Source: Nonomuraea cavernae
Lineage (GTDB): Bacteria > Actinomycetota > Actinomycetes > Streptosporangiales > Streptosporangiaceae
Assembly (NCBI RefSeq): GCF_014646355.1
Contig: NZ_BMNH01000001.1
Coordinates: 9,161-73,160 of the forward strand
Reading direction: 5' to 3'
DNA length: 64,000 bases
Shown here: one piece after another, positions 1 through 64,000 of the stretch
How positions within the stretch are numbered: position 1 is the first letter of the stretch
How the letters are laid out: each line of letters starts with the position of its first letter
Program-made: the position numbers and the translations under genes
The notes under the pieces: generated by a model
What the model saw: the letters and a program-made list of their open reading frames with translations, nothing else
What the model was told of the DNA's origin: nothing
Databases searched by the model: none

Positions 1-31
1 AGCGCGACCGCAGAATACCCTTGGAGGCACC

Positions 32-598
32 ATGACCTCAAGGACTTCGAGGACGACGACCTCGACGCTGGGATTCGCGATACTCGCCGTGCTGGCCCGC
101 GGCGAACGCACCGGCTACGACATCGCCGCGGCCATGCGACGGCCCGTCTCCTACTTCTGGACGGCCGGTCACAGTCAGATCCACCCCGAGCTGCAGAAGC
201 TGCTGGCCGGTGGGCTGGTCGTCTACGAGACCCGGCACGGGCCGGGCCCGCAGGACAAGAAGGTCTACCGTCTGACGCCCGAGGGCTCCGGGGCGCTGCG
301 GGAATGGGTGACCACGCCGCCGCGCGAGCGGCCCGAGCGCGACGAGCTGGTGCTGAAGACGTACGCGTCGTGGCTGGCCGACCCGCCGCTGCTCAAGCGG
401 CTGTTCGCCGACCAGCTTGCGCTTCACGAGGCGCGGCTGGCCGAGTACGAGCGCGAGGAGGGGCTGTTCGGCGAGCCGCCCAGGCCGGGCGATCCCAAAT
501 TCGGCAACTACGCGACGCTACGCTGCGGCCTCGGCTACGAACGGCACCGTGCCGAGTGGTGCAGATGGATGGTCGCTCAGCTCAGCGACAGCTTGTAA
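32..598 (+). CDS. PadR-family transcriptional regulator
   Basis: A 188-residue protein with the PadR layout. The N-terminal winged helix-turn-helix (about residues 12-95) opens with LGFAILAVLARGERTGYDIA, and an all-helical C-terminal dimerisation region (about 110-185) follows. PadR proteins are usually repressors of a neighbouring exporter or detoxification gene; the likely target lies left of the window or is the gene itself. GGAGG at 21-25 precedes the ATG at good spacing. The last 22 bases overlap the convergent acetyltransferase gene. The effector cannot be read from the sequence. Confidence 0.9.
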   Translation: MTSRTSRTTTSTLGFAILAVLARGERTGYDIAAAMRRPVSYFWTAGHSQIHPELQKLLAGGLVVYETRHGPGPQDKKVYRLTPEGSGALREWVTTPPRERPERDELVLKTYASWLADPPLLKRLFADQLALHEARLAEYEREEGLFGEPPRPGDPKFGNYATLRCGLGYERHRAEWCRWMVAQLSDSL

Positions 599-1056
599 CC
601 CTCGTGGGAGGCGGCGAAGCCGAGCGAGTCGTAGAACCGGTGCGCGCCGGTGCGCGACTTGTCGGAGGTGAGCTGCACCATCGCGCAGCCGCGTGCCCGG
701 GCCCGGTCGATGCCCCACTGGATCATCCGGCGGCCGAGACCCTCTCCCCTGCTGGAGGCGGCGACCCTGACCGCCTCGATCTGGCAGCGCTCGGCGCCGA
801 GCCGCGACAGGCCGGCCAGGTAGGTGAGCTGCATGGTGCCCACGACCTCGCCGTCACGCTCGGCCACGATCAGCTCGTCGTGGGGGTCGGCGTCGATGCG
901 GGCGAAGGCGCTCAGGTAACGCTCGTCGCCCGGGTCGCCCTCGCGTCGCGCGCCGAGCGGGTCGTCCGCCAGCATCGCGACGATCGCGGGCACATCCTCG
1001 GCCGTGGCCGGACGGAAGATCGGGTTTGAGGAGGTTCGCGACATGGCGTCCATCAT
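577..1056 (-). CDS. GNAT-family N-acetyltransferase
   Basis: A single-domain GNAT acetyltransferase of about 155-159 residues. The acetyl-CoA binding loop is visible as SSRGEGLGRRMI, after the beta strand IEAVRVAAS, and the family's C-terminal motif appears as RFYDSLGF. It should move an acetyl group from acetyl-CoA to an amine, but the substrate cannot be told. Three in-frame ATGs (1056, 1053, 1044) have no clear ribosome binding site; 1044, giving MSRTSSNPIF, is equally plausible. It converges on the PadR gene with a 22-bp overlap of the 3' ends. Confidence 0.85.
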   Translation of the reverse strand: MMDAMSRTSSNPIFRPATAEDVPAIVAMLADDPLGARREGDPGDERYLSAFARIDADPHDELIVAERDGEVVGTMQLTYLAGLSRLGAERCQIEAVRVAASSRGEGLGRRMIQWGIDRARARGCAMVQLTSDKSRTGAHRFYDSLGFAASHEGYKLSLS

Positions 1057-1103
1057 GGCGTAATCCGTTTGACGGGGGCCGTGGGGGGCGCTTGGGTGGC
1101 GGG

Positions 1104-1487
1104 ATGATCGAGATCCATGCCGTGACCATCGACTGCGCGGAGCCGTACGAGCTGGCTTCCTGGTGGAGCGGAGCGACCGGGCTGCCGCTCGGCGACGACG
1201 ACGAGCCGGGCGACGACGAGGTCATGCTCCGCACCGAGCGCGGGCCGTTCCTGCTGTTCATCCGGGTCCCCGAGGGCAAGACGGTGAAGAACCGCGTCCA
1301 CCTCGACGTCAACGGCACCGAGGGCCGCACCCGCGACCAGGAGGTCGAGCGACTCCTTGGGCTGGGCGCGACGGTGCTGTGGGACCATCGCCAGGCCGAC
1401 GGCACCGGCTGGGTGACCATGCGGGACCCCGAGGGCAACGAGTTCTGCGTCTGCCGGAGCCAGGCGGAGCGGGGGTTGCCCGAATAA
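1104..1487 (+). CDS. VOC-family (glyoxalase-like) protein
   Basis: A 127-residue protein of the vicinal-oxygen-chelate fold, closest in style to the single-domain Glyoxalase_6 group: it opens MIEIHAVTIDCAEPYELASW and ends with the WVTMRDPEGNEFCVC strand. These are often metal-dependent enzymes or binding proteins for small molecules, and the substrate is unknown. The frame extends upstream to 1026, but 1104 is preferred because GGGTGGCGGG directly precedes it and the family motif starts there. It is followed 24 bp later by an SRPBCC gene on the same strand. Confidence 0.85.
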   Translation: MIEIHAVTIDCAEPYELASWWSGATGLPLGDDDEPGDDEVMLRTERGPFLLFIRVPEGKTVKNRVHLDVNGTEGRTRDQEVERLLGLGATVLWDHRQADGTGWVTMRDPEGNEFCVCRSQAERGLPE

Positions 1488-1511
1488 CGTTCTGTCGGCG
1501 ATGCTGACCGC

Positions 1512-1979
1512 ATGAGCGAGCCGAGCGCGTCCGCGAGCATCGAGATCAACGCTTCGCCCGAGCGGGTCTATGCCCTGGTCACCGATCTGTCCGAGATCGG
1601 CAGCTGGAACGCCGAGTGCCTGCGCGCGCGGTGGATCGGCCCCGTCAAGGAGGCCAGGCCGGGAGCCAGGTTCGTCGGCGGCAACCGCAACGGGAACCGG
1701 CGCTGGTCCACCAGCTGCACGGTCACCGCCGCGGAGCCGGGTCGCACGTTCGCCTATCACGTGCGCGCGGCGGGGGTGCTCGACGTCGCCATCTGGCGCT
1801 TCGACATCACCCCGACCGAGACGGGCTGCCGGGTCGAGCAGAAGACCTGGGACACCCGGGGCAGGTTCATGAACATCGTCGGCGGCTGGGCCACCAACGT
1901 GCCCGACCGGGCGAGCCACAACACCGCGAACATGAACCGCACCCTGCAGGGGCTCAAGCGCGAGGCCGAGCGCGCCTGA
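1512..1979 (+). CDS. SRPBCC-family protein (polyketide cyclase/START-like)
   Basis: A 155-residue protein of the SRPBCC helix-grip fold. The N-terminal strand ASIEINASPERVYALVTD is typical of the polyketide cyclase/dehydrase family, which binds hydrophobic ligands in a central cavity. It has no signal peptide or membrane segment and is probably cytoplasmic. It follows the VOC gene in the same direction and may be co-transcribed with it. The ligand and reaction are unknown. Confidence 0.85.
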   Translation: MSEPSASASIEINASPERVYALVTDLSEIGSWNAECLRARWIGPVKEARPGARFVGGNRNGNRRWSTSCTVTAAEPGRTFAYHVRAAGVLDVAIWRFDITPTETGCRVEQKTWDTRGRFMNIVGGWATNVPDRASHNTANMNRTLQGLKREAERA

Positions 1980-1984
1980 CGGCG

Positions 1985-2434
1985 TCACTCGCTCCCCGCG
2001 CGTCCCCGCATGGTGACGGTGAGGATGCCGGCGATGATGTACACCAGCAGGCCGTGCCAGAGCGACTGGAAGGCCGAGCCGAAGACTCCCTCGCCGTCGA
2101 GCACCAGCTGCACCGGGTAGTCCAGCACCGCGGTGATCCCGGCGGGCAGCAGCGCGAACTTCCACGGATGCCGCAGCGACCAGTGGCGGGCCTGCCGGGT
2201 CACCCGGTCGCCCTCGTTCGGCTTGGACACCGCGCCGATGGTGGCGATCAGCGCGAACAGGCTGATGCCGAGACCCAGCGCCCAGACCAGGTCGGCGGGG
2301 CCGGGCAGCAGCACGCCCATGCCCCAGCTGGCCGCGGTGATCGCGCCACCGCCGATGGCCGCGGTCCTCCAGGGAGCGCCGCGCAGCGCGGCGCCGGACA
2401 GGGAGACTTCGTCGCTTCGACTGAGTTCGTTCAT
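1985..2434 (-). CDS. four-helix membrane protein, unknown function
   Basis: About 149 residues if translation starts at MNELSRSDEV; the frame opens further upstream to 2470. Four hydrophobic segments are visible: one near AAIGGGAITAASWGMGVLLP, one starting VWALGLGISLFALIATI, one around WKFALLPAGITAVLDYPVQL, and one near LLVYIIAGILTVTM. The charged loop between segments 2 and 3 carries KPNEGDRVTRQARHW. I do not recognise the family. It lies just downstream of gdx on the same strand (78 bp), so it may be read through from the guanidine-regulated transcript, but that is inference. Confidence 0.6.
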   Translation of the reverse strand: MNELSRSDEVSLSGAALRGAPWRTAAIGGGAITAASWGMGVLLPGPADLVWALGLGISLFALIATIGAVSKPNEGDRVTRQARHWSLRHPWKFALLPAGITAVLDYPVQLVLDGEGVFGSAFQSLWHGLLVYIIAGILTVTMRGRAGSE

Positions 2435-2512
2435 ATCCTCAGGGTGCCTTTTGGGTCCCCCGGTTCGCATCGGGGACGGACCCTGAGAATTCCCTTACCG
2501 GATCGCGCGGGG

Positions 2513-2833
2513 TCAGTGCGCGCCGGCCAGGTTGAGGCCGACGATTCCCACGACGATGAGGGCGATCGAGGCGATCCGCACGAACGACGCGTTGTCCCCC
2601 ATGGCCAGCATGCCGACCACCGCCGTGCCCACCGCGCCGATGCCGGTCCACACCGCGTACGCGGTGCCGACGTCGAGGGATTTGAGCGCGTACGAGAGCA
2701 GACCGAAACTCAGCACGGCCGTGACGAAGAACGAGACCGACCACCACACCTGGGAGAACCCGTCGCTCAGCTTGAGCGACAGGGCCATGACGACCTCGAA
2801 GAGACCGGCGACGACAAGCAGGATCCAGGCCAT
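2513..2833 (-). CDS. gdx: Gdx/SugE-type SMR guanidinium exporter
   Basis: A 106-residue small multidrug resistance protein with four membrane helices. It matches the Gdx (formerly SugE) subgroup rather than EmrE: MAWILLVVAGLFEVVMALSL places the proton/substrate-coupling glutamate at E13, and the signature GTAYAVWTGIGAVG is intact. Gdx proteins are antiparallel homodimers that exchange guanidinium for protons. GGAGG lies 9 nt before the ATG. A guanidine-III riboswitch candidate sits in the 5' leader at 2869-2909, which independently supports guanidinium as the substrate. Confidence 0.93.
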   Translation of the reverse strand: MAWILLVVAGLFEVVMALSLKLSDGFSQVWWSVSFFVTAVLSFGLLSYALKSLDVGTAYAVWTGIGAVGTAVVGMLAMGDNASFVRIASIALIVVGIVGLNLAGAH

Positions 2834-2854
2834 GAGTGAAACCTCCGGCGAGCG

Positions 2855-2877
2855 AGACGACAGGTCGTGCGTCGTCT
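2855..2877 (-). promoter_or_regulatory. possible expression platform of the gdx riboswitch
   Basis: A perfect 7-bp inverted repeat: on the minus strand AGACGAC (2877-2871), a 9-nt loop, then GTCGTCT (2861-2855). The first arm is also the 3' pseudoknot strand of the riboswitch, so ligand binding and this hairpin exclude each other. The gdx ribosome binding site GGAGG follows shortly after. This geometry suggests a switch controlling access to the start region, but no pairing with GGAGG itself is proven. Confidence 0.45.
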
Positions 2878-2909
2878 TGGCTTTCCGGGTACGGCGCGTC
2901 TCGTCCGGG
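2869..2909 (-). promoter_or_regulatory. guanidine-III (ykkC-III) riboswitch candidate upstream of gdx
   Basis: Read on the minus strand, the 41-nt element runs CCCGGACGAG, ACGCGCCGTACCCGG, AAAGCCAAGACGACGC. It matches base for base most of the Thermobifida fusca guanidine-III riboswitch as I recall it (CCGGACGAGG...GCGCCGUACCCGG...CAAGACGGCGC). The two CCGG strands of helix P1 and the CAAGACG segment are conserved. The pseudoknot strand GCGCCGU faces ACGACGC, leaving one C/A mismatch. It sits about 36-76 nt before the gdx start codon, where a translational switch would act. Alternative: chance similarity, unlikely given the downstream gene. Confidence 0.85.
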
Positions 2910-2947
2910 AGCAGGGCTCTATCGAGGCAACGGCGGAGCGAGCCCGG

Positions 2948-3745
2948 TCATTCCCACCAGAGGGTGACCCAGCGGTCTTTCGGGACGGGCCACATGCCGA
3001 GGGAGAGCGCGGTCTCCGCCACCTCCGTCGCGAGCGACGGGTCGAGGCAGATGCGCTGGCAGGCGCTGGCCGCGAGCTCCTCGAGGGAGGAGAAGCGTTC
3101 GAGCGGCGCCTCCCGCTCCTCGACCTGCACGGCGTAGCCGAGCGCCGCCGCCAGCGCCACGCAGTCTTCGGCGATGGGCCTGACCGGGCGCTCGATGCCG
3201 TGGAAGTGCTGCCAGAGCGGCGCCATCCAGCTCATCGGATGGCGCTGCGGGAGCTCGATCACCACCCGGCCCCGGGTGCGGTCGTCGAGCGCGCGCAGGA
3301 AGGCGGCCAGGTCGGGCACGTTGTAGACGACGTGCGCGGCGATCGTCGCGTCGACCATGGGCACCTGGTCGGACACGTCGGGCCAGCGGCCCTCGACCGC
3401 CGTCAGGGCGACGCCCAGCTTGTCGGCCCGGGTGGCGAGCTCGGCCAGCATCGCGGGCGAGGTGTCGACGGCGTAGAGCTCGCCGAGGCGCTCGTGCAGC
3501 GGGAGCGAGGCGGCGCCGGTGCCCGCGCCCACGTCGAGCAGCGTGCCGCCTGGTGGCAGCGCCTCGGTGAGCCGGGCCATCGTGGGCCCGTCATCCGGGG
3601 CGGCGAGCGCCCAGTCGGTGCGCGTGGCGAAGCGGCCGGGCGAGTGGCCCCAGGGATCGACCGGGGCCTTGGCCATGATCTCCTCTGGAATGGCCCAGGA
3701 TTCCAGCCGCTCTCGCCAGCGCGTGGCGAGTTCTTCGGCATCCAT
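2948..3745 (-). CDS. class I SAM-dependent methyltransferase
   Basis: About 265 residues from MDAEELATRW; in-frame ATGs also occur at 3757 and 3766 and none has a clear ribosome binding site. The Rossmann-fold motif I is LLDVGAGTGAASLPL, followed by the acidic strand YAVDTSPAMLAEL that binds the SAM ribose. The C-terminal part (HPMSWMAPLWQHFHGIERP) is not of a substrate class I can name. It is divergent from the acyl-CoA dehydrogenase gene and shares its 5' region, including the repeated operator at 3775-3816. Substrate unknown. Confidence 0.82.
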   Translation of the reverse strand: MDAEELATRWRERLESWAIPEEIMAKAPVDPWGHSPGRFATRTDWALAAPDDGPTMARLTEALPPGGTLLDVGAGTGAASLPLHERLGELYAVDTSPAMLAELATRADKLGVALTAVEGRWPDVSDQVPMVDATIAAHVVYNVPDLAAFLRALDDRTRGRVVIELPQRHPMSWMAPLWQHFHGIERPVRPIAEDCVALAAALGYAVQVEEREAPLERFSSLEELAASACQRICLDPSLATEVAETALSLGMWPVPKDRWVTLWWE

Positions 3746-3774
3746 GAAGACGAGCATGCCACGCATATCGCTGG

Positions 3775-3816
3775 TTACTCGCGGGTAGCATTGCTAGTAA
3801 GGTTACTAGCCAGTAG
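3775..3816 (+). promoter_or_regulatory. duplicated palindromic operator upstream of fadE
   Basis: Two copies of TTACT-N4-(A/G)GTAG lie at 3775-3788 and 3803-3816, exactly 28 bp apart. Between and partly over them is a perfect 7-bp inverted repeat, CTAGTAA-GG-TTACTAG (3794-3809). The arrangement suggests cooperative binding of a dimeric repressor, probably of the TetR type that often controls fatty-acid degradation genes, over the divergent promoters of the methyltransferase and acyl-CoA dehydrogenase genes. The regulator is not identified. Confidence 0.55.
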
Positions 3817-3848
3817 ATAACGCCCCCGGTTCAAGGAGATCAGCAGCC

Positions 3849-5654
3849 ATGGGCCACTTCAAGAGCAACCTGCGTGACCTGGAGTTCAACCTCTTCGAGG
3901 TGTTCGGGCGCGGCGAGATCCTCGGCACCGGGCCGTACGCGGATGTGGACGAAGATGTCGCCCGTAGCCTCCTGAACGAGGTCAGCCGACTGGCCTCGGG
4001 CGTGTTCGCCGACTCGTTCGAGGAAGGCGACCGCCACCCGCCCGTCTTCGACCCGGAGACCGGCAGCGTCACCATGCCGGCCGGCTTCAAGAAGTCGTAC
4101 AAGGCGCTCGTCGACGGCGGTTGGGCCCACCTGGACCTGCCGACCGACCTGGGCGGCCCCGGCATCCCCCGGAGCCTGGCCTGGGCCACCGCCGAGATGA
4201 CCCTGGGTGCCAACCCCGCCCTGTACATGTACGCGGCCGGCCCCAGCTTCGCCTACACCCTGTGGAAGGTCGGCACCGACGACCAGAAGCGCTTCGCCGA
4301 GCTGGCCATCGAGCGCAACTGGGGCGCCACCATGGTGCTCACCGAGCCCGACGCCGGTTCCGACGTCGGCGCCGGCCGGGCCAAGGCGACCCAGCAGCCC
4401 GACGGCACCTGGCACATCGAGGGCGTCAAGCGCTTCATCACCAGCGCCGAGCACGACCTGACCGAGAACATCTTCCACCTCGTGCTGGCCCGCCCCGAAG
4501 GACACGGCCCCGGCACCAAGGGCCTGTCGATGTTCCTGGTGCCCAAGTTCCACGTGAACCTGGAGAACGGCGAGCTGGGCGAGCGCAACGGCGTCTACGT
4601 CACCAACGTCGAGAAGAAGATGGGCCTCAAGGTCTCCACGACCTGCGAGCTGACCTTCGGCGACAAGCACCCGGCGATCGGCTGGCTGGTCGGCGACGTG
4701 CACGAGGGCATCAAGCAGATGTTCATGGTCATCGAGCACGCCCGGATGATGGTCGGCACCAAGGCCATCGCCACGCTCTCCACCGGCTACCTCAACGCCC
4801 TGGAGTACGCCAAGGCCCGCCTGCAGGGCGCCGACCTGACCCAGATGTCCGACAAGACCGCGCCGCGGGTGCCCATCACCCGCCACCCCGACGTGCGCCG
4901 CGAGCTCATGCTGCAGAAGTCGTACGCCGAGGGCATGCGGGCCCTCGTCCTCTATACGGCCACCTTCCAGGACACCATCCAGCTCAACCCCGCCGACCAG
5001 CACGCGCAGGCCATGAACGACCTGCTGCTGCCGCTGGTCAAGGGCGTCGGCTCGGAGCGGTCGTACGAACTGCTGGCCCGGTCGCTGCAGACCCTAGGCG
5101 GCTCGGGTTACCTGCAGGAATACCCGATCGAGCAGTACATCCGCGACGCCAAGATCGACTCGCTCTACGAGGGCACCACCGCCATCCAGGGCCTCGACCT
5201 GTTCTTCCGCAAGATCCTGAGGAACCAGGGCGCCGCGCTCGGGTCGCTGCTGACCGAGATCGACGCGTTCGCCTCCTCCGAGGCGGGCAACGGCCGGCTC
5301 AAGGAGGAGCGCAAGCTGCTCGCCGAGGCCGTCGCCGACGTCAAGGCCATGGGCGACACGATGGCCGGGTGGGCGATCGGCTCGCTGGAGGCGCCGAAGG
5401 AGGTCTACAAGGTCGGCCTCAACACCACCCGCTTCCTGCTGGCACTGGGCGACCTGGTGATCGGCTGGCTGCTGCTGCGCCAGGCCGAGGTGGCCCTGGC
5501 CAAGCTGGTCGACGGCGAGGACGCCTTCTACCAGGGCAAGGTGGCCGCCGCCTCGTTCTTCGCGACGACCGTGCTGCCGCGCCTGGCCGCCGAGCGCCGC
5601 GTGGCCGCCGCCACCGGCCTGGACCTCATGGAGCTGCCGGAGGAAGCCTTCTGA
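3849..5654 (+). CDS. acyl-CoA dehydrogenase, FadE5-like long form
   Basis: A 601-residue flavoenzyme of the long acyl-CoA dehydrogenase group with an extra C-terminal domain, similar in length to mycobacterial FadE5. It should oxidise acyl-CoA to trans-2-enoyl-CoA, passing electrons to ETF. The flavin/substrate-binding signature [14 protein letters not shown] is at about residues 164-177. The catalytic base is E441 in [12 protein letters not shown]. The C-terminal domain (about 465-601) includes [26 protein letters not shown] before the ATG supports this start. Regulation is probably through the duplicated operator just upstream. Chain-length preference cannot be assigned. Confidence 0.93.
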
Positions 5655-5677
5655 CCCTCCCTCCCGGAGGATCGCCG

Positions 5678-5705
5678 ACGCCCGCTCCGGCTCCGGAGCG
5701 GGCGT
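5678..5705 (+). terminator. hairpin terminator after the acyl-CoA dehydrogenase gene
   Basis: An 11-bp perfect stem, ACGCCCGCTCC / GGAGCGGGCGT, with a 6-nt loop, 24 bp after the stop codon and without a clear T-run, as is common in actinomycetes. Confidence 0.7.
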
Positions 5706-5824
5706 TGCGCGTCTCCGGCCGAGATGTACGGCGGGCGGCCACTCTCCTGCCTCACCTGAGCGTGTGATCACCCATAGCCGGGTATGACCGTGGGCATACT
5801 CGCCGTTTGCCTTCGGAGGTCGTC

Positions 5825-6049
5825 ATGGGTGTCGGGGTCAGTATCTTCTTCCTCACGCTCGGCGCCATCCTGAGATTCGCCATCGAGCCCGACGTGTTCG
5901 GAGACAGCGTCCACATGGACGTGATCGGTTTGATCTTCATGATCGTCGGCGGAGCGGGCATCGTGCTGAGCCTCGTGCTCGCCCCGCGGCGCGGGCACAC
6001 CTCCGAGGACCGGCTGATGCACCGCGAGAACCGGCCGCCGGAGATCTGA
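5825..6049 (+). CDS. DUF6458-type two-helix membrane protein
   Basis: A 74-residue protein with two membrane helices (MGVGVSIFFLTLGAILRFAI and an IGLIFMIVGGAGIVLSLVLA segment) joined by an acidic loop, and a charged tail RRGHTSEDRLMHRENRPPEI. This layout matches the small actinobacterial DUF6458 family, whose function is unknown. The start at 5825 is chosen over an upstream TTG because GGAGG (5815-5819) sits 5 nt ahead of it. Confidence 0.8.
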   Translation: MGVGVSIFFLTLGAILRFAIEPDVFGDSVHMDVIGLIFMIVGGAGIVLSLVLAPRRGHTSEDRLMHRENRPPEI

Positions 6050-6050
6050 C

Positions 6051-6344
6051 CTACGCCTCGATCTGCACGGCGGCCCGGGCCGCCAGGATGGGCCTGATGT
6101 GGTCGGTGACGACCGCCAGGTGGCGAGGGTGGTCGCGGTAGACCAGGTAGTCGTCGACGGTGTCGAAGTCGGCGACGACCGCGAACTCGTGGTTGCCCTG
6201 GTTGACGCCGAGGTCGCCGCCGAACGTGTAGGCGCGGATCTGCGGGATGAGGCCGGGCAGCTCGCGCAGCTCGGCCGCGACCCTGGCCTTCTGCTCGTCG
6301 GTGGCGTCCTCGGACCAGGTGAAGAGCACGACGTGGCGGATCAT
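6051..6344 (-). CDS. Dabb-domain (stress-responsive A/B barrel) protein
   Basis: A 97-residue single-domain protein of the dimeric alpha/beta barrel (Dabb) family. It starts MIRHVVLFTWSEDATDEQKA and ends in the DDYLVYRDHPRHLAVV helix-strand pattern with a conserved HP pair. The family's roles range from small-molecule cyclisation to unknown stress functions; nothing here defines the substrate. Convergent with the DUF6458 gene, with 1 bp between the stop codons. Confidence 0.85.
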   Translation of the reverse strand: MIRHVVLFTWSEDATDEQKARVAAELRELPGLIPQIRAYTFGGDLGVNQGNHEFAVVADFDTVDDYLVYRDHPRHLAVVTDHIRPILAARAAVQIEA

Positions 6345-6428
6345 GCGCTCACCCTATCGCCGCGCCCCACGAAGCCGCCCAGCCAGGTCGTCGCCACGGG
6401 CCCACCAGGGCCACACGCGCGGGCCCTT

Positions 6429-6492
6429 GTCACAGCCAGGGCCGGGCGCTGTCACGGCCAGGGCCGGGCGCTGTCACAGGCCAGGCCGGACG
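6429..6492. repeat. 22-bp tandem repeat, about 2.9 copies
   Basis: The unit GTCAC(A/G)GCCAGGGCCGGGCG plus CT occurs at 6429-6450 and 6451-6472, with a partial, diverged third copy to 6492. It lies in the 217-bp gap between the Dabb gene and the end of the E2 gene. No gene is seen in that gap. Confidence 0.8.
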
Positions 6493-6561
6493 CGAGCGCG
6501 CCAGGGCGCCCGCGTCCGGGCCGTCATCTCGGGCGGATCCGGTCGCGGTCAGGCGGCCCGA

Positions 6562-8001
6562 TCAGCTCCAGGCCAGCATCCGCAGCGGATCCTCCAGCAT
6601 CGCGCCCACGTCGCGCAGGAACATCGAGCCCAGCTCGCCGTCGACGATCCGGTGGTCGAACGAGAGCGCCAGCGTCGTGACCTTGCGGACCGCCAGCTCG
6701 CCGTCGACCACCCACGGCATGTCCCGGACCTGGCCGAAGGCGAGGATGGCCGCCTCGCCCGGGTTGAGGAGGGGAGTGCCGGCGTCGACGCCGAACACGC
6801 CCACGTTGGTGATCGTGATCGTGCCCCCGGCCATCTCGGCGGGCTGGGTGCGGCCCGCCCTGGCCGTCTCGGCCAGCTCGCCCAGCCGCCTGGCCAGCTC
6901 GGGGAGCGACAGCTCGTGGGCGTTCTTGACGTTGGGCACCACGAGCCCGCGCGGGGTCGCGGCCGCGATGCCCAGATGCACGTAGTGCTTGACCACGATC
7001 TCCTGGGCCTCCTCGTCCCAGGAGGAGTTGATCATCGGGTGACGGCCGGCCGCCGTCAGCACCGCCTTGGCCACCAGGAGCAGCGGTGAGACCTTGACCT
7101 CGGCGAAGTCGGGCAGCGCGCGCAGCCGACGGACCGCGTCCATGGTCTCGGTGACGTCCACCTGGAGGAACTCGGTGACGTGCGGAGCGGTGAAGGCACT
7201 GGCCACCATGGCCTGCGCGGTCATCCTGCGCACGCCCTTGACGGGGATGCGTTCCTCACCCTGCCTGGCGGGCGCCGCCGCGGCCACCGGCCGGCTCGCG
7301 GCGTGGACGTCGTCTCGGGTGATGGAGCCCTCGGGGCCGGTGCCCGCGATGGTGGCGAGGTCGACGCCCAGATCCTTGGCCAGCTTGCGTACCGGCGGCT
7401 TGGCCAGCACGGCGCCACGACCGGCGGCCGGACCCGTCGCGCCGTTCTCGGCCACCGGCTGCGCCGGGCTCGCCACCTCGGCCCGGGCCGGGGTGGTGAC
7501 CGGGGGCGCCTGCGCGGCCGGTCTGCGGGGGCGGCGTCGGGTGGCGCCGGTCTTGACGCCGTAGCCGACCAGGACCGCCTGGCGCTGTTCCTTGGGCGCC
7601 GGGCCGCCGTGGGTGCCCGGCTCCACCGCGCCCTCCAGGGGCGGATGCGGCACCATGTCGTCGGCCAGGGCCTCGATCCGGCCGGCCTGTCCCTCGGTCT
7701 GGCCTGGCCCCTCGGTCCGGCCCGTCTCGGCCCGGCCGCCCTCGCCGGTGCCGCCGGGCGCCTCCTCCGTCTCGACGGAGATGATGGCCACCCCCACGTC
7801 GACCGTCTGGCCCTCGTCGGCCAGCAACTCGGCCACCAGCCCGTCCCACGGGATGGGCAGCTCGACGATGGACTTGGCCGTCTCGATCTCGACCACGATC
7901 TGGTTGACCTTGACCGCTTCGCCCTGCTTGACATGCCAGCGGACGATCTCCGCCTCGGTCAGGCCTTCGCCCACGTCGGGGAGCTTGAAGTCACGTCGCA
8001 T
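6562..8001 (-). CDS. bkdC: 2-oxoacid dehydrogenase E2 (dihydrolipoamide acyltransferase)
   Basis: A 479-residue E2 core enzyme. The lipoyl domain covers about residues 1-77, with the lipoylated lysine K43 in EIETAKSIVELP. A Pro/Ala/Gly-rich linker follows, then the E1/E3-binding domain (PPVRKLAKDLGVDLATIAGT) and the acyltransferase domain ending in DHRIVDGE, with catalytic H450 and D454. It carries acyl groups from E1 to CoA. One lipoyl domain and the operon order E1alpha-E1beta-E2 fit the branched-chain (BkdA/B/C) type more than pyruvate dehydrogenase; substrate is inferred. The start at 8001 follows a GAGGGGGACC stretch, 17 bp after E1beta. Confidence 0.9.
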   Translation of the reverse strand: MRRDFKLPDVGEGLTEAEIVRWHVKQGEAVKVNQIVVEIETAKSIVELPIPWDGLVAELLADEGQTVDVGVAIISVETEEAPGGTGEGGRAETGRTEGPGQTEGQAGRIEALADDMVPHPPLEGAVEPGTHGGPAPKEQRQAVLVGYGVKTGATRRRPRRPAAQAPPVTTPARAEVASPAQPVAENGATGPAAGRGAVLAKPPVRKLAKDLGVDLATIAGTGPEGSITRDDVHAASRPVAAAAPARQGEERIPVKGVRRMTAQAMVASAFTAPHVTEFLQVDVTETMDAVRRLRALPDFAEVKVSPLLLVAKAVLTAAGRHPMINSSWDEEAQEIVVKHYVHLGIAAATPRGLVVPNVKNAHELSLPELARRLGELAETARAGRTQPAEMAGGTITITNVGVFGVDAGTPLLNPGEAAILAFGQVRDMPWVVDGELAVRKVTTLALSFDHRIVDGELGSMFLRDVGAMLEDPLRMLAWS

Positions 8002-8018
8002 GAGACCAGGTCCCCCTC

Positions 8019-8999
8019 TCAGTAGCCGAAGGCACGGTCGACGGCGTCGAGCACTCTGTCCAGGTCGGGCAGGTAGTGCTCCTCGAGCTTCGACGGGGGG
8101 TACGGCGTGGAGAAGCCGCCGACCCGCAACACCGGAGCCTCCAGGCGGTAGAAGCACCGCTCGGTGATCCGCGCCGCCAGCTCGGCCCCGAACCCGTTGT
8201 TGACCGGCGCCTCGTGGACGACCACGACCCGGCCCGTACGGCTCGCGGACTCCATCACCAGCGGCTGGTCGAGCGGGTTGAGCGAGCGCAGGTCGATGAC
8301 CTCCAGCGAGCGCCCGTCGTCCTCGGCGGCCGTCGCGGCCTCCAGGCAGGTCTTGACCATGGGCCCGTAGGCGATCAGCGTGGCGTCGGTGCCGGGCCGG
8401 ACCACCCGGCCCTTGTCGAACGGGGTCCACCAGTCGCCGGTCGACGTGTCGATGTCGGCCTTCTCCCAGTAGCGGCGCTTGGGCTCGAAGAAGACGACCG
8501 GGTCGTCGCTGCGGATGGCCTGCTGGATCATCGAGTAGGCGTCGGCCGGGTTGGAGCAGGCCACGACGCGCAGCCCGGCGGTGTGGGTGAAGTAGGCCTC
8601 GGGCGACTCGCTGTGGTGCTCGACCGCGCCGATGCCGCCGCCGCACGGGATGCGTACGACCACCGGCAGCTTGATCGCGCCCAGCGAGCGCATCGGCATC
8701 TTGGCCAGCTGGGTGATGATCTGGTCGGCCGCGGGGAAGACGAAGCCGTCGAACTGGATCTCGCACACCGGCCGGTAGCCGCGCAGTGCCAGCCCGATCG
8801 CGGTGCCGATGATGCCCGACTCGGCCAGCGGGGTGTCGATGACGCGGTCTTCGCCGAAGTCCTTCTGCAGGCCGTCGGTGACCCGGAAGACGCCGCCCAG
8901 CTTGCCGACGTCCTCGCCCATGATGAGGACCTTGGGGTCGTCCTCCATGGCCTTGCGCATGCCCTCGTTGAGCGCCTTGGACAGGCTCATCACGGTCAT
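8019..8999 (-). CDS. bkdB: 2-oxoacid dehydrogenase E1 beta subunit
   Basis: A 326-residue E1 beta chain of the alpha2beta2 thiamine-diphosphate enzymes. Visible landmarks are the TPP-contacting MGEDVG and DTPLAESGIIG motifs, the CEIQFDGFVFPAADQI stretch and the C-terminal transketolase domain ending with YPPSKLEEHYLP. With E1alpha it decarboxylates branched-chain 2-oxoacids and reductively acylates lipoyl-E2. The start codon overlaps the stop of a 22-codon bridging ORF (ATGA), and its ribosome binding site AGGAGG lies inside that ORF, so its translation is probably coupled to what comes before. Confidence 0.92.
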   Translation of the reverse strand: MTVMSLSKALNEGMRKAMEDDPKVLIMGEDVGKLGGVFRVTDGLQKDFGEDRVIDTPLAESGIIGTAIGLALRGYRPVCEIQFDGFVFPAADQIITQLAKMPMRSLGAIKLPVVVRIPCGGGIGAVEHHSESPEAYFTHTAGLRVVACSNPADAYSMIQQAIRSDDPVVFFEPKRRYWEKADIDTSTGDWWTPFDKGRVVRPGTDATLIAYGPMVKTCLEAATAAEDDGRSLEVIDLRSLNPLDQPLVMESASRTGRVVVVHEAPVNNGFGAELAARITERCFYRLEAPVLRVGGFSTPYPPSKLEEHYLPDLDRVLDAVDRAFGY

Positions 9000-9064
9000 G
9001 AGCCCTCCTTCGCCGACGTCACGACCAAAGTGCTGTGCTCACTGAACTCACTCCGGTCGCTCAT
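8996..9064 (-). CDS. 22-codon bridging ORF between E1alpha and E1beta
   Basis: An ORF reading MSDRSEFSEHSTLVVTSAKE plus two residues. Its ATG overlaps the E1alpha stop (ATGA, 9064-9061), and its TGA overlaps the E1beta ATG (ATGA, 8999-8996). It fills the spacer exactly and contains the E1beta ribosome binding site. The first half is made of GAGCGANNGGAGTGAG-like bases. It may be a repeat-derived spacer that has kept an open frame to preserve translational coupling; whether the peptide is stable is unknown. Confidence 0.5.
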   Translation of the reverse strand: MSDRSEFSEHSTLVVTSAKEGS

Positions 9065-10152
9065 GACTCGAAGCCCTCCAGGTAGGCGGCGAACTGGGCA
9101 CGCTCCTCGTCGATCAGCGGGTGCGGCTCGGAGTAGACGTGGTCGAAGATGTCGAGCGGCCGGGGATCGGGCATGGCGAGGCAGCGCCTGCGCAGGTCGG
9201 CGCCGAGCTGGTCGGCCTCGGCGTCGATGGAGTCGAAGAACGCCTGGTCGGCGTGCTCGTTCTTGAACAGGTAGGCCTTGACCCGCTCGATCGGGTCCTT
9301 GAGCTTCCATGCCTCCAGCTCGCTGGCCACCCGGTAGCGCGTCGGGTCGTCGGTGGTGGTGTGGGCGCCCATCCGGTAGGTGTAGGCCTCGACGAGCGTG
9401 GGGCCCTGGCCCTCTCGGGCGTTCTTGAGCGCCTGCCGGGTGACGGCGAGGCAGGCGAACACGTCGTTGCCGTCGACCCGGACGCCGGGGAAGCCGAAGC
9501 CGGAGGCCCTGCGGTAGAGGGGGATGCGGGTCTGCCGCTCCAGGGGCTCGGAGATGGCCCACTGGTTGTTCTGGCAGAAGAACACGATCGGCGCGTTGAA
9601 CACGCTGGCCCAGATGAACGCCTCGTTGACGTCACCCTGGGAGGTGGCGCCGTCGCCGAAGTAGGCGATGGTGGCCGCGGTCGCGTCGTCACGCTGGATG
9701 CCCATGGCGTAGCCGACCGCGTGCAGGGTCTGGCTGCCGATGACGATCGTGTAGAGGTGGAAGTTGTGCTCCTTGGGGTCCCAGCCGCCGTGGTTGACGC
9801 CGCGGAACAGGCCGAGGAGCTTGAGCGGGTCGACGTCGCGGCACCAGGCCACACCGTGCTCACGGTACGTGGGGAAGGCCATGTCGGCGTCGGTCAGGGC
9901 GCGGCCGGAGCCGATCTGGGCGGCCTCCTGACCGAGCAGCGAGGCCCAGATGCCAAGCTCACCCTGCCGCTGCAGGGCCACGGCCTCCAGGTCGACGCGC
10001 CTGACGAGTGCCAGGTCGCGGTAGAGGGACCTGACCTCTTCCGGCGTCAGGTCGATGTCGTAGTCGGGATGCTCGACCCGCTCTCCCTCCGGGGTGAGCA
10101 GTTGGACGAGCTCTGGGGGTGCTTGAGCACCACGAGAGGCGTCGGCTGTCAC
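9061..10152 (-). CDS. bkdA: 2-oxoacid dehydrogenase E1 alpha subunit
   Basis: A 363-residue E1 alpha chain. The thiamine-diphosphate motif runs from GDGATSQGDVNEAF to FFCQNNQWA (GDG to NN), and the phosphorylation-loop region YRMGAHTTTDDPTRYR is the form shared by branched-chain oxoacid dehydrogenases. It catalyses the decarboxylation step with E1beta. The GTG at 10152 is chosen because AGGAG lies 6 nt upstream; the frame stays open to 10326. It is first in the operon E1alpha - bridging ORF - E1beta - E2. The E3 partner is probably Lpd at 45.0 kb. Confidence 0.92.
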   Translation of the reverse strand: MTADASRGAQAPPELVQLLTPEGERVEHPDYDIDLTPEEVRSLYRDLALVRRVDLEAVALQRQGELGIWASLLGQEAAQIGSGRALTDADMAFPTYREHGVAWCRDVDPLKLLGLFRGVNHGGWDPKEHNFHLYTIVIGSQTLHAVGYAMGIQRDDATAATIAYFGDGATSQGDVNEAFIWASVFNAPIVFFCQNNQWAISEPLERQTRIPLYRRASGFGFPGVRVDGNDVFACLAVTRQALKNAREGQGPTLVEAYTYRMGAHTTTDDPTRYRVASELEAWKLKDPIERVKAYLFKNEHADQAFFDSIDAEADQLGADLRRRCLAMPDPRPLDIFDHVYSEPHPLIDEERAQFAAYLEGFES

Positions 10153-10308
10153 GTGCCACTCCTGTGCGTTCGGGGCCTGTCTCGGTGGGGTCGCCACCTG
10201 GGCCGGCCTGCTGAGCGTCTGACCAACTGGTGGTGGTTCGTACGCTTTGGGGACATGGTGGCAGACGTCACAGCCCTTCGCGCAAGCCCCATGCCCTCCC
10301 CGTTCCCG

Positions 10309-10339
10309 TTGTGCCGGTGGCCACACGCGCCGGTAGGCT
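10309..10339 (+). promoter_or_regulatory. putative promoter of purS
   Basis: TTGTGC (10309-10314) and TAGGCT (10334-10339), with a 19-bp spacer, lie 38 bp before the purS start. The spacing is slightly long for the main sigma factor. The 224-bp gap 10153-10376 between the divergent bkd and purS genes otherwise shows no gene. Confidence 0.4.
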
Positions 10340-10376
10340 GGGCTTTCCCATCACTGCCATAGCCAGGAGGAACGCA

Positions 10377-10622
10377 GTGGCGCGCGTCATCGTAGACGTC
10401 ATGCTGAAGCCCGAGATTCTCGATCCGCAGGGTCAGGCGATCGCCCGAGCGCTGCCCCGGCTGGGCTTCTCCGGCGTCGCGGAGGTGCGCCAGGGCAAGC
10501 GGTTCGAGATCGAGCTCGACGGCCCCGCCGACGAGGCGGCCATTGCGGACGTCCGAAAGATGGCCGAGACTCTCCTGGCCAACACGGTGATCGAGGACTA
10601 CAGCGTCCGGGTTGAGGGGTAG
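10377..10622 (+). CDS. purS: phosphoribosylformylglycinamidine synthase subunit PurS
   Basis: An 81-residue protein matching PurS: VARVIVDVMLKPEILDPQGQ at the start, GFSGVAEVRQGKRFEIELDG in the middle and NTVIEDYSVRV at the end. PurS dimers bridge PurQ and PurL so that ammonia can pass between them in the fourth step of purine synthesis. The GTG at 10377 is fixed by AGGAGG 6 nt upstream; the longer upstream frame is noncoding. It is separated from purQ by an unrelated regulator gene, which is unusual. Confidence 0.95.
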   Translation: MARVIVDVMLKPEILDPQGQAIARALPRLGFSGVAEVRQGKRFEIELDGPADEAAIADVRKMAETLLANTVIEDYSVRVEG

Positions 10623-10792
10623 AACAGCACATTTGACACCGGATTTCCCCCTGACGGCTTAAAGCCAGATTTTGGCGTGCCACAATGCCACGGGCGTGCC
10701 AACACTAAATAACAACAACGTGATTTTGCGGTTAGCCCCGATTTCACGGGGAAACCTACTCCAGGTGACATTCCGGAGCCCGGAGGAGTCCG
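10623..10792 (+). other. 170-bp leader region ahead of the RsbW-like gene
   Basis: This gap is unusually AT-rich for the window. It holds a TTGACA (10633-10638), a direct repeat GGCGTGCCA (two copies near 10674 and 10694), and a possible hairpin in which GGTT/AACC and CCCCG/CGGGG pair (10730-10756). It probably carries the promoter of the next gene; no -10 box stands out. Confidence 0.4.
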
Positions 10793-11230
10793 GTGGACAT
10801 TGAGTTCTCGTTGGCACTGCCGCGGGATGCGATAGGCATCCCGATGGTCAGGCGAGTGCTGGGCGATGCGCTGCGTTCGCTCAACGTGAGCGAGACCTGC
10901 ATCGCCGACATGCTGCTCGCGGTCTCCGAGGCGTGCTCCAACGCGGTGCGGCACGGAGGTCCCGCCAATCGCTACGAGGTGACGGCGTCGATCGGCTACG
11001 GCCGCTGCGACGTGCGCGTGGCCGACAGCGGGCGCGGCCTGCCGTCGATGCCGCCGCACTTCCCGCCTCCCGACACCGAGAACGGCCGCGGCCTGCTGAT
11101 CATGCGGTCCGTCGTGGACGAGATCTCCTTCGGCGTCACGCCCGGCAACGGCACCACGGTCCACCTGCGCAAGCTGCTCTCCTGGGACGACGAGGCCACC
11201 GCCCGCCCCCGTCAGCTCGCCGCCGTCTGA
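10793..11230 (+). CDS. RsbW/SpoIIAB-like ATP-binding regulator (HATPase_c_2)
   Basis: A 145-residue single HATPase domain of the anti-sigma/serine-kinase group. The N box is LAVSEACSNAVRHGG, the G1 box VADSGRGLPS and the G2 box NGRGLLIMRSVV. Such proteins bind ATP and either phosphorylate an anti-anti-sigma factor or hold a sigma factor. No anti-anti-sigma or sigma gene is adjacent, so the partner must be elsewhere. The GTG start follows GGAGGAG. It lies between purS and purQ on the same strand, so it may be partly co-expressed with purine synthesis. Confidence 0.85.
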   Translation: MDIEFSLALPRDAIGIPMVRRVLGDALRSLNVSETCIADMLLAVSEACSNAVRHGGPANRYEVTASIGYGRCDVRVADSGRGLPSMPPHFPPPDTENGRGLLIMRSVVDEISFGVTPGNGTTVHLRKLLSWDDEATARPRQLAAV

Positions 11231-11397
11231 AAGACCTCCGCCGGTCGCCTTCCGCCGCAGGCGGCCCGCCGGCCCGGGTGACCTGGCCCACCTGGCGAGG
11301 AACAACCCTCCGTACCCGATAACCTGGGAGCACCGCCCCGTCCACCCCGAAGCGACGGCGGCGCGTGCGTGCGCAATCCTCGAAGGGGACGACTGTC

Positions 11398-12077
11398 ATG
11401 AGCGCTGCCCGTGTGGGCATAGTCACGTTTCCAGGAACTCTCGACGACCAGGACGCCGCCAGAGCCGTGCATCTCGTCGGCGCGGAGGCGGTTCCGCTGT
11501 GGCACGCCGACCACGACCTGAAGGGGGTCGACGCGGTGTTCCTGCCGGGCGGCTTCTCCTACGGCGACTACCTTCGCTGCGGTGCCATCTCCCGGTTCGC
11601 GCCGCTGATGGACGAGCTCATCCCGGCCGCCCGCGCGGGGCTGCCCGTGCTCGGCACCTGCAACGGGTTCCAGATCCTGTGCGAGGCACACCTGCTGCCT
11701 GGCGCGCTGACCCGCAACGCCTCGCTCCACTACGTATGCCGTGACCAGCGGCTCCGCATCGAGCAGGCCGACACCCCGTGGACCGGCGCGTTCGCGCCCG
11801 GCCAGGAGATCACGCTGCCGATCAAGCACGGCGAGGGCCGCTACGTGGCCTCCGCCGACACGCTCGCCGCGCTCGAGTCCGGCGGCCAGGTCGTCGTGCG
11901 CTACCTCGGCGACAACCCCAACGGCTCGCTCAACGACATCGCCGGCATCAGCAACGAGGCGGGCAACGTGGTCGGCCTCATGCCGCACCCGGAGCACGCG
12001 GTCGAGGAGCTGGTCGGCGCCCCGAGCACCGACGGCGTCGGCTTCTTCACCTCCATCCTCAAGAAGCTGGTGAACAC

Positions 12078-12081
<4 letters not shown>
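11398..12081 (+). CDS. purQ: phosphoribosylformylglycinamidine synthase subunit PurQ
   Basis: A 227-residue class I glutamine amidotransferase. The nucleophile is C88 in [11 protein letters not shown], and the catalytic His-Glu pair is in [11 protein letters not shown]. It makes ammonia from glutamine for PurL. The ATG at 11398 ([13 protein letters not shown]) fits other PurQ N-termini and has GAAGGGG upstream; the frame is open from 11365. Its stop overlaps the purL start (GTGA). Confidence 0.96.
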
Positions 12082-14420
<2,339 letters not shown>

Positions 14421-14435
14421 GGTTCACTCAACAGG

Positions 14436-14467
14436 AAGGGCCGGCACGGAACTCCGTGCCGGCCCTT
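14436..14467. terminator. bidirectional terminator after purL
   Basis: A perfect 15-bp stem, AAGGGCCGGCACGGA / TCCGTGCCGGCCCTT, with a 2-nt spacer. It lies between the convergent purL and collagen-like genes and ends in a short TT on either strand, so it can serve both. Confidence 0.85.
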
Positions 14468-14477
14468 CGTGTCGGTG

Positions 14478-15321
14478 TCAGCTCTTGAGGCAGACCACGT
14501 AAGCGGTGCCGTTCACGCTGGTGCCGTTGTGGCCGCCACCGCTCTGGATCGAGGCTTCGCCCGAGGGCCGGTCGTTGCCGCCGCCGTTGTCGTCCTTGGC
14601 CACGGTGACGGTCCACGAGCCGCTGCCGGGCGCACTGCCCATGACCTTGGCGTTCTTGAGCGTGCTGAACGAGAAGCCACCACCGCTGGCGATGTCTCCG
14701 GGGTTGCACCTGGCGGTGGCCGAGCCGAGCGAGGTGAGGCTCGCGGTCTTGGTGTAGCTGGTCAGCTTGGCCGAGCCGGAGTCACCCTTGGGCCCCTGAG
14801 GACCGGTGTCGCCCTTGGGACCCTGCGGGCCCGTCCTTGCCGTCCTTGCCGTCCTTGCCGTCCTTGCCGGGCAGGCCGGGCTTGCCGTCCTGACCGTCGG
14901 CGCCCTTGGGGCCCTGCGGGCCGGTCTCGCCCTTGGGGCCCTGGGGACCGGTGGGGCCGGTCTCACCCTTGGGGCCCTGGACGCCCTGCTTGCCCGGGAT
15001 GCCCTGGCGGCCCTGCGGGCCCTGAGCCCCCGTGTCGCCCTTGGGGCCCTGCGGGCCGGTGTCGCCCTTGCTGCCCTCGACGACCGTGGTGGTGGACGAT
15101 CCCCCGCCGATCAGCACCCGGATCTCGGTCGTCCGGCACTTGGTGGTCGGGTTGACGATGCGGGCGTACCGGGTCTTCTTGTGCACGCAGGCGTGCACCT
15201 CGCCCGCCGCGGACGCCTGACTCGTCGCCGAGGCGGTGGCGGCGCCACCGACGGTGAGGAGTGATGCCGCCAGTGCGCCAACGGCGGCGAGAGTGAGCGT
15301 GCGCCCCCCGCGAACCTTCAT
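14478..15321 (-). pseudogene. secreted collagen-like repeat protein, frameshifted
   Basis: The 5' frame starts [20 protein letters not shown], a signal peptide ending near ASATSQA. A short Cys-containing domain ([19 protein letters not shown]) follows, then G-X-Y collagen repeats ([20 protein letters not shown]). At GGGCCC (14827-14832) the frame breaks and ends after RHRSSGAQG. Taking one base out of that run rejoins [19 protein letters not shown] and a roughly 100-residue C-terminal domain ending AYVVCLKS. It is therefore either a one-base insertion mutation, a sequencing error in a repetitive GC tract, or a phase-variable gene. The start follows AAGGAA. Confidence 0.8.
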
Positions 15322-15342
15322 GATCAGTTTCCTTCCGGACAC

Positions 15343-15495
15343 AGGTGTTGCTCAGGTTGAGCATGAGGTTCACGTTTCAAACGTTCCAGGGGAGTACAGA
15401 AACTACATAACGTGTTTATTACATCGCAAAGCGTTACTTCTGCTCCTGACGCTTCTTGACTGGTCAAAATGATCGACTACCCGTAAAAGGACGCA
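15343..15495. other. AT-rich divergent intergenic region
   Basis: It separates the collagen-like gene from the cyclase gene and is much more AT-rich than its surroundings. It holds AACGTTTCAAACGTT-like direct repeats (about 15371-15386) and a palindrome TTGAC-TG-GTCAA (15456-15467). It probably carries the promoter of the collagen-like gene. No ORF is supported. Confidence 0.4.
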
Positions 15496-15523
15496 TTGGC
15501 AGGCCCCGTACGGCATGGATAAT
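15496..15523 (+). promoter_or_regulatory. promoter of the cyclase gene
   Basis: TTGGCA (15496-15501) and GATAAT (15518-15523), with a 16-bp spacer, form a good main-sigma-factor promoter. It overlaps an ATG at 15515, so that codon would not be in the transcript, and it supports the TTG start at 15563. Confidence 0.65.
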
Positions 15524-15562
15524 CGGGACTGTCCGGGGGGCACCATCCGATGGAGGACGACC

Positions 15563-17581
15563 TTGGCGACCGACAGTCCCTACCTCGCACCCGCGACGCA
15601 GCCGGTGCGAGGGGTTGTCTGGGCCATCCACCTGATCCTGCCGTTAGCGGGGCTCTGGCTGCTGCTCGCCCAGCCGCAGCTGAACATCCGCTGGCAGCAC
15701 AACCCCAGCCACTTCTGGATGATCATCACGGTGGCCGGCGTCAACGTGGTGCTCGGCACGCTGATCAGCGAGGCGTCCCGCAGGCGGCAGGACGCCCGGT
15801 TGTTCCTGGTGTCGATGGTGTTCCTGGCCAGCGCGGGCTTCTTCTTCCTGCACGGCCTGGCCACGCCGCGGGTCATCCTGCCCACCGGCTCGCTGGGGTT
15901 CGACCTCGGCCAGCAGGTCGGGCTCACCATCGCGGCCGGGTTCGCGTTCGCCTCGGCCCTGCCGCTGGGTGAGCGCCAGGCGCGGACCGTGCTCGCCCAC
16001 CAGCATCTCGTGCGCGGCGTGCTGTTCGGCTTCATGATCCTGTGGGGGCTGGCCTCACTGATCGACGGGCTGACCCCGCTCAGCCGGCCGCCGCTGACCG
16101 CGCCGGTCCTCTGGCTGTCCTGGGGCGCGATCCCCGGCCTCGTCCTGTACGCCGCCGCCAGCGTGATGATGTTCAGGCTGCACCGGCGCCGGCCGTCGGC
16201 CATGCTGATCAGCCTGATCACCGCCTACGCCCTGCTCGCCGAGTCGATGGTCGCCGGGATGTCGCAGCTCAACTGGCATCTGTCCTGGTGGGAGTGGCAC
16301 ATCCTGCTGACGTTCGCCTTCGTGTTCGTGGCCTACAGCGCCTACCTGCAGTTCAGGCGCGAGGGCTCCAGCGCGGGGCTGTTCGACTCGGTGACGTTGG
16401 CGGCCACGCTGGCGCGCATCCAGCAGCAGTACGACAAGGCGCTGGAGGAGCTGGTCGAGCACGTCCGCCGGGGCGAGCCGCTGGCCGCCACCCGGCTGGC
16501 GGGGAAGTTCCGGCTCAACGAGGGCCAGGTCGCGGTCCTCGACCGGGCCGGTGAGGCGCTGGCCAACGAGCGCGAGCTGTCGGAGCGGCTGTCGGCCCTC
16601 GTCGCGGTGAGCGCCCGGACCCGCGTCGGCCTGCCCGAGACCCAGTTGCTCGCGGACGTCCTGGAACACGTGCGGCAGGCGTACGGAGACGTGCGGATCG
16701 GCCTGATCGCCGAGGGCAGGACCCACATCGGCTCCCGCGAGTACGACTTCACCGGCGACCAGCCGATCAGGCGCGACAACCTGCTGGCGTTCCCGCTGAC
16801 CGTCAAGGGGCGGCTGGCGGGCGCGCTGGAGGTGCCGGTCGGGCGCACGGCTCAGGACGAGGCGCTGGCCGCGACCCTGGCCGGGCAGCTGTCGCTCTCG
16901 CTCGAGAACGCCCGCCTCTACCAGGAGCTCGACACGCTCTTCCGGCAGTACATGTCGCCCGACGTGGCCAACGCCCTGCTGGCCGACCCGGCCCAGGCGG
17001 CGCTGGGCGGCCGGCTGCAGGAGCTGACCGCGCTCTTCGCCGACCTCAAGGGGTTCACCACGTTCTCCGAGCAGGTCACGCCGGGCGAGATCGTGGAGAT
17101 GCTCAACCGCTACCACACGGCCGCGGTGCCGTGCATCCTCGACAACGGCGGCACGATCGTGCAGTTCGTCGGTGACGCGCTGCTGGCCCTGTTCAACGCG
17201 CCGGCCGCGCAGGAGGACCACGCCAGGGCGGCCTGCCGGGCGGCGCTGGCCATGCAGCAGGCGGCCGCCGAGGTGGCGGAGGAGGTCGCCTGGAGCCGCG
17301 TGGACGACGTCGAGTGGCCGACGTTCCGGGTCGGGGTCAACACCGGGCCGGCCCTCGTGGGCAACATCGGCAGCCCCGAGCTGCGCGGTTTCAACGCCAT
17401 GGGCGACTGCGTGAACGTGGCCGCCAGGCTGCAGGGGCTGGCCGAGCCGGGCACGGTGGTGATCGGCGAGACCACGCTCAAGCAGCTGGGCCGCGGTGCC
17501 ACGGTGAGCCCGCTGGGCAGGCTGAGCCTCAAGGGCAAGGAAGAACGGGTGGCCGCGTATGTTCTGGCGACGTTGTCATAG
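15563..17581 (+). CDS. membrane-bound class III adenylate/guanylate cyclase
   Basis: A 672-residue protein. About seven membrane helices fill residues 15-255, a coiled linker and a GAF-like region (about 330-455) follow, and a class III cyclase domain occupies about 470-660. Metal-binding aspartates are seen in LFADLKGFTTFSE and in FVGDALLALF, and the transition-state residues in NVAARLQG. The lysine that usually selects the base (KxxGD) is glutamine here (QFVGD). The TTG start has GGAGG 6 nt upstream. A CRP-family gene follows at 33 bp, suggesting a cAMP-linked module. The membrane part may sense a signal. Confidence 0.88.
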   Translation: MATDSPYLAPATQPVRGVVWAIHLILPLAGLWLLLAQPQLNIRWQHNPSHFWMIITVAGVNVVLGTLISEASRRRQDARLFLVSMVFLASAGFFFLHGLATPRVILPTGSLGFDLGQQVGLTIAAGFAFASALPLGERQARTVLAHQHLVRGVLFGFMILWGLASLIDGLTPLSRPPLTAPVLWLSWGAIPGLVLYAAASVMMFRLHRRRPSAMLISLITAYALLAESMVAGMSQLNWHLSWWEWHILLTFAFVFVAYSAYLQFRREGSSAGLFDSVTLAATLARIQQQYDKALEELVEHVRRGEPLAATRLAGKFRLNEGQVAVLDRAGEALANERELSERLSALVAVSARTRVGLPETQLLADVLEHVRQAYGDVRIGLIAEGRTHIGSREYDFTGDQPIRRDNLLAFPLTVKGRLAGALEVPVGRTAQDEALAATLAGQLSLSLENARLYQELDTLFRQYMSPDVANALLADPAQAALGGRLQELTALFADLKGFTTFSEQVTPGEIVEMLNRYHTAAVPCILDNGGTIVQFVGDALLALFNAPAAQEDHARAACRAALAMQQAAAEVAEEVAWSRVDDVEWPTFRVGVNTGPALVGNIGSPELRGFNAMGDCVNVAARLQGLAEPGTVVIGETTLKQLGRGATVSPLGRLSLKGKEERVAAYVLATLS

Positions 17582-17613
17582 AAGGTCAGGGATTCCGCGG
17601 CCATAATCAGCGC

Positions 17614-18276
17614 ATGAATCCAGAGCCCGGCGAGTTCCTCTCCCTGCTGACCCCCGAGGAGATCGAGGCGTTCCGCGCCGTCGGGCGGCCCCGGCGCTGG
17701 GAGCGCGGGGCGACCGTGATGACCGAGGGCGACACCTCCGACTGGGTGCTCGTGCTGACCGAGGGCCGGGTCAAGGTGTCCTCCCACACCAGCAGCGGCA
17801 CCGAGGTGGTGCTCGCCGTGCGCGGGCCCGGCGGGCTGCTGGGCGAAATGTCGGCAATCGACGGTTCACCGCGTTCGGCCACGGTCACCGCGCTGGAGCC
17901 GATCGCGGGCTTCGTGGTGCGCGACTTCACGGCCTTCCTGCAGACTCACGGGCACATCGCCGTACTCCTCATCCGGCTCGTGACGGGACGGCTGCGCGAC
18001 GCGGACCGCAAGCGGATCGAGTACGGCGCGTTCGACACGACCGGCAGGGTGGCGACGCGGCTGCTGGAGCTGGCCGAGCGCTACGGCGAGCAGACCGCCA
18101 GCGGCGTGCGCGTGGCGCTGCCGCTCTCCCAGGACGAGCTGGCCGGATGGACCGGCGCCTCGCGCGAGGCGGTGAGCAAGGCGCTGCGCACGCTCCGCGA
18201 CCGCGGGCTGATCGAGACCGGCAGGCGGCGCGTGGTGATCCACGATCTCGAAGGGCTGCGCAAGCGGGCCCGCTGA
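17614..18276 (+). CDS. CRP/FNR-family transcriptional regulator
   Basis: A 220-residue protein with an N-terminal cyclic-nucleotide-binding beta roll (about 15-120; GPGGLLGEMSAIDGSPRSATV is its phosphate-binding cassette region) and a C-terminal winged helix (SQDELAGWTGASREAVSKAL). The cassette keeps G-E and R-S, as in cAMP-binding CRP proteins. CATAAT at 17602-17607 lies just before the ATG, so the mRNA is probably leaderless. Its neighbour is a class III cyclase. In actinomycetes CRP controls development and antibiotic genes; whether this is the main CRP or a paralogue cannot be told. Confidence 0.88.
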   Translation: MNPEPGEFLSLLTPEEIEAFRAVGRPRRWERGATVMTEGDTSDWVLVLTEGRVKVSSHTSSGTEVVLAVRGPGGLLGEMSAIDGSPRSATVTALEPIAGFVVRDFTAFLQTHGHIAVLLIRLVTGRLRDADRKRIEYGAFDTTGRVATRLLELAERYGEQTASGVRVALPLSQDELAGWTGASREAVSKALRTLRDRGLIETGRRRVVIHDLEGLRKRAR

Positions 18277-18319
18277 CCCCGACCAAAACGGGCGTACGTT
18301 GTACGTCATAGTGGGGGGC

Positions 18320-19762
18320 ATGCTCGAGGTCCCCCCCGATCACGCCGCCCGGATGAGCTACGCCTGGAAGGTCTGCTCGGTCACCAGCCTCGGGCTCATC
18401 CTCATCGGGGTCGCGGGCAGCACGCTGAACGTCGCCCTGCCCACGGTCGTGCGGCACTTCTCGGCCGACCCGTTCCAGTCGAACTGGATCCTGCTGTCGT
18501 TCCTGCTGGTCAACACCGCGAGCCTGGTGTTCTTCGGCCGGATCGCCGATCTGCTGGGCCGGCGGGAGGTCTACCTGCTGGGCTTCGCGCTGTTCACCGT
18601 GGCCTCGCTGCTCGCCGGGCTGTCGCCGAACGTGTGGTTCCTGGTCGCGATGCGGATGCTCCAGGCGGTAGGGGCGGCGATGATCCTGGCCAACGGCACA
18701 GTGATCATCACCGACGCGTTCCCGCCCGAGCGGCTCAGCCAGGGCATGGGGGTCTACATCGGCACCATGTCGGTCGCGCAGCTCACCGGCCCCACGCTCG
18801 GCGGCCTGATCGCGGAGACCGCGGGCTGGCAGTGGATCTTCTGGGTGAACGTGCCCGCCGGGCTGATCGCGCTCACCTGGGGCGCGATCACCCTGCGCAG
18901 GATGCCCAGGGGCCCGAAGCAACCGGTCGACGCGCTGGGCAACGCGCTGGTCTTCGCCGCGCTGTCGGCGGTGCTGCTGGCGCTGTCGGAGGCGGGCTCG
19001 CGCGGCCTGTCCAGCCCGATCGTGCCGGTCGGCGTCGCGGTGTTCGTGGTGCTGGCGCCGCTCATCGTGCTGGTCGAGCGCCGGGCCTCGCATCCGGTGC
19101 TCGACCCGCGGTTGTTCGGCGGGCGGATGCTGGCCTGCGCGAACCTGGCGTCGTTCTGCAACGCCATCGCCCGGGCCTCGCTGATCCTGGTGGTGGCCCT
19201 GTACTTCCAGGCGGCGCGTGGCGTGGACGCCTTCGCGGCCGGGCTGAGCGTGTTGCCGGTGCCGGTCGGCATGGCCCTGGCCTCGCCCGTCGCGGGCTCG
19301 GTCGGCCGCCGGGTCTCGCCGTACGCGCTGGCGATCGGGGGCTCGCTGATGAGCGCCGCAGGGCTCGGCACGCTGATGCTGACGACCGATCCCGCGACGC
19401 CGTACTGGATCATCGGCATCGGGCTCTTCGTGGCGGGCTGCGGCAGCGGCACGTTCCTCACCGGCAACACCACCCAGGTCATGGCGGCGCTGCCGGCCGG
19501 CAGCCTGGGCGTGGTGAACGGGTTCCGGCTGATGATCATGAACGTGGGCATCGTGCTCAGCGTCGGGCTCTCACTCAGCGTGCTGGCCGGATCGGTGGGG
19601 CCCGAGCTGGGAGCGCAGGTCTACGCGGCCACCCTGTCGGAGCTGTCCCCGGTGGCCGTGGACCTGCTGATGGACGGCTTCCGGCGGACGTACGGGGTGT
19701 TGTTCGGCGTCGCCCTCACCGGCGCGCTCATGGCCGCCCTGGCCCGCGCCCGCCGCGGTTAG
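18320..19762 (+). CDS. MFS drug exporter, DHA2 family
   Basis: A 480-residue, probably 14-helix DHA2 proton antiporter. The motif A loop is FGRIADLLGRREVYLLG, and the DHA2 motif C region is GPTLGGLIAETAGWQWIFWV. GGGGGG sits directly before the ATG at 18320; in-frame starts at 18299 and 18353 are alternatives. It is convergent with the flavin monooxygenase gene, the stop codons overlapping by 4 bp. The substrate is unknown, although an exporter beside a drug-modifying type of monooxygenase is suggestive. Confidence 0.85.
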   Translation: MLEVPPDHAARMSYAWKVCSVTSLGLILIGVAGSTLNVALPTVVRHFSADPFQSNWILLSFLLVNTASLVFFGRIADLLGRREVYLLGFALFTVASLLAGLSPNVWFLVAMRMLQAVGAAMILANGTVIITDAFPPERLSQGMGVYIGTMSVAQLTGPTLGGLIAETAGWQWIFWVNVPAGLIALTWGAITLRRMPRGPKQPVDALGNALVFAALSAVLLALSEAGSRGLSSPIVPVGVAVFVVLAPLIVLVERRASHPVLDPRLFGGRMLACANLASFCNAIARASLILVVALYFQAARGVDAFAAGLSVLPVPVGMALASPVAGSVGRRVSPYALAIGGSLMSAAGLGTLMLTTDPATPYWIIGIGLFVAGCGSGTFLTGNTTQVMAALPAGSLGVVNGFRLMIMNVGIVLSVGLSLSVLAGSVGPELGAQVYAATLSELSPVAVDLLMDGFRRTYGVLFGVALTGALMAALARARRG

Positions 19763-21321
19763 CGCCCCACGACCCCGGCCGGGACAGGGGCGCCGAACCA
19801 GGTGCGCAGCGCCTCGCGCAACTCGTCCGCACCGCCGCCGGCCTGTGCCGCCCAGGCGACGTACCCGTCGGGCCTGATCAGCACCGCCTGCGCGGGAAGG
19901 GCCGCGCCGGTCGCGGCGATCACGTCCACTCGGCCGGCCCAGTCCTCCGCCGCCGCCACCAGGTCGGTCCGGCCCGCCAGATCCAGCAGGACCGGCCTGC
20001 CCGTCCGCAGGAGCTCGGCCACCCTGACCCGCCCGGCCTCGGTGCCCAGCACCAGATCCGGCATCCAGCCGCCGACGAGGGGGTGCCCGGGACCTGCCAC
20101 CCCCATGTCGTAGCGGAGATCCGCCCCCGACAGCAGGTCGGACAGCCGCCGCGCGTTGGCCCTGTCGTCCAGCAGCTCACCGAGCACCTCGCGCAGCGCG
20201 GTGATGTTCGGCCCCGGCGACAGCAGGGCGGTCTGCGCCCTGCTGTGCATGATCACCCGCTCCCCCGCCGGACGCCGCTCGTTCTGGTAGCTGTCGAGCA
20301 ACCCGTCGGGCGCCCAGCCCTTGACCGCCGCTGCGAGCTTCCAGCCCAGGTTGAGCACGTCCTGCAAACCCAGGTTCAGCCCCGGCCCTCCTACGCCCGA
20401 CTGGACGTGCGCGGCGTCACCGACCAGGAACACCCGCCCCTGCCGGTAACGATCGGCCAGCCGGGAGTTGACGCCCCGCGTGACGGTCGCCGGCGACGGC
20501 GCCCGATCGGCCGGCGGCTCGCTCATCGGCACGTCCGCGCCGAGCACCCGGCGGACGGCGGCGCGCAGGTCCTCGATCGAGCTGTCCGTTCGAGCGCTCT
20601 CCCGGGGCCGGCCCCATTCCTGGACGCCGACCCGGTAGATCCCCGGCTGGAACATCCCGAAGGCGAAGACCCCGGTCTCGGTCCGCGTGAAGCTCGCCGA
20701 CCGGAGCCGCCCGACCTTTCCCGGCACCTCCAGATCGCCGGTGCCCGGAACCGCCACGGGCGGATGGATGACGACCTGCCCCGAGCGCGCCACGAAGCCG
20801 TCGTCGGTGAATCCTGGAAAGCCGATGCCGCTCTGCTTGCGCACCGTGCTGTGCCCGCCGTCGGCGCCGACCAGGAAGGCGGCGCTCAGCCGGTAGCCGC
20901 CGTCCGGCCCGAGCGCCTCGATCGTCACGGCCTCGTCGTCCTGCTCGATCGCCGTCACCTCGTGTCCGCGCCGGATCTCCACGCCCAGCTCGCGGGCGCG
21001 CTCCTCCAGCGACTCCTCCATCCGCCACTGCGGGACGGGCAGCGTGTAGAGGGCGTTCTCCGCCCAGCCGGTCAGGTCCAGCGGCAGCGCCCCGAACTGG
21101 AAGGACGGCGCGGGCACCGGTGGGCCGGCGACGCCGCCGAACCGCTCGTACAGGCCCCGGTAGTCCAGCGCCTGCACCACGCGGCCGACCAGGCCATTGG
21201 CCTTGGGCCTCGAGGAGCGCTCCGGCAGCCGCTCCAGCACCACGGCCCGCACTCCCGCCAGGGCCAGCTCGCATCCCATCAGCAGCCCGCTGGGGCCACC
21301 GCCGACGATCACGACATCCAT
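19759..21321 (-). CDS. FAD-dependent aromatic/polyketide monooxygenase
   Basis: A 520-residue class A flavoprotein hydroxylase. The FAD-binding GxGxxG is VVIVGGGPSGLLMGCELA at the N-terminus, the DG motif is FLVGADGGHSTVRKQSG, and the GD motif is VFLVGDAAHVQSGVGGPGLN. A C-terminal thioredoxin-like domain (about 400-520) is typical of the PheA/TfdB and rifampicin monooxygenase group. It hydroxylates an aromatic or polyketide substrate using NAD(P)H and O2. GGAGGAG precedes the ATG. A divergent TetR gene shares the 61-bp promoter with two matching operator sites, so expression is probably induced by the substrate. Confidence 0.9.
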   Translation of the reverse strand: MDVVIVGGGPSGLLMGCELALAGVRAVVLERLPERSSRPKANGLVGRVVQALDYRGLYERFGGVAGPPVPAPSFQFGALPLDLTGWAENALYTLPVPQWRMEESLEERARELGVEIRRGHEVTAIEQDDEAVTIEALGPDGGYRLSAAFLVGADGGHSTVRKQSGIGFPGFTDDGFVARSGQVVIHPPVAVPGTGDLEVPGKVGRLRSASFTRTETGVFAFGMFQPGIYRVGVQEWGRPRESARTDSSIEDLRAAVRRVLGADVPMSEPPADRAPSPATVTRGVNSRLADRYRQGRVFLVGDAAHVQSGVGGPGLNLGLQDVLNLGWKLAAAVKGWAPDGLLDSYQNERRPAGERVIMHSRAQTALLSPGPNITALREVLGELLDDRANARRLSDLLSGADLRYDMGVAGPGHPLVGGWMPDLVLGTEAGRVRVAELLRTGRPVLLDLAGRTDLVAAAEDWAGRVDVIAATGAALPAQAVLIRPDGYVAWAAQAGGGADELREALRTWFGAPVPAGVVGR

Positions 21322-21339
21322 GGAGACTCCTCCGATTTT

Positions 21340-21392
21340 TTGGACTCATCGTTCCAACTAAGTCTTCTGTATTGTTGGACTCGTGAGTCCAG
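21340..21392. promoter_or_regulatory. two TetR operators in the monooxygenase/tetR intergenic region
   Basis: Site 1 (21340-21357) is TTGGACTC-AT-CGTTCCAA. Site 2 (21375-21392) is TTGGACTC-GT-GAGTCCAG. Both are 18-bp dyads with the same left half, starting 35 bp apart. Site 2 covers the GTG start codon of tetR, so binding there would also stop tetR transcription or translation. Confidence 0.7.
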
Positions 21393-22030
21393 AAAGTCAA
21401 CCGGCCGCCCGCCGGCGCGGCCGCCCGGCCAAGCGGCAGCTGATCGTCGACGCCGCCCGGCGGGTCTTCCTCCGCCACGGCTACACCGACACGAGCATCG
21501 AGATGATCGCCGCCGAGGCGGAGGCGTCGAAGCAGACGATCTACAACCACTTCGAGGGCAAGGAGCAGCTCTTCGCCGCCGTCGTCAGGGCGGTCCAGCA
21601 GAGCGTGATGACCGACTCCGAGACGCTGTTCGCGGCGCGGTTCACCGAGACGGGCGACGTCGAGCAGGACCTCCGCGCCGCCTTCAGACTGATGACGGAG
21701 CTGAACCTGAGTGGCGACGTGGCCGCCTTCCGCCGCCTGGTCACCATCGAGCAGCTCCGCCATCCCGAGCTGATGCGCGAATGGACCCAGCCCAGGCCCG
21801 CCTTCGAGAGCTTCGTCGCGGCGGAGATCCGGCGTCAGACCGCCTGCGGCGCCCTCGACGTGCCCGACTCCGCCCTGGCGGCCCGCCAGCTCATCACGCT
21901 GATCCTCAACGAGGCGATCAACCAGTCCAGGTACGGCCTGCGCATCCTGACCGAGGCCGAGATCGGCCGGATCGTGGACGACGGCGTGGACTTCTGGCTG
22001 CGCGCCTACCGGGCCGACGGGAGTCGCTAG
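21383..22030 (+). CDS. TetR/AcrR-family repressor
   Basis: A 215-residue TetR protein. The DNA-binding domain is at about 13-60 (AARRVFLRHGYTDTSIEMIA then SKQTIYNHFEGKEQLF), with a C-terminal ligand domain of the AcrR type. A TATTGT box (21370-21375) 7 nt before the GTG suggests a leaderless mRNA. It is divergent from the flavin monooxygenase gene and probably represses it and itself through the two operators between them. Its stop codon overlaps that of the next, convergent TetR gene by 4 bp. Confidence 0.9.
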   Translation: MSPESQPAARRRGRPAKRQLIVDAARRVFLRHGYTDTSIEMIAAEAEASKQTIYNHFEGKEQLFAAVVRAVQQSVMTDSETLFAARFTETGDVEQDLRAAFRLMTELNLSGDVAAFRRLVTIEQLRHPELMREWTQPRPAFESFVAAEIRRQTACGALDVPDSALAARQLITLILNEAINQSRYGLRILTEAEIGRIVDDGVDFWLRAYRADGSR

Positions 22031-22680
22031 CGGCGGGCGGCGAGCGCCTCGATGCCGCTGAGCAGCAGGTCGACGCCGAAGGTGTCGTAGAGACCGGTGT
22101 CACCGCCGCCGGACATGGGCCCGGCCATCTCCACGAGGTGCGGATATCTGTCGGCGGGCAGGGACTCCAGGGCCAGCCGCTTGACCCGGTGGATCTCGGC
22201 GACCTCCTCCGGGGTGCGCGACCGGTCGAAGTGCACGGGCGCGTCGGCGATGGAGATGGCGCCCTGCAGCAGGTACTTGGAGATCAGGCAGCTCTCCTCC
22301 CTGTTGAACCCCGCCGTACGGGCCAGCCCGAGCGCGTGGTCCCAGACCGCCAGGAAGTTGGGCACCTCGGTCTGGCCGACCTGCTCCAGCACGCCCTTGG
22401 CGCACGGATGGGCACGGAGGGTCCTGATCAGCCCCTCGGCCAGGTCGCGGAGCCGGCGCTGCCACGGCCGGTCGTCGGCGGGCTCCGGCACGAAGCCGGC
22501 GATCAGGTGGTCGGCCATGCCGATGAGCAGCTGCTCCTTGTTCTTGAAGTGCCAGTAGAGGGCCATCGGCGTCACCCCCAGATCGGCGGCCAGCCGCCTG
22601 ATGGTCACCGCGTCGAGCCCTTCGGTGTCGCCGACCCGCAGAGCCCGCTCGACGATCGCCTGGGCCGTCAGTTTTCCCAT
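22027..22680 (-). CDS. TetR-family repressor with TetR_C-type ligand domain
   Basis: About 217 residues from MGKLTAQAIVERALRVGDTE; in-frame GTG (22683) and TTG (22692) are alternatives. The helix-turn-helix region VTIRRLAADLGVTPMALYWH, then FKNKEQLL, and the C-terminal domain resemble true tetracycline-repressor-type regulators. A TATAGT box about 9 nt upstream suggests a near-leaderless mRNA. It is divergent from an MFS exporter with three operator copies between them, the classical repressor/exporter arrangement. Confidence 0.88.
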   Translation of the reverse strand: MGKLTAQAIVERALRVGDTEGLDAVTIRRLAADLGVTPMALYWHFKNKEQLLIGMADHLIAGFVPEPADDRPWQRRLRDLAEGLIRTLRAHPCAKGVLEQVGQTEVPNFLAVWDHALGLARTAGFNREESCLISKYLLQGAISIADAPVHFDRSRTPEEVAEIHRVKRLALESLPADRYPHLVEMAGPMSGGGDTGLYDTFGVDLLLSGIEALAARR

Positions 22681-22693
22681 CACGGTTGACAAC

Positions 22694-22740
22694 TATACGG
22701 CGTACACGTTCAACTATACGGTGTACAAGTACGGCGTATA
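22694..22740. promoter_or_regulatory. triple operator between tetR and the MFS exporter
   Basis: Three copies of TATAC-GG(C/T)-GTA(C/T)A: 22694-22706, 22715-22727 (21 bp further on) and, inverted, 22728-22740. Each is an imperfect palindrome. Copy 1 lies at the promoter of tetR and copy 3 runs into the ribosome binding site of the MFS gene. Confidence 0.7.
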
Positions 22741-22746
22741 GGAGGA

Positions 22747-24168
22747 ATGGTGGACCGGAGATGGTGGGCGCTCGGCGCGGTGGCACTCGGAACCTTCATG
22801 ACGTATCTCGACAACAACGTGGGCAACGTCGCCCTGCCGACGATCCAGCGGGAGCTCGGGCTGACGATCTCCGGGCTGGAGTGGATCGTGAGCGCCTACA
22901 TCCTGGTGTTCGCCGGGTTGATGCTGGCCGGCGGCAGGCTGGCCGACGTGCTCGGCACCAGGCGGGTGTTCGTCACCGGCCTGCTGATCTTCACCGCCGC
23001 CTCACTGGCCGCCGGGCTGGCGACCAGCGGCCCGGCGCTGATCGCCGCCCGCGCGGTGCAGGGCGTCGGCGCGGCCATGCTCACCCCGACGGCGCTCGCG
23101 CTGATCACCCAGCTCTTCCCCGACCCGGCCGAACGCGGCAGGGCCGTCGGCCTCTGGGGCGCGACCGGCGCCCTGTCCATGGCCCTGGGACCCGCGACCG
23201 GCGGCTTCATCAGCGAGAACCTGCACTGGGGCTGGATCTATCTGATCAACGTGCCGATCGGCGCCGTGACCCTCGGGCTGGCGCTGTGGGCGATCCAACC
23301 CGTCCACACCCGGATCCGGCGCGGCCTCGACCTGCCCGGCCTGGCCACCTCGACCGTGGCCCTGTTCGCCCTGACGTACGCGCTCATCGAGGGCGGGGTC
23401 GCCGGCTGGACCTCGCCCGAGATCCTGGCCGCCTTCGCGATCAGCCTGGCCGCCGCCCTGGCCTTCGTGCTCGTCGAGACACGGGCCGCCGAGCCGATGA
23501 TCGACCTGACCCTCTTCAGGTCACGCGTCTTCACCGGTGGCACGATCACCAACGGCATCTGGTCGTTCGGCGTGTTCGGCATCTACTTCTTCAGCGCCCT
23601 CTGGCTGCAGAACGTGCTCGGCTTCTCCCCCACCGAGGCCGGCGGCGCGTTCGTGCCGATGGCCCTGGTCATGGCCGTGGTCGCGATCCTGTCGCAGCGG
23701 ATCACCGCGCTGCTCGGCATCGCCAGGACGGTGGCGCTCGGGATGGCGCTGATGGCCGTCGCCATCTTCATGATCTCCGGCATCGGAGCCGACGGCGCCT
23801 ACGGCGACGTGCTGCCCTGGTTCCTGATGTACGGCCTGGGCGGCGGCCTGCTGGTGCCGTTGACCGCGGCGATGCTGTCCGGGATGCCCGAGGGCCGGGC
23901 GGGAGTGGCCTCCGGCGTGCTGAACGTCTCGCGTGAGGTGTTCGGACTGCTCGGCATCACCGTGCTCGGCGCGCTGCTCACCTCCCGGCAGGGCGCGAGC
24001 GACCAGCCCCCGCTGGCCGCCTTCCTCGACGCCTACCAGTTCACCCTCGTGATCGCCGCGGTGGTCGTGCTGGCCGGCATCCCGGTGAGCCTCTACACGC
24101 TGCGCGCCCGGCGCGGGCCCGTGGCGCCCGCTCAGGCCGCGCCCACCACCGTGGGATCGGCGAACTGA
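22747..24168 (+). CDS. MFS drug exporter, DHA2 family
   Basis: A 473-residue 14-helix exporter. It starts MVDRRWWALGAVALGTFMTY and carries the DHA2 pattern LDNNVGNVALPTIQRELG, the motif A loop GGRLADVLGTRRVFVTG, and GPATGGFISENLHWGWIYLI. GGAGG is only 1 nt from the ATG, so the next codon, GTG (22750), may be the real start. It is controlled by the divergent TetR gene through the triple operator. Its last 37 bp overlap the convergent ABC exporter gene. Confidence 0.87.
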   Translation: MVDRRWWALGAVALGTFMTYLDNNVGNVALPTIQRELGLTISGLEWIVSAYILVFAGLMLAGGRLADVLGTRRVFVTGLLIFTAASLAAGLATSGPALIAARAVQGVGAAMLTPTALALITQLFPDPAERGRAVGLWGATGALSMALGPATGGFISENLHWGWIYLINVPIGAVTLGLALWAIQPVHTRIRRGLDLPGLATSTVALFALTYALIEGGVAGWTSPEILAAFAISLAAALAFVLVETRAAEPMIDLTLFRSRVFTGGTITNGIWSFGVFGIYFFSALWLQNVLGFSPTEAGGAFVPMALVMAVVAILSQRITALLGIARTVALGMALMAVAIFMISGIGADGAYGDVLPWFLMYGLGGGLLVPLTAAMLSGMPEGRAGVASGVLNVSREVFGLLGITVLGALLTSRQGASDQPPLAAFLDAYQFTLVIAAVVVLAGIPVSLYTLRARRGPVAPAQAAPTTVGSAN

Positions 24169-26009
24169 GTGCGGTAGAGCTCCTCGTAGCGGCCACCGAG
24201 GGCGAGCAGCTCGGCGTGCGTGCCGCGCTCCGCCACCCGGCCGTCCTCGATCACCAGGATGACGTCGGCGGCCCGTACGGTGGACAGCCGGTGCGCGATC
24301 ACCACGGCGGTGCGCCCCTCCAGCGCCTCGGCCAGCGCCGCCTGCACGGCCGCCTCGGAGGTGGAGTCGAGCGCGGCCGTGGCCTCGTCCAGGATGACCA
24401 CCCGGGGCCGGGCCAGCAGCAGCCGGGCGATGGTGAGCCGCTGGCGCTCGCCGCCGGACAGCCGGTAGCCTCGCTCGCCCACCACGGTGTCGAGCCCGTC
24501 GGGCAGCGACTCGATCAGCGTGCCGAGCCTGGCCCTGCGCAACGCGTCCCAGAGGTCGTCCTCGCTCGCCTCGGGCCGGGCGAACAGCAGGTTGGCCCGG
24601 ATCGACTCGTGGAAGAGGTGACCGTCCTGGGTGACCATGCCCAGGGTCGCCCGGATCGAGTCGGCGGTCAGGTCACGCACGTCCACCCCGCCGAGCCGTA
24701 CGGCGCCGGAGTCGACGTCGTACAGGCGGGGCAGGAGCTGCGCGATCGTGGACTTGCCCGCGCCGGAGGAGCCCACCAGGGCGACCATCTGCCCCGGCTC
24801 GGCCCGGAACGACACGCCGTGCAGCACCTCGGCACCGCCGCGGCTGTCGAGCACGGCCACCTCCTCCAGCGAGGCGAGCGAGACCTTGTCGGCCGAGGGG
24901 TAGGCGAAGCGCACGTCGTCGAACTCGACGGAGACGGGCCCGTCGGGCACCTCGACCGCGCCGGGCCGGTCCTGGATGAGCGGCTTGAGGTCGAGCACCT
25001 CGAAGACCCGCTCGAAGCTGACCAACGCGCTCATCACGTCCACGCGGGCGCTGGCGAGCGCGGTCAGCGGCGAGTAGAGGCGGGTCAGCAGCAGCGCCAT
25101 CGCCACCACCGAGCCCGGTTCGAGCTGCTGGCGCAGCGCGTAGAAGCCGCCGAGCCCGTAGACGAGCGCCAGGGCGAGCGCGGAGACCAGCGTCAGGGCG
25201 GTAACGAAGACCGACTGCGTCATGGCCGTGCGGACGCCGATGTCGCGCACCCGGCCGGCCCGGCGGGCGAACTCGGACGACTCGTACGAAGGCCGGCCGA
25301 ACAGCTTGACCAGCGTCGCGCCGGGCGCGGAGAACCGCTCGGTCATCTGGGTGCCCATGGCCGCGTTGTGGTCGGCCGCCTCACGGCGCAGCCGGGCGAT
25401 CCGGACGCCCATCCGGCGGGCGGGCAGCACGAACACCGGCAGCAGCACCAGCGCCAGCAGCGTGATCTGCCAGGAGATGCCGATCATCACGGTGACCGCG
25501 AGGAGGAGGGTCACGACGTTGCCGGCCACGCTGGACAGCGTGTCGGTGAAGGCGCGCTGGGCGCCGATCACGTCGTTGTTCAGCCGGCTGACCAGGGCTC
25601 CGGTGCGGGTCCTGGTGAAGAAGGCGATCGGCATCCGCTGTACGTGGTCGAAGACCGCGGTGCGCAGGTCGACGATCAGTCCTTCGCCGAGGCCGGCCGA
25701 CAGCCAGCGGGTCAGCAGCCCGAGCCCCGCCTCCAGGATCGCCAGGCCCGCGATCAGGGCGGCGAGGCCGACCACCACGCCGACCGCCTCACCGCGGCCG
25801 ATCGCGTCGATCACCCGCCCCGCCAGGACCGGAGGGGCGATCGCCAGGGCCGCCATCACCACGCTGAGCAGCAGGAACAGGGCCACCTTCCGGCGATGCG
25901 GGTAGGCGAATCCCCAGACGCGGCGGAGCGTCGCCCTGGAGACAGGACGACGCTCCCGCTGGTCGTTCATCGAATACAACTGGTGCCACGCGGTCATCTC
26001 CATGCTCAT
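24132..26009 (-). CDS. ABC exporter half-transporter (permease-ATPase fusion)
   Basis: A 625-residue protein with a six-helix type I exporter membrane domain (about 35-340) and a C-terminal ATPase (about 370-610). The Walker A is LVGSSGAGKSTIAQLL, the signature YRLSGGERQRLTIARLLL, Walker B VVILDEATAALDS and the H-loop VVIAHRLSTVR. It works as a dimer to export lipids or drugs; the substrate is unknown. The ATG at 26009 lies at the predicted transcription start of a SoxR-box-like promoter, so the mRNA is probably leaderless and the gene redox-inducible. Confidence 0.9.
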   Translation of the reverse strand: MSMEMTAWHQLYSMNDQRERRPVSRATLRRVWGFAYPHRRKVALFLLLSVVMAALAIAPPVLAGRVIDAIGRGEAVGVVVGLAALIAGLAILEAGLGLLTRWLSAGLGEGLIVDLRTAVFDHVQRMPIAFFTRTRTGALVSRLNNDVIGAQRAFTDTLSSVAGNVVTLLLAVTVMIGISWQITLLALVLLPVFVLPARRMGVRIARLRREAADHNAAMGTQMTERFSAPGATLVKLFGRPSYESSEFARRAGRVRDIGVRTAMTQSVFVTALTLVSALALALVYGLGGFYALRQQLEPGSVVAMALLLTRLYSPLTALASARVDVMSALVSFERVFEVLDLKPLIQDRPGAVEVPDGPVSVEFDDVRFAYPSADKVSLASLEEVAVLDSRGGAEVLHGVSFRAEPGQMVALVGSSGAGKSTIAQLLPRLYDVDSGAVRLGGVDVRDLTADSIRATLGMVTQDGHLFHESIRANLLFARPEASEDDLWDALRRARLGTLIESLPDGLDTVVGERGYRLSGGERQRLTIARLLLARPRVVILDEATAALDSTSEAAVQAALAEALEGRTAVVIAHRLSTVRAADVILVIEDGRVAERGTHAELLALGGRYEELYRTQFADPTVVGAA

Positions 26010-26016
26010 GGCATGG

Positions 26017-26047
26017 AGAATAAGACCTGAACTTTACTTGAGGTCAA
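26017..26047 (-). promoter_or_regulatory. SoxR-box-like MerR-type promoter of the ABC exporter
   Basis: On the minus strand, TTGACC (26047-26042) and TATTCT (26022-26017) are 19 bp apart, the stretched spacing typical of MerR-family activators. The spacer centres on CCTCAAGT-AA-AGTTCAGG (26043-26026), which matches the SoxR box CCTCAAGT-TA-ACTTGAGG except for two bases in the right arm and one in the centre. In Streptomyces coelicolor SoxR controls an ABC transporter among a few targets. No soxR gene lies in this window. Confidence 0.7.
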
Positions 26048-26147
26048 CTCCCGATCCGCTTGCCCTGGGTGTGCCACACGACCCGTCGGTGGAGATCCAC
26101 AGGTTGCCGTCGCCGTCGAACGCTCTCCCGGCGGGGCGCCGCGCGCG

Positions 26148-26345
26148 TCAGCGCGGCATGGGCATCGGGGGGTCGTCCTCCGAGGCGGCGGGGAGGAACT
26201 TCAGCTCGTCGAGCAGGTCGGGAGTCTCGGCCAGCTCCTTGAGCTCGGCCTGGCACGACGCGCATGTGTCGAGGTGGCGCTCGAACGCCTCGTGTTCGTC
26301 TTCGTCGAGGACGCCGAGAACGTAGGCGGCCACCCCTTCGTGCAT
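26148..26345 (-). CDS. short zinc-finger anti-sigma factor
   Basis: A 65-residue zf-HC2 protein with no membrane segment. The zinc motif is FERHLDTCASCQAEL (H-x3-C-x2-C). It should bind the ECF sigma factor encoded just upstream; the ATG shares one base with that gene's TAA (TAATG), so the two are translationally coupled. A soluble anti-sigma factor of this type may respond to thiol oxidation through its zinc site, but this is inference. Confidence 0.85.
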   Translation of the reverse strand: MHEGVAAYVLGVLDEDEHEAFERHLDTCASCQAELKELAETPDLLDELKFLPAASEDDPPMPMPR

Positions 26346-26863
26346 TACCCGGCTACCCCCTTGTCCGCCAGCAGCGCACGGAGAGCCTTGATCCCGTAGT
26401 AGAGCCTGGACTTCACCGTGCCCGGCGGGATCCCCAGAATCTCCGCCGCCTCACTTATCGTACGGCCCCGTAGGTACGTCTGCTCAATGACTTCACGGTG
26501 TTCTTCCGAAAGATCACGAAGAGCGGCTGAAACGACGATGGCGGATAACGCGCGGTCTGCCCCATCCGCAGCCGTCTCCTGAGCATGGACCCCGTCGCGT
26601 CGGCACCCGTCTCTCACCAGGCGGCGGGCTTCGGTGACGAGCCAGGCCCACAACAGGCCCGGCTCCCAGTGCCGCCTCGCCGGGTCGCGCCCGGCCTTGC
26701 CGATCGCCTCCCGTACGACGTCCTCGGTCCACCGGAGGTCGTTTCCGGTCAGGCCGCGCACATGCCGCCGGAGAGGGCCGCCGAACTCCCGATGGAGGGA
26801 CGCGGTGCGGTGCTCGGCCTCGGCATCCGCACTCTCGAACCTGTCGTCGACATGTGTCAGCAC
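26345..26863 (-). CDS. ECF-family RNA polymerase sigma factor
   Basis: A 172-residue sigma factor. Region 4 is clear (LSEEHREVIEQTYLRGRTIS, then EILGIPPGTVKSRLYYGIKA). Region 2 is present but diverged (DVVREAIGKAGRDPARRHWE, then LLWAWLVTEARRLV). The GTG at 26863 is the first usable start; there is no strong ribosome binding site. It forms a two-gene unit with the zinc-finger anti-sigma factor. The 131-bp gap upstream (26864-26994) is AT-rich and probably holds the promoter. Confidence 0.87.
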   Translation of the reverse strand: MLTHVDDRFESADAEAEHRTASLHREFGGPLRRHVRGLTGNDLRWTEDVVREAIGKAGRDPARRHWEPGLLWAWLVTEARRLVRDGCRRDGVHAQETAADGADRALSAIVVSAALRDLSEEHREVIEQTYLRGRTISEAAEILGIPPGTVKSRLYYGIKALRALLADKGVAG

Positions 26864-26994
26864 GGGCGTATCTTTACATCTTCGTTATCAGTCCGATAGG
26901 TACTCGGATAACTCCAGTCATTTCTGACTATTTCCGCCGAAGAGGGAACCGATCCGGCCGACGTCACGTCCCCTCCGCCGACGCGCATTCCCGA

Positions 26995-28431
26995 TCAGTC
27001 CTGGCGTTCCGGCCGGGGCTGCCTCAGCACCACGAGGGCGACGACGAAGGCGGCCGCGAGCAGCGCCGTGGCGCAACCGAACGCCAGACGATAACCGCCG
27101 GTCAGCGCGGCGGCCTCGGCGGTGCCGGCGGACAGCAGGTCCGAGGTGCGCGAGGCGGCCAGCGTGGACAGCACCGCGACGCCCACGGCCATCCCGATCT
27201 GCTGGGTCGTGTTGAACAGCCCGGAGGCCAGACCCGCGTCGTCGGCCCTGGCGCCGGACATGCCGAGCGCGGCCAGCGCCGGGAGCACCAGACCGCCGCC
27301 CGCGATGAGCACCATCACCGGCAGCAGGTCGGTGACGTAGTCGGCGTTCACCGGGACCCGGCTGAGCCAGTTCATCGCACCGAGCAGGAGCAACAGTCCG
27401 GCCAGCAGGACGGCTCGCTCGCCGAAGCGGGTGTTGAGCCGGGCCGAGACGAACAGGGACACGCCGCCGATGGCGACCGCCGCGGGCAGCATGGCCAGGC
27501 CGGCGCCGAGCGCGCCGTAACCGAGCACCTTCTGCATGAAGATCGCGACGATGATCTGGAAGGCGAACATGGCCGACACCATCAGCATCTGGACCAGGTT
27601 GGCGCCTGAGACGTTGCGCGAGCGGAGGATCCGCAGCGGCATCAGCGGGGTTCGGGCGGTCATCTGGCGGACGACGAATCCGGCCAGCAGCACGAGCGAC
27701 ACCGCGCCCAGGCCGAGGGTGTGCGCCGCGAGCCAGCCGTACTCCTCGATCTTGACCACGGTGTAGATGCCCAGCATCAGACCGCTGGTGACCAGGACGG
27801 CGCCGACGACGTCCGCCCCGGCGGCGAGCCCGGCCCCGCGCTCGTTCGGCAGCACCCGGATCGCCAGGGCGATCGTCGCCAGGCCGATCGGCAGGTTGAT
27901 GAAGAAGATCCAGTGCCAGCTGAACGCGTCGGTGAGGACGCCGCCCAGGACCTGACCGATCGAGGCGCCGGCGGCCCCGGTGAAGCTGAAGACGCCGATC
28001 GCCTTGGCACGCTCCCCGGGCTCGGCGAACAGGGTCACCAGGATGCCGAGCACGACCGCGGCGGCCATGGCGCTGCCGACACCCTGCGCGAACCGGGCGG
28101 CGATCAGCAGGCCGGGGCCGGTGGACAGGCCGGCGAGCAGCGACGCGGCGGTGAAGACCGCGTTGCCGGCCAGGAACATGATCTTGCGGCCGAGGAGGTC
28201 GCCCAGCCGCCCGGCGAGGAGCAGCAACCCGCCGAAGGCGATCAGATAGGCGTTGACGGTCCAGCTCAGGCCGGCCGGCGAGAAGCCCAGGTCACGCTGC
28301 ATGGCGGGCAGCGCGACGGTCACGATGCTCCCGTCGAGGATCGTCATCAGCGATGCGGTGGACAGCACGCCGAGCGCGGTCCACCGCGAGGCGGTGCGGG
28401 GGCGCCGGGAGGAAATTTCGGTATGCGACAA
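26995..28431 (-). CDS. MFS drug exporter, DHA2 family
   Basis: A 478-residue 14-helix exporter. The TTG start at 28431 (LSHTEISSRRPR) is fixed by AGGAG 6 nt upstream; the frame is open far beyond it. Landmarks are the LDGSIVTVALPAMQRDLGF helix, GRLGDLLGRKIMFLAG (motif A) and IGQVLGGVLTDAFSWHWIFF. It lies 74 bp after a MarR gene on the same strand, with a MarR-like inverted repeat in between, so it is probably derepressed by a drug-like ligand. Substrate unknown. Confidence 0.87.
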   Translation of the reverse strand: MSHTEISSRRPRTASRWTALGVLSTASLMTILDGSIVTVALPAMQRDLGFSPAGLSWTVNAYLIAFGGLLLLAGRLGDLLGRKIMFLAGNAVFTAASLLAGLSTGPGLLIAARFAQGVGSAMAAAVVLGILVTLFAEPGERAKAIGVFSFTGAAGASIGQVLGGVLTDAFSWHWIFFINLPIGLATIALAIRVLPNERGAGLAAGADVVGAVLVTSGLMLGIYTVVKIEEYGWLAAHTLGLGAVSLVLLAGFVVRQMTARTPLMPLRILRSRNVSGANLVQMLMVSAMFAFQIIVAIFMQKVLGYGALGAGLAMLPAAVAIGGVSLFVSARLNTRFGERAVLLAGLLLLLGAMNWLSRVPVNADYVTDLLPVMVLIAGGGLVLPALAALGMSGARADDAGLASGLFNTTQQIGMAVGVAVLSTLAASRTSDLLSAGTAEAAALTGGYRLAFGCATALLAAAFVVALVVLRQPRPERQD

Positions 28432-28467
28432 AGCCGTCTCCTGTATCCGAGGGGAACAGAAGAGACC

Positions 28468-28487
28468 GTAACAGATAGTTTTGTTAC
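28468..28487. promoter_or_regulatory. MarR-type operator upstream of the MFS exporter
   Basis: A 20-bp dyad, GTAACA-GATAGTTT-TGTTAC, with perfect 6-bp arms. It lies 37 bp before the TTG start of the exporter and just after the marR gene. Its length and AT-rich centre fit a MarR dimer. Confidence 0.6.
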
Positions 28488-28505
28488 AGACGATCCATTG
28501 CGGAC

Positions 28506-28994
28506 CTACTTTGCGCGCTGCCGTGCCCGGCGGGCTCCCGGTGGCGCCTCGACCGGAGTGGCCAGATGGCCCGTGACCAGGCGGTTCATCGCTCGTACGA
28601 GCACCTCGGCCTCCTCCGCCGGCAGCGCGGCCAGAGCCTCCCGGTGGACGCCGTCGACGACCTCCTGGCTCCGTCTCGCGACCTGCCCGCCCTTCTCGGT
28701 GACCGCGACGATCCTCGCCCTGCGGTCGGTGCTGGACGGGCGGCGCTCGGCCAGCCCGGCCTTCTCCAGGGCGTCGACCGTGACCACCATGGTGGTCTTG
28801 TCCATGTCGCCGAGCTCGGCGAGCTGGATCTGGGTGCGCTCCTCCTCCAGGGCGTGGACCAGGACGCAGTGCATCCGCGCGGTCAGGCCGATCTCGGCGA
28901 GCGCCGCCGCTATCCGGGTGCGCAGGACATGACCGGCGTGGTCCAGCAGGAACGACAGGTCGGGCTCCGCGCGAGTGGGTGCCAAGGCGATCAT
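28506..28994 (-). CDS. MarR-family transcriptional regulator
   Basis: A 162-residue winged-helix protein. The recognition region is [20 protein letters not shown], then [20 protein letters not shown], the typical MarR wing with DRR. The C-terminus ([18 protein letters not shown]) is basic and unstructured. It is upstream of and on the same strand as an MFS exporter and probably represses it. A TAGACT box 7 nt before the ATG suggests a leaderless mRNA. Confidence 0.88.
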
Positions 28995-29092
28995 GCCGCC
29001 AGTCTACCGATTGGTTCCGTTCTGGATTATCTAGGCATCGACGCATTCGCGGAGATGCGGGTGGCACGCCCGGCCGGGAGGACAATGGCGGG

Positions 29093-29530
29093 GTGCCACC
29101 ACGCAGACCCGACCCCGAGAAACTGCGGGCCGCCCTCGACGCCCAGCTGGTCGCGCTCGACGAGCCGCCCTACGACGGGCCGGCCGCCGCGCTGCCCGGC
29201 GCGCTCGTCGCGGCCGTGCTCGCCGCCTACGACCGGGGCCGCACGCCCGAACGCGACGCCGCCCGGCAGGCCGTGCGTCACCTGCTCGACCGGCTCGTGG
29301 CGGCCGCTCCCGGCCGCACCGTCGAGGTACGGGTGCCGCCCTACGCCGCCGTGCAGGCCATCGCGGGTCCCCGCCACACGCGCGGCACTCCCCCCAACGT
29401 GGTCGAGATGGACGGCCGCACCTGGATCGAGCTCGCCATGGGCCGCCTCAGCTGGGCCGACGCCATGGCCAACGGAGCCGTCTCGGCGAGCGGCGCCCGC
29501 GCCGACCTGTCCGAGCACCTGCCGCTCTAG
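29093..29530 (+). CDS. sterol-carrier family protein (SCP2-like)
   Basis: A 145-residue protein whose second half ([20 protein letters not shown], then [20 protein letters not shown]) is the SCP2-like lipid-binding domain seen in small actinobacterial sterol-carrier family proteins. These genes are often found close to purF in actinomycetes. The GTG start is preceded by GGGAGG at an 11-nt spacing. The ligand is unknown. The 3' end overlaps the DUF4190 gene by 4 bp. Confidence 0.8.
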
Positions 29531-30528
29531 CTCGGCGGCGTCATCCACGGAAACTTGTTCCGGAAGCACTGGTCGGCGAGCTCGCCGGGCAGTTGCGCGC
29601 ACTCCTGCACCACGCTGTAGAACCAGACGGCCACCACGGTGAAGAGGATCAGCGCCAGCACGCTCAGCACGATGCCGGTGATCGCCCGGCCCTTTCCGAC
29701 CCCCTTCGTGAGCGCCACGGTCCCGAACACGATCGACAGGATGGCGGTGAGCAGGCCGGTGAAACAGACGAAGACGAGAAACGGGCTGGCCACGCCGAGC
29801 ACCAGCGACGCCGTGGCCAGGCCGCTGCCCGGCCCGCTCGGCTGGTAGCCGTAGGGGCCCGGCGCGTGGCCGCCGCCCGGCTGGGCGTAACCGGGTGGCC
29901 CGCCACCGGGCGGGCCACCGTACGGGCTGGAGGGCGTGGTGCCCGGCACCGCGGGCTCTCCTGTGCCGTACCCGGCCGTCTCACCGGGCCTGCCGGGCAC
30001 ACCGGGCGACGGCTCGTACCTGGAGGGCGCCGACGTGGGCGGCGGCCCCTCCTCGTGTCCCTGAGCGCCCTCCCAGCCCGGATAGGTCGGCGTGCCGCCG
30101 GGCCCCTGGTACGGCTGCGCCTCGGGGCGGGGCCGGCCAGGCGTGCCGAAGGCGACCGTGCGCTCGGCGTCGGCCCCACCGCCCTCGGGCACCTCGGTCG
30201 GCTCCGGCACCTCGGGCGAGGTGGGCAGGTCGGGGCTCGGGGGGACGGGCGGCTCCTCACCGGGCTCCCTGGCGGGCGGGTGCAGCCGTCTCGGCGTCGG
30301 TTCGCCCTCCGGCGGCTCGTCGGGATGCGGCACCACCGGCGGCAGGGGTTCGATGGGCTCGCCCGGCTCGTCGGACTCGCTGCGCGCCCCGGGCGCGCCG
30401 GAGCCCAGATAGTCGTCGGGCAGGTCCTCGTCCCACCTGGAGGTGGACGGCGGCTCGTCCGGGCCGGGTCCTCGCCCGGGCTCGTCCCCGGACGGGCGAG
30501 GGTGGTTCGGATCCTCAGGTGTCTTCAC
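29527..30528 (-). CDS. proline-rich DUF4190-type membrane protein
   Basis: A 333-residue protein. The first 225 residues are low-complexity and rich in P, G, E and S ([17 protein letters not shown] is typical). They are followed by two membrane helices ([20 protein letters not shown] and [20 protein letters not shown]) around a [14 protein letters not shown] loop, the DUF4190 arrangement. A short outside tail carries two cysteines ([16 protein letters not shown]). Function unknown; the disordered cytoplasmic arm suggests a scaffold or signalling role. Confidence 0.8.
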
Positions 30529-30670
30529 GTCTGCGTCTCCCGAGGTGTCTACATACCGGATACTTCACCCTTGCGCGTAGAGCGCCGTCGAAACCGCCCG
30601 ACACGGTCAGGATCGCTCCAACCTTCCGTCACCATGCGCCAAAGCGGCAGGCAGCAGGCAAGATGGGGGC

Positions 30671-31078
30671 ATGCTGGACGAGACTCTGACCTACGCGCTG
30701 ATCAAGGTCGTGAAGTCGCACCGCAACCAGATGGCGGCGGCGCTGCTCCCGCTGGGCCTGCACGTCGGCCAGGAGTTGCTGCTCAACCAGCTGTGGCGCG
30801 AGGACGGCCTGACCCAGGCCGAGCTCATCACCCGCCTGGGCGTCGAGCCGCCGACCGTCACCAAGACGCTCCAGCGCCTGGAGCGCGCCGGTTTCGTCCG
30901 CCGGAGCCCTGATTCCGACCGGTCCCGGCTGATCCGCGTCCACCTGACCGAGACCGGCAGCGCGCTGCGGGGTCCGGTGGAGGAGATCTGGCTCAGGACC
31001 GACGAGGAGCTGCAGGCCGGCTTCTCCCCCGACGAGCGCGAGCTGCTGGCCCGCCTGGTGCGAACCATGCCCCGCTGA
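30671..31078 (+). CDS. MarR-family transcriptional regulator
   Basis: A 135-residue winged-helix regulator: LTQAELITRLGVEPPTVTKT, then ERAGFVRRSPDSDRSRLIRV is the HTH and wing. GGGGG lies just before the ATG. It once probably regulated the SDR gene downstream; that gene is now missing its 5' part and begins in the same reading frame immediately after this stop codon. The present target is unknown. Confidence 0.87.
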   Translation: MLDETLTYALIKVVKSHRNQMAAALLPLGLHVGQELLLNQLWREDGLTQAELITRLGVEPPTVTKTLQRLERAGFVRRSPDSDRSRLIRVHLTETGSALRGPVEEIWLRTDEELQAGFSPDERELLARLVRTMPR

Positions 31079-31090
31079 ACCCTTCCGGCG

Positions 31091-31666
31091 CAATGGGCTT
31101 GCGACGCGACCATCGCGCCCGCCGCCGCCTCGGCCGGACCGGTCGACGCGCTGATCCTCAACGCCGTCCGCTGGGGCACGATCCCGCCCGGCGGCGTCGC
31201 GTTCGAGGACGTGCCCGCCGCCGAGTGGTCGGCCGGCCTGCACGCCAACGTGGTGGCCAACGCCCTGCTCGTGCGGGCCGTACTCCCGGCGATGCGGCGC
31301 ACGGGATTCGGCCGGATCGTGTTCGTCTCCTCGGGCGTGGGCGAGGAGGGCGTGCCCGGCCCCGGCCCCTACGGCACCGCGAAGATGGCGCTGCACGGCA
31401 TGGCCCGCGCGCTGGCCTGGGAGGCCGGCCGCGACGGCATCCTGGTGAACGTGGCCGCCGCCGGCCTCACCATCACCGAGAATGATCGCCCCCTCCCACC
31501 CCAGGTCCTGGAGGCGGTCGCCGCCCGCACGCCGAGCCGCCGCCTGTCGACGGCCGACGACGTCGCGGCGCTCATCCTGTTCCTCGGCTCGGCCGCCAAC
31601 CGCAACCTCACCGGAGAGATCGTCCGCGACGGATCGAACGCCGGAAGATCGGCTCACGCTCTCTGA
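31091..31666 (+). pseudogene. 5'-truncated short-chain dehydrogenase/reductase
   Basis: The reading frame DATIAPAAASAGPVDALILN, then AEWSAGLHANVVANALLVRA, the serine strand RIVFVSSGVG, the catalytic YGTAK, and the C-terminal end DDVAALILFLGSAANRNLTG are clearly SDR. The N-terminal TGxxxGIG nucleotide-binding part (about 60-70 residues) is absent, and no start codon precedes the homology. The frame runs back to the MarR stop at 31076-31078 without another stop. A GTG at 31211 could give 151 residues without a cofactor site. Interpreted as a deletion that removed the 5' end. Confidence 0.8.
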
Positions 31667-31715
31667 TCCGCCCCGGGTGTGCGAGCAGGGAAGAGTCCGA
31701 CCTAGACTGAAGCAT

Positions 31716-33152
31716 GTGCTGAAGGGCGACGGCCGGCTCGGCCATGACCTGGACCCCCAAGACCGCGCACCCCAAGACGCCTGCGGGGTCTTCGGCGTAT
31801 GGGCTCCAGGCGAGGAAGTTTCCAAACTCACCTACTACGGGCTGTACGCGTTGCAGCACCGCGGCCAGGAGTCCGCGGGCATCGCGGTCAGCGAGGGCAG
31901 CCGCATCCTCGTCTACAAGGACATGGGCCTCGTCGCCCAGGTCTTCGACGAGTCGGTGCTGGGCACGCTCCGCGGTCACCTGGCGATCGGTCACTGCCGC
32001 TACTCCACCACGGGCTCCAGCGTGTGGGAGAACGCGCAGCCCACGCTGAGCTCCACCGATGTGGGCGGCCTCGCGCTCGCCCACAACGGCAACCTGATCA
32101 ACACCCCCGAGCTGGCCCAGCGGCTGGCTCCGGGGGCGACCCGGGCGACCACCGACACCGATGTGCTCACCACCCTGCTGGCCCAGGACCGCAGCCGGTC
32201 CATCGAGGACTCCGCGGCCGAGCTGCTGCCGCAGGTCAAGGGCGCCTACTCCCTGGTCTTCATGGACGAGAAGACGCTCTACGCCGCCCGCGACCCGCAG
32301 GGCATCCGCCCGCTGGTCCTCGGCCGGCTGGAGCGGGGGTGGGTGGTCGCCTCCGAGACGGCCGCCCTCGACATCGTGGGCGCCACGTTCACCCGCGAGA
32401 TCGAGCCGGGCGAGCTGCTCACCATCGACGAGCGTGGCGTCCGGTCGCGCCGGTTCGCCCTGGCCGAGCCCAAGGGCTGCCTGTTCGAGTACGTCTACCT
32501 CGCCCGCCCCGACACCACGATCGCCGGGCGCGGCGTCCAGGTCACCCGGGTCGAGGTCGGCCGGGTGCTGGCCCGCGAGCACCCCGTCGAGGCCGACCTG
32601 GTCATCCCCACCCCCGAGTCCGGCACCCCCGCCGCCGTCGGCTACGCCGAGGAGAGCGGCATCCCCTACGGCCAGGGCCTGGTGAAGAACTCCTACGTCG
32701 GCCGCACGTTCATCGAGCCGTCGCAGACCATCCGCCAGCTCGGCATCCGGCTCAAGCTCAACCCGCTGCGCGAGGTCGTCGAGGGCAAGCGGCTGGTCGT
32801 GGTCGACGACTCGATCGTGCGCGGCAACACCCAGCGCGCGATCGTCAGGATGCTGCGCGAGGCCGGGGCGCGCGAGGTGCACGTACGCATCTCCTCGCCG
32901 CCCGTCGCTTGGCCGTGCTTCTACGGCATCGACTTCGCGACCAGGGCCGAGCTCATCGCGGGCTCGCTGACCGTCGACGAGATCCGGGCCTCCCTCGGCG
33001 CCGACTCCCTCGGCTACATCTCCCTAGAGGGCCTGACCAAGGCGACCACGATCCCCGCCGGACGCCTCTGCCGGGCGTGCTTCGACGGTTCGTATCCGAT
33101 CCCGATCGACCAGGACAACGTCGGCAAGTTCGTGTTGGAGAGCAAGGCGTGA
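31716..33152 (+). CDS. purF: amidophosphoribosyltransferase PurF
   Basis: A 478-residue enzyme that makes phosphoribosylamine from PRPP and glutamine, the first committed purine step. The GTG start gives VLKGDGRLGHDL, which aligns with Streptomyces PurF N-termini. The glutaminase nucleophile is C23 (DACGVFGV), exposed after a 22-residue propeptide is cut off. The PRPP site is RLVVVDDSIVRGNTQRA. Cysteines in KGCLFEYVY and RLCRACFDG fit the iron-sulphur class. TAGACT at 31703-31708 lies 7 nt before the GTG, suggesting a leaderless mRNA. The stop overlaps purM (GTGA). Confidence 0.96.
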   Translation: MLKGDGRLGHDLDPQDRAPQDACGVFGVWAPGEEVSKLTYYGLYALQHRGQESAGIAVSEGSRILVYKDMGLVAQVFDESVLGTLRGHLAIGHCRYSTTGSSVWENAQPTLSSTDVGGLALAHNGNLINTPELAQRLAPGATRATTDTDVLTTLLAQDRSRSIEDSAAELLPQVKGAYSLVFMDEKTLYAARDPQGIRPLVLGRLERGWVVASETAALDIVGATFTREIEPGELLTIDERGVRSRRFALAEPKGCLFEYVYLARPDTTIAGRGVQVTRVEVGRVLAREHPVEADLVIPTPESGTPAAVGYAEESGIPYGQGLVKNSYVGRTFIEPSQTIRQLGIRLKLNPLREVVEGKRLVVVDDSIVRGNTQRAIVRMLREAGAREVHVRISSPPVAWPCFYGIDFATRAELIAGSLTVDEIRASLGADSLGYISLEGLTKATTIPAGRLCRACFDGSYPIPIDQDNVGKFVLESKA

Positions 33153-34183
33153 CGAGCTACGAGGCAGCCGGGGTCGACATCGAGGCCGGCGAGCGGGCCG
33201 TCACACTGATGCGCGACAAGGTGGCGCGCTCCCGCCGCCCCGAGGTGGTCGACGACGCCAGCGGGTTCGCCGGCCTGTTCGACGCCTCGGCGCTGCTGCG
33301 CTACCAGCGGCCGTTGCTGGCGACCTCCACCGACGGCGTGGGCACCAAGGTCATGCTCGCCCAGCAGTACGGCAGGCACGACACGATCGGCATCGACCTC
33401 GTCGGCATGGTCCTCGACGACCTGGTGGTCTGCGGAGCCGAGCCGCTGTTCATGACCGACTACATCGCCTGCGGCAAGGTGGTGCCCGAGCGCATCGCCG
33501 AGATCGTCGGCGGCGTCGCCGAGGGCTGCCGCCTGGCCGGCGCGGCTCTGGTGGGCGGCGAGACGGCCGAGCACCCGGGCGCCATGGGGCCCGACGAGTA
33601 CGACCTGGCCGGCGCCGGCACGGGCGTGGTGGAGGCCTCGGCCATGCTCGGGCCGTCCAGGGTGCGCGAGGGCGACGTGGTGCTGGCCCTGGCCTCGTCG
33701 GGGGTGCACTCCAACGGCTACTCCCTGGTGCGCCACGTGCTGCGCGAGGCGTCGCTGTCGCTCGACGCCGACCTGCCGGAGCTCGACCGCCCGCTGGGCG
33801 AGGAGCTGCTGGAGCCCACGCGCATCTACTCCCTCGACTGCCTGGCCCTGGCCCGCGAGGTCGACGTGCACGCCTACGCGCACATCACCGGCGGCGGCAT
33901 CGAGGGCAACCTGTCACGCTCGCTGCCCGATCACCTCGACGCGGTGCTGGACCGGGCGTCGTGGACCCCTCCGGCGATCTTCTCGGTGCTGGCCGGGCAC
34001 GGCCGCATCGCCCAGGCCGACATGGACCGCACGTTCAACCTCGGCGTGGGGATGGCCGCCATCGTCGCCGCCGAGGCGGTGGACGAGGCCCTCAGGGTGC
34101 TCCAGGAGCGCTACGTGGACGCGTGGGTGCTCGGCGAGATCACTCTGGGCACCGGGCAGGCCAGATACCGCCAGGCCCGCTGA
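33149..34183 (+). CDS. purM: phosphoribosylformylglycinamidine cyclo-ligase PurM (AIR synthetase)
   Basis: A 344-residue enzyme that closes the imidazole ring (FGAM to AIR, ATP-dependent). Family landmarks are LLATSTDGVGTKVMLAQQ, GIDLVGMVLDDLVVCGAEP, LVGGETAEHPG and the SSGVHSNGYSLVR segment. The GTG start overlaps the purF stop by 4 bases, so the two are co-translated. It shares the PurL fold family. A strong hairpin at 34253-34294 ends the unit. Confidence 0.96.
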   Translation: MTSYEAAGVDIEAGERAVTLMRDKVARSRRPEVVDDASGFAGLFDASALLRYQRPLLATSTDGVGTKVMLAQQYGRHDTIGIDLVGMVLDDLVVCGAEPLFMTDYIACGKVVPERIAEIVGGVAEGCRLAGAALVGGETAEHPGAMGPDEYDLAGAGTGVVEASAMLGPSRVREGDVVLALASSGVHSNGYSLVRHVLREASLSLDADLPELDRPLGEELLEPTRIYSLDCLALAREVDVHAYAHITGGGIEGNLSRSLPDHLDAVLDRASWTPPAIFSVLAGHGRIAQADMDRTFNLGVGMAAIVAAEAVDEALRVLQERYVDAWVLGEITLGTGQARYRQAR

Positions 34184-34252
34184 AGCCACCTCGACGGCCC
34201 GCCGCGCGGGCGGCGCGGGTCGGTTCGTCGGTCAGCAGCAGTCGGCGGTCAG

Positions 34253-34294
34253 CCTGGAGGCCCGAAGCCGCGTGGGCGGCTTCGGGCCTCCAGG
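34253..34294 (+). terminator. terminator after purM
   Basis: A perfect 18-bp stem, CCTGGAGGCCCGAAGCCG with its complement at 34277-34294, and a 6-nt loop, 69 bp after the purM stop. There is no T-run, as in many actinomycete terminators. Confidence 0.85.
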
Positions 34295-34336
34295 ATGCGC
34301 CGTGAGAAACAACTGGTTGAACCGGCGACACGCGCA

Positions 34337-34370
34337 CGCGCACCCGGCGTGATCTCACGCCGGGTGCGCG
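34337..34370 (-). terminator. terminator after the DUF3073 gene
   Basis: A perfect 16-bp stem (34337-34352 with 34355-34370; core GCACCCGGCGTGA) with a nominal 2-nt loop, 7 bp beyond the DUF3073 stop on the minus strand. It can also act on the plus strand behind purM. Confidence 0.75.
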
Positions 34371-34376
34371 GATGCG

Positions 34377-34610
34377 TCAACTAGAAGACCGGTTGCCGGA
34401 AGGACGATCGTCGTTTCCGGTGCCGTAGTCGTCGGCGTAATCGGCATAGCGATCCGCCAGCTCGTCGTTGAGGTCGTCGGTGTCGTCATTGCGGTCGGGG
34501 TCTCCGACCCCGAGTTCATCGCGAAGACGGTCAAGGTCCGTGCCACCGCTGTTGTACTTCAGCTGGCGAGCAACCTTGACCTGCTTGGCCTTTGCTCGGC
34601 CGCGCCCCAT
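34377..34610 (-). CDS. DUF3073-family protein
   Basis: A 77-residue acidic protein starting MGRGRAKAKQVKVARQLKYN, the hallmark of the actinobacterial DUF3073 family, followed by an Asp-rich tail (DRNDDTDDLNDELADRYADY). The basic head suggests nucleic-acid or ribosome contact; function unknown. GAGGGGG lies 8 nt before the ATG at 34610. It follows purM in opposite orientation, matching the order seen near bldC in Streptomyces. Confidence 0.88.
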   Translation of the reverse strand: MGRGRAKAKQVKVARQLKYNSGGTDLDRLRDELGVGDPDRNDDTDDLNDELADRYADYADDYGTGNDDRPSGNRSSS

Positions 34611-34761
34611 TGGCTCGACCCCCTCGTGTGGGGTCGTCCCCGACCCCTCGTCGCTAACGCACCACACACTGACGCCGCCTGACTATGGGCGTCAGCCTAT
34701 CGTTCGCCTATTACCGTACCTGTTTTGTGCCCAGCTCGGTACGTCGTATGGGCGCGGGGCG

Positions 34762-35841
34762 TCAGCGGCCCAGCCAAATGCCCCTAACGCGCCCGACTTC
34801 CGACATTCTGCGCTCAGCCAGCCTATCCGCTGCGACCGCCGGAGGGACGTCCTCCTCGGCCGCGATAGCGAAGATCTTCAGCGTGGTGTCGTAGATCCGC
34901 TCCGCCTTGGCCCTGGCCCGTTCCATGCTGAAGCCCTCGATCTCGTCGGCGACCTGGATCACGCCGCCGGAGTTGACCACGTAGTCGGGCGCGTAGAGGA
35001 TGCCGCGCTCGGCCAGCTGCTTCTCGACGCCGGGGTGGGCCAGCTGGTTGTTGGCCGCGCCGCAGACGATCTTCGCGCGCAGCCGGCCGACCGTGTCGTC
35101 GTCGAGCGCTCCGCCCAGCGCGCAGGGCGCGAAGATGTCGAGGTCGGCCGAGGTGAGCGCCTCGGCGTCGGCCACCACGTCCACCTCGGGACGCAGCCGG
35201 CGCACCCGCTCGACGGCCTGCTCGCTGACGTCGCAGATCACCACGTCGGCGCCGTCCTCGCGGAGCAGCTCGACCAGCCGGTGGCCGACCTTGCCGACGC
35301 CCTCGACGCCGACCCGGCGGCCGAGCAGCGACGGGGTGCCGTAGACCTGCTCGGCCGAGGCCCGCATGCCCTGGAAGACGCCGTAGGCGGTCAGGATGGA
35401 GGAGTCGCCGGCGCCGCCATGGGCCGTCGTGCGGCCGGTGACGAAGCGTGACTCGCGGGCGACGATGTCCATGTCCTCGCTGAAGGTGCCCACGTCGCAG
35501 GCGGTGATGTAGCGCCCGCCGAGCGACTCGACGAACCTGCCGTAGGCGCGCAGCAGCGCCTCGCTCTTGTCTCGGGCCGGGTCGCCGATGATGACGGCCT
35601 TGCCGCCGCCGAGGTCGAGCCCGGCCAGCGCGTTCTTGTAGGCCATCCCTCTGGCGAGGTTGAGCACGTCGGTGAGTGCCGCCTGCTCGCTCGCGTACGG
35701 GTAGAACCTGGTGCCGCCGAGGGCGGGGCCGAGCGCGGTGTTGTGGATGGCGATGATGGCTCGCAGGCCGCTGTGCGCGTCGGCGCAGAAGACGACCTGC
35801 TCGTGCGTGTCCTTGTGGGACGGACTGAAGACGTCGGTCAC
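34762..35841 (-). CDS. vdh: valine (Glu/Leu/Phe/Val) dehydrogenase
   Basis: A 359-residue NAD-dependent amino acid dehydrogenase. The substrate-binding and catalytic lysines are in [20 protein letters not shown], the catalytic Asp region in YITACDVGT, and the Rossmann motif in [14 protein letters not shown]. It deaminates valine and other branched-chain amino acids to 2-oxoacids, which the Bkd complex (6.5-10.2 kb) then uses. Its position two genes from bldC matches Streptomyces vdh. ATG start; the ribosome binding site is weak (AGGAGT is 8 nt upstream). Confidence 0.92.
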
Positions 35842-35947
35842 TGTAGTGACTCCTGGTCCGGTCCGCCGCCTCTTCGCGGCGGAGATCGCCTCCCAGCGTA
35901 ATGGCCACCACGGTGCGGACCGGTGGTCTTCATGACACGATGCCTCC

Positions 35948-36814
35948 GTGCTGCCCTATGCCGCGTACCTCCGTGTCTACGAGCCGTTGAGCGCCTTTGC
36001 CGAGACTGAGCGGAAGGTGTGGGCCGACTACGCCGAGTCGCGTGACCGCCCCCGCCGCGCCAACGCGCTCAACGCCGAGCACGGCGAGGCCGTCCTGCGC
36101 CTGCTCGGCACGCCCCCGCAGCCGGTGCCCGCGCAGGAGAGCCCCAACGCCTACCTGCGGCGCGTGGAGGACCGCCTCTACGTCTGCCCCTGGCAGACCC
36201 GGTTGCGTTCGTGGCTGGCGTTCTCACGGCTGCGCGGCAGCACTTCCGTGAAGCTGATGGAACGTCTCGTCCCCAAGGCCATCGCCGACCAGACCGCCGA
36301 CGACTTCGACCGCTACAAGCGCACGGGCGGCTCGTCGGCGCTCCGCACCCACATCCGCACCACGGCGTGGCACGTGCCGCCCTCGTGGTTCGTGCCGTTT
36401 GATGGAAACGAGCGCTGGCTGGTGCTCGGCTCCTCGACACCGGGACAGGACGTGACGACGGCGACGGGACGCAACCTCATCTACGTCACCTCCATGGCCC
36501 AGGCCCGCAGGCGGTCGGCGCGGGCGCTGCAGGTGCTGCGCAGGCACCTCGGCGACGACGTGTCGGCCAACTTCGACGTGGAGGACGTCGCCCGCTGGCT
36601 GGAGGAGTTCCACCCGCACTCGCTGGTCGAGCTCGACTACGGCGGCCTCGTGCACCTCATGGACGACGACGCGCTCCAGGCCGACCAGTCGGTGGCCGAG
36701 CTCTCGGCGGCCCTCACAGGTCTGGACACGGGTCAAGAAGAACTTGCCTTCGCCATGTATCAGAGGGTCATCCTGCGTTGGAAGTCAATGCAACTTCTGG
36801 AATCTGCCAACTGA
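35948..36814 (+). CDS. conserved actinobacterial hypothetical protein
   Basis: A 288-residue protein with no signal peptide or membrane segment. It begins [20 protein letters not shown] and contains [20 protein letters not shown] and the strand [13 protein letters not shown]. The C-terminal half is helical ([20 protein letters not shown]). I recognise it only as the gene lying between vdh and bldC in Streptomyces; no function is known. The GTG start has no strong ribosome binding site. Confidence 0.8.
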
Positions 36815-37136
36815 GCCCCATAACAACCCTCTGACCTGCATGAGTCGGTCATGACTCCCGACCACTCACTTCTGCGAACTGAGTAGTTTGCCGTTTTCAC
36901 TGCGATACCACGAAACGTGTCGCTAGAATCACCGAGCGTGACATCGCCACGGGGGCGGGCAGTTGGGTCAAAGAAGGGCTCGCCAATCGCTCAGCGTGGC
37001 TGTATGGTCACTTCGGGTGATGCCGCATATGAGCCAGAAAAGCCGCACGCTCTGGCACATAGGGGGACATCCGTGACCCGCGCACAAGCAGTCACAGGAT
37101 CGCTAAGCCGGTCCACACGGAGGAGAGGCCGCACAA
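36815..37136 (+). promoter_or_regulatory. 322-bp upstream region of bldC
   Basis: Contains an inverted repeat GAGTC-GGTCAT-GACTC (36842-36857) and two good -10 boxes, TAGAAT (36924-36929) and TATGGT (37003-37008), neither with a convincing -35. GGAGGAGAGG precedes the bldC ATG. Long, possibly multi-promoter upstream regions are expected for a developmental regulator. An open frame across this stretch and over bldC (36917-37546) is judged noncoding. Confidence 0.5.
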
Positions 37137-37340
37137 ATGTCAGCTCGTACACCCGAGGCCGAGCCACTGCTCACGCCCGCCGAGGTCGCGACCATGTTCA
37201 GGGTCGACCCCAAGACCGTTACGCGGTGGGCCAAGGCGGGCAAGTTGACGTCGATTCGTACCCTCGGAGGTCACCGGCGTTACCGCGAGACCGAGGTTCG
37301 GGCACTGCTGGCGGGGATTCCGCAGCAGCGCTCGGAGTAA
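37137..37340 (+). CDS. bldC: developmental regulator BldC
   Basis: A 67-residue MerR-like single-domain DNA-binding protein: PLLTPAEVATMFRVDPKTVT, RWAKAGKLTSIRTLGGHRRY, then a helix ending LLAGIPQQRSE. The core looks almost identical to Streptomyces BldC, which binds direct repeats as head-to-tail oligomers and delays sporulation. The ATG is well placed after GGAGGAGAGG. Its presence and the conserved neighbourhood support a differentiating actinomycete. Confidence 0.96.
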   Translation: MSARTPEAEPLLTPAEVATMFRVDPKTVTRWAKAGKLTSIRTLGGHRRYRETEVRALLAGIPQQRSE

Positions 37341-37488
37341 TGCCGAGGTCGTCACGAACCTCAGGGGGGTTGAACGGTGGGCCTGGCTGGACGGCCTGGT
37401 CCACCTCTGTGACGACGAAGCGTCGCAAACGGGAGTTGGCGCCGCCCGCCCGGCGCCATTTCTCCTGGCCGCTACGTTCTCCTGGCCG

Positions 37489-38154
37489 CTACGCCAGCTG
37501 CTCCCGCGTCAGGAGGATCAGCAGCCGGTTGACGTCGGGGTCGTAGCCGGCGGCCACGCTGAGCAGTGACACCATGTGGTCGACGAGCATCTTCTCGAGC
37601 GTCGGGCGTTCGATGTCGCGATGTTCGAGCCAGTCGAGACCCGCGGTCTCGACCGAGGCGATCCACGAGCGCAGCGTGGTGCGGAGCACCGGGCTCGGCT
37701 GCTCGACCCGCATCTGCCTCTGGATGAGCCGGAAGAGGCGCTGCCGGACTCCGTCGACGATCTCGCCGACCTCCCCCGCGCGGTTGGCGGGCCCGCCGCG
37801 CAGCAGTGCGGCGAAGCCGGCCGCGTGCTCCTCGACGAAGTCGAAGTAGCGGGTGAGCCCCGCGGACAGCTCGTCGAGCGGGCGGCCGCCCCCCTGCGGG
37901 CGCAGCCGCGACTCCAACTGCTCGGCCGCGCTCCTCAGCGCCGCCACGTAGAGCTCCTGCTTGCCGCCGAAGTAGTGGTAGACCAGCGCCCGTGAGGCGC
38001 CCGCGGCCGAGGCTACGTCGTCGATCGAGACGTCCTCCGCGTCGCGCTTGCTGAAGAGCTCCAGCGCCGCGGCCATGAGCTCCTCGCGGCGGCGGTCGAC
38101 GCTCAGCCTGCGCCGCGCGGGTCGTGCGGTCTCGGCCGACTTACCGGGTGTCAC
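37489..38154 (-). CDS. TetR-family transcriptional regulator
   Basis: A 221-residue protein: ELMAAALELFSKRDAEDVSI, DDVASAAGASRALVYHYFGG, then KQELYVAALRSA is the TetR DNA-binding domain; the C-terminal domain is about 75-215. A TAGTGT box lies 6 nt before the GTG at 38154, so the mRNA is probably leaderless. No operator or adjacent target is obvious; the divergent neighbour is a LacI-family gene. Confidence 0.87.
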   Translation of the reverse strand: MTPGKSAETARPARRRLSVDRRREELMAAALELFSKRDAEDVSIDDVASAAGASRALVYHYFGGKQELYVAALRSAAEQLESRLRPQGGGRPLDELSAGLTRYFDFVEEHAAGFAALLRGGPANRAGEVGEIVDGVRQRLFRLIQRQMRVEQPSPVLRTTLRSWIASVETAGLDWLEHRDIERPTLEKMLVDHMVSLLSVAAGYDPDVNRLLILLTREQLA

Positions 38155-38300
38155 CCTTGCACACTATCCGACGCCTTCCCCAATAGCGGACGTGTGGCGA
38201 ACCGGTCAATATCAGCCTTCCCTTACCTCAGGCCGTACCCTGCGGCTGACTCGATCGTTTGGTGAGACAGGTGCCCAACTTCGCATCGCGGGGGAGACAC

Positions 38301-39350
38301 ATGTCAGGACCACCGGTCAAGTCTTCAACTATCGCCGAGCTACGAGAGGTAGACACGCTGCCTCGTCCAAGACCCACCATCCGCAACGTCGCCGAGCGTG
38401 CCGGCGTCTCGAAATCGCTGGTCTCGCTCGTGTTACGCGGCTCCCCGCATGTGAGCGAGCATCGGCGGCAGGCCGTGCTCCAGGCGGCCCGCGAGCTCGG
38501 CTACCGGCCCAACGCGGTCGCGCGCAGTCTCGTCGAGGGCCGCACCCACCTCGTCGGCGCGCTCGTCGCCGACCTGCACAACCCGTTCTACGCCGAGTTC
38601 CTCGACGGCCTGCAGGAGAGTCTGCACGGCGACGGGCTGCGCATGCTGATCGGCAACAGCCAGTGGGACCCCGCGTTCGAGGACGAGGCCGTGGAGGCCT
38701 TCCTGGAGCTCAGGGTCGACGGGCTGGTGCTGTTAGGCATCGCCCCGACCAGCGAGACGCTGATCGAGGCGACCTCCTACACGCCGACGGTCGTCGTAGG
38801 GGAACGTGACATCGAGCTCGAAGGCGTCGACATCGTCGTCGACGACGACCAACTGGGCGCCCGCCTGGCCATCGACCACCTGGTCGAGCTGGGCCACAAG
38901 CGCATCGCGCACATCGAGGGCCCGCGCCCCTCACGTTGTGAGGGCTACCTCGTGGCGATGCGCCGGCACGCCCTCGCCCCGTACATCATGGTCGAGGCCG
39001 CGGCCTCGTCCGAGGAGGGCGGCAGGGAGGCGGCGCACGCCCTGCTGACCCGGGACCCACGCCCCTCGGCGATCTTCGCCGCCAACGACATGCTGGCGCT
39101 CGGCGTGCTGTCGGCCGCCGGTGACCTCGGCCTGCGGGTGCCCGACGACCTGTCGGTGGTCGGCTACGACAACACCCACCTGTCGGCGTCGCACCACATC
39201 TCGCTCACGTCCGTCGACCAGCCGCGCCGCACCATGGGCCGGTCGGCGGCGGCCCTGCTCAGCGACCGGATCGGAGATCCCGCCAAGGTCGCGCGGCTAC
39301 GTCAGGTGACACCCGAGCTGATCGTACGGCGCAGCACGGGACCCGTCTAA
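38301..39350 (+). CDS. LacI-family transcriptional regulator
   Basis: A 349-residue LacI protein with a 30-residue N-terminal extension before the HTH (PTIRNVAERAGVSKSLVSLV, LRGSPHVSEHRR). The hinge is AARELGYRPNAVARSLVEGR, and the periplasmic-binding-like core follows (VGALVADLHNPFYAEFLDGL and SVVGYDNTHLSASHHISLTS). GGGGGAGA precedes the ATG at 38301. The effector is probably a sugar. The amidase and hexosaminidase genes downstream are tempting targets, but no operator was identified. Confidence 0.9.
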   Translation: MSGPPVKSSTIAELREVDTLPRPRPTIRNVAERAGVSKSLVSLVLRGSPHVSEHRRQAVLQAARELGYRPNAVARSLVEGRTHLVGALVADLHNPFYAEFLDGLQESLHGDGLRMLIGNSQWDPAFEDEAVEAFLELRVDGLVLLGIAPTSETLIEATSYTPTVVVGERDIELEGVDIVVDDDQLGARLAIDHLVELGHKRIAHIEGPRPSRCEGYLVAMRRHALAPYIMVEAAASSEEGGREAAHALLTRDPRPSAIFAANDMLALGVLSAAGDLGLRVPDDLSVVGYDNTHLSASHHISLTSVDQPRRTMGRSAAALLSDRIGDPAKVARLRQVTPELIVRRSTGPV

Positions 39351-39470
39351 GAACAGCCAAAGGCTCGGTCAACCCGCCTGGCGTCCTCCACGTACGGCGG
39401 TTTACTCGCCAGGGTCATGCAAAGTGTGGCCGAATATGGTTCGGTCACGATCTGATCCGGGGGAACGGTC

Positions 39471-39713
39471 ATGCGTGATCCAGAACTGGTGTCCTGCGCC
39501 CAACGGGCGGCGGCCGAGCTCGAGCGGGCCTGGGGTTACTGGCGGGCGGGCAGGGGACTCGGCGCCGACGCCGAGTCCGTGGCCAGCTACGTCGCCCACT
39601 CCCTCGACCACCCGTGGGGCCGCCCCCGCGTCGTGCTCGGCCTCGACGCCGAGGACGCGCGGGAGCTGGCCGCGCTGCTCCAGCGGCAGGAGGTCGGCGA
39701 ACACGTCTGGTGA
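39471..39713 (+). CDS. small conserved hypothetical protein
   Basis: An 80-residue soluble protein, MRDPELVSCAQRAAAELERA at the start and a C-terminal helix LDAEDARELAALLQRQEVGE. GGGGGAAC lies just before the ATG. It is compact, has good codon bias and starts 121 bp after the LacI gene, so it is probably real. I do not recognise a family. Confidence 0.65.
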   Translation: MRDPELVSCAQRAAAELERAWGYWRAGRGLGADAESVASYVAHSLDHPWGRPRVVLGLDAEDARELAALLQRQEVGEHVW

Positions 39714-39741
39714 GAACCGGCCCTGGCGTAAGTTGGGACGT

Positions 39742-40557
39742 ATGCGTCCACTTCCAGCCAGCGTCCTCGCCGCCTGCGGCCTGATCGCCTCCGCGTGCGG
39801 CGCCGCCGCCACCGGCGGCTCCGCGGCAGGTCAGGCCGACGCGCCGGCCCCGGTCACCGCAGCGCCCGCGCCGGCGGCGGCCGCCGCCGTGGCCAACCCG
39901 CTCGACGGCAAGGTGATCGTCCTCGATCCCGGTCACAACGGGGGCAACTACCGCGATCCCGCGGCCGTCAACCGCAAGGTCAACGTGTTGACCCAGTGGA
40001 AGGCCTGCGACACCACCGGCACCCAGACCACCGGCGGCTACACCGAGGCCGCCTTCACCTGGGACGTCGCCAACCGGACGGCCAAGATCCTCAAGAACCG
40101 GGGCGCCAAGGTCAAGCTGACCAGGTCCGACAACGACAGCGTGGGGCCGTGCATCACCGAGCGGGCCGCGATCGGCAACAAGGCCAAGGCCAACGCCGTC
40201 ATCTCCATCCACGCCGACGGGAGCGCCCCGGGCAACCGCGGGTTCCACGTGATCATGCCCAAGAAGATCAACGGGCCGGTCGACCCGGTCGTGGCCGACT
40301 CCCGCAGGCTGGGCATCGACATCCGCGACGCCTACCGCAAGGGCACCGGTCTGCCCTACTCGACCTACATCGGCAGCAAGGCGCTCGACTTCCGCAACGA
40401 CCTCGGCGGGCTCAACCTGTCGACCGTGCCGAAGGTCTTCATCGAGACCGGCAACATGAAGAACCCCGCCGAGGCGGCGAAGTTCGGCGATGCGAAGTTC
40501 CGGGAGCAGATCGCTCTGGCGTTGGCGAACGGCCTGCAGCGATACTTCACCTCGTGA
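39742..40557 (+). CDS. N-acetylmuramoyl-L-alanine amidase (Amidase_3), exported
   Basis: A 271-residue zinc amidase. A short N-terminal signal (MRPLPASVLAACGLIASACG) contains two cysteines in weak lipobox settings, so it may be a lipoprotein. After an Ala/Pro linker comes the Amidase_3 domain, with ligands in VLDPGHNGG, GYTEAAFT and ISIHADGS, and the catalytic glutamate in VFIETGNMKN. Like mycobacterial Rv3717 it should cut the stem peptide from muramic acid. The stop overlaps the hexosaminidase start (GTGA), indicating one cell-wall-turnover operon. Confidence 0.9.
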   Translation: MRPLPASVLAACGLIASACGAAATGGSAAGQADAPAPVTAAPAPAAAAAVANPLDGKVIVLDPGHNGGNYRDPAAVNRKVNVLTQWKACDTTGTQTTGGYTEAAFTWDVANRTAKILKNRGAKVKLTRSDNDSVGPCITERAAIGNKAKANAVISIHADGSAPGNRGFHVIMPKKINGPVDPVVADSRRLGIDIRDAYRKGTGLPYSTYIGSKALDFRNDLGGLNLSTVPKVFIETGNMKNPAEAAKFGDAKFREQIALALANGLQRYFTS

Positions 40558-42152
40558 TCCCCGAGCCACGCCTGCTCCGGCCCCTGTCCGCCTCCTACGA
40601 GCACGCCCGAGGCGCCATCGTGTCGGGGCCGGTCGAGCTGGCCGACGCCGTACGCGTGGCGCTTCCCGGGCTCGACCTGCTGCCCGGCGACTCGGGGGCG
40701 GTCGACCTGCGGCACGACCCGGCGCTCGGGGCCGAGGCGTACAAGCTGGTCCTGGGGTCGCGCGGGGTGGAGATCACCGCCGGTGGGCGGGCCGGGGCGT
40801 TCTACGCCGGGCAGTCGCTGCACCAGCTGCTGCCCGACGCGTCCTACCGGTTCTCGGCGGACGGCTCCTGGACCGTGCCCGGGGTGCGCATCGAGGACTC
40901 CCCCCGGTTCGCCTGGCGGGGGCTGCACCTCGACGTGGCCCGGCACTTCTTCGCCAAGCGGGAGGTCCTGCGGCTGATCGACCTGATGGCCGTGCACAAG
41001 CTCAACCGGCTGCACCTGCATCTGGCCGACGACCAGGGGTGGCGGGTGGAGAGCAGGACCTATCCGCTGCTGACCGAGGTCTCCTCGCACCGGCCGCGCA
41101 CCGTGACCAGCCTGCGCGGCGACCCGCGGACCTACGACGACCTGCCGCACGGCGGCTTCTACTCACTCGACGACCTGACCGAGCTGGCCGCGTACGCGCG
41201 GGCTCGCGGGGTCGTGATCGTGCCCGAGATCGACGTGCCGGGTCACGCCTCGGCCATCCTGGCCGCCTACCCCGCGCTGGGAGCCACCGGCGAGCGCCAC
41301 GAGGTGCTCGACCACTGGGGCATCTCCCCCGCGATCCTCTCGCCGCTGCCGCCCACGGTCGAGTTCCTGGCCACGATCTTCGACGAACTGGTCGGCGCCC
41401 TCGGCGAGACCCCCTACGTGCATATCGGCGGCGACGAGGTGGTGCTCGACCGGTGGGCGGCCTCGTCCGAGATCACCGCCTACCGCGACTCGCTGGGGCT
41501 GGGCTCCATGCCCGCGCTGCAGTCGTGGTTCCTGCGGCGGCTCGCCGACCTGCTGGCCGAGCGGGGCTCGCGCGCGGTCGTCTGGGACGAGGCGTTCGTC
41601 AGCGGCGGGCTGCGCCAGGACACCCTGGTCATGCCGTGGCGCGGCATGGAGGTCGGCCGGCGTGCCGCCTCGGCCGGCCACGACGTGGTGGCGACGCCGG
41701 TGTTCCCGCTCTACTTCGACTACGCGGAGTCGACCTCCGAGGACGAGCCCAGAGCCCTCGGCGACGTGATCACGGTGGCCGACGTGGCCGCCTTCGCCCC
41801 CGCTCCGGACCACTGGACGGACGACGAGCGCTCGCACGTCGTCGGGGTCCAGGCGCAGTTGTGGAGCGAGTACATCCCCGACGCCGGCACGCTCGACTAT
41901 CGCGCCTGGCCCCGGGCGTGCGCGCTGGCCGAGGTGGCCTGGCGCGGCTCGGCGGGCGAGGGCTTCACGGAGCGGCTGAAGGCGCACCTGGGCCGGCTCG
42001 ACGCCCTCGGCGTGCGGTATCGCCCCCTCGACGGGCCCCGGCCGTGGCAGCGGCGCAGGCCACACCGGCCCAGCTCGTACACGATGGCCGAGCTCATGGA
42101 GCGCCTCGACCAGATGACCCACGACGCGGAGTCGACCCGCCCCAGCGTTTAG
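40554..42152 (+). CDS. beta-N-acetylhexosaminidase, GH20
   Basis: A 532-residue enzyme with a GH20b N-terminal domain (about 1-110) and a GH20 barrel (about 115-470). The catalytic Asp-Glu pair is in YVHIGGDEVVLDRW; other family landmarks are FAWRGLHLDVARHFF, LHLHLADDQGWR and VIVPEIDVPGHASA. There is no obvious signal peptide. It removes terminal GlcNAc/GalNAc from chitin or peptidoglycan fragments. Translation is coupled to the amidase through GTGA, supporting a role in wall-fragment breakdown. Confidence 0.92.
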   Translation: MIPEPRLLRPLSASYEHARGAIVSGPVELADAVRVALPGLDLLPGDSGAVDLRHDPALGAEAYKLVLGSRGVEITAGGRAGAFYAGQSLHQLLPDASYRFSADGSWTVPGVRIEDSPRFAWRGLHLDVARHFFAKREVLRLIDLMAVHKLNRLHLHLADDQGWRVESRTYPLLTEVSSHRPRTVTSLRGDPRTYDDLPHGGFYSLDDLTELAAYARARGVVIVPEIDVPGHASAILAAYPALGATGERHEVLDHWGISPAILSPLPPTVEFLATIFDELVGALGETPYVHIGGDEVVLDRWAASSEITAYRDSLGLGSMPALQSWFLRRLADLLAERGSRAVVWDEAFVSGGLRQDTLVMPWRGMEVGRRAASAGHDVVATPVFPLYFDYAESTSEDEPRALGDVITVADVAAFAPAPDHWTDDERSHVVGVQAQLWSEYIPDAGTLDYRAWPRACALAEVAWRGSAGEGFTERLKAHLGRLDALGVRYRPLDGPRPWQRRRPHRPSSYTMAELMERLDQMTHDAESTRPSV

Positions 42153-42247
42153 CCGGACGTGCCATTCACGTCGGCGGATGATCCCGTTTCCGCCATCGCC
42201 CGGCGGGCGATGACTCCGCTGCTGACCGTCACCGAGACCGCCAGGAA

Positions 42248-42829
42248 ACTGTCAGCAGGGCGCTCCTCCAGGTCTCCCTCAGCGACGACGCCCTCCCCCG
42301 GCCGCTCCGCCCCGTCCGTGACGAGCTGCTCGCCGCGAACGGCAGGCAGGAGCGCCTGATCGAGGGGCTGCTCCTGCTGACCCAGAGCGAGCGGGAGCTG
42401 ACCACGCGGGAGCCGGTGGATCTGCGCGACCTGGCCGACCGTCCCGATCTGGTGTCCGCTCCCACGGTCGGCGACCCGGTCCTGCTGGAGCGGATGATCG
42501 CCAATCTGGTGGACAACGCGACCAAGTACAACGACGAGCGCGGGCTGATCGAGGTCCGCACCGCCACGCTGGGCGATCAGGTCGCTCTCACCGTCGAGAA
42601 CACCGGGCCGGCGGTGGCGGCCTCGCAGGTCGCCCGGCTCTTCGAGCCCTTCAGCAGGCTCGAACGCGCTCGCGTCGGGTCTGCTTCCGGCGTCGGCCTG
42701 GGACTCTCGATCGTCCGGGCGATCGCCCGCGCACATGGAGGTACGGCCGTCGCCATGCCTCGCCCGGAGGGCGGCCTTAGCGTGACCGTCACGCTGCCCA
42801 GAGCCCGAGCCGGCCTCCCTGTCGGCTAG
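42248..42829 (+). pseudogene. 5'-truncated sensor histidine kinase
   Basis: The frame TVSRALLQVSLSDDALPRPL, VRDELLAANGRQERLIEGLL is the helix just after the phospho-acceptor histidine in HisKA kinases. The HATPase domain follows intact: N box LERMIANLVDNATKYN, F box LFEPFSRLER, G2 box GVGLGLSIVRAI. The sensor, the HAMP region and the histidine itself are missing, and no response regulator is nearby. A GTG at 42416 could start a bare ATPase domain. Interpreted as the remnant of a deleted two-component system. Confidence 0.8.
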
Positions 42830-43377
42830 CTCCCGGGTGGGCGCTCGTTGAGGATGCGCTGGAAGAGCCGGTGGTCCTGCCACGCACCGTCGATGTGCAG
42901 GTAGCGCGGGGCGACGCCGATGGGCTCGAACCCCGCCTTGACCAGCACTCGCTGGGAGGCCGCGTTGTCCAGCAGGGTGCCCGCCTGGATCCGGTGCAGG
43001 CGCAGGCGCTCGTCGGCCACCCGGCAGGCCACCAGCGTGGCGGCGGTAGCGAGGCCGCGGCCGTTGTAGCGGGCGTCGACCCAGTAGCCCAGGTGGGCGT
43101 TGCGGAAGGGGCCGAGCACGATGTCGTTCAGGTTGAGGCAGCCGACGACGGTGTCGCCGTCGGCGAGCACGTACGGCACCAGGCGTCCGGTGCTGCGCTG
43201 CTCCAGCTGGTCCTTCACCCGGGCGGCCTGCCCCTCGGGGGTGAAGAACTCGTCGGGGCGGTCAGGGTCCCAGTGGCGCAGGTGCTCACGGTTACGGGTG
43301 TACGCCTCGGCGAGGGCCTCCGCGTCGTCGGCCGCGACCGGACGCAGGACGACGCCGTCAGCGAGTGGGAAGTTCAC
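42826..43377 (-). CDS. GNAT acetyltransferase, RimJ/RimL type
   Basis: A 183-residue GNAT protein of the RimJ/L ribosomal-protein or small-molecule acetyltransferase group. It starts MNFPLADGVVLRPVAADDAE, has LGYWVDARYNGRGLATAATL as the acetyl-CoA loop (Q/R-x-x-G-x-A replaced by NGRGLA), and the LVKAGFEPIGV end motif. The substrate is unknown. Its stop overlaps that of the kinase remnant by 4 bp. Confidence 0.88.
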   Translation of the reverse strand: MNFPLADGVVLRPVAADDAEALAEAYTRNREHLRHWDPDRPDEFFTPEGQAARVKDQLEQRSTGRLVPYVLADGDTVVGCLNLNDIVLGPFRNAHLGYWVDARYNGRGLATAATLVACRVADERLRLHRIQAGTLLDNAASQRVLVKAGFEPIGVAPRYLHIDGAWQDHRLFQRILNERPPGS

Positions 43378-43462
43378 CGTCCAACCCTAGGACCCGCGCC
43401 ACGCCGCCGTACCGCGCCACCGGTTTCAGGCAGCGCGGTCTCAGGTCTCAGGCGGTGCGGTC

Positions 43463-44515
43463 TCAGGCGGTGCGGCCGATGATCTCGGTGATGGAGGTCA
43501 GGCGGTGGCGGCGTACGCGGCGTGACAGCTGCCGGTGGATGCGCGAGGCCCACAGCGGACCGCCGTAGATCCAGCCGGTGTAGCCCTGCACGAGCGTGGC
43601 CCCGGCGAGCAGCCGCTCCCACACGTCGTCGACGTCCTCCACACCCCCCACGGAGACGAGGGTGAGCCGGTCGCCGACGCGGGCCCGCAGCCGGCGCAGC
43701 ACCTCCAGGGAACGCTCCTTGAGCGGCCGCCCCGACAGGCCGCCGGTCTCGCCGCCGTGCCTGATCGTGGTGTTGGTCGCGATGATGCCGTCGAGGCCCA
43801 GCTCCAGCGCCAGGTCGGCCACCGCGTCCACGTCGTCGTCGGCCAGGTCGGGGGCGATCTTCACCAGCAGCGGGGTGCGGCGGGCGGTGCCGTCGGCGAC
43901 CTCCTTGACCGCGCTCAGCAGCGGCCGGAGCAGCTCCACGGCCTGCAGGTCGCGCAGCCCGGGCGTGTTGGGCGAGCTGACGTTGACCACGAGGTAGTCG
44001 GCCAGCGGCGCCAGCTCCTTGGCGCTCTCCACGTAGTCGGCCACGGCCCCCGCCTCCGGCACGACCTTGGTCTTGCCGATGTTGACCCCCACCACGACCG
44101 GCAGCCCGCGCGGGCGGCGCAGGCGGCGGGCGGCGGCGGCGGCCCCCTCGTTGTTGAAGCCCATCCGGTTGATGACGGCCCGCTCCCGCACCAGCCGGAA
44201 CAGCCGTGGCCGGGGGTTGCCGGGCTGGCCGTGGGCGGTGATGGTGCCGACCTCGACGTGGCCGAAGCCGAGTGCCGCGATGCCCTCGGCGCAGGCCGCG
44301 TCCTTGTCGAAGCCGGCGGCCAGCCCAAGCGGCCCGGGGAAGTGCACGCCGAACGCGCTGATCCGGAGGGCCGGGTCACGCGGCGCGAGGCGCCGGTGCA
44401 GCAGGCGCTTGGCCAGCGGCAGCGTCGAGAGGACCGCGAGGGCCCGGACGGTCAGGTGGTGCACGGCCTCGGCGTCGAAACGTCGCAAGACCTGCGTGAA
44501 TACGAGGCGATACAT
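43463..44515 (-). CDS. pyrD: quinone-dependent dihydroorotate dehydrogenase
   Basis: A 350-residue class 2 enzyme: an N-terminal amphipathic helix pair ([20 protein letters not shown]) that attaches to the membrane, then the FMN barrel. The catalytic serine lies in [17 protein letters not shown], with FMN contacts in [10 protein letters not shown] and [10 protein letters not shown]. It oxidises dihydroorotate to orotate and passes electrons to menaquinone. ATG at 44515 (a TTG precedes it). The 85-bp gap before the acetyltransferase gene holds short GTCTCAGGCGGTGCG direct repeats near 43437-43471. Confidence 0.94.
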
Positions 44516-44582
44516 CAAGAGGTCAGGCTACCAACCCGGCGTCGCGCGCGATGATCGCGGCCCGCCCGGGTACGCGACCTGT

Positions 44583-44996
44583 ATGGGACCTGTCAGAATC
44601 CAACGCGTCTACGACCACGAACCCGCCGAGGGGACGGTGTTCCTCGTCGACCGGCTCTGGCCGCGCGGCGTCCGCAAGGCCGACCTGCACCTGGACGGCT
44701 GGCTGAAGGATCTCGCGCCCGCGACCGAGCTGCGCCAGTGGTTCGGTCACCGCCCCGAGCGTTACCAGGAGTTCGCCTCGCGCTACCGGGCCCAGCTCGA
44801 CCAGCATCCCGACGCCCTGCGGCCGCTGCTGGACGCCGCCAGGCGCGGCCCGGTGACGCTGCTCTACGCGGCCAAGGACACCGAGCACAACGAGGCCCGC
44901 GTGCTGTGCGACCACGTCCGGAAGCTGCTCGCCAGATCATCGGCCGGAGCACGACAGGGGGCAGGACATCAGGGCGAGGGCGGCGGTCAGGGGTAG
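44583..44996 (+). CDS. DUF488-family protein
   Basis: A 137-residue protein: RIQRVYDHEPAEGTVFLVDR, LWPRGVRKADLHLDGWLKDL, then TLLYAAKDTEHNEARVL is the DUF488 core with conserved WPRG. The biochemical role of the family is not known. The final 15 residues (GAGHQGEGGGQG) are Gly-rich. The ATG at 44583 is chosen as the family start. It is divergent from pyrD and lies just before lpd. Confidence 0.85.
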   Translation: MGPVRIQRVYDHEPAEGTVFLVDRLWPRGVRKADLHLDGWLKDLAPATELRQWFGHRPERYQEFASRYRAQLDQHPDALRPLLDAARRGPVTLLYAAKDTEHNEARVLCDHVRKLLARSSAGARQGAGHQGEGGGQG

Positions 44997-45023
44997 AGCC
45001 GGGCGGGCGGTATGGTCCGACTC

Positions 45024-46403
45024 ATGAGCTCTCACTATGACGTCGTCGTTCTCGGCGCGGGTCCAGGAGGATACACGGCCGCGGTCCGCGCCGCCCAGCT
45101 CGGGCTGCGCGCAGCGGTCATCGAGGAGAAATACTGGGGTGGCGTCTGCCTGAACGTGGGATGCATCCCGTCCAAGGCGCTGCTGCGCAACGCCGAGCTG
45201 GCCCACATCTTCCACAACGAGGCCAAGACGTTCGGCATCAGCGGCGAGGTGACCTTCGACTACGGCGCCGCCTACACGCGCAGCCGCAAGGTGGCCGACG
45301 GCCGGGTCAAGGGCGTCCACTACCTGATGAAGAAGAACGCCATCACCGAGTACGACGGCCGTGGCACTTTCCTGGACGCCAACACGATCCAGATCAACGG
45401 CGAGACCGTCACCTTCGACCACTGCATCATCGCTACAGGCGCCACCACCAGGTTGATCCCGGGCACCAGCCTGTCAGAGCGGGTGGTGACGTACGAGGAG
45501 CAGATCCTCTCCGAGCAGTTGCCGGGCAGCATCATCATCGCGGGCGCCGGCGCGATCGGCGTGGAGTTCGCGTACGTGCTGCGCAACTACGGCGTCAAGG
45601 TGACGATCGTGGAGTTCCTCGACCGGCTGGTGCCGCTGGAGGACGAGGAGGTGTCGGCCGAGCTGGCCAAGCGCTACAAGCGGCTCGGCATCGAGGTGCT
45701 GACCTCGACCCGCGTGGAGGACATCACCGACACCGGCTCCTCCGTCAAGGTGACCGTCAGCCGCGACGGGCAGCAGCAGGTGCTCGAGGCCGACAAGGTG
45801 CTGCAGGCGATCGGCTTCGCGCCGCGGGTCGACGGCTACGGGCTGGAGAAGACCGGCGTGGCCCTGACCGACCGGGGCGCGATCGCGATCGACGGCCGCT
45901 GCCGGACCAACGTGCCGCACATCTTCGCCATCGGCGACGTCACCGCCAAGCTCATGCTGGCCCACGCGGCCGAGGCGATGGGCATCATCGCGGCCGAGAC
46001 CATCGGCGACGCCGAGACGATGGAGCTCGACTACGTGATGATCCCGCGGGCCACCTACTGCCAGCCGCAGGTGGCCAGCTTCGGCTACACCGAGGCGCAG
46101 GCCCGCGACCTGGGCTACGACGTGAAGGTGGCCAAGTTCCCGTTCACGGCGAACGGCAAGGCTCACGGCCTGGGCGACACCACCGGCTTCGTCAAGATCA
46201 TCAGTGATGACAAGTACGGCGAGCTGCTCGGCGCCCACCTGATCGGCCCCGAGGTGACCGAGCTGCTGCCCGAGCTGACGCTGGCCCAGCAGTGGGACCT
46301 CACCGTCCATGAGGTCGCCCGCAACGTGCACGCCCACCCGACCCTCGGCGAGGCGGTCAAGGAGGCGATCCACGGCCTGTCCGGCCACATGATCAACATG
46401 TGA
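45024..46403 (+). CDS. lpd: dihydrolipoyl dehydrogenase (E3)
   Basis: A 459-residue flavoprotein disulphide reductase. FAD motif [20 protein letters not shown], redox-active cysteines in [17 protein letters not shown] motif [17 protein letters not shown], and the C-terminal His-Glu in [13 protein letters not shown]. It reoxidises the lipoyl groups of 2-oxoacid dehydrogenases and is the likely E3 for the Bkd complex in this window as well as for pyruvate and 2-oxoglutarate dehydrogenases. TATGGT (45011-45016) lies 7 nt before the ATG, so the mRNA is probably leaderless. Confidence 0.95.
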
Positions 46404-46421
46404 TCGGCTCGACCGTACCGA

Positions 46422-46889
46422 TCATCGCCACACGTACAGCCCCGCGCCGATCAGCAGCAGGGCGGCGACGCTCGCGGCGGCGCGGACCGTGTTCCAGCGG
46501 GTCCAGCGCGGCGAGTACGCCGCCCAGTCCAGCCGGTCGGCGTCCAGGGCGTTGTTCATCGGCACGTTGAGCGCGGCCGTCGGCAGGAACGCGCCCAGCG
46601 CGTAGACCACGCCCGCCGCGAAGAACCAGGTCGCGGCGGCGGTCTGGCCGTCGAGCAGCAGGAGCAGGCCGGCGCCCGCGGAGGCGAGCGGCGAGAGCGT
46701 GAAGACCGGCAGGAATCCCGGGTTGAGGATCTTCCGGTTGATGCTGCGCATGACGGTGGGCGCCTGCGCGGGATCCACGGCGTTCAGGCCCGGCATGACG
46801 GAGTTGGAGAACGCGTAGAAGATGCCCGCCATGACGCCGTTCAGCAGGAGGGCGAGGGCGGCCAGGACCGCGGCGAAGATGGACAGCAT
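46422..46889 (-). CDS. DUF1772-family membrane protein
   Basis: About 155 residues from MLSIFAAVLAALALLLNGVM; the frame opens upstream to 46922. Four membrane helices, a conserved YAFSNSVMPGL segment after helix 1, and an NVPMNNALDADRLDW motif in the last loop are typical of the DUF1772 (anthrone oxygenase-like) family. Members are small oxidases or of unknown function; no partner is adjacent. Confidence 0.82.
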   Translation of the reverse strand: MLSIFAAVLAALALLLNGVMAGIFYAFSNSVMPGLNAVDPAQAPTVMRSINRKILNPGFLPVFTLSPLASAGAGLLLLLDGQTAAATWFFAAGVVYALGAFLPTAALNVPMNNALDADRLDWAAYSPRWTRWNTVRAAASVAALLLIGAGLYVWR

Positions 46890-46931
46890 GCCCACATGAT
46901 CCCGCTTCGAGCGGATTCGCACACCGTGTTA

Positions 46932-46968
46932 AGCGGGACGGTTCAGAGCGGGACGGTTCAGAGCGGGA
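46932..46968. repeat. 15-bp tandem repeat at a gene end
   Basis: AGCGGGACGGTTCAG occurs at 46932-46946 and 46947-46961, with a partial third copy to 46968. It spans the stop codon of the minus-strand acyltransferase-like gene. Probably slippage-derived. Confidence 0.7.
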
Positions 46969-47935
46969 ACCACCCGTTGCCGCCGTACCAGTGGCCGCCG
47001 TCCCGCAGGTGATCGACGATCGCGCGCTCCAGTGTGGTGCGAGGGGCCAACGCGTCCGGCTTCAGGTCGGGATCGCCGAAGACGAACTCGATCGGCCCGC
47101 TGTCGTGGGGGTGCTCGGGCCGATGACCGAGGCGGAAGCGGCGCTGGAACCCGACGATGTTCGAGGTCTCCGGCAGGTGGTCGCGCAGCTGTGGATCGAG
47201 CAACCAGGAGTCGCAGGTGGCGACGGTGTATTTCTCCTCGGGGAAGTGGCGCGGGAAGAACTCGCGGGCGCGGGCCAGCGAGTCGTCGCAGGCCGCCTGG
47301 GTCAGCGGGCCGTAGAAGTCGGGAATGTGCAGGTGCAGGGCGGGGTCTCCGGGACCTAGCGGCAGGGCCGCGGCGACCGCCTGCCCGGTGCGCCGGCCGA
47401 GCGTCCCGCGCTGGAACTGCAGGCGGCCCAGCTGGTAGAGCTCGCCCCGGAAGTGCAGCTTGATCCAGAAGGGCTGCAGCACGCCGCCGGTGCCGTGCCG
47501 CCTGCGGTGCAGGGCCAGGTTGCGGCCGAGGTCGGCCAGGGTGTGCCGCGACACGTCGGCCGGCACTCCCCTCTCGCGGTGGTAGGCCCGGACGTAGGGG
47601 AGCGTGGCGGCGAACACGTAGGCGGGGAAGTAGCGGCCGATGGGGCCCAGCCCATCTGGCAGGCAGGGCAGGTCGAAGGCGTCGCCGATCGTCCCGATGG
47701 CGGCCGTCAGCCGGTGGACGCAGCGTCGCAGCAGCCACCACAGCTCCGGGTCGGCCCGCAGCTCGCCGGCCAGCGCGACGAGCTCGTTGACGTCCTCGTG
47801 CGGCACGGCCAGGTCGAGCAGGGTGCCGGGATCCGGCAGGACGATCTCGACCTCCGGGGAGTCGCCGGCCTCCACGCCGGCCAGCCAGCCCGCGGTCCGC
47901 GGGTCGGAGCGGAGCAGGTCAAGCGCCTTCGCCAC
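46958..47935 (-). CDS. DUF5596/acyltransferase-domain protein
   Basis: A 325-residue soluble protein. It includes LPCLPDGLGPIGRYFPAYVF, FWIKLHFRGELYQLGRLQFQ and HLHIPDFYGPLTQAACDDSL, then FPEEKYTVATCDSWLLDPQL. The layout resembles the actinobacterial acyltransferase-domain (DUF5596, GNAT-like) proteins, which are not well characterised. The GTG at 47935 is chosen for its GGGGG upstream; the frame is open to 48046. Identification is moderate. Confidence 0.7.
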   Translation of the reverse strand: MAKALDLLRSDPRTAGWLAGVEAGDSPEVEIVLPDPGTLLDLAVPHEDVNELVALAGELRADPELWWLLRRCVHRLTAAIGTIGDAFDLPCLPDGLGPIGRYFPAYVFAATLPYVRAYHRERGVPADVSRHTLADLGRNLALHRRRHGTGGVLQPFWIKLHFRGELYQLGRLQFQRGTLGRRTGQAVAAALPLGPGDPALHLHIPDFYGPLTQAACDDSLARAREFFPRHFPEEKYTVATCDSWLLDPQLRDHLPETSNIVGFQRRFRLGHRPEHPHDSGPIEFVFGDPDLKPDALAPRTTLERAIVDHLRDGGHWYGGNGWFPL

Positions 47936-48118
47936 TCGGGCCCCCTTTTCGTTCGACCTTCTAGGTTTACCGGAGGTTGACGGGTGCTTAAACCGCGCAT
48001 CACCGACACAGAGGAAAGGCGCCCGGAAAGGTCCGTTGGTCCGCATTCGGAACCATATAAAGGGCTCTGTGCGTCACACTCACGAAACTTCGTGACTCCT
48101 GATCCTGGTGAGGCCAAA

Positions 48119-48898
48119 GTGACTTTAGGCAGATCCTTGGTAGTGGCCGTACTCGCCGCCATGGCCTTCGGCGTCGAGGGAGCCGCGGCGAGCGGTGCGG
48201 CCCGTCCCGAGGGCGAGGCGCCCGCGGCGGCGCCCGCCACGGTCGCGACGCCCGCCGAGACCGGCGAGACCCGCGCCGACGAGCCCGAATGCGTACGGGT
48301 CAGGGGCGCGGCGGCCTGCGTGGGAGACGACGAGAGCAGCCGGCCGGGCGTCTCGATCGAGGACACGAGGAACGACCGGCTCCATCCCGCGGTCGAGTAC
48401 TACCTGAACGGCTACCTGGGCACGAAGTACGTCATTCACAATCTCGCCCGCGAAGGCGAGATTCGCGGAAGCCGCGAAATCGGCAAAACCATCACGTTCA
48501 GAGCGGCACTGTACAAAGGCGACAGACGGGTCAAGGTCAGCCGATGGAAGACAGTCCGCGACGTCACCAAATATCCGGTGAAAAGAGATACACGCGTCAC
48601 CCCGGCCGGCGCCCGGGCCAGGTCCGCGATCTGCGTGTCGACAAGAGGCGCCGCCAGCACCTGCTTCGCCGAGAAGAACACGTTCGTCTTCGCGTGTGAC
48701 ACGGGCGCCGACGAGCACCAGGCGCGGGCCGAATACTTCGTCGGCGGCGACCCGACGGCCCGCTACGAGATCCACCAGCTGGCCGGGGTCAACACCTGCG
48801 GGAAGGCCGAACACGGTGACCTCGCCATCAGCATGTACCGTGCCTCGGTGTTCGACGACGACCACCAGGTGGCCACCAGGCTGTACAAGTACAACTAG
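48119..48898 (+). CDS. secreted protein with two tandem repeats
   Basis: A 259-residue protein. A signal peptide (VTLGRSLVVAVLAAMAFGVE, cut near GAAASG) and an Ala/Pro/Glu-rich linker are followed by two related units of about 85 residues. Unit 1 runs from ECVRVRGAAACV through VEYYLNGYLGTKYVIHNLAR to AALYKGDRRVKVSRW. Unit 2 runs from ICVSTRGAASTCF through AEYFVGGDPTARYEIHQLAG to ASVFDDDHQVATRLYKYN. Paired cysteines open each unit. I do not recognise the fold. GTG start with GGTGAGG nearby. Probably an exported surface or extracellular protein. Confidence 0.75.
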   Translation: MTLGRSLVVAVLAAMAFGVEGAAASGAARPEGEAPAAAPATVATPAETGETRADEPECVRVRGAAACVGDDESSRPGVSIEDTRNDRLHPAVEYYLNGYLGTKYVIHNLAREGEIRGSREIGKTITFRAALYKGDRRVKVSRWKTVRDVTKYPVKRDTRVTPAGARARSAICVSTRGAASTCFAEKNTFVFACDTGADEHQARAEYFVGGDPTARYEIHQLAGVNTCGKAEHGDLAISMYRASVFDDDHQVATRLYKYN

Positions 48899-48912
48899 GA
48901 ATCAGCGACGAG

Positions 48913-48954
48913 CCCGCTGGTGTGATCGCGGCACGCTGTCGGCGAACCAGCGGG
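48913..48954 (+). terminator. possible terminator after the secreted repeat protein
   Basis: A 9-bp perfect stem CCCGCTGGT / ACCAGCGGG with a 24-nt loop, between two convergent genes. The long loop lowers the confidence. Confidence 0.5.
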
Positions 48955-48962
48955 TCACTGAA

Positions 48963-49409
48963 TCAGTCCGCGACGACGCGCGCCCGCTGCCCGTCGCGCT
49001 CGCGCTGCCGCCGGACGACGTACGTCCCCGGCGCGCAGCCCGTGGCACCGTGCTCGGGATGCAGCAGATAGGCCGGGGCCGAGGTCTCGAAGACCCCGAT
49101 CGCCAGCCATTCGGAGTCCAGCACGCGAGTCGTCCACCGGCAGGTGCCGGGGTCGGCGACGAGCGTGTGCGGGTTGCCCCCGGCCGCTCCGCGGAGCAGT
49201 TCGACCCCTTCCGAGGGCACGTCCGTCCAGCCGCGGTCCGGCCAGAACGTCACCGACGAGGCGACGACGGCGTAAGGGATGACGATGAGGTCGCCCTGGG
49301 CCTGGAGCCCGTCGACGACGGGGATGCGCACCGACCGTTCGAGGTGGTCGAGCACGGCGAGTCCGGTCTGCTGGGAGAGCGAAGCGAGAGTCACTGTCAA
49401 GGAATTCAC
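48963..49409 (-). CDS. hypothetical protein, partner of the DUF6745 gene
   Basis: A 148-residue soluble protein, VNSLTVTLASLSQQTGLAVL at the start, with a mid-part TFWPDRGWTDVPSEGVELLR and Cys-containing CRWTTRVLDSEWLAIGVFET. It begins only 1 base after the DUF6745 stop (TGA-G-GTG) on the same strand, so the two are co-translated. It is not recognised. The tight coupling suggests the two proteins act together. Confidence 0.7.
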   Translation of the reverse strand: MNSLTVTLASLSQQTGLAVLDHLERSVRIPVVDGLQAQGDLIVIPYAVVASSVTFWPDRGWTDVPSEGVELLRGAAGGNPHTLVADPGTCRWTTRVLDSEWLAIGVFETSAPAYLLHPEHGATGCAPGTYVVRRQRERDGQRARVVAD

Positions 49410-49410
49410 C

Positions 49411-50493
49411 TCAGGTTCGGCGTAGGAGAAGGGAGTACTGCGCGGCGGACAGCCCGTAGGTCCAGCCGGCGGCCTCGACGGGATCGTCGAGGAAACCCGG
49501 CACGGTCAGCCCGTACTTCCGGCGGTGCCCGTCGCGTTCGACGGACCCGTTGACGGTCAGGAGCACCCTCGTCTCCGCGCGCATGTCGAAGAGCCGTAGT
49601 TCGGAGCCGGGGTTGCCGGGGTCGGGCGCGGTGGCGACCAGCCGGAGCCCGGCCCGGTCGATGTAGGCCGCCCAGCCGATGCGCTCGATCGCGCACCGCC
49701 TGATCTCGACGTTGGCCTCCCGCGCGATCCGCTCGACACCGGGATCCGTGATCACCCAGGCCGGCACCCGGGTCCCGTGCCAGACGTGGACGTCCCACCC
49801 GTCCGAGTAACGCACCGCGGGACCGTCCGAGCAGTGCGGGCGCACCTCACCGTCGTCGCCCCACACCTCCGTGCGCAGGGCGACGGGCCGCTCGGAGATG
49901 ACGCACACGTCTTCACGGGGCCACCACCAGCCGCATATCCCGGTCACCGCCGCCCAGAGATCGAGCCACCGGCTCTGCTCGGGGGTGAAGACCACGCCGG
50001 CCGCCCGGCGCAGGGCGTCGTAGTGGGCTATCCAGGAGGCGCACTGCACTCCGTACCAGGTGCCCATCCGGTACGGCGCGTTGTGCGCCGCCCGGAGCGG
50101 CATGGTGAGCGAGCTGTCAATGGATCGTGAGAGCGAGCGGCGAACCTGCGCCCGGATCAGCTGATCCAGCGGCTGCTGGACCCACTTGACCTGGACGTCG
50201 AGTTCGTGGCACAGCGTCCTCATCAGGAACGCGAGCTTGGCCGGCACCGGCCACTCGGACACCCGCTCGATGCTCTCGGAGGGCCGCGGGCGCACACCCG
50301 GAGGCATGGTCGCCAGGGCCATGACCGGTGACGAGACCCAGTGAAAACGTGGCGGAGCGAGCCCGATCAGGAGATAGAGCTCGGAGATGGCGGCCTCTGC
50401 GGCCGGACGGTCGGCGGGCAGCGTCGACAACGCCCGGCCCAGCCATTCTTCGCGAATTTCGGCAGCTTCCCGCTGCACGAGAACGCTCACCAT
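49411..50493 (-). CDS. DUF6745-domain protein
   Basis: About 360 residues from MVSVLVQREAAEIREEWLGR; the frame is open to 50547. The conserved centre is LWAAVTGICGWWWPREDVCV, ISERP, then HCSDGPAVRYSDGWDVHVWH and GTRVPAWVI, the pattern I associate with the actinobacterial DUF6745 family. There is no signal peptide or membrane segment. The function is unknown; such genes occur in variable, often tandem, genomic islands. It is translationally linked to the next small gene. Confidence 0.75.
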   Translation of the reverse strand: MVSVLVQREAAEIREEWLGRALSTLPADRPAAEAAISELYLLIGLAPPRFHWVSSPVMALATMPPGVRPRPSESIERVSEWPVPAKLAFLMRTLCHELDVQVKWVQQPLDQLIRAQVRRSLSRSIDSSLTMPLRAAHNAPYRMGTWYGVQCASWIAHYDALRRAAGVVFTPEQSRWLDLWAAVTGICGWWWPREDVCVISERPVALRTEVWGDDGEVRPHCSDGPAVRYSDGWDVHVWHGTRVPAWVITDPGVERIAREANVEIRRCAIERIGWAAYIDRAGLRLVATAPDPGNPGSELRLFDMRAETRVLLTVNGSVERDGHRRKYGLTVPGFLDDPVEAAGWTYGLSAAQYSLLLRRT

Positions 50494-50596
50494 ATGAGGG
50501 TGGCGTCGTCCTTTCCGATGATCATACGAAAAATACTGACAGATCATCCGGGCGTCTGTCCACCGGTCCGACGCCCCCTCGACGGCGGTCCCCCAC

Positions 50597-51517
50597 CTAC
50601 CCCCGGGCCCGCGACGCCCGGATGAACCAGTCCAACGCCGGCGTCAGGCTTTCCGGAGCCGGCCAGCCGTTGACCACCGCCAGCAGCCGCAGATACACCT
50701 CTCTGCGCGGGTCGTTCGCCCTCTCCAGGTGAGCCAGCAGGGCGGCGTCGTCGGGGCAGCCGAAGACACGCGCGTAGTCGGCGGTGACCGCCGCGACGAC
50801 CGGATCGGCCCGGCGTGAGACGGGGTCGATGCCCGCCGCGAGGGCCGGGCCGACGTGGTCACGGACCATCGCGACGGAGTCACGGCGCGGGATCCGGGTG
50901 TCGCCCTGGGCTCGCTCGGCCGCATGGTGCTCGGCGAGGTGCCGGACACTGGCACGGAAGTCCGGGTCCTGCGAGAGCTCGGCCAGCTCCACCCACGCCT
51001 CGATCTGCTCGGGCTCGGGGTGGTCGGGCAGTTCGGGGGTCATCGAGCGGCTGATCCCGGCGAATCCGGCGCCGTCGTCCAGACCGCCGAAGACGGCGTC
51101 GAGGAACTCGCCGATCAGCCGCCGGCGTTCGTCCTCCGAAAGCCTCGCCAGCTGGTGCATGAGATGCGCCTCCTCAGGGTCTGCGCCGCGTCTGGCCACC
51201 GCCGTCAGCACCGCGCGCCGCTGGCGCAGGGTGCGGATCTGCACCGCCAGGGCGTCGGCGTGCGCGGCGGCCACCTCGGCGAGTGAGATCTCCCGGTCCA
51301 GGATCCTGCGGATCGCGGGCAGGCCCACTCCCAGGTCGCGCAGCGTTCGTACGAGGTCCAGGCGGGCGACGGCGTCGCTGTCGTAGAGGCGGTGACCGGC
51401 CGGGCCGCGGTCGGTCGGCGGCACGATCCCGCTGTCGGAGTAGAACCTGATGGCCTTGACCGTCAGCCCGGTCCGCCGGGCCAGATCACCGATCGAGTGG
51501 AGCGTGTCGCCGTGCAT
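50597..51517 (-). CDS. MerR-family transcriptional regulator
   Basis: A 306-residue MerR protein. The winged helix is HSIGDLARRTGLTVKAIRFY, SDSGIVPPTDRGPAGHRLYD, followed by the dimerisation coiled coil (about 80-125). A large helical C-terminal domain (DFRASVRHLAEHHAAERAQG region) of unknown ligand specificity follows. It probably activates its own promoter at 51534-51555, and perhaps a distant target. Confidence 0.88.
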   Translation of the reverse strand: MHGDTLHSIGDLARRTGLTVKAIRFYSDSGIVPPTDRGPAGHRLYDSDAVARLDLVRTLRDLGVGLPAIRRILDREISLAEVAAAHADALAVQIRTLRQRRAVLTAVARRGADPEEAHLMHQLARLSEDERRRLIGEFLDAVFGGLDDGAGFAGISRSMTPELPDHPEPEQIEAWVELAELSQDPDFRASVRHLAEHHAAERAQGDTRIPRRDSVAMVRDHVGPALAAGIDPVSRRADPVVAAVTADYARVFGCPDDAALLAHLERANDPRREVYLRLLAVVNGWPAPESLTPALDWFIRASRARG

Positions 51518-51533
51518 GCCCCCACCTTCGCGC

Positions 51534-51555
51534 CTCCCCCTACGGGAGCCGCAAC
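51534..51555 (-). promoter_or_regulatory. MerR-type promoter/operator of the merR gene
   Basis: The dyad CTCCC-N5-GGGAG (51534-51548) lies just downstream of TTGCGG (minus strand, 51554-51549), the likely -35; a GAAGGT 19 bp further on is a weak -10. Spacing and dyad position fit MerR autoregulation. Confidence 0.5.
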
Positions 51556-51590
51556 TCCCCTGGCCGGGGCCGGAGCGCGTGCACCGCGCG

Positions 51591-52058
51591 TCACTCCGAG
51601 AACCGGGTGCGCGGCGAGCGCCTGATCGAGAAGGGGCCGGTGGGGTCGGAGGCGGGCACCGGGGAGAGCCCCGCCGAGATGAGCTGGGCCCGCAACGCGG
51701 CCACGGTGCGCTCGAGGGCGCGGATCTGCGCCTGGAGCTGGCGGATCTGGCCGCCCATCGCGGTGGCGGTGGTCTGTTCGGCGATCAGGTCGGTGCTGAA
51801 CTGCTCGGCCTGGCTCTGCACCCGGGCCACCTGCTGCTCCATCTGGGTGAGCGCGGCTTCGTAGATCGTCTTGGCGCGGGTGAACGCTTCGGCGTCGACC
51901 TTGGAACGCTCTAACTCGGCCTGGCGCTCGGCCTGCTGCAGCGCGGTCTGCTGCGTCTTCTTGTTGGCGTCGGTCGCGGAGCGGAACGCCAGATAGGCCA
52001 CGCCAAGCGGGACGATGGCGATGGCGAGCTGGACGATGATGTCACTCAGCCCGGACAC
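51591..52058 (-). CDS. small membrane-anchored coiled-coil protein
   Basis: A 155-residue protein. One N-terminal membrane helix (LSDIIVQLAIAIVPLGVAYL) is followed by a long coiled coil (about 35-125, for example TALQQAERQAELERSKVDAE and QIRQLQAQIRALERTVAALR) and a short Pro-rich tail. The GTG start is fixed by AGGAGG 5 nt upstream and lies inside the end of the PAS gene (17-bp overlap), so the pair is translationally linked. Function unknown; possibly a spacer or signalling partner for the PAS protein. Confidence 0.75.
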   Translation of the reverse strand: MSGLSDIIVQLAIAIVPLGVAYLAFRSATDANKKTQQTALQQAERQAELERSKVDAEAFTRAKTIYEAALTQMEQQVARVQSQAEQFSTDLIAEQTTATAMGGQIRQLQAQIRALERTVAALRAQLISAGLSPVPASDPTGPFSIRRSPRTRFSE

Positions 52059-52842
52059 TGCGACCTCCTGCCGGTCGGATGACTCCTGTGTAGGTGATGC
52101 CGTCGGCACTGTGCCAGGCGTTGACGGTGAGGGTCATCGCGAACTCCGTGCCGTCGCGGTGCAGGCCCGCCACCGGGATGACGCGCCCGGCCAGGTCGGA
52201 GCGGCCGGCGGAGCACACCCGGGACAGCGCGGCGGTGTGCTGGTCGCGGAAACGGGACGGCATCAGGATCGTCAACGGCCGCCCGACCGCCTCCTCGGTG
52301 GTCCAGCCGAACATGGCCGCCGCCTCAGGGTTCCACGACCGGATGACTCCGGCGGCGTCGGCGACGATGACCACCGCCGGGTCCGTCGCGTCGCCCGGCA
52401 GCCGATCGACCGTGACGGCCTCGGGCCAGGTGGCGATCAGCGCGATCCAGCCGCCGAAGGCCAGCCACACGGCGCCGCCGACCCAGCCTCGCGGATTGTC
52501 GCCGGTGAACGTCGAGATCAGATAGATCAGGCCGTACAGCAGGAGGAGGGCGGTCGCGACGGCGAAGGCCACCCGGTCGGAACGCATGAACATCTGCACC
52601 AGGCACAGCGCGCCGGTGAGACCCCAGACCAGCGCCCAGACCTTCAGCGGAGCGACAGCGGACAGGGTGGCGTAGGCGGGAGTGCCGAGCTGCTCGACCG
52701 GCACGAACTCCAGAGACGCGGCGATGGCCAGGCCCAGCAGGCCGACGAACGCCAGCGAGGCCCCCCGCCGGCCGATGCGCCGCAGCACCCGAACGACGGC
52801 CCGGCGAATCACGGGCGCACCGGCGACGTCTGCATTACTCAC
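52042..52842 (-). CDS. multi-helix membrane protein with a PAS domain
   Basis: About 266 residues from the GTG at 52842 (a TTG at 52851 is possible). Four membrane helices cover residues 28-145 (one reads ALVWGLTGALCLVQMFM), then a single PAS domain (about 155-255: VIVADAAGVIRSWNPEAAAM, FGWTTEEAVGRPLTILM). No kinase, cyclase or DNA-binding output domain follows, so it must signal through a partner, probably the overlapping coiled-coil protein. A TAGTTT box 7 nt before the GTG suggests a leaderless mRNA. Confidence 0.8.
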   Translation of the reverse strand: MSNADVAGAPVIRRAVVRVLRRIGRRGASLAFVGLLGLAIAASLEFVPVEQLGTPAYATLSAVAPLKVWALVWGLTGALCLVQMFMRSDRVAFAVATALLLLYGLIYLISTFTGDNPRGWVGGAVWLAFGGWIALIATWPEAVTVDRLPGDATDPAVVIVADAAGVIRSWNPEAAAMFGWTTEEAVGRPLTILMPSRFRDQHTAALSRVCSAGRSDLAGRVIPVAGLHRDGTEFAMTLTVNAWHSADGITYTGVIRPAGGRSVRAE

Positions 52843-52943
52843 AGTTGCCAAACTAGTGCATGCGGTTAACTTTAGATGGGTTTCTCATGGTTCTCGGGGC
52901 ACTCGCCACGCGATCCCCACGACCACTCACGCACGTCCGACGA

Positions 52944-53179
52944 TTATCGGACAGATCCGCTACCAGATGACGCCGATCCGGCGAGGAAGCGCCAGGGCAC
53001 GGGCGTCTGCCCCCGCACCCGGCGGCGGGCACGGCTCGCCAGTTGCCTGGCCGCGTCCGGCGACCGCTCGACCATCGGGGCGATCTCCTCGAACGGCACG
53101 GCGAACATGTCGTGCAGCACGAACGCCAGCCGCTCGGCCGGCGACAACGTCTCCAGCACCACCAGCAGCGCCAATCCGA
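52944..53179 (-). pseudogene. remnant of a SigJ-like ECF sigma factor
   Basis: The minus-strand frame contains VGLALLVVLETLSPAERLAF, VLHDMFAVPFEEIAPMVERS, PDAARQLASRARRRV, which is region 4 of SigJ/ECF41-type sigma factors. Region 2 before it and the SnoaL-like C-terminal domain after it are missing. The homology stops sharply at 53179. From 53180 to 53244 the plus strand reads GATVGERTWEDFLAERLR and a stop, perhaps the end of another lost gene. The whole 52.86-53.26 kb stretch looks decayed. Confidence 0.75.
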
Positions 53180-53263
53180 CCCTCGAAGGGGCCACCGTGG
53201 GCGAGCGCACCTGGGAGGACTTCCTGGCCGAACGGCTCCGCTGACCCACCGGCCGGCCGGGGC

Positions 53264-53896
53264 TCAGACCTTGCGTACCTTGGCGTAGTGGCGGGCCGCC
53301 CGCGCGCGGTTGCCGCAGCCGGGCGAGCACCACTCGCGCCGTGACGAGTCGCGGACGAAGTACAGCACGCAGCCGGGGCCGTGACAGGCGTGGATCTCGT
53401 GGCGCAGTGGCCCGCCGAAGAGGTGGATCGCGTCCTCGGCGAGCGCGGTGAGGACGGCCGCGACCGACCGGCCCGCCGTGCCCACCGCCACGTGCGGCTC
53501 AGGTGTGATGCGCAACTGGGGCCATCGCGGAGTCTGTCGCGCGTGGCGGTTGAGCGTGGCGACCGCGTCGGGGTCGGCGTCCTGCCCGGCCACGGCGGCG
53601 TCCGCCAGGAGCCGGATGGCGTCGCGTAGCTCCCGCCCGGAGATCAGGTCGTCGTCGGTCACGCCGCGCAGGTCGTCGTCGGAGAGGGCGACCGCCAGGC
53701 GGGCGCGCACGTCTCGGAGCCAGGCGGCGAGGTGCTCGGCGGTCTCCAGGCCGTCACGGGGACGCCCTCGCACCGCGTAGACGGTGTTGCCGAACTCGAG
53801 CGGCAACGGCTCGCCCAGGACCGGGGCACCACCGTCGGCGAGATTGGCCACATCCATTTTCTCATGGTATCCGCAGGTTGACTCCGTTAGAGCCAT
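53264..53896 (-). CDS. CGNR zinc-finger (ABATE-domain) regulator
   Basis: About 210 residues from MALTESTCGYHEKMDVANLA; a start at 53857 (MDVANLADGG) is an alternative. The N-terminal ABATE-type ligand domain starts at PLPLEFGNTVYAVRG. The C-terminal zinc finger reads CHGPGCVLYFVRDSSRREWC, then SPGCGNRARAARHYAK, with the name-giving CGNR. TAGAAT (minus strand, 53907-53902) lies 5 nt before the first ATG. These are probable transcription factors for stress or drug genes; the divergent VOC/PPOX genes are likely targets. Confidence 0.85.
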   Translation of the reverse strand: MALTESTCGYHEKMDVANLADGGAPVLGEPLPLEFGNTVYAVRGRPRDGLETAEHLAAWLRDVRARLAVALSDDDLRGVTDDDLISGRELRDAIRLLADAAVAGQDADPDAVATLNRHARQTPRWPQLRITPEPHVAVGTAGRSVAAVLTALAEDAIHLFGGPLRHEIHACHGPGCVLYFVRDSSRREWCSPGCGNRARAARHYAKVRKV

Positions 53897-53910
53897 GCTG
53901 CATTCTAACG
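53885..53910. promoter_or_regulatory. inverted repeat between the CGNR and VOC genes
   Basis: CGTTAGA (53885-53891) and TCTAACG (53904-53910) form perfect 7-bp arms 12 bp apart, overlapping the -10 box and start codon of the CGNR gene. A related CATTAGAACGG follows at 53929-53939. Probable operator of the CGNR regulator. Confidence 0.55.
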
Positions 53911-53979
53911 TCACGCCCTCATGTCGGCCATTAGAACGGATCGGCCGACCTTCCTCCCATGAGCTCCTGGAGTCGCCAC

Positions 53980-54432
53980 ATGAGCACGCCCACTCTGCAG
54001 ACCGGCCACGTCGGGTTGAACGTGACCGACCTGGCCCGCTCGACCGCCTTCTACTGTCAGGTCCTCGGCCTGGAGGTCGTCGGCGCGCAGACCGACGGTG
54101 ACCGCAGGTTCGCCTTCCTCGGCCGCGAAGGCACTCTGCTGATCACGCTGTGGCAGCAGAGCGACGGCACGTTCGCCACCGGCCTCCCCGGACTCCATCA
54201 CCTGTCGTTCCAGGTGGCCGACATCGACGCGGTCCGCCGCGCCGAGACCACCCTGCGCGAGCTCGGCGCCGAGCTGGTCTACGACGGGGTCGTCCCGCAC
54301 GGCGAAGGCGCGAGCTCCGGCGGAGTGTTCTTCACCGACCCGGACGGCATTCGCCTGGAGATCTTCGCCCCGGCCGGAGCCGGCACCGCGCCGGCCCCCA
54401 CGCAGGGCGCGCCGACCTGTGGCTTCTTCTAA
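53980..54432 (+). CDS. VOC-family (glyoxalase/dioxygenase) protein
   Basis: A 150-residue single-module VOC protein: TGHVGLNVTDLARSTAFYCQ, VLGLEVVGAQTDGDRRFAFL, then LHHLSFQVADIDAVRRAE and FFTDPDGIRLEIFAP. Conserved H in GHVGLNV and E in RLEIF could bind a metal, as in lactoylglutathione lyases or fosfomycin-resistance enzymes. GGAG lies 7 nt before the ATG at 53980 (an earlier ATG is at 53959). It is followed by a PPOX gene and regulated perhaps by the divergent CGNR protein. Confidence 0.87.
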   Translation: MSTPTLQTGHVGLNVTDLARSTAFYCQVLGLEVVGAQTDGDRRFAFLGREGTLLITLWQQSDGTFATGLPGLHHLSFQVADIDAVRRAETTLRELGAELVYDGVVPHGEGASSGGVFFTDPDGIRLEIFAPAGAGTAPAPTQGAPTCGFF

Positions 54433-54491
54433 CCGACCCACCCGGGCCGGGTCTCGCCTGCTCCGGCCCCGCGAGCGAAAAGGAGTCCCCG

Positions 54492-55379
54492 ATGTTCCAC
54501 GCGGGCGAACGTGCGGTACGGCAGCGCGCCGGCCTCGCCGCCGACGGCCGGGGGTCGGACACTGTCGGCGCCGTCATCCCCCCGGTGGCCGCCGAGTTCC
54601 TCAGCCGGCAGCACCTGCTGGTGATCGCGGCCGCCGATGCGAGCGGGGCGGTCTGGGCCGGTGTGCTCACCGGCCCGCCCGGGTTCGTCACCGCACCCGA
54701 CGACCGCACGGTCGTCGCCGACCGGCTGCCCGGCGACGGCGACCCGCTCGCCGGACGGTTCGCCACCGAACGGGACATCGGGATGCTCGCCATCGAGCCG
54801 GCCAGCCGCAAGAGGATGCGGGTCAACGGCCGAGCCCGCGAGGAGGGCGACCGGCTCACGGTACGCACCGAGCAGGTCTACTCCAACTGCCCGAAGTACA
54901 TCCAGACCCGTACGGTGACCGAGACCGAGGTCCGGGCGGCGAGCAGGACCGTGCACGTCACGCGTGAGCCGACCCCCGCCCAACGGCGGTGGATCGTCGC
55001 GGCAGACACGTTCTTCGTCGGCACCCACGTCGCCGGCCTGGGCTCCGACGCCTCGCACCGCGGCGGAAACCCCGGGTTCGTCACCCTGACCGGCGACCGG
55101 CGGCTGACCTGGCCCGACTACATCGGCAACTCGATGTACATGACCTTGGGCAACCTCGCCCTCGACCCGCGCTGCGGCCTGCTCTTTCTCGACTGGGAAG
55201 GGGGTCACGCCCTGCACCTGACCGGCCGCGCCCGCATCGACTGGGACCCGGACCGGGCGGCGGCGGTGCCCGGCGCGCACCGGCTCGTCGACTTCGACAT
55301 CGAGCAGGTGGTCCAGATCTCCGGCGCCCTCCGGCAGCGCTGGTCGTTCGGCCAGTACTTCCGCTTCAACCCCGCCTGA
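54492..55379 (+). CDS. pyridoxamine 5'-phosphate oxidase-family protein
   Basis: A 295-residue protein of the flavin/F420-binding split-barrel (PPOX-like) family: LLVIAAADASGAVWAGVLTG near the start, DIGMLAIEPASRKRMRVNG and YIGNSMYMTLGNLALDPRCG, then GLLFLDWEGGHALHLTGRAR. Larger members of this type are flavin oxidoreductases of unknown substrate. AGGAG before the ATG at 54492. It follows the VOC gene by 59 bp and is probably co-transcribed with it. Confidence 0.88.
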   Translation: MFHAGERAVRQRAGLAADGRGSDTVGAVIPPVAAEFLSRQHLLVIAAADASGAVWAGVLTGPPGFVTAPDDRTVVADRLPGDGDPLAGRFATERDIGMLAIEPASRKRMRVNGRAREEGDRLTVRTEQVYSNCPKYIQTRTVTETEVRAASRTVHVTREPTPAQRRWIVAADTFFVGTHVAGLGSDASHRGGNPGFVTLTGDRRLTWPDYIGNSMYMTLGNLALDPRCGLLFLDWEGGHALHLTGRARIDWDPDRAAAVPGAHRLVDFDIEQVVQISGALRQRWSFGQYFRFNPA

Positions 55380-55508
55380 GGCGACGAGCGGCCCGTCGTA
55401 CTGAATATGCCGGTCAAGCCTCGTTGAAACCTCAACCACACGCCGTGATTTATCCCTATCTGGGTGTTAGCGTCCAAATTGAGGAAGAAGGCCAATGGGG
55501 GAGGAATC

Positions 55509-55649
55509 ATGACAAGGACGTATGGGGGCGGCTGCGGCCGCCGCTGGCGTCGCCGTCGCTTCTGCCACCGTAGGCGCTGGTGGGGCGGTGGCTGGGGTCA
55601 CTGGAACAACTGGGACGACTGGGACGACTGGGGCGGTGGTTGGTGGTAG
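55509..55649 (+). CDS. 46-residue Trp/Arg/Gly-rich peptide
   Basis: MTRTYGGGCGRRWRRRRFCH is followed by RRRWWGGGWG and the regular HWNNWDDWDDWGGGWW. Ten of 46 residues are tryptophan; W29, W32, W35, W38 and W41 are spaced exactly three apart. There are two cysteines (C9, C19) and a strongly basic first half. GGGGGAGG 4 nt before the ATG is one of the best ribosome binding sites in the window, which argues for real translation. I recognise no family. It could be an antimicrobial or a small structural protein. No modifying enzyme is adjacent. Confidence 0.55.
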   Translation: MTRTYGGGCGRRWRRRRFCHRRRWWGGGWGHWNNWDDWDDWGGGWW

Positions 55650-55790
55650 ACCAGCCCTCTCAAGTCGCACACCGAGGCGGCCTCCACTCACACGCCATCC
55701 CGATGGCGCCGACGGGGAGGTCGCCTCGACCCTTCCTCGATGACGCGCGAGTGCCGGAGCCCACGTCCGGTAGGTCAGCTGTCCCCCCGG

Positions 55791-56228
55791 TCAGCGGGCG
55801 GACTCGGTGGTGATGCGCTCCCAGGCGGGGATGGGGAGCATGATGACCGCCGCGGGGAACAGGCCGTGCTCCTCCTTGTCGATGTGCCGCTGCAGCAGTT
55901 CCAGCGCTCCCAGCACCCGTGGCCAGTCCGGCGACGCGCGGTCGATGCCCGTGAGCACGCCGTGGATGTCGGCGTGCTCACCGCACAGCCGCTCGACCTC
56001 GTCGGCCAGCGACCCCTCCGCGCGCAACTCGGCGAACAGGCCGCGCTCCTCGTCGGCGGTGTGCGGGAGCAGCTCGGCCAGCAGCGGGTCGAGCAGCGGG
56101 AGGGCCTCGTCGTACCGGGTCGCCCTGATGGCCCGGCGCAGCGCGCCGGCCAGCTCACTGATCCGCACGTGCTCCTCGGAGAGCCTGCCGATCAGCGGGA
56201 AGTCCCGGCACCCGCAGTAGTTGCACAT
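55791..56228 (-). CDS. hemerythrin-domain protein
   Basis: A 145-residue four-helix di-iron protein. Candidate iron ligands are in SEEHVRISEL, LLPHTADEERGLF, CGEHADIHGVL and LQRHIDKEEHGLFP. A Cys-rich head (MCNYCGCRDFPLIG) could bind a metal or sense redox state. It lies 78 bp downstream of hmp on the same strand, so a role in nitric-oxide or oxygen handling, like the repair-of-iron-centres proteins, is a reasonable inference. Confidence 0.87.
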   Translation of the reverse strand: MCNYCGCRDFPLIGRLSEEHVRISELAGALRRAIRATRYDEALPLLDPLLAELLPHTADEERGLFAELRAEGSLADEVERLCGEHADIHGVLTGIDRASPDWPRVLGALELLQRHIDKEEHGLFPAAVIMLPIPAWERITTESAR

Positions 56229-56306
56229 TCCGGCCTCGATCCGTCGTCTCGCCTCTTCCAGGGTGCCGGTCGCCGGATCGGGGCCCGTAGGGCCGTTGGT
56301 CCCGGT

Positions 56307-57491
56307 TCAGGAGGCCGGAAGCCACAGGTCAGGGCCGAACACCTCGTAGTGGATGTCGCGTGGCGCCACTCCCGCCCCGATGAGCTGGGCCCGCGCGTCC
56401 CGCATGAACGGCAACGGACCGCACAGGTAGGCGACCGCGCCGGCGGGGATCTCGACCTCGGCCAGGTCCATCCGGCCGGCCACACCGCGGTCGCCGTCCT
56501 CGTACCAGAAGATCTTCTGGCCGCCGGGCAGCGCGGCGGTCAGCGACTCCATGTCCTCGCGCAGCGCGTGGTCGGACGCGGACCGGTCGGCGTGCAGCGA
56601 CAGCACGCGGCGGGTGCTGCCGGTGTCGGCCAGGTGCTGGAGCATGGCCGTGATGGGGGTGCAGCCGATGCCGGCCGAGGCGAACACCAGCGGCGCCTCG
56701 CCTTCGGGGAGCGTCACGTCCCCGAACGCCGCGGACAGGATCAGCTCGTCGCCCTCCTTGACGGTGGCGTGCAGCAGGTTGGACACCTCGCCCTCGGGTG
56801 CGCCCTCGCCGCGCACCCGCTTGACGGTGATCCGCCGCAGCCCGTTGGCGCCGTAACCGGACAGCGTGTACTGCCGCAGCTGGCGCACTCCGTCGGGCAT
56901 CAGCACCTGGACGCTGACGTACTGACCGGGCAGCGCGGGCGGCACGGGGTCGTCGCCGACAGGCGCGAGCAGGAGCGACATGACGTCGGCGGTCTCCTCG
57001 CGGCGCTCGGCGACCCGCCACGGCCGCCAGGTGCGGCCGTCCTGCGCGCCGGCGTGGGCGTAGATGCGGGCCTCCATCGCGATCAGGGCGCCGGCCATCA
57101 GCCAGTAGACCTCGTCCCAGGCCGCGGCGACCTCCGGCGTGACGGCCTCGCCGAGCACCTCGACGATGGCGGCGAAGAGGTACTTGTGCACGATCACGTA
57201 CTGGTCGTCGGTGATGCCGACGGCGGCGTGCTTGTGCGCGATGCGGGCGAGCAGGGCGTCGGGACGCTCGTTCGGGTTGGCCAGAAGCGCCCCGGCGAAC
57301 GAGGCGATGGACCCGGCCAGTGCCCTGCGCTGCTCGCCGCTGCGCTGGTTGCCACGGTTGAACAGCCCGTCGAGCAACTCGGGACGGTCACCGAACATGG
57401 TCTCGTAGAACCTCGTGGTGATCGTGTCGAGCGACGCGCCCACGGCGGGGATGGTGGCCCTGATGATCGCGGCGCTTTCCGCGGACAGCAT
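56307..57491 (-). CDS. hmp: flavohemoprotein (nitric oxide dioxygenase)
   Basis: A 394-residue three-domain enzyme that converts NO and O2 to nitrate using NAD(P)H. The globin domain (about 1-135) has the B10 tyrosine in TTRFYETMF, the E7 glutamine in NRGNQRSGEQ and the proximal histidine in IAHKHAAVGI. The FAD domain carries RQYTLSG, and the NAD domain GIGCTPITAML. ATG at 57491 after GGAGG; the frame opens at 57527. An NsrR operator candidate overlaps its promoter, and nsrR is the next gene upstream. Confidence 0.94.
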   Translation of the reverse strand: MLSAESAAIIRATIPAVGASLDTITTRFYETMFGDRPELLDGLFNRGNQRSGEQRRALAGSIASFAGALLANPNERPDALLARIAHKHAAVGITDDQYVIVHKYLFAAIVEVLGEAVTPEVAAAWDEVYWLMAGALIAMEARIYAHAGAQDGRTWRPWRVAERREETADVMSLLLAPVGDDPVPPALPGQYVSVQVLMPDGVRQLRQYTLSGYGANGLRRITVKRVRGEGAPEGEVSNLLHATVKEGDELILSAAFGDVTLPEGEAPLVFASAGIGCTPITAMLQHLADTGSTRRVLSLHADRSASDHALREDMESLTAALPGGQKIFWYEDGDRGVAGRMDLAEVEIPAGAVAYLCGPLPFMRDARAQLIGAGVAPRDIHYEVFGPDLWLPAS

Positions 57492-57507
57492 GGGGGAACC
57501 TCCAGAT

Positions 57508-57530
57508 AATTGGCATCTGGAATGCATATT
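57508..57530 (-). promoter_or_regulatory. NsrR operator candidate upstream of hmp
   Basis: On the minus strand the 23 bp read AATATGCATTCC-AGATGCCAATT. They match the Streptomyces coelicolor NsrR sites as I recall them (AACAAGCATCTG-AGATCCCAGTT) at 17 of 23 positions, including AA-ends, GCAT, AGAT, CCA and TT. The site lies 17 bp before the hmp ATG, within the likely promoter. Confidence 0.75.
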
Positions 57531-57552
57531 AAAAGGGCCGATGGCCGGTCCC

Positions 57553-57996
57553 TCACCCGGGAGGGGTGGTCAGCGTGAGCAGCACCGGCCCGGTCGGCTC
57601 GGTCACCAGCTCGGTGACCGTGAGCCTGTCGAGCGAGGCGTAGAATGCCTCCTGCGCTTGGCGCAGCGCGCCGCGCAGGCGGCAGGCCGCCCGCAACGGG
57701 CACGGCATCAGCGCGTCCTCGCACCCCACCACCTCGTGCTCGCCCTCCAGGCGCCGCACGAGTGAGCCCACCGTGACGCCCCGCCCCTCCGCGGTCAGCT
57801 GCAGCCCACCGCCGCGCCCCCGCCTGGCCTCCACCAGCCCCAGCTCGCTCAACCGCGCCACCGCCTTGGCGGCATGTGTGTACGGCACCGCGAGCGCGTC
57901 GGCGACCGCCCGCGTGGTCAGCAGCTCGTCGCCGCGCACCACGGCCAGGCGCATCACGATCCGCAGCGAGATGTCGGTGAAGGCGGTCAGGCGCAT
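57553..57996 (-). CDS. nsrR: NO-sensing Rrf2-family repressor NsrR
   Basis: A 147-residue Rrf2 protein. The winged helix is LTTRAVADALAVPYTHAAKA, VARLSELGLVEARRGRGGGL. The iron-sulphur ligands C92, C99 and C105 (GCEDALMPCPLRAACRL) are spaced as in Streptomyces NsrR, and D8 (RLTAFTDISL), the fourth ligand there, is also present. The [4Fe-4S] cluster reacts with NO and releases DNA. It sits directly upstream of hmp with the operator in between. Confidence 0.93.
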   Translation of the reverse strand: MRLTAFTDISLRIVMRLAVVRGDELLTTRAVADALAVPYTHAAKAVARLSELGLVEARRGRGGGLQLTAEGRGVTVGSLVRRLEGEHEVVGCEDALMPCPLRAACRLRGALRQAQEAFYASLDRLTVTELVTEPTGPVLLTLTTPPG

Positions 57997-58080
57997 GCCC
58001 CCAAGGTAGGCGCTCGCACCACCATGCTCCTACCGGCCCGATGCTACGGTTGGCTCCGCAATACGCACCAAAGGGGACGT

Positions 58081-59217
58081 ATGTTCGGCATTGTCCGCCC
58101 GTGTCAGCATGTCATGCGCAAGGGGCTCTACGCGGACTGGATGGGCCACCTGTGCGGGCTCTGCCTGGCGCTCCGCGACGAACACGGACAGCTGTCCCGC
58201 CTGGTCACCAACTACGACGGCCTGCTCGTGTCCGTCCTCACCGAGGCCCAGTCGCCCGCGTCCGCGCCGCGCCGTCGGGCGGGCGCGTGCGCGCTGCGCG
58301 GCTTCAAGGGCGCCGACGTGGTCGAGGCCGAGGGGGTACGGCTGGCGGCCTCGGTGTCGCTGCTCCTGGCCGCCGGAAAGATGCGCGACCACGTGGCGGA
58401 CGGCGATGGCGTCTACGCTCGCCGCCCGGTGGCCGCCGGCGCCACCCGCCTGGCGCGCCGCTGGTCCTCGGCCGGCACCGTCACGGCCGCCACGCTGGGG
58501 TTCGATCCCGCTCCCCTGACCGAGGCGGCCCGTCGCCAGGCCCTTCTGGAACGCGGCCCGGCCTCAGGGAGCGTCGCGACGCGCGGGTTACCGGAGTTGA
58601 CGAGGCCCACCGAGGACGCCGTGGCCGCCGCGTTCGCGCACACCGCGGTGCTCACCGGAAAGCCGCACAACCAGGAGGCCCTGGAGGCGGCGGGGCGCGG
58701 GTTCGGGAGGCTGGCACACCTGATCGACGCGGTGGAGGACCTGGCCGACGACCGTGCGTCCGGGGCGTACAACCCGCTGGCCGCCACCGGCACCGACCTG
58801 GACGAAGCGCGCCGCCACTGCGACGCCGCGCACGCCGATCTGCGCGCCGCCGTGGCCGAGCTGGACCTGCCGCAGCCCGGACTGACGCGGGCCCTGCTGG
58901 TACGGGAGACCGGCAGGGCCGTCTCCCGGGCCTTCGCCACCGCCGGGACGCACGGCCCCGGCCACTCTCCCGGACCTGAACCCGGCGCGCCGCCGGGTGG
59001 GCTGCCACCGAAGCGGGACCCCGGCGGGCTGCTGTCACTGGCGTGCGCCGCGCTGACCTGCTGCACCTGCGGCCTGTATCGGCCCGCCTGGGACGATGAT
59101 CACGAGAGCTCTTTCTGCCGGCGCTGCGACTGCTCCGGCTACGACTGCTGTTGCGACTGCGGCAACTGCTGCTCGTGCGGCTCGGGCGAGGACGGCTGCG
59201 GCTGCGACTGCTGCTGA
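58081..59217 (+). CDS. DUF5685-family protein with a Cys-rich tail
   Basis: A 378-residue protein starting MFGIVRPCQHVMRKGLYADW and MGHLCGLCLALRDEHGQLSR, the conserved head of the actinobacterial DUF5685 family (four cysteines). A helical middle part contains RLAHLIDAVEDLADDRASGA. The last 35 residues are a Cys-rich tail (SSFCRRCDCSGYDCCCDCGN, then CCSCGSGEDGCGCDCC). Function is unknown; metal or iron-sulphur binding is likely. AAGGGG lies before the ATG. The tail region is partly copied at the end of the WYL gene 3.4 kb downstream. Confidence 0.82.
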   Translation: MFGIVRPCQHVMRKGLYADWMGHLCGLCLALRDEHGQLSRLVTNYDGLLVSVLTEAQSPASAPRRRAGACALRGFKGADVVEAEGVRLAASVSLLLAAGKMRDHVADGDGVYARRPVAAGATRLARRWSSAGTVTAATLGFDPAPLTEAARRQALLERGPASGSVATRGLPELTRPTEDAVAAAFAHTAVLTGKPHNQEALEAAGRGFGRLAHLIDAVEDLADDRASGAYNPLAATGTDLDEARRHCDAAHADLRAAVAELDLPQPGLTRALLVRETGRAVSRAFATAGTHGPGHSPGPEPGAPPGGLPPKRDPGGLLSLACAALTCCTCGLYRPAWDDDHESSFCRRCDCSGYDCCCDCGNCCSCGSGEDGCGCDCC

Positions 59218-59262
59218 TCGCCGGGAAGGCCCGTCAGCCCCGGCGACCTGCCCACGCACGCT
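59094..59262 (+). repeat. duplicated segment, copy A (end of the DUF5685 gene)
   Basis: GATCACGAGAGCTCTTTCTG, then GCGCTGCGACTGC at its left end and TGATCGCCGGGAAGGC, CAGCCCCGG, CCCACGCACGCTCAG at its right end reappear at 62616-62705. Copy A has about 80-90 extra bases in the middle that code the rest of the Cys-rich tail. Confidence 0.8.
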
Positions 59263-61559
59263 CAGCGTACCGCCAAGGCGCCGGTGCGCCCCGAACCGCC
59301 TCGGCCCAGGCCCGCCCGATCGTGGGCCGCGAGTGCTCGTGCCGTCGGCGTGCCGGCCTCCCACGTGTAGCCCGAGACGGGGCCCTCGTAGATGACGTTC
59401 CCGCCGTGCCTGCCGGGACCCGGCCCCAGGTCGATCAACCAGTCGGCGTGGCGGACGACGTCCAGGTTGTGCTCGATCACCACCACGGTGTGCCCCTGCT
59501 CGACCAGCGCGTCCAGCACGCGGAGCAAGGTGTCGATGTCGCTGGGATGCAGGCCGGTCGTGGGCTCGTCGAGCAGGTAGGCGGTGGGCTGTTCGGTGTC
59601 GCGCAACTCCTTGGCGATCTTTACGCGCTGGCACTCCCCTCCCGAAAGGGTGGTCAGCGACTGGCCCAGCCGGAGGTAGCCGAGACCGACCTCTGACAGG
59701 TGCCGGAGGGCCTTGGCGACGTGCTTGTCGGGCAACCGGTCCCTGGCCTGGTCGACGGAGAGAGCCTCGACGTCGGCGATGGACAGCCCGTCGACGGTGT
59801 AGGCGAGCACCTCGGGCACGAAGCGTCGCCCTTGGCAGACCTCGCAGACGGCTTCCTGACCGTCCATGAAGGCCAGGTCGGTGTACACGATCCCGAGGCC
59901 GTCGCACTCGGGGCAGGCCCCTGCCGAGTTGGCGCTGAACAGCGCGGCGGGAACACCGTTGTGCCGGGCGAACAGCTTGCGGATGGCCGGCGCGATGCCG
60001 GTGTAGGTGACGGGGGTGGACCGGCGGTTGGTGCTGACCGGCCGCTGGTCGATGACGGTGACCTCGTGCTGCTCGACCAGCTCGGCGGCGAGGCTGGACT
60101 TTCCGGAGCCCGCGACGCCGGTGAGGGCGGTCATCACGCCGACGGGAATGCCGGTGGTGACATGCCGCAGGTTGTTACGCGTCGCGTCGGTGATCGTGAT
60201 CGTGCCCCTGGCCGTACGCGGAGTCCGCTTGCCTGGCCGAGGCCGCGACAGCGCGCGACCGGTGCAGGTGTCGGCGCGCCGGAGCTCCTCGAAGCCGCCC
60301 TGGAAGACGAGCCTGCCCCCGTCGGCCCCGGCGCCGGGACCGAGTTCGATGATCTGGTCGGCGACCGCCATCACCGCGGGGTCGTGCTCGACGACGAGCA
60401 CGCTGTTGCCGCTGTCACGCAACTGCCCGAGCAGCCTCGTCACGGACTCGACGTCGGTCGGATGCAGCCCGACCGTGGGCTCGTCGAACACGTAGATCAT
60501 CTCGGTGAGGCTGGAGCCGAGATGCTTCACGATCTTGACGCGCTGGGATTCACCGCCCGACAGCGTCGTGGTCGCCCGAGCCAGGGTGAGGTAGCCCAGC
60601 CCGATGGCGTCCATGGCGTCCAGCCTGGAGATCAGCGCGGTCACCACGGGGGCGACGTGCGGCGCGTCGATGCCCCGGACGAGTTCGGCGAGCTCGGCGA
60701 CCTCCAGGCGGGACAGCTCGCCGATCGTGTGTCCCAGAACGGTGGCGGAGCGGGACCGCTCGTTGAGCCGATCTCCCCCGCAGTCCGGGCAGACCTCGGA
60801 CCGGGTGAACCGGCGGGTCGTCTCCTGCTTGCGCTCGGAGGTGTTGTCCGAGGTGTGCAGGTAGATCCGCTCGAATCGCTCGACGACCCCCTCGTAGTCC
60901 TTGGGCGGTCGGTGCCCCAACCCGGCCGCCGCCTCGCCGCCGTAGAGCAGCGCGTTCCGCTCGGCCTGGCTCCACTCCCGCAGCGGCGTGTCCGGGCTGA
61001 ACGACCCGATGTCGGCGTACTTGGCGTACCAGTAGCCCCCGTCGCCGAAGCCTGGCAGCCGAATCGCGCCCTGCTGGAGTGACTTGTCCAGGTCGAGGAA
61101 ACGGTCGACGGCAGGGGCGACGACTTCGCCGAGTCCCGAGCACCTCGGGCACATCCCGGCCGGGTCGTTGAACGAGAAGTGGTTCGACTCCCCCACGTGG
61201 GGCTCGCTGAGTCGCGAGTACAACAGCCGCAGGTAGGTCCAGGTGTCGGTGATCGTGCCGAGCGTGGAGCGCGCGTTGCCGCCGATGCGCCGCTGGTCGA
61301 TCACCACCACCGGCGAGAGCCCGCTGATGTGCTCCACGTCGGGACGGGTCCACTTCGGCAGCCGGTTCCGGGTGAACGGCGGAAAGGTGTCGTTGAGCTG
61401 GTAACCGGCCTCCGCCGCGATCGTGTCGAAGACCAGCGACGACTTGCCCGCCCCCGACAGGCCGGCGAAGACGACGAGGTGGTCGCGTGGGACCTCCACG
61501 TCCACGCGGCGGAGGTTGTTCGTACGGGCGCCCTTGATGGAGATGCTGCGCTTCACCAT
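59262..61559 (-). CDS. UvrA-like excision/resistance ABC ATPase (short form)
   Basis: A 765-residue protein with two ABC ATPase modules. Walker A motifs are FAGLSGAGKSSLVFD and LTGVAGSGKSSLAAEL; signatures are TLSGGESQRVKIVKHL and TLSGGECQRVKIAKEL. Zinc-finger cysteines occur in CPRCSGLGEV, CPDCGGDRL, CPECDGLGIV and CEVCQGRRF. UvrA itself is about 950 residues; the shorter class, lacking most of the UvrB-binding insert, is linked to resistance against DNA-binding drugs (DrrC type). ATG at 61559. Divergent from the WYL regulator, which may control it. Confidence 0.87.
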   Translation of the reverse strand: MVKRSISIKGARTNNLRRVDVEVPRDHLVVFAGLSGAGKSSLVFDTIAAEAGYQLNDTFPPFTRNRLPKWTRPDVEHISGLSPVVVIDQRRIGGNARSTLGTITDTWTYLRLLYSRLSEPHVGESNHFSFNDPAGMCPRCSGLGEVVAPAVDRFLDLDKSLQQGAIRLPGFGDGGYWYAKYADIGSFSPDTPLREWSQAERNALLYGGEAAAGLGHRPPKDYEGVVERFERIYLHTSDNTSERKQETTRRFTRSEVCPDCGGDRLNERSRSATVLGHTIGELSRLEVAELAELVRGIDAPHVAPVVTALISRLDAMDAIGLGYLTLARATTTLSGGESQRVKIVKHLGSSLTEMIYVFDEPTVGLHPTDVESVTRLLGQLRDSGNSVLVVEHDPAVMAVADQIIELGPGAGADGGRLVFQGGFEELRRADTCTGRALSRPRPGKRTPRTARGTITITDATRNNLRHVTTGIPVGVMTALTGVAGSGKSSLAAELVEQHEVTVIDQRPVSTNRRSTPVTYTGIAPAIRKLFARHNGVPAALFSANSAGACPECDGLGIVYTDLAFMDGQEAVCEVCQGRRFVPEVLAYTVDGLSIADVEALSVDQARDRLPDKHVAKALRHLSEVGLGYLRLGQSLTTLSGGECQRVKIAKELRDTEQPTAYLLDEPTTGLHPSDIDTLLRVLDALVEQGHTVVVIEHNLDVVRHADWLIDLGPGPGRHGGNVIYEGPVSGYTWEAGTPTARALAAHDRAGLGRGGSGRTGALAVR

Positions 61560-61622
61560 GCTCCCGACCGTAGAACCAGATGTGGCCGGATCCTGACCGC
61601 GATTGCCCGCATGATGGGGGTC

Positions 61623-62657
61623 ATGGCCGATGTGACCGGACGCATGCTGGCCCTGCTGTCGACCCTGCAGACGGGCCGGCCGTTCAGCGGGGAAGAGCTG
61701 GCCTCCCGGCTGGCGGTGAGCCCGCGCACCGTCCGCCGTGACGTCGAACGACTGCGGGGCTACGGCTATCCCGTCGAGACCCAACCGGGGCCCGGTGGCT
61801 ACTACCGGCTCGTGGCGGGCCGGACGATGCCTCCGCTCGTCCTCGACGACGAGGAGGCGATCGCGGCGTTGCTCGGTCTCGCCACTCTCGCCTCCGCGAG
61901 TTCGGACGAGGACGGGACCCTCGACGACGCGGCCACCCGCGCCTACGGCAAACTCGACCAGTTCCTCCCGGCGCGGCTACGTGCCCGCGCGACCGCGCTG
62001 CGCGCCGGCCTGGAGACCGGCCGGCAACGCGCCCCCGGCGTGAACACGGAGGTCCTGGCCGGTCTGGCCGAGGCGATCAGCGGCCGGGAGGTCGTGTCGT
62101 TCGACTACACCGACCAGCACCGGACGGCCGGTCGGCGGCGGGTGGAGCCGCACCGGCAGATCCACCTGCATCTGCGCTGGTACCTCCTGGGCTGGGACCT
62201 GGACAGGAGGGACTGGCGGGTGTTCCGCATCGACCGCGTCACCGACCTCGTACGCACCGGCGTCCATCACCCCGCCCGCGGGCTGCCGGCCGACACGGCC
62301 CTGTCCTATCTCCGGCAGGGCCTGAACGCCGACCGTCGTCGCGTCCAGTTCGCGGTGAGGGCGGAGCCGCACGAGGTCGCCGACGCGTTGAAATATCAGG
62401 ACGCGCAGATCCAGCGCGTCGGTGATCAGGAGACCCGGGTCACCGTCTGGCTCGACTCCTGGGAATGGCTCATCCTCCAGCTCGCCTTCCTGGACGCCGA
62501 CTTCACCATCATCGAGCCCTCGGGTTTTCGCGACGCCTGTGCCGCCTTCGCCCGTCGCCTGCTCGCCGCCAGCGGCCCGCCTACACGATTCCCGAAGCGC
62601 TGCCGGGTGAACGGCGATCACGAGAGCTCCTTCTGCCAGCGTTGCGACTGCGGCTGA
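61623..62657 (+). CDS. YafY-type WYL-domain regulator with a chimeric C-terminus
   Basis: A 344-residue regulator: N-terminal HTH (LASRLAVSPRTVRRDVERLR), a WYL domain (about 140-215; REVVSFDYTDQHRTAGRRRV, LHLRWYLLGWDLDRRDW) and a C-terminal extension ending in DACAAFARRLLAAS. The normal end is replaced by GPPTRFPKRCRVNGDHESSF plus CQRCDCG, whose last part equals the Cys-rich tail of DUF5685. ATGs at 61611 and 61614 are alternative starts. Divergent from the uvrA-like gene. WYL proteins often sense nucleic-acid damage products or second messengers. Confidence 0.87.
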   Translation: MADVTGRMLALLSTLQTGRPFSGEELASRLAVSPRTVRRDVERLRGYGYPVETQPGPGGYYRLVAGRTMPPLVLDDEEAIAALLGLATLASASSDEDGTLDDAATRAYGKLDQFLPARLRARATALRAGLETGRQRAPGVNTEVLAGLAEAISGREVVSFDYTDQHRTAGRRRVEPHRQIHLHLRWYLLGWDLDRRDWRVFRIDRVTDLVRTGVHHPARGLPADTALSYLRQGLNADRRRVQFAVRAEPHEVADALKYQDAQIQRVGDQETRVTVWLDSWEWLILQLAFLDADFTIIEPSGFRDACAAFARRLLAASGPPTRFPKRCRVNGDHESSFCQRCDCG

Positions 62658-62705
62658 TCGCCGGGAAGGCACCTCAGCCCCGGCCACCCGCCCACGCACG
62701 CTCAG
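62616..62705 (+). repeat. duplicated segment, copy B (end of the WYL gene)
   Basis: GATCACGAGAGCTCCTTCTG, then GCGTTGCGACTGC joins directly to GGCTGATCGCCGGGAAGGCA, CAGCCCCGG, CCCACGCACGCTCAG. It is copy A with its middle removed and a few base changes. It supplies the stop codon of the WYL gene and, on the other strand, the stop of the ATP-grasp remnant. Confidence 0.8.
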
Positions 62706-63130
62706 TGAACGGATGGCTCGGGTCCGCAAGGCGGCGAGCCCAGCTCCCGTGGGCCGGGCGGAGCCTCCCCCGGCGTCATCGGCACCACGACCGTCGCCGG
62801 GGTCAGCTCACGGAAGCAGTCGATCCACCCGGGAAGCTCATGCCCCGACCGATACGCACACCAACCGGTCAGCAGCCGGCAACCACGCCGCCCGAGCGCC
62901 TTCTCCAGCGCGTGGTACGCCTCGACGTCCAGCATCCAGCCGCGACACCACACCGGCCCGAACCCCTGCGGCACCCGTGCCACCGCTTCCGCGACCCGTC
63001 CCAGGGTGAGCGCGTCATGGTCGACCAGCGCGACCTGGCCGCCGAGCTCCCGGACGGCTCGCGCCTCACCCTCGAAATGCCCATCGACTTGCGCGGCCGG
63101 GCGGCCGACTTGACCTTGACGTGGCGTCAA
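62702..63130 (-). pseudogene. truncated ATP-grasp-domain protein
   Basis: The minus-strand frame reads VDGHFEGEARAVRELGGQVA, LVDHDALTLGRVAEAVARVP, FGPVWCRGWMLDVEAYHALE and CRLLTGWCAYRSGHELPGWI, which resembles the N-terminal half of actinobacterial ATP-grasp (ATP-grasp_3) proteins. The ATP-binding half is missing; the frame runs into duplicated segment B and stops there. No good start codon exists upstream except a TTG inside the merR promoter. Probably a remnant left by the rearrangement that created copy B. Confidence 0.7.
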
Positions 63131-63140
63131 CGTGTCCAAT
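63110..63140 (+). promoter_or_regulatory. MerR-type promoter of the terminal merR gene
   Basis: TTGACC (63110-63115) and TCCAAT (63135-63140) have a 19-bp spacer that contains the perfect dyad TTGACG-TGG-CGTCAA (63116-63130). This is the standard layout for an autoregulated MerR promoter. The ATG lies 7 nt after the -10, so the mRNA is probably leaderless. Confidence 0.75.
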
Positions 63141-63147
63141 GAGGGGC

Positions 63148-63921
63148 ATGCGGATCGGCGAGCTTGCCGCGCTGGTCGGGGTGTCCACCCGGACCGTGCG
63201 CCACTACCACCACCTGCGACTTCTCCCCGAGCCCGAACGGCTGGCCAACGGCTACCGGGAGTACCGGTTACGGGACGCGGTGGCTCTCGCCCGCGTACGC
63301 CGGCTGGCCGAGCTGGGCCTGTCGCTGGACGAGATCCGCGACGCACTGGCCGACGACCAGGGCCGCGAGCTGCGGGACATGCTCCTGGAGCTGGACGCCG
63401 ACCTGGCCCGGCAGCAGGAGTCGATCGGCGTCAGACGGAGCCGGCTGGCCGCGTTGCTGGCGGAGGCGGACCCGCATCCCGACTCGACGGTGTCGTCCGA
63501 CATGGCGGCGGTGCTGCGTGATCTCCCTGCCGAGGGCTCGAAGTCCGCGGCGATCGACCGGGAGCTGCTGGCTCTGCTGGACACCGTGGCCGCTCCTGCC
63601 GACCGGGCCGAGTTCGTCGAGCTGTTCCGCCCGCTCACCGAGCCCGACGCGGTCGCGCGGGGGCACGCCCTCTACGCCCGGTTGGACGAGCTGGCCGACG
63701 CCGACCCCGGCGACCCCCGCGTCACCACGCTCGCCGCCGACCTCGCCGCCCACCTGCCGGACGAGATGGCGTCGGCGATGATCGCGAGCCTGCCCCCGCC
63801 CGGCACCGGCTCGGACACGGTCGGCGGGCAGTGGCTGGGGATGATGTACGCCGAGGTGTCCCCCGCCCAGATCGAGGTGTTCCGACTGCTCGTGATCATG
63901 CTGAAGGAGCGAGGATGCTGA
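63148..63921 (+). CDS. MerR-family transcriptional regulator
   Basis: A 257-residue MerR protein: MRIGELAALVGVSTRTVRHY, HHLRLLPEPERLANGYREYR, then the coiled coil (LLELDADLARQQESIGVRRS) and a helical C-terminal domain (FRPLTEPDAVARGHALYARL) of unknown ligand. ATG at 63148 is fixed by the promoter. It overlaps the following membrane-protein gene by 7 bp, which is its likely target or partner. Confidence 0.9.
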   Translation: MRIGELAALVGVSTRTVRHYHHLRLLPEPERLANGYREYRLRDAVALARVRRLAELGLSLDEIRDALADDQGRELRDMLLELDADLARQQESIGVRRSRLAALLAEADPHPDSTVSSDMAAVLRDLPAEGSKSAAIDRELLALLDTVAAPADRAEFVELFRPLTEPDAVARGHALYARLDELADADPGDPRVTTLAADLAAHLPDEMASAMIASLPPPGTGSDTVGGQWLGMMYAEVSPAQIEVFRLLVIMLKERGC

Positions 63922-64000
63922 GGGTCGCGCGCGCCGCGCTGTTCGCCATGGTCCCCATGGAGTTGGTGCTCCTGGTCCTGCTCGTGTCCGGCGTGTCACT
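63915..64000 (+). CDS. membrane protein, 5' part only
   Basis: Starts at ATG 63915 inside the end of merR with AAGGAG just upstream. The first 28 residues read MLRVARAALFAMVPMELVLL, VLLVSGVS, a membrane helix or signal anchor. The gene runs off the window edge. Co-expressed with merR. Confidence 0.6.
   Translation, partial: MLRVARAALFAMVPMELVLLVLLVSGVS

Follow-up and report, generated by a model that had tools for sequence, protein, structure and literature searches.

The guanidine-III riboswitch of Nonomuraea cavernae and the C/A position in its pseudoknot helix

Is the short leader in front of the gdx/sugE gene of Nonomuraea cavernae a guanidine-III (ykkC-III) riboswitch, an RNA switch for the toxic compound guanidine, and is the C/A mismatch in its pseudoknot a peculiarity of this RNA? 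We addressed both questions in a stretch of 64,000 nucleotides from contig NZ_BMNH01000001.1 (positions 9,161 to 73,160 of the forward strand), hereafter called the window, in which an earlier note had proposed such a riboswitch from the letters of the DNA.

Identity and layout of the riboswitch and its gene

The assignment to the guanidine-III class was upheld by the covariance search with the Rfam ykkC-III model that the earlier note had suggested. Positions 2922-2866 of the reverse strand match the full RF01763 model with 51.4 bits (E = 9.8e-8), well over the gathering score of 36 bits, which is the curated cut-off of the family. This is the only gathering-level Rfam match within the 64-kb window, and a single RF01763 match was reported in the whole host genome. 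The extent of 2869-2909 given in the note held for the core but included one extra base at the 5' end, as nucleotides 1-41 correspond to 2908-2869 (numbers 1-41 follow the T. fusca crystal RNA throughout). The features of the locus are as follows.

2866-2922, reverse strand: guanidine-III riboswitch, the full RF01763 match with a small upstream hairpin, GAGCCCTGCTC (51.4 bits, E 9.8e-8)
2869-2908, reverse strand: aptamer core of 40 nt, the counterpart of nt 1-41 in the T. fusca crystal RNA (sequence alignment to T. fusca)
2885-2908, reverse strand: helix P1, CCGG 2908-2905 with CCGG 2888-2885 (sequence; positions after PMC5696562)
2898-2903, reverse strand: third strand C6-C11 (CGAGAC), in which C6 and G7 border the guanidine site and A10 (2899) faces pair 15-38 (sequence; roles after PMC5696562)
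2869-2897, reverse strand: pseudoknot helix P2, GCGCCGU 2897-2891 with ACGACGC 2875-2869 (sequence)
2853-2861, reverse strand: candidate competing element GTCGTCTCG, part-complementary to the third strand (CGAGACG, 2903-2897) and to the P2 3' strand (AGACGAC, 2877-2871), whose role we infer
2842-2846, reverse strand: Shine-Dalgarno sequence GGAGG, 8 nt ahead of the gdx ATG (sequence)
2513-2833, reverse strand: gdx/sugE, an SMR-family protein of 106 aa with Met16 (PF00893, 97.1 bits)
2948-3766, reverse strand: methyltransferase-domain gene, co-oriented, ending 39 nt before aptamer nt 1 (domain match)

The ligand contacts C6, G7 and G17 named in PMC5696562 are all present in the window RNA, as is the sequence ACGA, which according to PMC2864571 is perfectly conserved in guanidine-III RNAs. 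The strands for an H-type pseudoknot (P1 + P2) are also present, P2 with one C/A, and the RNA is placed in the 5' leader of the SMR gene, 35 nt separating the core from the gene start. Judged from its sequence, the window RNA has all the defining features of the guanidine-III family that a sequence can test and is a further member of an already known riboswitch family; taken alone, it amounts to one more guanidine-III riboswitch. It shares its ligand contacts, P1, P2 and a downstream transporter gene with the T. fusca RNA (PDB 5NWQ, PMC5696562), but its P1-P2 junction is one base shorter and it carries C15/A38, A10 and C11 where the T. fusca RNA has C15-G38, G10 and U11.

With regard to the gene behind the riboswitch, its description as Gdx-type proved sound in so far as the product of 2513-2833 is an SMR protein (PF00893, 97.1 bits). 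Its best sequence matches in the PDB, which bear the name 'Multidrug resistance protein, SMR family', are 6wk5 (Gdx-Clo) and 8vxu, and the best NCBIfam model is SugE with 121.8 bits, below the cut-off of 126. The residues E13, S42 and W62 of the Gdx-Clo / SugE exporters are kept, but the window protein has Met16 in place of the Trp16 of Gdx-Clo. Trp16 is conserved among Gdx proteins, and the W16G variant of Gdx-Clo still exchanges Gdm+, at a reduced level (PMC7695847). Among 226 SMR rows behind guanidine-III RNAs, position 16 is Met in 40 and Trp in 186. Met16 was found in 32 of the 33 same-genus rows (L249 has Trp), in 4/4 further rows from named Nonomuraea records, and in only 4 of the other 189 (Spongiactinospora twice, Actinomadura flavalba and Thermomonospora). 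As far as the sequence can tell, Met16 lowers the claim of a typical Gdx protein, not that of guanidinium export, which we regard as the putative function.

Distribution of the C/A form

The C/A position noticed earlier in the pseudoknot is real: C15 (2894) lies opposite A38 (2872), the only non-Watson-Crick position of the window P2. A fully paired P2 in another register was considered and rejected, as by eye only the 1x1 C/A mismatch fits. In the Rfam alignment of the window RNA the C/A pair is marked ':' without 'v', which we read as a positive score for C/A in the model. Because the alignment treats C/A as a scoring pair, this form seems to be implicit in the curated Rfam family. In the T. 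fusca RNA, C15-G38 forms a base triple with the third-strand G10 (PMC5696562); the RNA of that paper is the C-G form, and the words 'mismatch' and 'A38' are absent from it. A literature search joining the guanidine-III riboswitch with mismatch found no paper.

The frequency of C/A was determined at loci from covariance searches and from a pattern scan. The covariance searches gave a match in 41 of 59 genomes ranging from genus to class relatives, in 51 of the 396 genomes of an evenly drawn sample of the actinobacterial phylum, and in 34/34 genomes behind the pattern loci (as chosen; the loci used are the best 30 of 35 matches). Myxococcota had a match in 61 of 195 genomes (loci being the best 30 of 65 matches) and Planctomycetota in 5 of 199. 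Matches were also obtained in 5 of 199 Acidobacteriota (4 over the cut-off), 3 of 398 Pseudomonadota (1 over the cut-off) and 3 of 194 Verrucomicrobiota (2 over the cut-off). The names of these five non-actinobacterial phyla were taken from the record titles of the loci on which the searches were centred. Altogether 161 loci were fetched, of which 149, the window's own included, were parsed by an anchor pattern; among the 12 unparsed, L058 lies above the threshold and several lie below it, and L189 and L190 have no strip.

Pair 15-38 is C/A in 112 of the 149 parsed loci, C-G in 29, U-A in 6, and U-G (L031) and G-C in one each. Above the cut-off the shares are 112/142 for C/A and 22/142 for C-G, or 65/92 and 20/92 when distinct aptamers are counted. 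The other pairs of P2 were Watson-Crick in 149 (16-37), 143 (14-39), 128 (13-40) and 129 (12-41) of the 149 loci. In the window's own genus 37 of 38 loci, window included, have C/A, in all 37 together with A10, and the remaining one has U-A. The evenly drawn actinobacterial sample gave a different picture, C-G being commoner (28 of 45 loci) than C/A (14 of 45), also above the cut-off (22/39 and 14/39).

Outside the Actinobacteria C/A prevailed. Among the best 30 of the 65 Myxococcota matches, 28 have C/A and 2 U-A. Planctomycetota, Acidobacteriota, Pseudomonadota and Verrucomicrobiota together have C/A in 12 of 13 parsed loci, 6 of the 13 being the same places as pattern loci. Over all parsed non-actinobacterial loci the figures are C/A 60/63, U-A 2/63 and C-G 1/63, and the sole C-G locus (L239) lies below the gathering score; for loci not chosen through the pattern scan the figures are 32/34 for C/A and 2/34 for U-A. 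In the pattern scan of named genomes, positions 10, 11 and 38 were left free. Among the 116 matches listed, A38 occurs 94 times and G38 22 times, C or U never, shares that are conditional because C15 and most of P2 were fixed in the pattern. Judged by record titles, all 22 of the G38 loci among these listed matches are actinobacterial, and C/A loci span Actinobacteria, Myxococcota, Proteobacteria, Planctomycetes, Verrucomicrobia, Acidobacteria and others.

Since these samples are uneven and their members related, we limit the claim to this: C/A is widespread, and it is the usual form both within the window's genus and among the sampled non-actinobacterial loci. The C-G form of the T. fusca crystal was found here above the threshold only in Actinobacteria. 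The notion that C/A is a deviation peculiar to the window RNA did not hold, given C/A at 37/38 same-genus, 94/116 listed pattern and 60/63 non-actinobacterial loci, and a rare variant arising through C/A is ruled out by the same-genus, pattern-scan and covariance-locus counts. What is gained beyond this locus is that C/A RNAs prove widespread, while the one guanidine-III structure paper found in our literature searches (PMC5696562) concerns the C-G form. This leads to a direct question about the mispaired form, namely its affinity, its ligand-only folding and its response to pH.

Base 10, pair 15-38 and the stability of P2

Base 10 and pair 15-38 are unevenly combined. Among 210 distinct rows in which the third strand is complete, A10 occurs 114 times and always with C/A; G10 occurs with C/A in 39 rows, with C-G in 35 (5 of these below the threshold), with U-A in 3 and with U-G in 1. 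The resulting table (A10/C-A 114, A10/C-G 0, G10/C-A 39, G10/C-G 35) gave a Fisher p of 1.2e-17 for 196 of the 210 distinct rows, the rows being related. With distinct aptamers above the cut-off plus the pattern loci listed, the same table reads 68, 0, 9 and 20 of 103 (4 of the 116 listed pattern loci lie too close to an end for the wider parse). We rejected this table as proof of coupling, given the relatedness of the rows and a tree with too few independent changes. The tree, built from 189 SMR proteins, contains a single supported independent pair with a difference at position 38 (2 when all branches are counted) and four such pairs for position 10 (8 when all are counted), so few that a sign test of coupling between the two positions was impossible. 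The minimum number of changes on this tree is at least 4 for position 38, at least 7 for the whole pair 15-38, and 8 for position 10. As evidence for a retained mispair the tree was likewise set aside, since the pair, with 7 changes against 8, changes about as often as position 10 and the mispair is thereby not shown to be specially protected. On a simple reading from base chemistry, base 10 would touch base 38 at its Hoogsteen edge, A38 taking A or G and G38 needing the donor face of G. That A10 is seen only with A38, and G10 with A38 as well as G38, would agree with recognition of this edge by bases of the third strand.

The C/A is predicted to weaken P2. By nearest-neighbour rules and with an artificial GAAA loop, the energy of P2 is -5.8 kcal/mol for the window strands and -13.0 kcal/mol for the T. 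fusca strands, a loss of about 7 kcal/mol for the C/A helix taken as a simple duplex. Because of this weakness, a folded P2 with C/A probably needs the support of the third strand, and through it that of the ligand, more than its C-G counterpart in T. fusca does, which would make folding more ligand-dependent. C15/A38 is the usual state, in the genus and the other phyla sampled, of the base triple 10·(15-38) near the ligand site, and a protonated A+·C at 15-38 is a putative, possible way to build the pair.

One may suppose that the C/A is a protonated A+C wobble with a pKa raised by the triplex, in which case the C/A form would bind guanidine in a pH-dependent manner and the T. fusca form would not. 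An A+C pair is isosteric with U-G, and the single U-G seen at 15-38 (L031) as well as the wide occurrence of C/A would agree with such a wobble. However, C-G (29/149) and U-A (6/149) also occupy the position and are not isosteric with A+C, and as the SMR tree needs at least 5 changes for U-A and at least 4 for C-G, these Watson-Crick states have been reached repeatedly. Nor do the words 'mismatch' or 'A38' appear in PMC5696562, whose RNA is C-G, and we hold such a wobble with pH-coupled binding to be quite unlikely. A wider proposal is that the crystal structure represents a lineage-restricted form, and that in much of nature a functional C15/A38 is completed by A10 (or G10), with P2 only marginally stable without guanidine, perhaps as A+C. 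Control of the aptamer by ligand (and pH) would then differ from that of the T. fusca RNA; we judge this proposal unlikely.

Switching, leader and neighbouring genes

The reading we favour, with a probability of about 0.88, is that of a standard guanidine-III riboswitch turning on a guanidinium exporter. Its family membership and gene association are observed, whereas ligand, fold and ON direction are taken from the literature, in which guanidine contacts G7, G17 and C6, and the folded state is proposed to make the ribosome-binding site accessible (PMC5696562). Guanidinium would accordingly bind G7 and G17 over C6 and draw the third strand (C6-C11) into the P2 groove, and the H-type pseudoknot stabilised in this way would raise gdx translation and possibly mRNA lifetime too. 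According to the review PMC12186494, Richards and Belasco 2021 reported protection of guanidine-III mRNA.

Minimum-energy folding of the window leader revealed no clean ON/OFF switch; the mean unpaired probability of the Shine-Dalgarno sequence was 0.10 in the free leader as against 0.24 when the aptamer was masked. The fold predicted for the free leader pairs AGACGAC (2877-2871) with GUCGUCU (2861-2855). Complementarity between leader and aptamer was compared with dinucleotide shuffles in 157 rows after start detection, 7 below-threshold rows being excluded. Automatic start detection shortened some leaders, which makes the long and short groups differ from the list used for GTCTCG below, and the z values are overstated because the rows are related. 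For nt 1-11 both genus groups (n = 14 and 17) exceeded the shuffles with z 4.2, compared with -1.2 in Myxococcota, 0.1 in the G38 group and 1.1 in the Streptomyces-like group. Within the genus groups no excess was found for the P2 5' strand (z -1.5 and -4.2) or the P1 3' strand (z -0.4 and -1.1). For nt 31-41 the values were 2.7 and 3.1 in the genus groups, 3.4 in the 'other' group, 2.2 in the G38 group, 1.5 in Myxococcota and 1.2 in the Streptomyces-like group. Of the 22 genus leaders that reach at least 30 nt, 13 contain the motif GTCTCG, whereas none of the 11 shorter leaders does (5 loci in which no start was found are excluded). These sequence comparisons suggest that the downstream element may take part in a competing OFF helix in the genus, other clades showing little excess.

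Such a helix could hold either of two strands. If the downstream element held the third strand, guanidine would release that element, and with it the stretch ahead of the Shine-Dalgarno sequence. The excess for nt 1-11 in both genus groups, confined as it is to that segment when compared with the P2 5' and P1 3' strands, and the 13 of 22 longer leaders with GTCTCG point this way. Against it, the motif is missing from all 11 shorter genus leaders, Myxococcota and the G38 group have no excess and the Streptomyces-like group little, the complementarity comes from related rows, and in the fold predicted for the window leader the element pairs with the P2 3' strand instead. Covariation cannot support the helix either, because the third strand hardly varies; we treat this version as tentative, with the odds leaning against it. 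The predicted AGACGAC/GUCGUCU helix could conversely mean that A38 is kept for the OFF state, as an A-U pair with the downstream GUCGUC near the Shine-Dalgarno sequence, and not for the aptamer. The excess for nt 31-41 in the genus and 'other' groups would be in line with this, but the G38 group is in excess as well, Myxococcota and the Streptomyces-like group keep C/A yet show a weak excess, and the same inflation of z by relatedness applies, so that we find this very unlikely. By analogy, the aptamer might also act mainly as a folded obstacle that shields the mRNA from ribonuclease scanning, with no expression platform. The protection reported for guanidine-III mRNA (Richards and Belasco 2021, cited in PMC12186494) favours this, and short leaders are compatible with it; as the main function of the window RNA we consider it rather doubtful.

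The same-genus copies resemble the window in having A10 with C/A (37/38) and, in 20 of 38 loci, a matching methyltransferase C-terminal motif ahead of the riboswitch; they differ in leader length and in the downstream gene, and five precede a gene for an MBL-fold hydrolase. In these five genomes (L278-L282, the same places as L252, L254, L255, L250 and L248) the guanidine-III RNA lies directly before a conserved hydrolase of about 295 aa. Against PF00753 the protein at L278 scores 42.1 bits, and no NCBIfam model scored over its cut-off. The window's genome has one distant match to it, with 33% identity. A literature search, judged by titles and the starts of abstracts, found no link between guanidine-III RNA and an MBL-fold hydrolase; from its gene position, a guanidine-linked enzyme is possible.

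Elsewhere in the window, 1512-1979 on the forward strand encodes a Polyketide_cyc2 / START-like protein with a weak NCBIfam toxin-model match (Rv0910 family, 30.8 bits, cut-off 100), probably reflecting a shared fold alone. Among guanidine-III loci of other genomes, that of L036 precedes the gene of a Sm_multidrug_ex membrane protein (PF06695, 51.6 bits), as do L053 and L260 by eye. The RNAs at L101 (the same place as L186), L108, L110 and L132 (Asticcacaulis by title) stand before a protein in which the SMR motif was not found and which by eye resembles an EamA-type transporter. At L041 a guanidine-III RNA lies upstream of an arginase-family gene (PF00491), which fits the published speB association.
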